DNA of 64,000 nt from Hexactinellida sp. DTS-2022 (lineage: Eukaryota > Porifera > Hexactinellida): NCBI GenBank assembly GCA_028753945.1, contig JAPNXP010000001.1, positions 620,001 through 684,000 on the forward strand, in the 5' to 3' direction. A program made the position numbers and the translations under genes. Positions within the stretch are counted from its first letter, which is position 1. Each line of letters starts with the position of its first letter. Shown one piece after another: positions 1-64,000 of this stretch. The notes under the pieces are model-generated. The model ran no database searches. It saw only the letters and a list, made by a program, of their open reading frames with translations, and was not told the DNA's origin.

Positions 1-478
1 CTGTTAATATTTCTGTGTACACTAAAGTGGGAAGAGGTCCCGACTATGTAACTAATCAGAGGACAATCGAGGATGGTAGGTTTTAATTCCTTCGCTACTT
101 TTCTGATTTATTTATCTGACTCTGTTACTCGGATTATCTGTCTTATTTAATTATTCTGCACTCCTTTAGTGCCATCTGCCACTCCCACCTCTCTGATTGC
201 TAATGCCATCTCTCCCAACATCATCAACACAAGTTGGGAGAACCCCCCTCCCTACCACTTGGGTGGAGTGATCACAGCCTACACACTCACGTACAGAGGC
301 TTGGAGAGAGACACTCCTCTGAAGACAATCGTGGTTCCTGTCCGGAACGGAAGTGTCTACATCACCCCTGCTCTTGTTGGGTTGCAGGAAGACACATCTT
401 ATTTCATTTCTGTCAGAGCCCACACAACTGTCGGGACTGGTCCTATTCTCAGCACAACTGTACACACTCCTGAAGATG
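1..478 (+). CDS. Gene A: end of an FN3 exon (1-75) and B-type FN3 exon (170-478)
   Basis: The first exon is cut by the window edge and keeps only the last strands of an A-type FN3 (YTKVGRGP motif). The second is a full B-type domain of 103 codons with the strand-B Trp (NTSWENPP), the LTYRGLERDT stretch and the HTPED end. The intron between them is 94 bp. Codon G|TG across the splice restores Val, confirming phase 1. Confidence 0.88.
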
Positions 479-3400
479 GTAAGTTTCTTAGATTTTCTAT
501 TCTGCTATTTTTATTATTGGCATTTTATTCTCTTTGACACTAAGTTACTAACACTAAGGGACCTTCAAATTTGCTCATTTTGCTGGATTCCGTTGAATTG
601 ATTTGTATATGCATTGGAATCAATCTTTGTTTCTTTAACCCATATTTTTCATTTCTGTACTTTTCCAAAGCTTTTTAATCCAAACTAAACCTTTAGTTTA
701 GTACCTAAATACTTGTTTGAGACTTAGTTTTTTATATTTTTCCAATGTAATTAAAAACATTTATTATTTCCCCCTAAATTTATACGAATATTAGTTTTGG
801 ATCTCCAGTTCGGACTATGTTGGTTCTGATTAGCGAGGGTGTACTATACTACATGGTTTCTGTTCATTATTTAGTTCCCTCCTCTTCTGTCCGTAACCTA
901 ACTACCTCAACAAAGCAACAGAATGCTACATCTATACTGGTTACTTGGGATGTACCAGTGTTGAATGACTTAAATGGTGTTCTGTTGAACTACTCAATAT
1001 TCTATTTCGGTTTGGAGATTGATACAGTTCCCAGAGTGATCTATCTGTCTCATCCTAATCACACCAATCAGTCTATTATTCTGACTGGTCTAGAAGAGTA
1101 CACGACTTACTCTATTATAGTCTCACCTTATACAAAGGTGGGCAGAGGTCCTGATGCTGTTGTCACACAGAGAACCAACCAAGACGGTGAGTATATCCAT
1201 TCATGAATGGACATCACATAGTACTTAGCTTTATGAATGTTCTACTTTAGTTCCAACTGATGTTCCCACTTCATTCTCCGCTAATGCCATCTCTCCTAAC
1301 ATCATCAACACAACTTGGGAACCTCCAACTGCTTACCACTTGGGTGGAGTGATCACAGCCTACACACTGACATACAGAGGCTTAGAGAGAGACACTCCTC
1401 TGAAGGTGAAAATCCTGACAGTCCTGAACGGAATTATCTACATCACTCCTGCTCTGACTGATTTGCAGGAAGACACTCGCTATGTGATATCTGTTCGAGC
1501 TAACACGAGTGTGGGAGCAGGTCCTTGGACCACTCTCACTGTTCACACTCCTGAGGATGGTGAGTTTCATTGATTTATATATTTCCTAATTTCTCCAATT
1601 GGACTCTATTCACTTCAAATCCTTTGATTCAATTTAAACTTTGTTGAAACTTATCTAATTGATGGTGCAAACTAGAAACCAAATTCCATTTATCAATAAT
1701 CCGTTATGGCACGTCGCTTTCAGCAAGTTGATGTGATGATGACACGTCAAAAATATTTGTTTACAATTTATGAATTCAATAAATCGAAAGTATTGGTTTT
1801 GGCTTGTGTTTGGAGATTGGCAATATGTGGAGAATAAATGCTGGCTTATAACTTTTTATTTTGAAACTCAAGCTAGTATAACTTTGAAAGGAATGGGTTG
1901 GAAAGTAGCTGGCAACATTGCAAAAAATCTTTAAAATCCGAAACATCTTTCTGAAATGGTTTAACACCTTTATAGTGATGACCACGTAGGGAAAAAATCT
2001 GAAATTACAGCTGTGCCTGCAACATTTTATTTTGGAGGCACTATCAATCGACCAACCACCAAGATATAGTACCTCCAAAGGAAAATGCTGTGTCACAGCT
2101 GTAATTTCAGATTTTTTATTCTATATATGTGACAGCTAATGTATTTACAGTTGTGCATCTTATGATAATTTCTTTCCTTCGTCATGCAATAAAACTTTTC
2201 ACCAACTAAATCGGTAAATTATTCGTTTGTCCTATGTTTAATTAGTAACACGTGCATGTTACACGTGAGTGATAATTTACGTTTTATACAATTCTACCCG
2301 CATAATTACAAATTTGTATGACAAATCAAAGTTTTGTCATTCAATCATATTTTTTGCATATTTTTATTTAAACAAGTTGGTCTATTTCAACCATCTTGTT
2401 TGGTTAGACGAAAATATTAATTAGTTGTCCCGAAAGTTGATTTAGAAAATTGTATTTCATCAAAAACTAAAATATATGGTTTTATTCCCTTGTTAATATC
2501 GATTTATGTCAAGTGTTATATATTTCTTCTCCAGTTCCTTCCTCTTCTGTCCGTAACCTAACTACCTCAACAACACAACAGAATGCTACATCTATACTGG
2601 TTACTTGGAATGTACCAGTGTTGAATGACCTGAATGGTGTTCTGTTGAACTACTCCATCAACTACTCTGGTATCGAGATTGATACAGTTCCCAGAGTGAT
2701 CTACCTGTCTAATCCTAATCTCACCAATCAGTCTATTACTCTGATTAATCTAGAAGAGTACACGACTTACTCAATCAATGTGTCTGCTTACACGAAAGTT
2801 GGCAGAGGTCCTGATGCTGTTGTCACACAGAGAACCAACCAAGACGGTGAGTATATCCATTCATGAATGGACATCACATAGTACTTAGCTTTATGAATGT
2901 TCTACTTTAGTTCCAACTGATGTTCCCACTTCATTCTCCGCTAATGCCATCTCTCCTAACATCATCAACACAACTTGGGAACCTCCAACTGCTTACCACT
3001 TGGGTGGAGTGATCACAGCCTACACACTGACATACAGAGGCTTAGAGAGAGACACTCCTCTGAAGGTGAAAGTCCTGACAGTCCTGAACGGAAGTATCTA
3101 CATCACTCCTGCTCTGACTGATTTGCAGGAAGACACTCGCTATGTGATATCTGTTCGAGCTAACACGAGTGTGGGAGCAGGTCCCTGGACCACTCTCACT
3201 GTTCACACTCCTGAAGATGGTGAGTACCCTTGTGTAGTGAATAATTGGGGGGTATACTCTTATACTTTGGTTTTAAAATATTTGTCTTTTGTATCACTAG
3301 TAAGTTAATCGATCGAATATGATGCATGCGAACTCTAAGCTATTTAGACCTTTTCATACAGTTATGTATTTCAAGTCACTGCAACAATTCATATATTATA

Positions 3401-6400
3401 CTTGCAGTCCCGACTGCTTATAGTGATCAAGTCAAATTGTTCCAATTTAACAAATTACATATGTAGGTTTTGTTTGAGTTAATTTGCTTATTATGAAGTC
3501 TCTCTATTATGACACAATTTTGGTCCATGATATTCATAATAAATCAACTTGACTGTAACAGGGGGGGGGGGGGGGGGGGGGGTCAATCTTAAGAATACTA
3601 ACCCATAGGTGACTTCATGGAAAAATATATATTTAGGGCATACCCACCACCCCCCCTCACGAAGTACCAAGTACTTAACGAATTTATTGCTTTTGGACCC
3701 CTACACCCCTTCAGTATTTGCCACAAGTAACACTCTGGAGTTGTCACCTATGTCAGATTAGCATAAATTGATACGAAGTTAATTACATCTGGTTCTGAAG
3801 TCCTCCTATGAGCATTTTTACCCAAAACACACTTTTTAACTTTTTACAATTTTAATTAGTCAGCAATTCTCACCTTTAGGTGTGATAAGATTTTAAAAAT
3901 TACCCTTAGTGTAAATTCTTGATAATTTGGTGCAACATTTCGCAATAATATTGATTCGTACCATCCATGAAGTACCAGGTACTTCATGGATGTACCTTTA
4001 AAAATGGGACCTACCACCTGGCTATGGGTCAAGTATCTGCCGATTGACCCACCCTGCTGTATATGTACTGCCCTGATTTTTATTTTTATTTGAACCTGGT
4101 GGCCTGACTACACATTATTTAGGGAATCACTTTATAAATTGACATTTTCAAGAAGAATTTTTTTAATTTTCGTTTCATACACTGATTTTCTCATAATCCT
4201 AGTTTTATTAATTGGGAATTTTTGAAGCCGAAAAGTCACTTTTGGTTCTTAATTAATCCGCTAAACCAGTGGTTCTCAACCTTTTCATTATTACCGAACC
4301 CTGGTAGTACTAAAAATCTTTTGCGACCCAAAACTTGTACTATTTACCCTGATACTATTATCGTGATATGTTACGCTGCGGATCCCTTTTGGGTCGCGGA
4401 CACACCAGGTTGGGAACCACTGCACTAAATAATATTTTGGAGCGTCTGTTCTTTCCCCTGAATGAGCTCACTCGTTACAATCGAATAACTATTGCTGCAA
4501 CTTGCGAGTGATACATAGTTTCGCCTGGAATAATTTCAGTTACGTAGTGTAATTATCACCCGCAAGACGTCAATTCAACGTGTTTTTCAATGAATTACCT
4601 TTAAACTACTTCCACAATTATGTTTTATATATATACATTTCATAGTTCCTTCTTCTTCTGTCCGTAACCTAACAACATCAACAACACAACAGAATGCTAC
4701 ATCTATACTGGTTACTTGGGATGTACCTGTGCTGAATGACCTGAATGGTGTTCTGTTGAACTACTCCATCAACTACTCTGGTATCGAGATAGATACAGTT
4801 CCCAGAGTGATCTACCTGTCCAATCGTAGTCTCACCGATCAGTCCATTACTCTGATTAATCTAGAAGAGTACACGACTTACTCAATCAATGTGTCTGCTT
4901 ATACGAAAGTGGGCAGAGGTCCTGATGCTGTTGTCACACAGAGAACCAATCAAGACGGTGAGTATATCCATTCATGAATGGACATCACATAGTACTTAGC
5001 TTTATGAATGTTCTACTTTAGTTCCAACTGATGTTCCCACTTCATTCTCCGCTAATGCCATCTCTCCTAACATCATCAACACAACTTGGGAACTTCCAAC
5101 TGCTTACCACTTGGGTGGAGTGATCACAGCCTACACACTGACATACAGAGGCTTAGAGAGAGACACTCCTCTGAAGGTGAAAATCCTGACAGTCCTGAAC
5201 GGAAGTATCTACATCACTCCTGCTCTGACTGATTTGCAGGAAGACACTCGCTATGTGATATCTGTTCGAGCTAACACGAGTGTAGGAGCAGGTCCTTGGA
5301 CCACTCTCACTGTTCACACTCCTGAGGATGGTGAGTTTCATTGATTTATATATTTCCTAATTTCTCCAATTGGACTCTATTCACTTCAAATCCTTTGATT
5401 CAATTTAAACTTTGTTGAAACTTATCTAATTGATGGTGCAAACTAGAAACCAAATTCCATTTATCAATAATCCGTTATGGCACGTCGCTTTCAGCAAGTT
5501 GATGTGATGATGACACGTCAAAAATATTTGTTTACAATTTATGAATTCAATAAATCGAAAGTATTGGTTTTGGCTTGTGTTTGGAGATTGGCAATATGTG
5601 GAGAATAAATGCTGGCTTATAACTTTTTATTTTGAAACTCAAGCTAGTATAACTTTGAAAGGAATGGGTTGGAAAGTAGCTGGCAACATTGCAAAAAATC
5701 TTTAAAATCCGAAACATCTTTCTGAAATGGTTTAACACCTTTATAGTGATGACCACGTAGGGAAAAAATCTGAAATTACAGCTGTGCCTGCAACATTTTA
5801 TTTTGGAGGCACTATCAATCGACCAACCACCAAGATATAGTGCCTCCAAAGGAAAATGCTGTGTCACAGCTGTAATTTCAGATTTTTTATTCTATATATG
5901 TGACAGCTAATGTATTTACAGTTGTGCATCTTATGATAATTTCTTTCCTTCGTCATGCAATAAAACTTTTCACCAACTAAATCGGTAAATTATTCGTTTG
6001 TCCTATGTTTAATTAGTAACACGTGCATGTTACACGTGAGTGATAATTTACGTTTTATACAATTCTACCCGCATAATTACAAATTTGTATGACAAATCAA
6101 AGTTTTGTCATTCAATCATATTTTTTGCATATTTTTATTTAAACAAGTTGGTCTATTTCAACCATCTTGTTTGGTTAGACGAAAATATTAATTAGTTGTC
6201 CCGAAAGTTGATTTAGAAAATTGTATTTCATCAAAAACTAAAATATATGGTTTTATTCCCTTGTTAATATCGATTTATGTCAAGTGTTATATATTTCTTC
6301 TCCAGTTCCTTCCTCTTCTGTCCGTAACCTAACTACCTCAACAACACAACAGAATGCTACATCTATACTGGTTACTTGGAATGTACCAGTGTTGAATGAC

Positions 6401-9400
6401 CTGAATGGTGTTCTGTTGAACTACTCCATCAACTACTCTGGTATCGAGATTGATACAGTTCCCAGAGTGATCTACCTGTCTAATCCTAATCTCACCAATC
6501 AGTCTATTACTCTGATTAATCTAGAAGAGTACACGACTTACTCAATCAATGTGTCTGCTTACACGAAAGTTGGCAGAGGTCCTGATGCTGTTGTCACACA
6601 GAGAACCAACCAAGACGGTGAGTATATCCATTCATGAATGGACATCACATAGTACTTAGCTTTATGAATGTTCTACTTTAGTTCCAACTGATGTTCCCAC
6701 TTCATTCTCCGCTAATGCCATCTCTCCTAACATCATCAACACAACTTGGGAACCTCCAACTGCTTACCACTTGGGTGGAGTGATCACAGCCTACACACTG
6801 ACATACAGAGGCTTAGAGAGAGACACTCCTCTGAAGGTGAAAGTCCTGACAGTCCTGAACGGAAGTATCTACATCACTCCTGCTCTGACTGATTTGCAGG
6901 AAGACACTCGCTATGTGATATCTGTTCGAGCTAACACGAGTGTGGGAGCAGGTCCCTGGACCACTCTCACTGTTCACACTCCTGAAGATGGTGAGTACCC
7001 TTGTGTAGTGAATAATTGGGGGGTATACTCTTATACTTTGGTTTTAAAATATTTGTCTTTTGTATCACTAGTAAGTTAATCGATCGAATATGATGCATGC
7101 GAACTCTAAGCTATTTAGACCTTTTCATACAGTTATGTATTTCAAGTCACTGCAACAATTCATATATTATACTTGCAGTCCCGACTGCTTATAGTGATCA
7201 AGTCAAATTGTTCCAATTTAACAAATTACATATGTAGGTTTTGTTTGAGTTAATTTGCTTATTATGAAGTCTCTCTATTATGACACAATTTTGGTCCATG
7301 ATATTCATAATAAATCAACTTGACTGTAACAGGGGGGGGGGGGGGGGGGGGGGTCAATCTTAAGAATACTAACCCATAGGTGACTTCATGGAAAAATATA
7401 TATTTAGGGCATACCCACCACCCCCCCTCACGAAGTACCAAGTACTTAACGAATTTATTGCTTTTGGACCCCTACACCCCTTCAGTATTTGCCACAAGTA
7501 ACACTCTGGAGTTGTCACCTATGTCAGATTAGCATAAATTGATACGAAGTTAATTACATCTGGTTCTGAAGTCCTCCTATGAGCATTTTTACCCAAAACA
7601 CACTTTTTAACTTTTTACAATTTTAATTAGTCAGCAATTCTCACCTTTAGGTGTGATAAGATTTTAAAAATTACCCTTAGTGTAAATTCTTGATAATTTG
7701 GTGCAACATTTCGCAATAATATTGATTCGTACCATCCATGAAGTACCAGGTACTTCATGGATGTACCTTTAAAAATGGGACCTACCACCTGGCTATGGGT
7801 CAAGTATCTGCCGATTGACCCACCCTGCTGTATATGTACTGCCCTGATTTTTATTTTTATTTGAACCTGGTGGCCTGACTACACATTATTTAGGGAATCA
7901 CTTTATAAATTGACATTTTCAAGAAGAATTTTTTTAATTTTCGTTTCATACACTGATTTTCTCATAATCCTAGTTTTATTAATTGGGAATTTTTGAAGCC
8001 GAAAAGTCACTTTTGGTTCTTAATTAATCCGCTAAACCAGTGGTTCTCAACCTTTTCATTATTACCGAACCCTGGTAGTACTAAAAATCTTTTGCGACCC
8101 AAAACTTGTACTATTTACCCTGATACTATTATCGTGATATGTTACGCTGCGGATCCCTTTTGGGTCGCGGACACACCAGGTTGGGAACCACTGCACTAAA
8201 TAATATTTTGGAGCGTCTGTTCTTTCCCCTGAATGAGCTCACTCGTTACAATCGAATAACTATTGCTGCAACTTGCGAGTGATACATAGTTTCGCCTGGA
8301 ATAATTTCAGTTACGTAGTGTAATTATCACCCGCAAGACGTCAATTCAACGTGTTTTTCAATGAATTACCTTTAAACTACTTCCACAATTATGTTTTATA
8401 TATATACATTTCATAGTTCCTTCTTCTTCTGTCCGTAACCTAACAACATCAACAACACAACAGAATGCTACATCTATACTGGTTACTTGGGATGTACCTG
8501 TGCTGAATGACCTGAATGGTGTTCTGTTGAACTACTCCATCAACTACTCTGGTATCGAGATAGATACAGTTCCCAGAGTGATCTACCTGTCCAATCGTAG
8601 TCTCACCGATCAGTCCATTACTCTGATTAATCTAGAAGAGTACACGACTTACTCAATCAATGTGTCTGCTTATACGAAAGTGGGCAGAGGTCCTGATGCT
8701 GTTGTCACACAGAGAACCAATCAAGACGGTGAGTATATCCATTCATGAATGGACATCACATAGTACTTAGCTTTATGAATGTTCTACTTTAGTTCCAACT
8801 GATGTTCCCACTTCATTCTCCGCTAATGCCATCTCTCCTAACATCATCAACACAACTTGGGAACTTCCAACTGCTTACCACTTGGGTGGAGTGATCACAG
8901 CCTACACACTGACATACAGAGGCTTAGAGAGAGACACTCCTCTGAAGGTGAAAATCCTGACAGTCCTGAACGGAAGTATCTACATCACTCCTGCTCTGAC
9001 TGATTTGCAGGAAGACACTCGCTATGTGATATCTGTTCGAGCTAACACGAGTGTAGGAGCAGGTCCTTGGACCACTCTCACTGTTCACACTCCTGAGGAT
9101 GGTGAGTTTCATTGATTTATATATTTCCTAATTTCTCCAATTGGACTCTATTCACTTCAAATCCTTTGATTCAATTTAAACTTTGTTGAAACTTATCTAA
9201 TTGATGGTGCAAACTAGAAACCAAATTCCATTTATCAATAATCCGTTATGGCACGTCGCTTTCAGCAAGTTGATGTGATGATGACACGTCAAAAATATTT
9301 GTTTACAATTTATGAATTCAATAAATCGAAAGTATTGGTTTTGGCTTGTGTTTGGAGATTGGCAATATGTGGAGAATAAATGCTGGCTTATAACTTTTTA

Positions 9401-12400
9401 TTTTGAAACTCAAGCTAGTATAACTTTGAAAGGAATGGGTTGGAAAGTAGCTGGCAACATTGCAAAAAATCTTTAAAATCCGAAACATCTTTCTGAAATG
9501 GTTTAACACCTTTATAGTGATGACCACGTAGGGAAAAAATCTGAAATTACAGCTGTGCCTGCAACATTTTATTTTGGAGGCACTATCAATCGACCAACCA
9601 CCAAGATATAGTGCCTCCAAAGGAAAATGCTGTGTCACAGCTGTAATTTCAGATTTTTTATTCTATATATGTGACAGCTAATGTATTTACAGTTGTGCAT
9701 CTTATGATAATTTCTTTCCTTCGTCATGCAATAAAACTTTTCACCAACTAAATCGGTAAATTATTCGTTTGTCCTATGTTTAATTAGTAACACGTGCATG
9801 TTACACGTGAGTGATAATTTACGTTTTATACAATTCTACCCGCATAATTACAAATTTGTATGACAAATCAAAGTTTTGTCATTCAATCATATTTTTTGCA
9901 TATTTTTATTTAAACAAGTTGGTCTATTTCAACCATCTTGTTTGGTTAGACGAAAATATTAATTAGTTGTCCCGAAAGTTGATTTAGAAAATTGTATTTC
10001 ATCAAAAACTAAAATATATGGTTTTATTCCCTTGTTAATATCGATTTATGTCAAGTGTTATATATTTCTTCTCCAGTTCCTTCCTCTTCTGTCCGTAACC
10101 TAACTACCTCAACAACACAACAGAATGCTACATCTATACTGGTTACTTGGAATGTACCAGTGTTGAATGACCTGAATGGTGTTCTGTTGAACTACTCCAT
10201 CAACTACTCTGGTATCGAGATTGATACAGTTCCCAGAGTGATCTACCTGTCTAATCCTAATCTCACCAATCAGTCTATTACTCTGATTAATCTAGAAGAG
10301 TACACGACTTACTCAATCAATGTGTCTGCTTACACGAAAGTTGGCAGAGGTCCTGATGCTGTTGTCACACAGAGAACCAACCAAGACGGTGAGTATATCC
10401 ATTCATGAATGGACATCACATAGTACTTAGCTTTATGAATGTTCTACTTTAGTTCCAACTGATGTTCCCACTTCATTCTCCGCTAATGCCATCTCTCCTA
10501 ACATCATCAACACAACTTGGGAACCTCCAACTGCTTACCACTTGGGTGGAGTGATCACAGCCTACACACTGACATACAGAGGCTTAGAGAGAGACACTCC
10601 TCTGAAGGTGAAAGTCCTGACAGTCCTGAACGGAAGTATCTACATCACTCCTGCTCTGACTGATTTGCAGGAAGACACTCGCTATGTGATATCTGTTCGA
10701 GCTAACACGAGTGTGGGAGCAGGTCCCTGGACCACTCTCACTGTTCACACTCCTGAGGATGGTGAGTCTCATTGATTTATATATTTCCAATTTCTCCATT
10801 AATACTCTATTTACTTTAATTATTCGATTCATTTTGAAATTTGTGGATACTTATCTCTTTGATGGTGCAAGCTAGAAACAAAATCCAATTATCTATCATC
10901 CGTTAGGGCATGTCAGTTTCAGCAATTTGAGGTGATGATGACATCTACAAATTATGTGTTTACCAAGGTTGAAACCGGTCGAATCGAATATTGGTATTCA
11001 TGAATGGTTGCCCTACCTTCGTTATACGAATACTGATATTTGATTCAGTAACCGAATACGAATACTGATATTCAATTCAGTAAACGAATGCGAATACTGA
11101 TAATATTCGCTTGCTTCAACCGTATACGAATGCTGATAATATATGGTTACGTCACCCGAATACCAGGGAATTATCCAGGAGCGCGCGATACGTTCCTTTT
11201 GGAGTATGATTAAGAAAAGATTAATTAGGAGCGCGAAAAATTGGAATCTTCTCCTATACCGTAACATTAATTTGTGATTTAGTTGTATGAAGATTGGATC
11301 AGACCAGGATTAGGAGCATAATTACAAATGGCTGTATTATACACTGCCGAATATGAATATTGATAATATTCGGTGGGAGACCGAATACCGAATAGTGATA
11401 TCATATCATATCATATCATATTAGGTTAGCCACCGAATATCAACTATTCGGCAAATAATATTCTGTTCAACCAAATATATCAGTATTCGGTTTCAACCTT
11501 GGTTTTTACAATTTTGTGAATTCAATAATTCGAAAGTATTGGTTGGTGTTTGGAGATCTCCCAAACTTGTAATGAATATGTGTTGGCTCATTCTTGTTAT
11601 ATTGTTACTCAAACTAGTATATCTATGAAAGGAAATGGGTTAGAAAGAAACTGGCAACACTGCATAGGATCTTTGCATTCCGAAACACCTTTCTGAAATG
11701 GTTGATCACCTTTATATTGATTATGACTTTACAAAAAATCATAAATTATAGCTGTATTGACAGCATCTTCTTTTGGATGCACTTCAATCAACCAACTACC
11801 AAAATATTGTGCCTCCAAATGAAAATTCTTTCGGCACAGATGCAATTTTGGATTTTTTTAATTTAAAAAGTTGGGATATTTCAAAAGTCTTGTTTAGTAT
11901 TAGAAAAATATTATTTATTTTTTGGCCCCAGATGCTGAGTTTAGAGAGTTTTATTTCATCAAAAACTGAAAACTATGATATTATTCACTACGTATATTTA
12001 TATTTGATTTGTGTCAGGTGTTATATATTTTTCCCCAGTTCCTTCCTCTTCTGTCCGTAACCTAACAACCTCAACAACACAACAAAATGCTACATCTATA
12101 CTGGTTACTTGGGATGTACCTGTGCTGAATGACCTGAATGGTGTTCTGTTGAACTACTCCATCAACTACTCTGGTATCGAGATAGATACAGTTCCCAGAG
12201 TGATCTACCTGTCCAATCCTAGTCTCACCGATCAGTCTATTACTCTGATTAATCTAGAAGAGTACACGACTTACTCAATCAATGTGTCTGCTTACACGAA
12301 AGTGGGCAGAGGTCCTGATGCTGTTGTCACACAGAGAACCAATCAAGACGGTGAGTATATCCATTCATGAATGGACATCACATAGTACTTAGCTTTATGA

Positions 12401-15400
12401 ATGTTCTACTTTAGTTCCAACTGATGTTCCCACTTCATTCTCTGCTAATGCCATCTCTCCTAACATCATCAACACAACTTGGGAACCTCCAACTGCTTAC
12501 CACTTGGGTGGAGTGATCACAGCCTACACACTGACATACAGAGGCTTAGAGAGAGACACTCCTCTGAAGGTGAAAGTCCTGACAGTCCTGAACGGAAGTA
12601 TCTACATCACTCCTGCTCTGACCGATTTGCAGGAAGACACTCGCTATGTGATATCTGTTCGAGCTAACACGAGTGTGGGAGCAGGTCCCTGGACCTCTCT
12701 CACTGTTCACACTCCTGAGGATGGTGAGTTTCATTTATTTATATATTCCAATTTCTCCTATGAGACTCTATTTACTTCAATTTTTCGATTTATTTCGCAA
12801 CTTTGTTGAAACTTTTCTCATTGATGGTGCAAGCTAGAAACTAAAATTCCCATCGCCAATCATCCGTTAGGGCATTTTGATTCTAACCCTTTGAGGTGAC
12901 TATGACATCGCGAAGATATGTGTTTTACAATTTGTGAATTCAATAATTCGAAGTATTGGTTGGTTTTTGAGATCACCCCACTTGTAAAGATAAATGCTGC
13001 TCATCACTTATTATATTGTTGTTCAAACTTGTATATGTCTATGAAATGAAATGGGTTTGAAAGAACTGGCAGCACCTAAAAGGATATTTACCTTCCGAAA
13101 TACCGTTCTGAAATGGTTATCACCTTTATAGTAATGATGACGTGACAAAAAAATCCAAATTATAGCTGTGCCGACAGCATTTCCTTTGCAGGCACTATCA
13201 ATTAACCAACTACCAAATATTTTGCCTCCAAAAGAAAAACGGTCGGCACAGATACATTTTTTGATTTTTCTTAATTTTTTAAAGTTTGTCTATTCAAATG
13301 TATTGTTTATTATTACAAAACAATAGTTAGTTGGCCCAAAAAGTGTAGTTCAGAAAATTGTATTTCATCAAAAGCTCATCACTATTGTTTTATTCCCTTG
13401 TTAAAATCAATTAATTTTAGGTGTTATATATTTATTCTCTAGTTCCTTCCTCTTCTGTCCGTAACCTAACAACCTCAACAACACAACAGAATGCTACATC
13501 TATACTGGTTACTTGGGATGTACCAGTGTTGAATGACCTGAATGGTGTTCTGTTGAACTACTCCATCAACTACTCTGGTATCGAGATTGATACAGTTCCC
13601 AGAGTGATCTACCTGTCTAATCCTAATCTCACCGATCAGTCTATTACTCTAATTGATCTAGAAGAGTACACGACTTACTCAATCAATGTGTCTGCTTACA
13701 CGAAAGTGGGCAGAGGTCCTGATGCAGTTGTCACACAGAGAACCAATCAAGACGGTGAGTATATCCATTCGTGAATGGACATCACATAGTACTTAGCTTT
13801 ATGAATGTTCTACTTTAGTTCCAACTGATGTTCCCACTTCATTCTCCGCTAATGCCATCTCTCCTAACATCATCAACACAACTTGGGAACCTCCAACTGC
13901 TTACCACTTGGGTGGAGTGATCACAGCCTACACACTGACATACAGAGGCTTAGAGAGAGACACTCCTCTGAAGGTGAAAGTCCTGACAGTCCTGAACGGA
14001 AGTATCTACATCACTCCTGCTCTGACCGATTTGCAGGAAGACACTCGCTATGTGATATCTGTTCGAGCTAACACGAGTGTGGGAGCAGGTCCCTGGACCA
14101 CTCTCACTGTTCACACTCCTGAGGATGGTGAGTTTTCTCTTTATTCCCTTATTTCAACATTTCTCTTTGTTGCCTATGTTTAATACTTCGTGTTGTTTAC
14201 CTTTTAAATTTCCCTCTTATAATGCGTAGTTCTTTGCCTTTTCTGCAACTGTCGACTTCACTTAATTTGGCACATCCTATATTCGGGCAAATATCCACCT
14301 GCTCACTTGTTTTAATGTGCTCTTCACGCTGTTAATTTTCTATAAATTAGGAAAAACTGCCTTCTACCAACATTTTCCTATTAATGAGTCGACTTTTATC
14401 ACTTCAGAATTTCCTGCCCATTATCATATTGCATGTATTTGATTTACTTAGCGCAATTAGAGATTGTTTGTTGCTTAGCTAGAATAAGTCTTTCACTTCA
14501 TATATGTAATTGTAATTATTTATTTATTATGTTGACAAATACAGTAGACGCTGTCTCGTTAATGCGAACACCAGTGGACGTCGAATATGTTCCTATTTTC
14601 CGGAATTCGTATTAACCAGAGTAATTTGCATACCTTTGTTTAGGAAAGGGAATTTCAAGTTTGCCCCTTATCAGTGTTTGTCTTAACGAAAGTATAGTTA
14701 TATATTAAAATATCATAATATTGGCTTGACGTGAATCGAATGAGATTGTTTTAGAGCTGAACCCTGCCATTTATGATTTCTATATCTTTAATTTATTGCT
14801 GCACTTAGTATACCTGTATTCAAATTTGTACAAATGTTTGTGCTGGAATATATTGTCATCAATCGCAATAAGTTTGAAATTGTAATTTAAGAATGCCAAT
14901 CGTTGTTTTTCTTTATTCGATTTATTGTGACAGCTAAATTATTTACAGTTTCAAGAAGATCTTTCCTTCGTCATGCAATAAAATATTTCACCAACTAAAT
15001 ATATAAATTGTTCGTCTGTCCTCTTTTTAACACGTACGTGTGATACGTTAGTACATATTCTATGTTATACGTGAGTAATAATTCACGTAGTATACAACAC
15101 TGGCACTAGTTTATACTATACAAATTATAATAACAGTTCCATTATTCAATCATATTTTTAATTTAAAAGAAAAATTGGTCTATTTCAATCGTCTTGTTTT
15201 AGTAGTATATTACGAAAACGATATTAGTTTGGCCAAAATCTCTGAGTTTAGAAAATTTTATTTCATCAAAATCTCAAAAACATCATTGTATTTCGCTCTT
15301 GATATCGATTATGTCAGGTGTTATATATTTATTCTCCAGTTCCTTCCTCTTCTGTCCGTGACCTAACTACCTCAACAACACAACAGAATGCTACATCTAT

Positions 15401-18400
15401 ACTGGTTACTTGGGATGTACCAGTGCTGAATGACCTGAACGGTGTTCTGTTGAACTACTCCATCAACTACTCTGGTATCGAGATTGATACAGTTCCCAGA
15501 GTGATCTACCTGTCTAATCCTAATCTCTCCGATCAGTCTATTACTCTGATTAATCTAGAAGAGTACACGACTTACTCAATCAATGTGTCAGCTTACACGA
15601 AAGTGGGCAGAGGTCCTGATGCAGTTGTCACACAGAGAACCAATCAAGACGGTGAGTATATCCATTCATGAATGGACATCACATAGTACTTAGCTTTATG
15701 AATGTTCTACTTTAGTTCCAACCGATGTACCCACTTCATTCTCCGCTAATGCCATCTCTCCTAACATCATCAACACAACTTGGGAACCTCCAACTGCTTA
15801 CCACTTGGGTGGAGTGATCACAGCCTACACACTGACATACAGAGGCCTAGAGAGAGACACTCCTCTGAAGGTGAAAATCCTGACAGTCCTGAACGGAAGT
15901 ATCTACATCACTCCTGCTCTGACTGATTTGCAGGAAGACACTCGCTATGTGATATCTGTTCGAGCTAACACGAGTGTGGGAGCAGGTCCCTGGACCTCTC
16001 TCACTGTTCACACTCCTGAGGATGGTGAGTTATTTTTCACAATTACAGCTTGGTTAAGGAATTGTTATCGCACTAAGTCATAAGTAGTAATAAATGCTAG
16101 GTCTCGTTATAACCTAATTCTACTGTATACGTATTTATTTATTTACTACTAGTTTAATTGTGAGTACAGTGCAACCTCTATAAGTGGGGTAGCTTGGGAC
16201 GGGCAAAATTTGAATTGCACCCTATTCCCCGAATATACTTTTCAATTGGATGAACACTACTTTTGGTCATCTTATACAATATTTACATACAACGCTCCCA
16301 TTCGATTCTTACTAGTTACTACAGTAAAACCTCGTTGATACGAACACCAACGGAAGGTAGAAATCTGTTCGTTTTACCGGAATTCGTATTAACCGGAGTA
16401 ATACCCATTGAATAGCCATTGTAGGGACCTGACTTTGTGGAACTGTTTGTTCGTCTTATCCGGAAATTTGTCTCAACCGTATTTATACTATCGAGATTCT
16501 ACTGTATTTGTATATTCTAACAATTGAGTTTTTGCTGATACGTACGCAATCTACAGTCGACGATTTTATCCACAAACATTAGAGTAGTCGCCGAAAATAT
16601 TTGTTATGTAGAACTCGAGAGTGGATTTATTTGAAATCCGGTTTAATTTTATAAGTATTTTGTTAGGATTTGTCCATACCCCCATTTATAGAAGTCATTT
16701 TGCATGTGGATGATAACTCCTTGAAAATTAAGGTCCCCCATTCCCCCACTTCCCCGCTAATAGAGGTTCATTTGTATGGAAATGAACGAAAATGGCCCAA
16801 AATTACCTGCTTATAGAGGTTTCCTATTTATAGAGACCCCACTTATAGAGGTTGCACTAACTTCTTTCCTATATAGTATATGTGTGATGTTTACTGTATT
16901 GTTTTAGTTCCTTCCTCTTCTGTCCGTAACCTAACTACCTCAACAACACAACAGAATGCTACATCTATACTGGTTACTTGGGATGTACCAGTGTTGAATG
17001 ACCTGAACGGTGTTCTGTTGAACTACTCCATCAACTACTCTGGTATCGAGATTGATACAGTTCCCAGAGTGATCTACCTATCTAATCCTAATCTCACCGA
17101 TCAGTCTATTACTCTGACCAATCTAGAAGAGTACACGACTTACTCAATCAATGTGTCTGCTTACACGAAAGTGGGCAGAGGTCCTGATGCAGTTGTCACA
17201 CAGAGAACCAACCAAGACGGTGAGTTACTAGTTCTATTCACAGCATGTTAATCTGTACTAGGGACTATTTCAGTTTATAGTATGTTTATATTGCCTTGTT
17301 ATTTTCTAGTTCCTTCTGCCATTCCTACCAACTTCCAGATTCGTGCCATTTCTTTAACTATTGTTAACGTTTCCTGGGATCTTCCTACCGTCTACCATCT
17401 GAATGGAATCATTACAGATTTCACGCTAACCTACGCAGGCGTGGAGAGAGACACCAATTTGAGGACCATTATCGTTCCTGTTGCGAATGGAACTGATTAC
17501 GTACTGCCTGCACTCACTGGCTTGGAGGAGAACACTAATTATGTCGTGACAGTACGCGCTAGCACTGCTGTAGGGATTGGACCAGTAACCACTCTATCTG
17601 TTCTGACTCCTCAGAATGGTGAGTTTTGTCTGATTAACAGATAATATAATTTAACTAATCAAGAGTTGGATTGCAATATCCAGGGGTGGATCTAGCCACT
17701 AAAATTTTGGGGGGTGCAGTTTGGTGGGGGTGCAAATATTGGATGACTTTTTTTCATTATATATTCTCGGCCAAGTGTTCAACAAAATAGGACTACAATT
17801 CAAAATGGAATGAAATTTTCTAATAGGATAAAATTTTGGGGGGGTGCGCACTCTAGATCCACCCCTGGCTATCTCACAAATTGGTATACCGTATTCCTTC
17901 GAATAAGCGCCCGGCGCTTATTGTTTTCATGGGCCAAATTTATCCTGATTTTTTTTGAAAAATCCTGAATATAATATTTAGGTCGGTTATAATGGTCCTC
18001 ACCGACAGTATACATACCGAAGTTGCCAAACCAATGGAATTACACTCCAGTTATAAACTATTGTGTTTCAATTTTATCATGCCAATGCCATTTTATTGAT
18101 CCAGCGCTTATTCGGGGAAATACGGTTTCTATTAACTCTATAATTAAACTTGTATTTCAGCTCCAAAGGGAGCTCCTAGGAACTTCTCAGCAGTTGCTCT
18201 TAACAACACCGCTATTGAGGTCAAGTGGTCAGTCCCCATTATCAATGATCTGGACGGAAATCTGACTGGTTACATCATCACGTACTACGGGTTTGTCATT
18301 GACACGGAAGAGAGAACCGTACCAATATCTACTTCGAGTCATGATGATCAATCACAGATCCTGACTCCTCTGGAAGACTACACTTTCTACTCCATCTCTG

Positions 18401-21400
18401 TACAGGCAATAACTGTAGGCTCTGGCCCTTCAGTCTCCATTACACACCGTACCCTGCAAGCAGGTAAGCTATCATTCAATCGGGTCAGGTATTCTGTATC
18501 TGCATTAATGTGCATGTACGTTATTTAGTGCCCAGTGGCGTCCCCACCAGCCTCGCTGTATCAGCTGTGTCTGCCCGCACCATCTACATAACCTGGTTCC
18601 CACCCTTCTACTCCGACCAGAACGGAGTTATAACGGCCTACACTCTGACCTACCAAGGAATAGAGAGAGACTATGAAATGCGCACAGAGCTAATTTCCGC
18701 ACTTACGGGTCGCTCCAACACCTCTTTTAGTGTAACTAACCTTGAAGAAGATACCACCTTCAACGTCACAATTAAAGCTCACACTGTGATAGGAGATGGT
18801 CCTATGACATCGATGACTGTTCATACTCATGAAAGTGGTGAGGAATTTGTCCATCGCAATTACTATGTGTAATAACTGATTCTTATTTTTATCAATTATA
18901 CTTCTTTAGTTCCTTCTTCTTCTGTCCGTAACCTAACTACCTCAACAACTCAACAGAATGCTACATCTATACTGGTTACTTGGGATGTACCAGTGTTGAA
19001 TGACCTGAACGGTGTTCTGTTGAACTACTCCATCAACTACTCTGGTATCGAGATTGATACAGTTCCCAGAGTGATCTACCTATCCAATCCTAGTTTCTCC
19101 GATCAGTCTATTATTCTGACCAATCTAGAAGAGTACACGACTTACTCAATCAATGTGTCTGCTTACACGAAAGTGGGCAGAGGACCTGATGCTGTTGTCA
19201 CACAGAGAACCAATCAAGACGGTGAGTACCTAATACCTATTTTTTCTCATTTTGAACATGTTGATATTTAATCTAAACTTATTCCTCTTTAGTTCCTATT
19301 GGTGTTCCACTTGATCTCACTGCGTACCCTCTTACTCCTACGATAATTAAAGTTGAATGGAGTGTTCCTAACATTTACTTTCAGAATGGAGTAATTAAAA
19401 GATTCACTCTAAAATACACCAGTATTTCATTTGACGAACATCGAGAATTAGACAGAATTATTCCAGTGGGAGACAACAGTACCCGATTCAGCTTTATTTT
19501 ATTTAACTTGTTAGAAGCTGCGAGTTATCGCATTGATGTTGCTGCTTCAACTGTCGAAGGCATAGGTCCTTTCGGTCAGGTCATGACCACTACCCTCAAT
19601 ACAGGTTTGAATTATATAATAGTAATTGAACTGAAATTACATAGTGATATTGAGAACCAAAGGTCTTTGTCAATAGATCAGGGCCAATTTTATTCACAGT
19701 TTATGCACTATCTGATATAATAATCACAATAAATAAGAATATTTTTCAATTTCTGCTTTCACCGTCCAAAGAATTCAATAAAAAACATAGATTCTTACAT
19801 AGTGTATCCATCTATATGACTTACCGTATTTATTTTGTTATCTTAGGTCCATCTAAAGCACCGCGAAACGTGATTGTCCATCAAATAACTGAAACTACGA
19901 TATATTTAACGTGGCAACCTCCAGAAGACGAGTTTCTGAACGGTGTTTTGGACAAATATGTATTAACATACCAAGGGAAAGAACATGACAGAATGATGCA
20001 TGTATTGGAATTCTTACCTAGTATAGATAAAAGTCTCTCTCACTTACAATCAGCACGTCTGGTTAACTTACAAGAGAACACAACCTATGCAATAACTATT
20101 GCCCTTTTCGCTTCCGGACAAATGAGTCCTCAAGTTAAAATAGTTGAAAGAACTCTGGACACAAGTGAGTAGTTGTACACTGCCAGATTGCATACCAATT
20201 CGTCTGATATTTATTTGATATTTATAATTCTATAGCCCCAAATGCTTCAGTCCAGGCATTAAACTTTACTCTTTCGAGTCCATTCTCTGTCCTCATTCAC
20301 TGGAAAGATGTGCCTTCTATATCACAGAATGGTAAAATTCTATACTACAATCTCACGACTACATTTACAGACAGAAATACTCAGACTCCTCTGCTGAGTA
20401 GTAACTTCAGTTGGACCAATACAACTGGTATCGATGTTAACTACTTCCTACTTAAGGATCTATGGCACTCTGTGGACTTCACAGTTAATGTTACAGCACA
20501 CACTCGACTTGGTTCTAGTCCCTGGGCAACTACTAAATTCCAATTGGTTGAAGGTTTGTTGAATTAATTCTAAATAATTCTTCAGTTCTTTTAATTATTA
20601 TTTTATTTATTAGTTTTTACTGTGCCGATGACTACTATGTAGTGGGCCAGTAGTTAATCACTGCATTTTCTACATTTATGATATCCTATCTATTTTTCAA
20701 CAGAAACTGAACCTCTGATTATCGAACCCGAAAGAGATCAATTCTTTACTCAACCTAAAGGAAAAAAAGAAATAAGAACATTCGATTGTGTTGCTAAAGG
20801 GAACCCAATTCCCTTGGTTAAGTGGTTTAAGACCAAAAAGGATGGACCTGATATTGATTTGAGTATCGGTAATGACAAACCCTATAGGCTTATTATCTCT
20901 GGAAATGAGCTAGTTGGGGGACGCAATGTGTATGTCTGCAATGCTTCAAATAGGGAGGGAGATGTCAATCGTACTGTGAATATCGTAGTTACTACTGACA
21001 TTATTGAAGATGACGTTATTCAACAAACTAATGACGAGATTAATAGGCAAGATACACTGGACAGTGATCAGGCGACTAACCTTGCAAATTTGGTAGATTC
21101 TGTGATTAAGCAAGTCAGATATGATGCTGAAAACGCCACAAACAATGGGACTAATAACAGTGTTGCATTAACTTCAGCTTCTGAGCTGTTCCGTAATGTT
21201 ATTGACAGATGGGATGGCAATGTTCAAAGTGAAAACAAAACAAGTAACAAATCTGTTACTAATCAAGACCAAACTTTGTTCAACACAAACACAGGCTTAA
21301 TCCAACAAACTCAAATTCTCCAGAACGGAACTACTAACGTAACTGGACAAGAAGTAAGTTTGGAATATTTGTACATTTTTCTCATTTAATCTGAATTCTG

Positions 21401-24400
21401 TAAATTTTATATTTAAAGACGTGTCGCATTATTCTTAATGGTTTTCTCCAATAGAATGATACTGTGTGCCCATATCGAACCGACTTTTTCTTCCAAACCA
21501 ACCCGGCTGTCTCAGACGCAATTCGTGCTATCGATACCCTGGTTCCAAAGATTATATCTACTAAGGGCAATAACGGCACTTTTATCCTACGAAATAATGA
21601 CAGTTTCCTCGAGTCTAAAGTTATAAATTTGGCCAACTTTTCTGAACCAAATATGACTTTTCCTGATGATTCCTTTGGAGCAATCGGGGAACATGTGACT
21701 GTACCCGCTGATTTGTTTCAAAACTCAACTGATTCTCCTATACGCGTAAGTACCTCATATCTAATAGTAACTGCCAACATTAAATCAGGTCTCAATTAAT
21801 TCTATACCCTAGGTAACAACGACTATAGTTCCTGGAAATAAGGGAAACTTAACTGGAATAATCTCAGTTGTCCTGACACGAATAGTATCAGGGATTAACT
21901 TGACAAACTCCTCCAATTCAGATTACATACCAATACCAACTTACAACTCTAGGAATGTCACGAATACTTTCTTGAAAATTATAAAGCAATTGGATCATGA
22001 TGTAAGTCTTATTTCTTTAGTTATTACCTAAGTTACAATTTATTTGAATCTATACTTTCTAGATAACCCTTGTCTTCCCAACTGCGCGCCCAGAGGAGGG
22101 GAAGGAGTACGTGTGTTTGTCTCTTGATAATGCCACTGGGAAGTGGGTAAATACAGGCGTCACTACTTTGGGGTTTGATGAGACAACAAACACTACAAGT
22201 TGTAATAGCAGCCACTTGACAAGCTTTGCCGTTCTAATTCAAACTCGAGTGGTGAATGAAACCTTTATTGAGAAGATTATCGGTTCTACCGTCAGCTATT
22301 TCTTACTATCTCTCTCCTTCATTGCCCTCGTCATCACACTACTACTCTATGTTGTCGCTGGGGTGGAATTTATAAAGGTGGAAATGAATATTCTATACTT
22401 TAACTACACGATTGCTCTCTTGATGGCAATAGGATGCTTCATTATTGGGATCGAATCCGTTGTTAATGTTCGTATCCTATGCACAGCGGTTGGACTGCTA
22501 CTACACTACTCTTGGCTGTCTGTATTTTCCTGGAGTCTCTGCAATGGAATTCTTATAATATACCGACTATGGTTTGGTAAGTTATATAAATATAAATTGC
22601 AGTAAATAAATAGCTCAACTTTTTTAAAAATTCTAGATCCAAAACACTAAATTTAAACTTACGGATTTATTATTTATTATTTTTAAATCTCTTTTAGTAA
22701 TGAGCAAAAGAAGGATATGGCCTTACCTGCTAATGCTCGGTTGGGGTCTGCCGTTGCCTGTGGTTATTACCGCTTCCAGCATCAAACAGGCTTCCTACAC
22801 TGGTAACGACACCGGCCACTGCTGGATAGCCACTGAGGGAGGTCTCATCTGGTCCTTCCTGGGACCCGTGTATACGATCCTGGTCATCAACACGGTTATA
22901 CTCGTATCCAGCGCTATTCGTATCGCCACAGCACGAAAGGGGCAAACACAAATGTTGAAGCTTCGCGGCTTTCTTATCAGCGCGGCAGTTCTCACTCCAG
23001 CCCTTGGTTTACCGTGGCTTGTGTCTCTACTTAAATTAACCACAGTTGGGATCACTAACCTTACAGTTCAGTATATCCTGGAAAAGTTCATTGATTGGGT
23101 CTTCATTTGCTTAAATGCACCATCGGGAGTCATATTCCTGATAATTGTAGCACAACGTGTTAAGGAATTCAGAGCGAATAAGCATAGGAAAGAGATCTCG
23201 ACTCGTTTGACCAGTGTTACTGGCGGTACAAATACAATCAGACGTGGGCCTATGCCTTCTGGTGCTAATAAATATCGGAAACCCGCCAGCAAAGTAGCAA
23301 CTAATTCTAATTCTAAGCGTTTGATTCCAGTGCACTCCGAGAGACTCGAGTCAGCGAGATTCGAAAACGAGGTTAATTTTGGCGAGGCTGATAATGACAA
23401 GAGAGAGATTCCTACTAGTCGCCCACCAAGACCAGAACATCCGAAATATTTGAATGACCCTATATCTACACAAAGGTCTATTGACCCAAGCACGTATGTC
23501 TGCGAGGACGTTGATACCGTCCACAAGAATCCACTGTACATCTCCATTGAAGATCTCACGAAAAACTCATCTTCTGACAAAACTAATGAGGAAAATATCA
23601 TCATTACTGGAACAGAAGGGAAAGTAGAGTCTATTTTCCAGAACTTATCCACTATAGAACAAGGTGCTACACCCAAAGAACGCCCAATTATCTTGGAAGA
23701 TCTAGCTATTCCCAATCCGCTTTTCGATGCACTTGAACAAATCGAAGTGGATATGCCAGTCACAACAGCCCTCAGCGCTTCCAAGACCTCACTCCATGCT
23801 TCTACCGTTTCTCTCCACAAGTTATCCTCTGATAAAAGTGCAACATTTGCTAATGTCAACGCCGGTTTAGATCTGGCAGATCAAACTACGATACCTCGCG
23901 TTTCCCCCGCATTTGTTCGAGCATCTGACGAAGGACTGCTGCGACGAAGTCTGAATAAAATTCGCAGTTCTTTCAAGTTAAGTCAAACAAATATTCCTTT
24001 GCCGACTGAGCCAGACACCAGAGTAAGCCCAACTCCGATTGAAGTTCCTCCAAAGCCTAAACAAACTAATACTGTTTACCCAAATAAATATATTGAACAT
24101 CTAAACAAAATTTATATTGAAAAGAAAAGCCTCCCATCAAAGAAGAGCGCTATTTTGGATACTTTAATCACAAAACCGCCCAAACCTGAATCCGTGTCTC
24201 TTGCTCTCACGCCTAAAATCCCAGCCCCATACCCTAGCAGTAGAGTTAAAAACTTAATGCACAAATTTGACAGCATCAACACACCTGAAACGCAACCAAT
24301 TAAGAAACCCCCTGTTAGACCACCGAAATACGTGCCAGCGACAGAAACTTATATACCCCCCATTAAACCAACTCCTGAGGCACCAACGATCAGATCAATT

Positions 24401-25531
24401 GTAATTGATGAACAGCCTCTGTCTCCTAGTACTATTACTACAGACTTTAACAATTCTTTCATGACAACTAGTTTCGCTCAGGGTTCTGAGGAAGTACAAC
24501 CACTTCCAAAGCCAGTTGGTGACACTACTCAAAGCTTACCCAGTCCAACAGAACAACAGCCCTGTACACAAGTTTCGTATCCACAAGAGTTACAGCCACC
24601 TGCTAAGTTGAGCCAAACTAGTATCTCTAGCGCTTCTTCCGATCAAAATGAGACCTCGTGTACAAGCTCTTCCACTTCCTCACCGACCAAATCTAGATCC
24701 CAGCTTCTAAGTGACGAGACTAATGTACCTAATACGATGGACACTCAAAGGATTACAACTAATCCAGATATTATTCGCAAACCTCCCTCTCCAAGGAAGC
24801 TCATCATAAGGCCTCAATCACGTACGTATCAAGGAAATACAAAAATAGTTCCTCGGGTAGATTCCAATTCGAATTCACCAGTGAAGTTTAAACAAACGCA
24901 ACTCAATTCTTCCCAGGATACCATTTCTAACGCGAGCTCAGATACCTCTCCAAACAGACCTGTCTCTTTTACATACAGACCTCCTCAGGATGTGACTGCT
25001 GTCTCTGCCACTAAGTATCAAGCGACAACTTCCACAAATACGGAAATTGAACCAGAACACGACACCACCCCCTCTCCCTTAGTGAAGAAACTCAGTAGGA
25101 CTGATGCAATAGAGCATTCAGTTACCCCTACCCAATTTAATACCGGGACACATGGCGCATTCACCGCGCCTCTGAGACCTAAGCGTCCCTCCTCCACTGT
25201 CGAGCCAGGGCCCAATTCCGTGGCAAGATCCGACACATTACCAACTAGAAAACGAAGCAGTAGTAGGATCTCTGACAAAATATCCTTCTTCGATAACTCT
25301 TCTCAGAGCGATTACTCTAAAACTATTCCTCGCCCTGCCAAGCCCTCTTTACAACAGGCTCTCTCAACAGCGGGAACCGCAGACTCTAGCCCATTAGTCG
25401 CCTCAACTAAGGGAATAACCCAGTCTAGTTCATTCAGCAATTTTAATGCAGAATCTGGACCAACTAGTCCCCCTACTGTTAAATCGCCTCCTGTCTTAGA
25501 AACAACTAAAGTACTACTGACAGAACTCTAG
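1..25531 (+). CDS. Adhesion GPCR with giant FN3 array (gene A, 5'-partial)
   Basis: This is a cell-surface receptor: a long adhesive ectodomain, a GAIN/GPS autoproteolysis module, seven membrane helices and a long cytoplasmic tail. Exons: 1-75, 170-478, 875-1186, 1251-1559, 2535-2846, 2911-3219, 4646-4957, 5022-5330, 6306-6617, 6682-6990, 8417-8728, 8793-9101, 10077-10388, 10453-10761, 12039-12350, 12415-12723, 13443-13754, 13819-14127, 15340-15651, 15716-16024, 16908-17219, 17310-17618, 18161-18463, 18529-18837, 18910-19221, 19293-19604, 19847-20164, 20236-20553, 20704-21353, 21455-21745, 21813-22001, 22063-22576, 22698-25531. All have AG/GT borders, and the joined frame stays open to TAG at 25529. 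FN3 introns are all phase 1, so any exon can be gained or lost in frame. The array has 27 full FN3 domains plus a partial one; the start and signal peptide lie upstream. The family is certain from GPS plus 7TM; ligand and G-protein coupling cannot be read from sequence. Confidence 0.93.
479..874 (+). other. Intron of gene A, no feature seen
   Basis: AT-rich, without recognisable repeat or exon. Confidence 0.5.
875..1559 (+). CDS. Gene A: FN3 A/B exon pair 1 (875-1186, 1251-1559)
   Basis: The A exon has 104 codons and an unusual variant: FYFGLEIDT and SIIVSPYTKV in place of the usual NYSGIEIDT and SINVSAYTKV. The same variant appears in gene B at 30280-30591. The B exon has NGIIYI where the later copies read NGSIYI. 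The two exons are joined by the 64-bp intron 1187-1250. Confidence 0.9.
1187..1250 (+). repeat. 64-bp conserved intron between A and B FN3 exons (10 copies)
   Basis: Copies: 1187-1250, 2847-2910, 4958-5021, 6618-6681, 8729-8792, 10389-10452, 12351-12414, 13755-13818, 15652-15715 and, in gene B, 62645-62708. All are 64 bp, begin GTGAGTATAT, carry the palindrome CCATTCATGAATGG (one change at 13755) and end TTCTACTTTAG. The introns at 30592 and 63617 share only the first half. Confidence 0.9.
1987..2118. repeat. Hairpin element in FN3 introns (5 copies)
   Basis: Inverted arms ATCTGAAATTACAGCTGTG and its complement flank a loop containing the GGAGGCACTAT/ATAGTRCCTCC inner stem. Copies: 1987-2118, 5758-5889, 9529-9660, and decayed ones about 11733-11860 and 13146-13270. 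It is the same family as the hairpins in the long gene B intron. Confidence 0.75.
2535..3219 (+). CDS. Gene A: FN3 A/B exon pair 2 (2535-2846, 2911-3219)
   Basis: Standard A domain (PSSSVRNLTTST start, VTWNVP strand B, RTNQD end) followed by a B domain with PLKVKVLTV. It recurs at 6306-6990 and 10077-10761, at exact offsets of 3771 and 7542 bp. Confidence 0.9.
3559..4056. mobile_element. hAT-like MITE with a poly-G end (copy 7330-7827)
   Basis: The left end is CA followed by 22 G and then TCAATC; the right end is GATTGACCCACCCTG. The inner arms continue the match (ACCCATAGGTG against CACCTGGCTATGGGT). A near-perfect palindrome sits inside at 3962-3992 (arms CATCCATGAAGTACC). No clear target duplication was found. 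Confidence 0.55.
4267..4422. mobile_element. hAT-like MITE (copy 8038-8193)
   Basis: Inverted ends CAGTGGTTCTCAACC and GGTTGGGAACCACTG, a typical hAT pattern. Flanks CGCTAAAC and CACTAAAT match at 6 of 8 bases, consistent with an aged 8-bp duplication. Confidence 0.75.
4646..5330 (+). CDS. Gene A: FN3 A/B exon pair 3 (4646-4957, 5022-5330)
   Basis: The A domain carries the variant SNRSLTDQ; the B domain carries PLKVKILTV and ends in an intron starting gtgagtttcatt. It recurs at 8417-9101 at an offset of 3771 bp. Confidence 0.9.
6306..6990 (+). CDS. Gene A: FN3 A/B exon pair 4 (6306-6617, 6682-6990)
   Basis: Second-period copy of the pair at 2535-3219; I found no difference between the two on reading through. 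It keeps the donor context gtgagtaccc of that pair, which places the repeat boundary outside this exon. Confidence 0.9.
8417..9101 (+). CDS. Gene A: FN3 A/B exon pair 5 (8417-8728, 8793-9101)
   Basis: Second-period copy of the pair at 4646-5330, with the same SNRSLTDQ variant, so it adds two domains with no new sequence. Confidence 0.9.
10077..10761 (+). CDS. Gene A: FN3 A/B exon pair 6 (10077-10388, 10453-10761)
   Basis: Third copy of the 2535-3219 pair. Near its end the codon GAA becomes GAG, and the following intron resembles the one after pair 3 rather than pair 2. The 3771-bp periodicity therefore stops near 10750, inside the exon. Confidence 0.9.
10762..12038 (+). other. Intron of gene A, diverged array intron with an insertion
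   Basis: The start and end align with the introns 5331-6305 and 9102-10076. In the middle is the inserted element 10962-11503. A decayed hairpin lies near 11733-11860. Confidence 0.6.
10962..11503. mobile_element. 542-bp element with CCAAGGTTGAAACCG inverted ends
   Basis: Starts ACCAAGGTTGAAACCG and ends with its complement. Sibling introns without the element (for example near 1755) read straight through the site, so it is an insertion. The interior is full of CGAATAC and GAATACTGATA repeats. Its middle (about 11165-11330) recurs inverted at 29655-29810. Confidence 0.65.
12039..12723 (+). CDS. Gene A: FN3 A/B exon pair 7 (12039-12350, 12415-12723)
   Basis: Outside the 3771-bp array but still very close to it. 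The A domain has VTWDVP and SNPSLTDQ; the B domain ends GPWTSLTVHTPED. Its flanking introns are diverged members of the same intron family, so this is an older duplication. Confidence 0.9.
12724..13442 (+). other. Intron of gene A, diverged array intron
   Basis: Aligns loosely along its length with 1560-2534, including a worn hairpin near 13146-13270. No other feature seen. Confidence 0.5.
13443..14127 (+). CDS. Gene A: FN3 A/B exon pair 8 (13443-13754, 13819-14127)
   Basis: A domain with SNPNLTDQ and IDLEEYTTY; B domain with GPWTTLTVHTPED. The intron between them has one substitution in its palindrome (attcgtgaat instead of attcatgaat). Confidence 0.9.
14128..15339 (+). other. Intron of gene A
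   Basis: The last ~420 bp are related to the end of the intron 1560-2534 (shared tttccttcgtcatgcaataa and acceptor). Around 14541 there is a fragment starting CAGTAGACGCTGTCTCG, related to the pogo/Tigger-like element at 16322. The rest is unassigned. Confidence 0.5.
15340..16024 (+). CDS. Gene A: FN3 A/B exon pair 9 (15340-15651, 15716-16024)
   Basis: The A domain begins PSSSVRDL (Asp for Asn removes one glycosylation sequon) and carries SNPNLSDQ. The B domain is of the ILTV type with GPWTSLTV. The acceptor context attctccag matches that of pair 2. Confidence 0.9.
16167..16858. mobile_element. Tc1/mariner-pogo-like element with a nested relative
   Basis: Inverted ends CAGTGCAACCTCTATAAGTG and CACTTATAGAGGTTGCACT; TA stands before the left end. 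No transposase frame, so non-autonomous. It fills most of the intron 16025-16907. Confidence 0.65.
16322..16504. mobile_element. Nested pogo/Tigger-like MITE
   Basis: Begins CAGTAAAACCTCGTTGATAC and ends GAGATTCTACTG, with TA on both sides. It sits inside 16167-16858, so it inserted later. Confidence 0.65.
16908..17618 (+). CDS. Gene A: FN3 pair 10 (A exon 16908-17219, diverged B exon 17310-17618)
   Basis: The A exon is a normal array member. The B exon is clearly older: it starts PSAIPTNFQIRAIS, has FTLTYAGVERDT and ends LTPQN. The joining intron is 90 bp and unrelated to the 64-bp one. This marks the edge of the homogenised part of the array. Confidence 0.9.
17681..17867. mobile_element. 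hAT-like MITE, 187 bp
   Basis: Ends CAGGGGTGGATCTAG and CTAGATCCACCCCTG. Flanks GCAATATC and GCTATCTC match at 6 of 8 positions. Subterminal G-rich stretches (attttgggggg) are repeated on both sides. Confidence 0.75.
17888..18126. mobile_element. Short inverted-repeat element
   Basis: Left ACCGTATTCCTTCGAATAAG, right CTTATTCGGGGAAATACGGT. The GAATAAGCGC arms are inverted. Lies directly after the hAT MITE in the intron 17619-18160. Confidence 0.6.
18161..18837 (+). CDS. Gene A: two diverged FN3 exons (18161-18463, 18529-18837)
   Basis: The first exon has no ATG but reads cleanly from APKGAPRNF, with strand-B Trp (VKWSVP) and the LEDYTFYSISV strand. The second starts PSGVPTSLAV and contains TYQGIERDYE. 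Both keep phase-1 borders. They are distant versions of the A and B types. Confidence 0.88.
18910..19604 (+). CDS. Gene A: array-type A exon (18910-19221) and diverged FN3 exon (19293-19604)
   Basis: The first exon is almost identical to the distal A exons even though its neighbours are old, so it probably arrived by a recent copying event. The second (VPIGVPLDL start, VEWSVP strand B) is a unique, diverged FN3. Confidence 0.88.
19847..20553 (+). CDS. Gene A: two membrane-proximal diverged FN3 exons (19847-20164, 20236-20553)
   Basis: Each has 106 codons. The first (GPSKAPRNVIV, LTWQPPEDE) keeps the FN3 core; the second (TPNASVQALNF, IHWKDVPS) is weaker but has the FTVNVTAHT strand typical of FN3. 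They have no close paralog in the window. Confidence 0.85.
20704..21353 (+). CDS. Gene A: Ig domain and start of the GAIN domain
   Basis: Opens in phase 1 after the last FN3. An I-set-like Ig domain is marked by FDCVAKGNP, the core Trp in VKWFK and the second Cys in YVCNASN. A helical, Asn-rich stretch follows (EINRQDTLDSDQATNLANLV and beyond), with several N-x-S/T sequons, where GAIN subdomain A is expected. It ends in phase 0 at a strong GTAAGT donor. Confidence 0.85.
21455..22001 (+). CDS. Gene A: GAIN domain exons (21455-21745, 21813-22001)
   Basis: Two phase-0 exons between the Ig domain and the GPS. The first runs from NDTVCPYR to QNSTDSPIR, the second from VTTTIVPGNKG to IIKQLDHD. By position they form GAIN subdomain B before the GPS strand. 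Sequence similarity in this region is normally weak, so the call rests mainly on the adjoining GPS. Confidence 0.8.
22063..22576 (+). CDS. Gene A: GPS motif and membrane helices 1-3
   Basis: The GPS runs from YVCLSLDNATGKW to NSSHLTSFAVLI. The His-Leu-Thr cleavage triplet is intact, so self-cleavage between Leu and Thr is plausible. Of the four usual GPS cysteines, two are seen (VCLSL and TTSC); the positions after the Trp-Gly stretch and just before the His are Val and Ser. Helix 1 is in TVSYFLLSLSFIALVITLLL, helix 2 around NILYFNYTIALLMAIGCFII, and helix 3 around LCTAVGLLLHYSWLSVFSWS, whose Cys is the usual partner for loop 2. The exon ends in phase 1. Confidence 0.92.
22698..25531 (+). CDS. 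Gene A: helices 4-7, ~785-residue cytoplasmic tail, stop
   Basis: Helix 4 is around YLLMLGWGLPLPVVITA. Extracellular loop 2 has the HCW cysteine. Helix 5 is around FLGPVYTILVINTVIL, helix 6 around FLISAAVLTPALGLPWLV, and helix 7 around FIDWVFICLNAPSGVIFLII. From about 23170 the tail is rich in Ser, Thr and Pro, with basic-proline stretches (RPPRPEHP; KKPPVRPPKY) resembling SH3 ligands. An NPLY motif at 23528-23539 matches the PTB-binding NPxY pattern. The last three residues, TEL, fit a class I PDZ ligand. The tail is one unbroken exon and far longer than in most adhesion GPCRs. Confidence 0.92.
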
Positions 25532-26056
25532 TTTAATGGATTTTTATTTGATTTTGCTCTTGGAACTTTGCATGTTTTTCATAATTGTACTTTGCTTATT
25601 TTAGATTATTGTAATAATTTTTTAACCTAATTAAAATAGCTAATATACATGTTATCCTTGACTAATTAACTTAGTTGGGACATTTACTTTGTTTGTAAAA
25701 TTCATTTGATTGTATTTAAAAGTAAAATTTCAAGATATTAAATCAATTAGTTTAGACTTTAGAGTGTAGTAGTCCCCCCAATTTAGTAATTTTGTAATCA
25801 ATACTTAATAACGCATAAGGATATCCTGTTGTAATCAATATAGATATTATTGGTAATGTGAGAAATGTTGTGTAGATAAGAACCTTATTCCTAATGCAAA
25901 TTTCTTTTCTGGTAAGTATTATTTAGATGCTTGCTTTTAATTTCAATATATTAAAATCTTAACTATATAAAACAGGAACTTTCTTGCTTTACAACAGTGC
26001 AATAAATTTATTGTAGAATCTGCCTTTAATTTGTAACTTTGGTAGGTGAACTATTT
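25532..26056 (+). other. 3' UTR of gene A and short spacer to gene B
   Basis: AT-rich and without coding signal. Two poly(A) signal candidates are ATTAAA at 25737 and AATAAA at 26001. If the latter is used, gene A ends only about 30-50 bp before the start codon of gene B. Confidence 0.5.
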
Positions 26057-63994
<37,938 letters not shown>

Positions 63995-64000
63995 GTAGGA

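What the first reader, a model, noticed from the sequence alone, without database searches (positions are those of the whole stretch)
1187..10750. Near-identical 3771-bp tandem repeat adds FN3 domains in fours
Equivalent exons, introns, MITEs and even a 22-G run recur at exactly 3771 bp. From about 2100 onward I saw no difference between copies. Either the expansion is very recent (probably variable in the population), or conversion is constant, or the assembly duplicated one copy. Each copy adds four FN3 domains in frame, so receptor length could vary between individuals.
Basis: partly seen in the sequence, partly recalled or inferred. Interest (0 to 1): 0.72.

Follow-up and report, generated by a model that had tools for sequence, protein, structure and literature searches.

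The report
Freshly duplicated block in giant receptor
A 3,771-base block carrying four fibronectin-type-III exons is repeated head-to-tail, letter-perfect for more than two copies, inside what looks like a very long adhesion receptor gene, so receptor length may still be changing, although only raw sequencing reads can exclude an assembly error.

Summary
Confirmed. At lag 3771 the sequence matches from 872 to 6996 (6,125 bp, 47 mismatches, no gaps) and is exact for 4,914 bp (2072-6985), 22-G runs included. One period adds four phase-1 FN3 exons (414 aa). The context is larger than reported: the exons fit a conceptual adhesion GPCR (window -62314 to 25531) of 118 exons and 13,468 aa without internal stop: signal peptide, two C-type lectins, 114 FN3, Ig-like domain, GPS, 7TM, long tail. 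Two sister genes follow (40 and 30 FN3). Two processes seem to act. Module cores are homogenised: B exons differ about 1.5% whatever the distance or gene, while flanking introns are mostly unalignable. Here the introns are identical too, so the period is most simply a very recent unequal crossover between blocks already 3,771 bp apart. A mobile element on contig 14 carries one such unit between two MITE-like copies, evidence for an array arrangement not present here now. Population variation and assembly duplication could not be tested (no reads), nor transcription. Organism unidentified, perhaps a sponge. New variant of a known kind.

The parts
872..10767 (+). whole region of lag-3771 homology, about 2.6 periods
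2072..5842 (+). period copy 1 (3,771 bp), identical to copy 2
   Evidence: exact match 2072-6985 at lag 3771
5843..9613 (+). period copy 2 (3,771 bp)
9614..10756 (+). partial third copy, 1,143 bp exact
   Evidence: 2072 to 9614, lag 7542, 1,143 bp
1..1524 (+). window part of a second exact repeat (-177 to 1524 equals -10517 to -8816, 1,702 bp, lag 10,340), ending inside the B exon 1251-1559; it holds 45 of the 47 lag-3771 mismatches
875..1186 (+). A-class FN3 exon (divergent subclass) at the left edge of the repeat
1251..1559 (+). B-class FN3 exon
2535..2846 (+). FN3 exon A, period 1 (recurs 6306-6617, 10077-10388)
2911..3219 (+). FN3 exon B, period 1 (recurs 6682-6990, 10453-10761)
3220..4645 (+). 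intron II with 22-G run at 3561 (recurs 6991-8416, run at 7332)
   Evidence: hits to query about 1472-1961 of window:2100-5900
4646..4957 (+). FN3 exon A, period 1 (recurs 8417-8728)
5022..5330 (+). FN3 exon B, period 1 (recurs 8793-9101)
12039..20553 (+). rest of the FN3 exon array of gene 1, to the membrane-proximal FN3
20704..21353 (+). exon with Ig-like domain (I-set 22.3 bits, just under its cut-off of 23.7)
21455..22001 (+). two exons of the presumed GAIN region (21455-21745, 21813-22001)
22063..22576 (+). exon with GPS motif and first TM helices
22698..25531 (+). last exon: remaining TM helices, long cytoplasmic tail, stop
26057..26938 (+). start of gene 2: presumed signal-peptide exon 26057-26108 (by eye) and C-type lectin exon 26570-26938
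26992..64000 (+). FN3 exons of gene 2 (continues beyond the window), with a long repeat-rich presumed intron 34356-61820

Best explanation
The repeat is a very recent tandem duplication of one higher-order unit (A-B-intron I-A-B-intron II) inside the FN3 exon array of a giant adhesion-GPCR gene. Before it, the array already held two nearly identical blocks of about 2 kb (B-intron I-A-B) 3,771 bp apart; mispairing of those blocks and one unequal crossover inserted exactly one unit, four phase-1 FN3 exons, in frame. It is the newest of many ectopic exchanges: A-B cores are kept alike, most likely by gene conversion, within and between three neighbouring genes. SHOWN by sequence: the duplication in the assembly, the in-frame exons, the receptor domains, homogenised cores, exact tracts. 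INFERRED: crossover as mechanism, one long mRNA, length variation between individuals, and function. The likely function is a cell-surface receptor that holds C-type lectin domains at the end of a very long FN3 stalk and signals through a GPS-type tethered agonist, so that exon number sets stalk length.
For: Duplication: exact 4,914 bp; copies 2 and 3 agree with each other at the five sites checked where copy 1 differs (1179, 1323, 1434, 1513, 2071), so a switch point right of 2071 fits a crossover product. Edges lie in homologous FN3 exon/intron sequence. Identical 22-G runs, while the same run in the contig-14 copy is 12 long. Gene: 118-exon model, 40,407-nt CDS, 13,468 aa, only a terminal stop. 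Splice sites were chosen by a script that asked for AG, GT and phase 1, so the 117 of 117 GT-AG introns and 110 of 110 gene-1 FN3 exons divisible by 3 are partly by construction; the independent check is that of 129 FN3 hits covering both ends of the query, 120 have AG and GT exactly at the expected bases, against 0.3% of random places. Lectin_C 66.4, GPS 27.5, 7tm_2 99.6 bits, all above cut-off; best PDB relatives ADGRD1, ADGRL3, ADGRE5. Exchange: 38 A-B modules, diversity about 0.5 in flanks against 0.00-0.03 in the A-B intron and B exon; 413 of 703 pairs with no alignable flank still differ only 1.7% at B fourfold sites; B distance unrelated to genomic distance (rho -0.03) or gene (permutation p 0.46). 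Earlier array turnover: contig-14 composite element.
Against: No reads, depth, second haplotype or transcript was available, so an assembly duplication and splitting of the model into several genes are not excluded. Conversion over a long tract could also make two pre-existing periods identical; an exact 1,702-bp tract shared with a place 10.3 kb away shows that long exact tracts arise here. Consensus polishing could have made near-identical copies exact. The five-site pattern also fits conversion of copy 2 by copy 3. Homogenisation is uneven: A fourfold sites differ about 13%.
Confidence: 0.7

Rival explanations
1. Assembly artefact: the true locus has one period fewer (one full unit plus the older 2-kb partial copy) and the assembler walked the repeat cycle once too often, or polishing made diverged copies identical.
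For: Zero differences over 3,771 bp; edges at repeats are also where assemblers err; the sequencing method is unknown; a second exact tract (1,702 bp) lies beside it.
Against: No N in the 214 kb read. In the shorter structure the exact overlap would be only 1,143 bp (1,690 bp with one mismatch), which long reads would bridge; other long paralogous blocks in the region keep 1% or more differences. None of this replaces reads.
Confidence: 0.2
2. Two old periods kept identical by long-tract gene conversion rather than a recent duplication.
For: Exchange is indicated throughout the cluster, and an exact 1,702-bp tract with a sharp right edge (0 of 1,702 against 45 of 344 differences) lies next to the repeat.
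Against: Elsewhere homogeneity is mostly confined to the A-B core with introns left diverged; here 3,771 bp with both introns, the dispersed element and a 22-G run are identical in register, a longer exact tract than any other in the 214 kb.
Confidence: 0.1
3. The A-B cores are alike because of selection on the nucleotide sequence (for example splicing signals), not by exchange.
For: The 64-bp A-B intron is nearly invariant (24 of 38 modules identical) and mostly holds a 16-bp palindrome (30 of 38).
Against: B fourfold sites are nearly as conserved as the intron while A fourfold sites differ 13%, and B similarity ignores gene and distance.
Confidence: 0.1
4. The 118-exon model is really several genes or many short isoforms, so the repeat does not lengthen one receptor. 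(Compatible with the duplication itself.)
For: No RNA evidence; the FN3 exons are symmetric, so subsets can be spliced in frame.
Against: tblastn with the gene-1 GPS/7TM exons finds no other such exon between -62314 and 22063; the spliced frame stays open.
Confidence: 0.25

Closest known systems
Adhesion GPCRs (class B2), for example ADGRD1 and ADGRL3
   Same: GPS with HLT sequence, secretin-type 7TM, long multidomain ectodomain; best PDB matches
   Different: 114 FN3 domains in one conceptual protein, tandem exon cassettes; no subfamily assigned here (no tree was built)
ADGRV1/VLGR1, called 'the largest aGPCR' in a review (PMC13197933, passages seen)
   Same: giant repeat-domain ectodomain on an aGPCR; human protein about 6,300 aa (recalled)
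   Different: Calx-beta repeats (recalled) instead of FN3; about half as long
Amphimedon (sponge) adhesion GPCRs (PMC4302439, passages and section 8)
   Same: aGPCRs whose domain set includes fn3, Ig and GPS
   Different: no giant FN3 array and no lectin-tipped form mentioned in what I read; the figure itself was not seen
Fungal het-d/het-e WD-repeat genes (PMC1805685, abstract and outline)
   Same: repeats exchanged within and between members of a gene family (concerted evolution)
   Different: those show variable repeat number and four residues under positive selection; here number variation is untested and FN3 pN/pS is 0.23 (A) and 0.49 (B) overall

Membership tests
Adhesion GPCR | secretin-like 7TM domain | tested here: met
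   7tm_2 99.6 bits, cut-off 20.6
Adhesion GPCR | GPS motif before TM1 | tested here: met
   GPS 27.5 bits, cut-off 22.5; HLT in the translation, its role recalled
Adhesion GPCR | GAIN fold around the GPS | tested here: inconclusive
   sequence match extends upstream of the GPS in ADGRL3 entries (query 258-623); no structure predicted
Adhesion GPCR | autoproteolysis and tethered-agonist signalling | not testable with these tools
   needs expression
FN3 domain | match to Pfam fn3 above cut-off | tested here: met
   9 of 10 window exons scanned are above cut-off, 20238-20552 is below (22.9 against 25); both typed A and B queries are above. The count of 114 rests on an HMM built from 172 domains of this same region, domain E 0.01, not on Pfam
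Recent tandem duplication by unequal crossover | head-to-tail copies with edges in homologous sequence | tested here: met
Recent tandem duplication by unequal crossover | copy number differs between alleles | not testable with these tools
   one haplotype only
Concerted evolution (het-d/het-e type) | repeats as similar between genes as within a gene | tested here: met
   B exon mean distance 0.0154 within (402 pairs), 0.0155 between (301 pairs); p 0.46
Concerted evolution (het-d/het-e type) | positively selected codons in the repeat | tested here: inconclusive
   only overall pN/pS computed; no per-site test

The most novel reading that the evidence does not exclude
A receptor longer than any GPCR in what I read, with lectins at the end of a stalk of about 114 FN3 domains, whose length is a heritable and still changing trait: exon cassettes are added or removed four domains at a time by recombination while conversion keeps the domains interchangeable, giving individuals and sister genes (114, 40, 30 FN3) different reach and compliance for sensing carbohydrate surfaces of neighbours, microbes or self.
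Probability: 0.25. Interest if true: 0.85.

Novelty: new variant of a known kind. Interest (0 to 1): 0.6.

Why it matters
If real, this gene is a natural test bed for two questions: how tandem exon arrays stay uniform while changing length, and whether stalk length of an adhesion GPCR tunes force or distance sensing. Copy number can be read directly from long reads of a few individuals.

Tried and rejected
Xenoturbella bocki as source: rejected, because its published assembly (18 megabase-scale scaffolds holding 72 Mb, 43% GC; PMC11521371 passages) does not fit 112.4 Mb in 18 contigs with 36.5% GC in the window. Other clues to the organism: two literature searches for an 18-chromosome or 112-Mb genome (listings with abstract starts, 25 of 91 and 40 of 43 papers shown) gave no fit, though one search listed three sponge genomes with 18 pseudomolecules; 16 homeodomain matches from 21 candidates, few for an animal by recall; no Glyco_hydro_6, a tunicate marker by recall, but nothing rang in the controls either, so this shows nothing; looks for silicatein and GPCR-PIPK gave nothing clear, which if anything speaks against a sponge. 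Sponge remains a guess.

Rfam at gathering thresholds and tRNA scans of the window were empty. Literature searches for FN3 arrays with conversion, aGPCR with allorecognition, and giant FN3/lectin aGPCRs showed no title or abstract start describing such a gene; only the open PMC library was searched, and most listed papers were not opened. PMC6208332 (sponge immune receptors, passages) and PMC12716839 (choanoflagellate GPCRs, passages) did not describe one in what I saw.

A Chordopox_A33R match (19.5 bits, under its cut-off of 22.5) overlaps the lectin domain and was set aside as lectin-fold similarity. No structure was predicted: the rules of that tool, as I read them, accept neither spliced proteins nor loci from the fetch from genomes; I did not try.

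Full report
OBSERVATION. The window is bases 620001-684000 of contig 1 of an unnamed 112.4-Mb, 18-contig genome. At lag 3771 the sequence matches itself from 872 to 6996, 6,125 bp without gaps and 47 mismatches, with an exact stretch of 4,914 bp from 2072 to 6985. The 47 differences are 42 at or before 1179, then 1323, 1434, 1513, 2071 and 6986. The tract is about 2.6 periods long, exact for about 2.3. Of 1,083 maximal exact direct repeats of at least 120 bp in the surrounding 214 kb it is the longest; the longest at a lag that is not a multiple of 3771 is 1,702 bp. The 22-G runs at 3561 and 7332 are equal in length.

WHAT THE PERIOD HOLDS. Each period has four exons, A-B-A-B (2535-2846, 2911-3219, 4646-4957, 5022-5330), with AG and GT sites in phase 1 on both sides, 1,242 nt or 414 aa in all. 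The typed A and B queries match Pfam fn3 (44.8 and 44.9 bits, cut-off 25). Of ten window exons scanned, nine exceed the cut-off; 20238-20552 scores 22.9. Intron I (about 0.97 kb) and intron II (1.43 kb) alternate; intron II contains a dispersed element of about 483 bp with hits on many contigs at 91-95% identity.

THE GENE. I fetched 80 kb to the left and 70 kb to the right (15 stretches; 214 kb with the window, no N). tblastn with two queries gives 180 FN3 hits, all on the plus strand; an HMM built from 172 of these domains gives 184, which a script placed in 172 exons: 114 domains in gene 1, 40 in gene 2, 30 in gene 3. The script chose AG and GT sites in phase 1, so phase and divisibility by 3 are partly built in. 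As a check without that choice, of 129 hits that cover both query ends 120 have AG and GT exactly at the expected bases, against 0.3% of 3,600 random places; over all 180 hits the figure is 123. One gene-2 exon (76324-77013) was fused by the script over what is more likely a short intron, so the gene-2 model is slightly too long. Gene 1 runs from -62314 (about 557.7 kb on the contig) to 25531: 118 exons, 117 of 117 introns GT-AG, 40,407 nt, 13,468 aa and one stop at the end. Its domains are a signal peptide (by eye), two Lectin_C, 114 FN3, an Ig-like domain just below the I-set cut-off, GPS and 7tm_2 above their cut-offs, and a tail of several hundred residues. The best PDB matches are adhesion GPCRs ADGRD1, ADGRL3 and ADGRE5. 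Gene 2 (26057-84770, 5,884 aa, no internal stop) and gene 3 follow on the same strand and begin with C-type lectin exons 95% alike; the gene-3 7TM exons are only 49% and 36% identical to those of gene 1, and its 3' part was not modelled. There is no transcript evidence for any of these models.

TWO KINDS OF EXCHANGE. First, homogenised cores. In 38 A-B modules (28 in gene 1, 7 in gene 2, 3 in gene 3), selected as 312-bp A plus 309-bp B exons less than 120 bp apart, nucleotide diversity is about 0.5 in the aligned 150-bp flanks, which is no real homology for most pairs, 0.02-0.13 in exon A, and 0.00-0.03 in the A-B intron and exon B, with sharp steps at the outer exon edges. For 413 of 703 pairs neither flank can be aligned, yet B fourfold sites differ 1.7% and the A-B intron 1.0%; where flanks align over at least 150 bp, introns differ 15% downstream (98 pairs) and 19% upstream (144 pairs). 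There is some correlation between flank and core divergence in the alignable pairs (rho about 0.33), as shared descent would give. B divergence does not depend on distance (rho -0.03, p 0.46) nor on gene (0.0154 within, 0.0155 between, permutation p 0.46). That is the signature of concerted evolution by ectopic exchange. A fourfold sites differ about 13%, since A exons fall into at least two classes, so homogenisation is not uniform. Overall pN/pS is 0.23 for 54 A exons and 0.49 for 39 B exons: no sign of diversification, though no per-site test was made.

Second, exact long tracts. Window -177 to 1524 equals -10517 to -8816 over 1,702 bp, while the flanks of that pair differ by 45 of 944 on the left (mostly far from the tract) and 45 of 344 on the right. 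Its right end lies in the B exon at 1251-1559, and it contains 45 of the 47 sites at which the first 3771 copy differs from the second; this accounts for the divergent left edge. The 3771 period itself is identical in exons, introns, element and poly-G.

MECHANISM. At the five sites checked (1179, 1323, 1434, 1513, 2071) copies 2 and 3 agree and copy 1 differs. If copies 1 and 3 are the older pair, an unequal crossover to the right of 2071 between them yields this pattern and adds one period. From 1525 to 3214 copies 1 and 3 differ at one position only, so they would be good substrates. With no difference in 3,771 bp, the rule of three puts divergence below about 0.08%. The poly-G agreement points the same way, because the corresponding run in the contig-14 copy is 12 rather than 22 long. 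Larger events are visible too: the 3' ends of gene 1 and gene 2 differ by 76 of 6,766 bases, and alignments at nearly the same lag (58-59 kb) continue with 1.9-2.1% differences into the next gene's start, which fits a tandem duplication of about 59 kb.

A SNAPSHOT ELSEWHERE. On contig 14 a 2,107-bp segment lies between two 198-bp elements in the same orientation (2 mismatches between them). The outer sides carry the 8-bp repeat CCGAAGGA, the inner sides CTGACATA. The segment begins and ends at the same point of intron II and contains one A and one B exon, A with a broken frame. It is 97.5% identical to window 3749-5336 and 96% to 2517-3756. The simplest reading is that a donor array had two successive intron-II copies, each with this element at the same site, and that the pair moved as one composite element. 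The 198-bp element was not found in the 214 kb, so the window's intron II has the empty site; four further full-length copies at 97-99% lie on contigs 8, 1, 16 and 13. So arrays with another arrangement have existed, shown by sequence that depends on the assembly of contig 14 but not on that of the window. It does not prove the present period.

WHAT IT MAY DO. Inference only: C-type lectins at the tip, a stalk of FN3 domains (at about 3 nm each, recalled, some 0.35 micrometre), and a GPS/7TM base suggest a tethered, possibly force-sensitive receptor of glycans. As the domains are kept alike, length rather than sequence diversity would be the varying property.

COMPARISON. A 2026 review calls ADGRV1 the largest aGPCR (PMC13197933, passages seen); the human protein is about 6,300 aa by recall. 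Amphimedon aGPCRs include fn3 domains (PMC4302439, passages and section 8). The nearest evolutionary parallel I found is the fungal het-d/het-e WD-repeat family (PMC1805685, abstract and outline). My searches of the open PMC library showed no title or abstract start describing such a gene; no preprints and few subscription papers are held.

LIMITS. No reads, no second haplotype, no RNA, no relatives. Organism unidentified; sponge is a weak guess (Tried and rejected).

Noticed in passing
L001 (contig 14), 783-3285: Composite mobile element: two 198-bp MITE-like copies with 8-bp target-site repeats carry a captured A-B unit of this gene family.
   Followed up: yes
window -59300 to -58270 (C1 about 560.7-561.7 kb), minus strand: An intron-less reading frame that by eye resembles ribonuclease H2 subunit A lies inside an intron of gene 1; not searched.
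   Followed up: no
window 34356-61820: Long presumed intron of gene 2 with many tandem and dispersed repeats; one ORF (49822-50625, 267 aa) looks like a transposase remnant by eye.
   Followed up: no
window 81658-84770 (beyond the window): The gene-2 tail has an in-frame internal duplication of roughly 95 aa compared with gene 1.
   Followed up: partly
A-B introns, for example window 2847-2910: The A-B introns of the 38 modules are 63-68 bp (35 of 38 are 64); 24 of 38 are identical and 30 of 38 hold the 16-bp palindrome tccattcatgaatgga.
   Followed up: partly
own genome, for example C4:4555285, C16:413636: Some other matches to the 7TM query lie in very long open frames (several of 2,161-3,192 aa), suggesting intron-poor receptors.
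   Followed up: no
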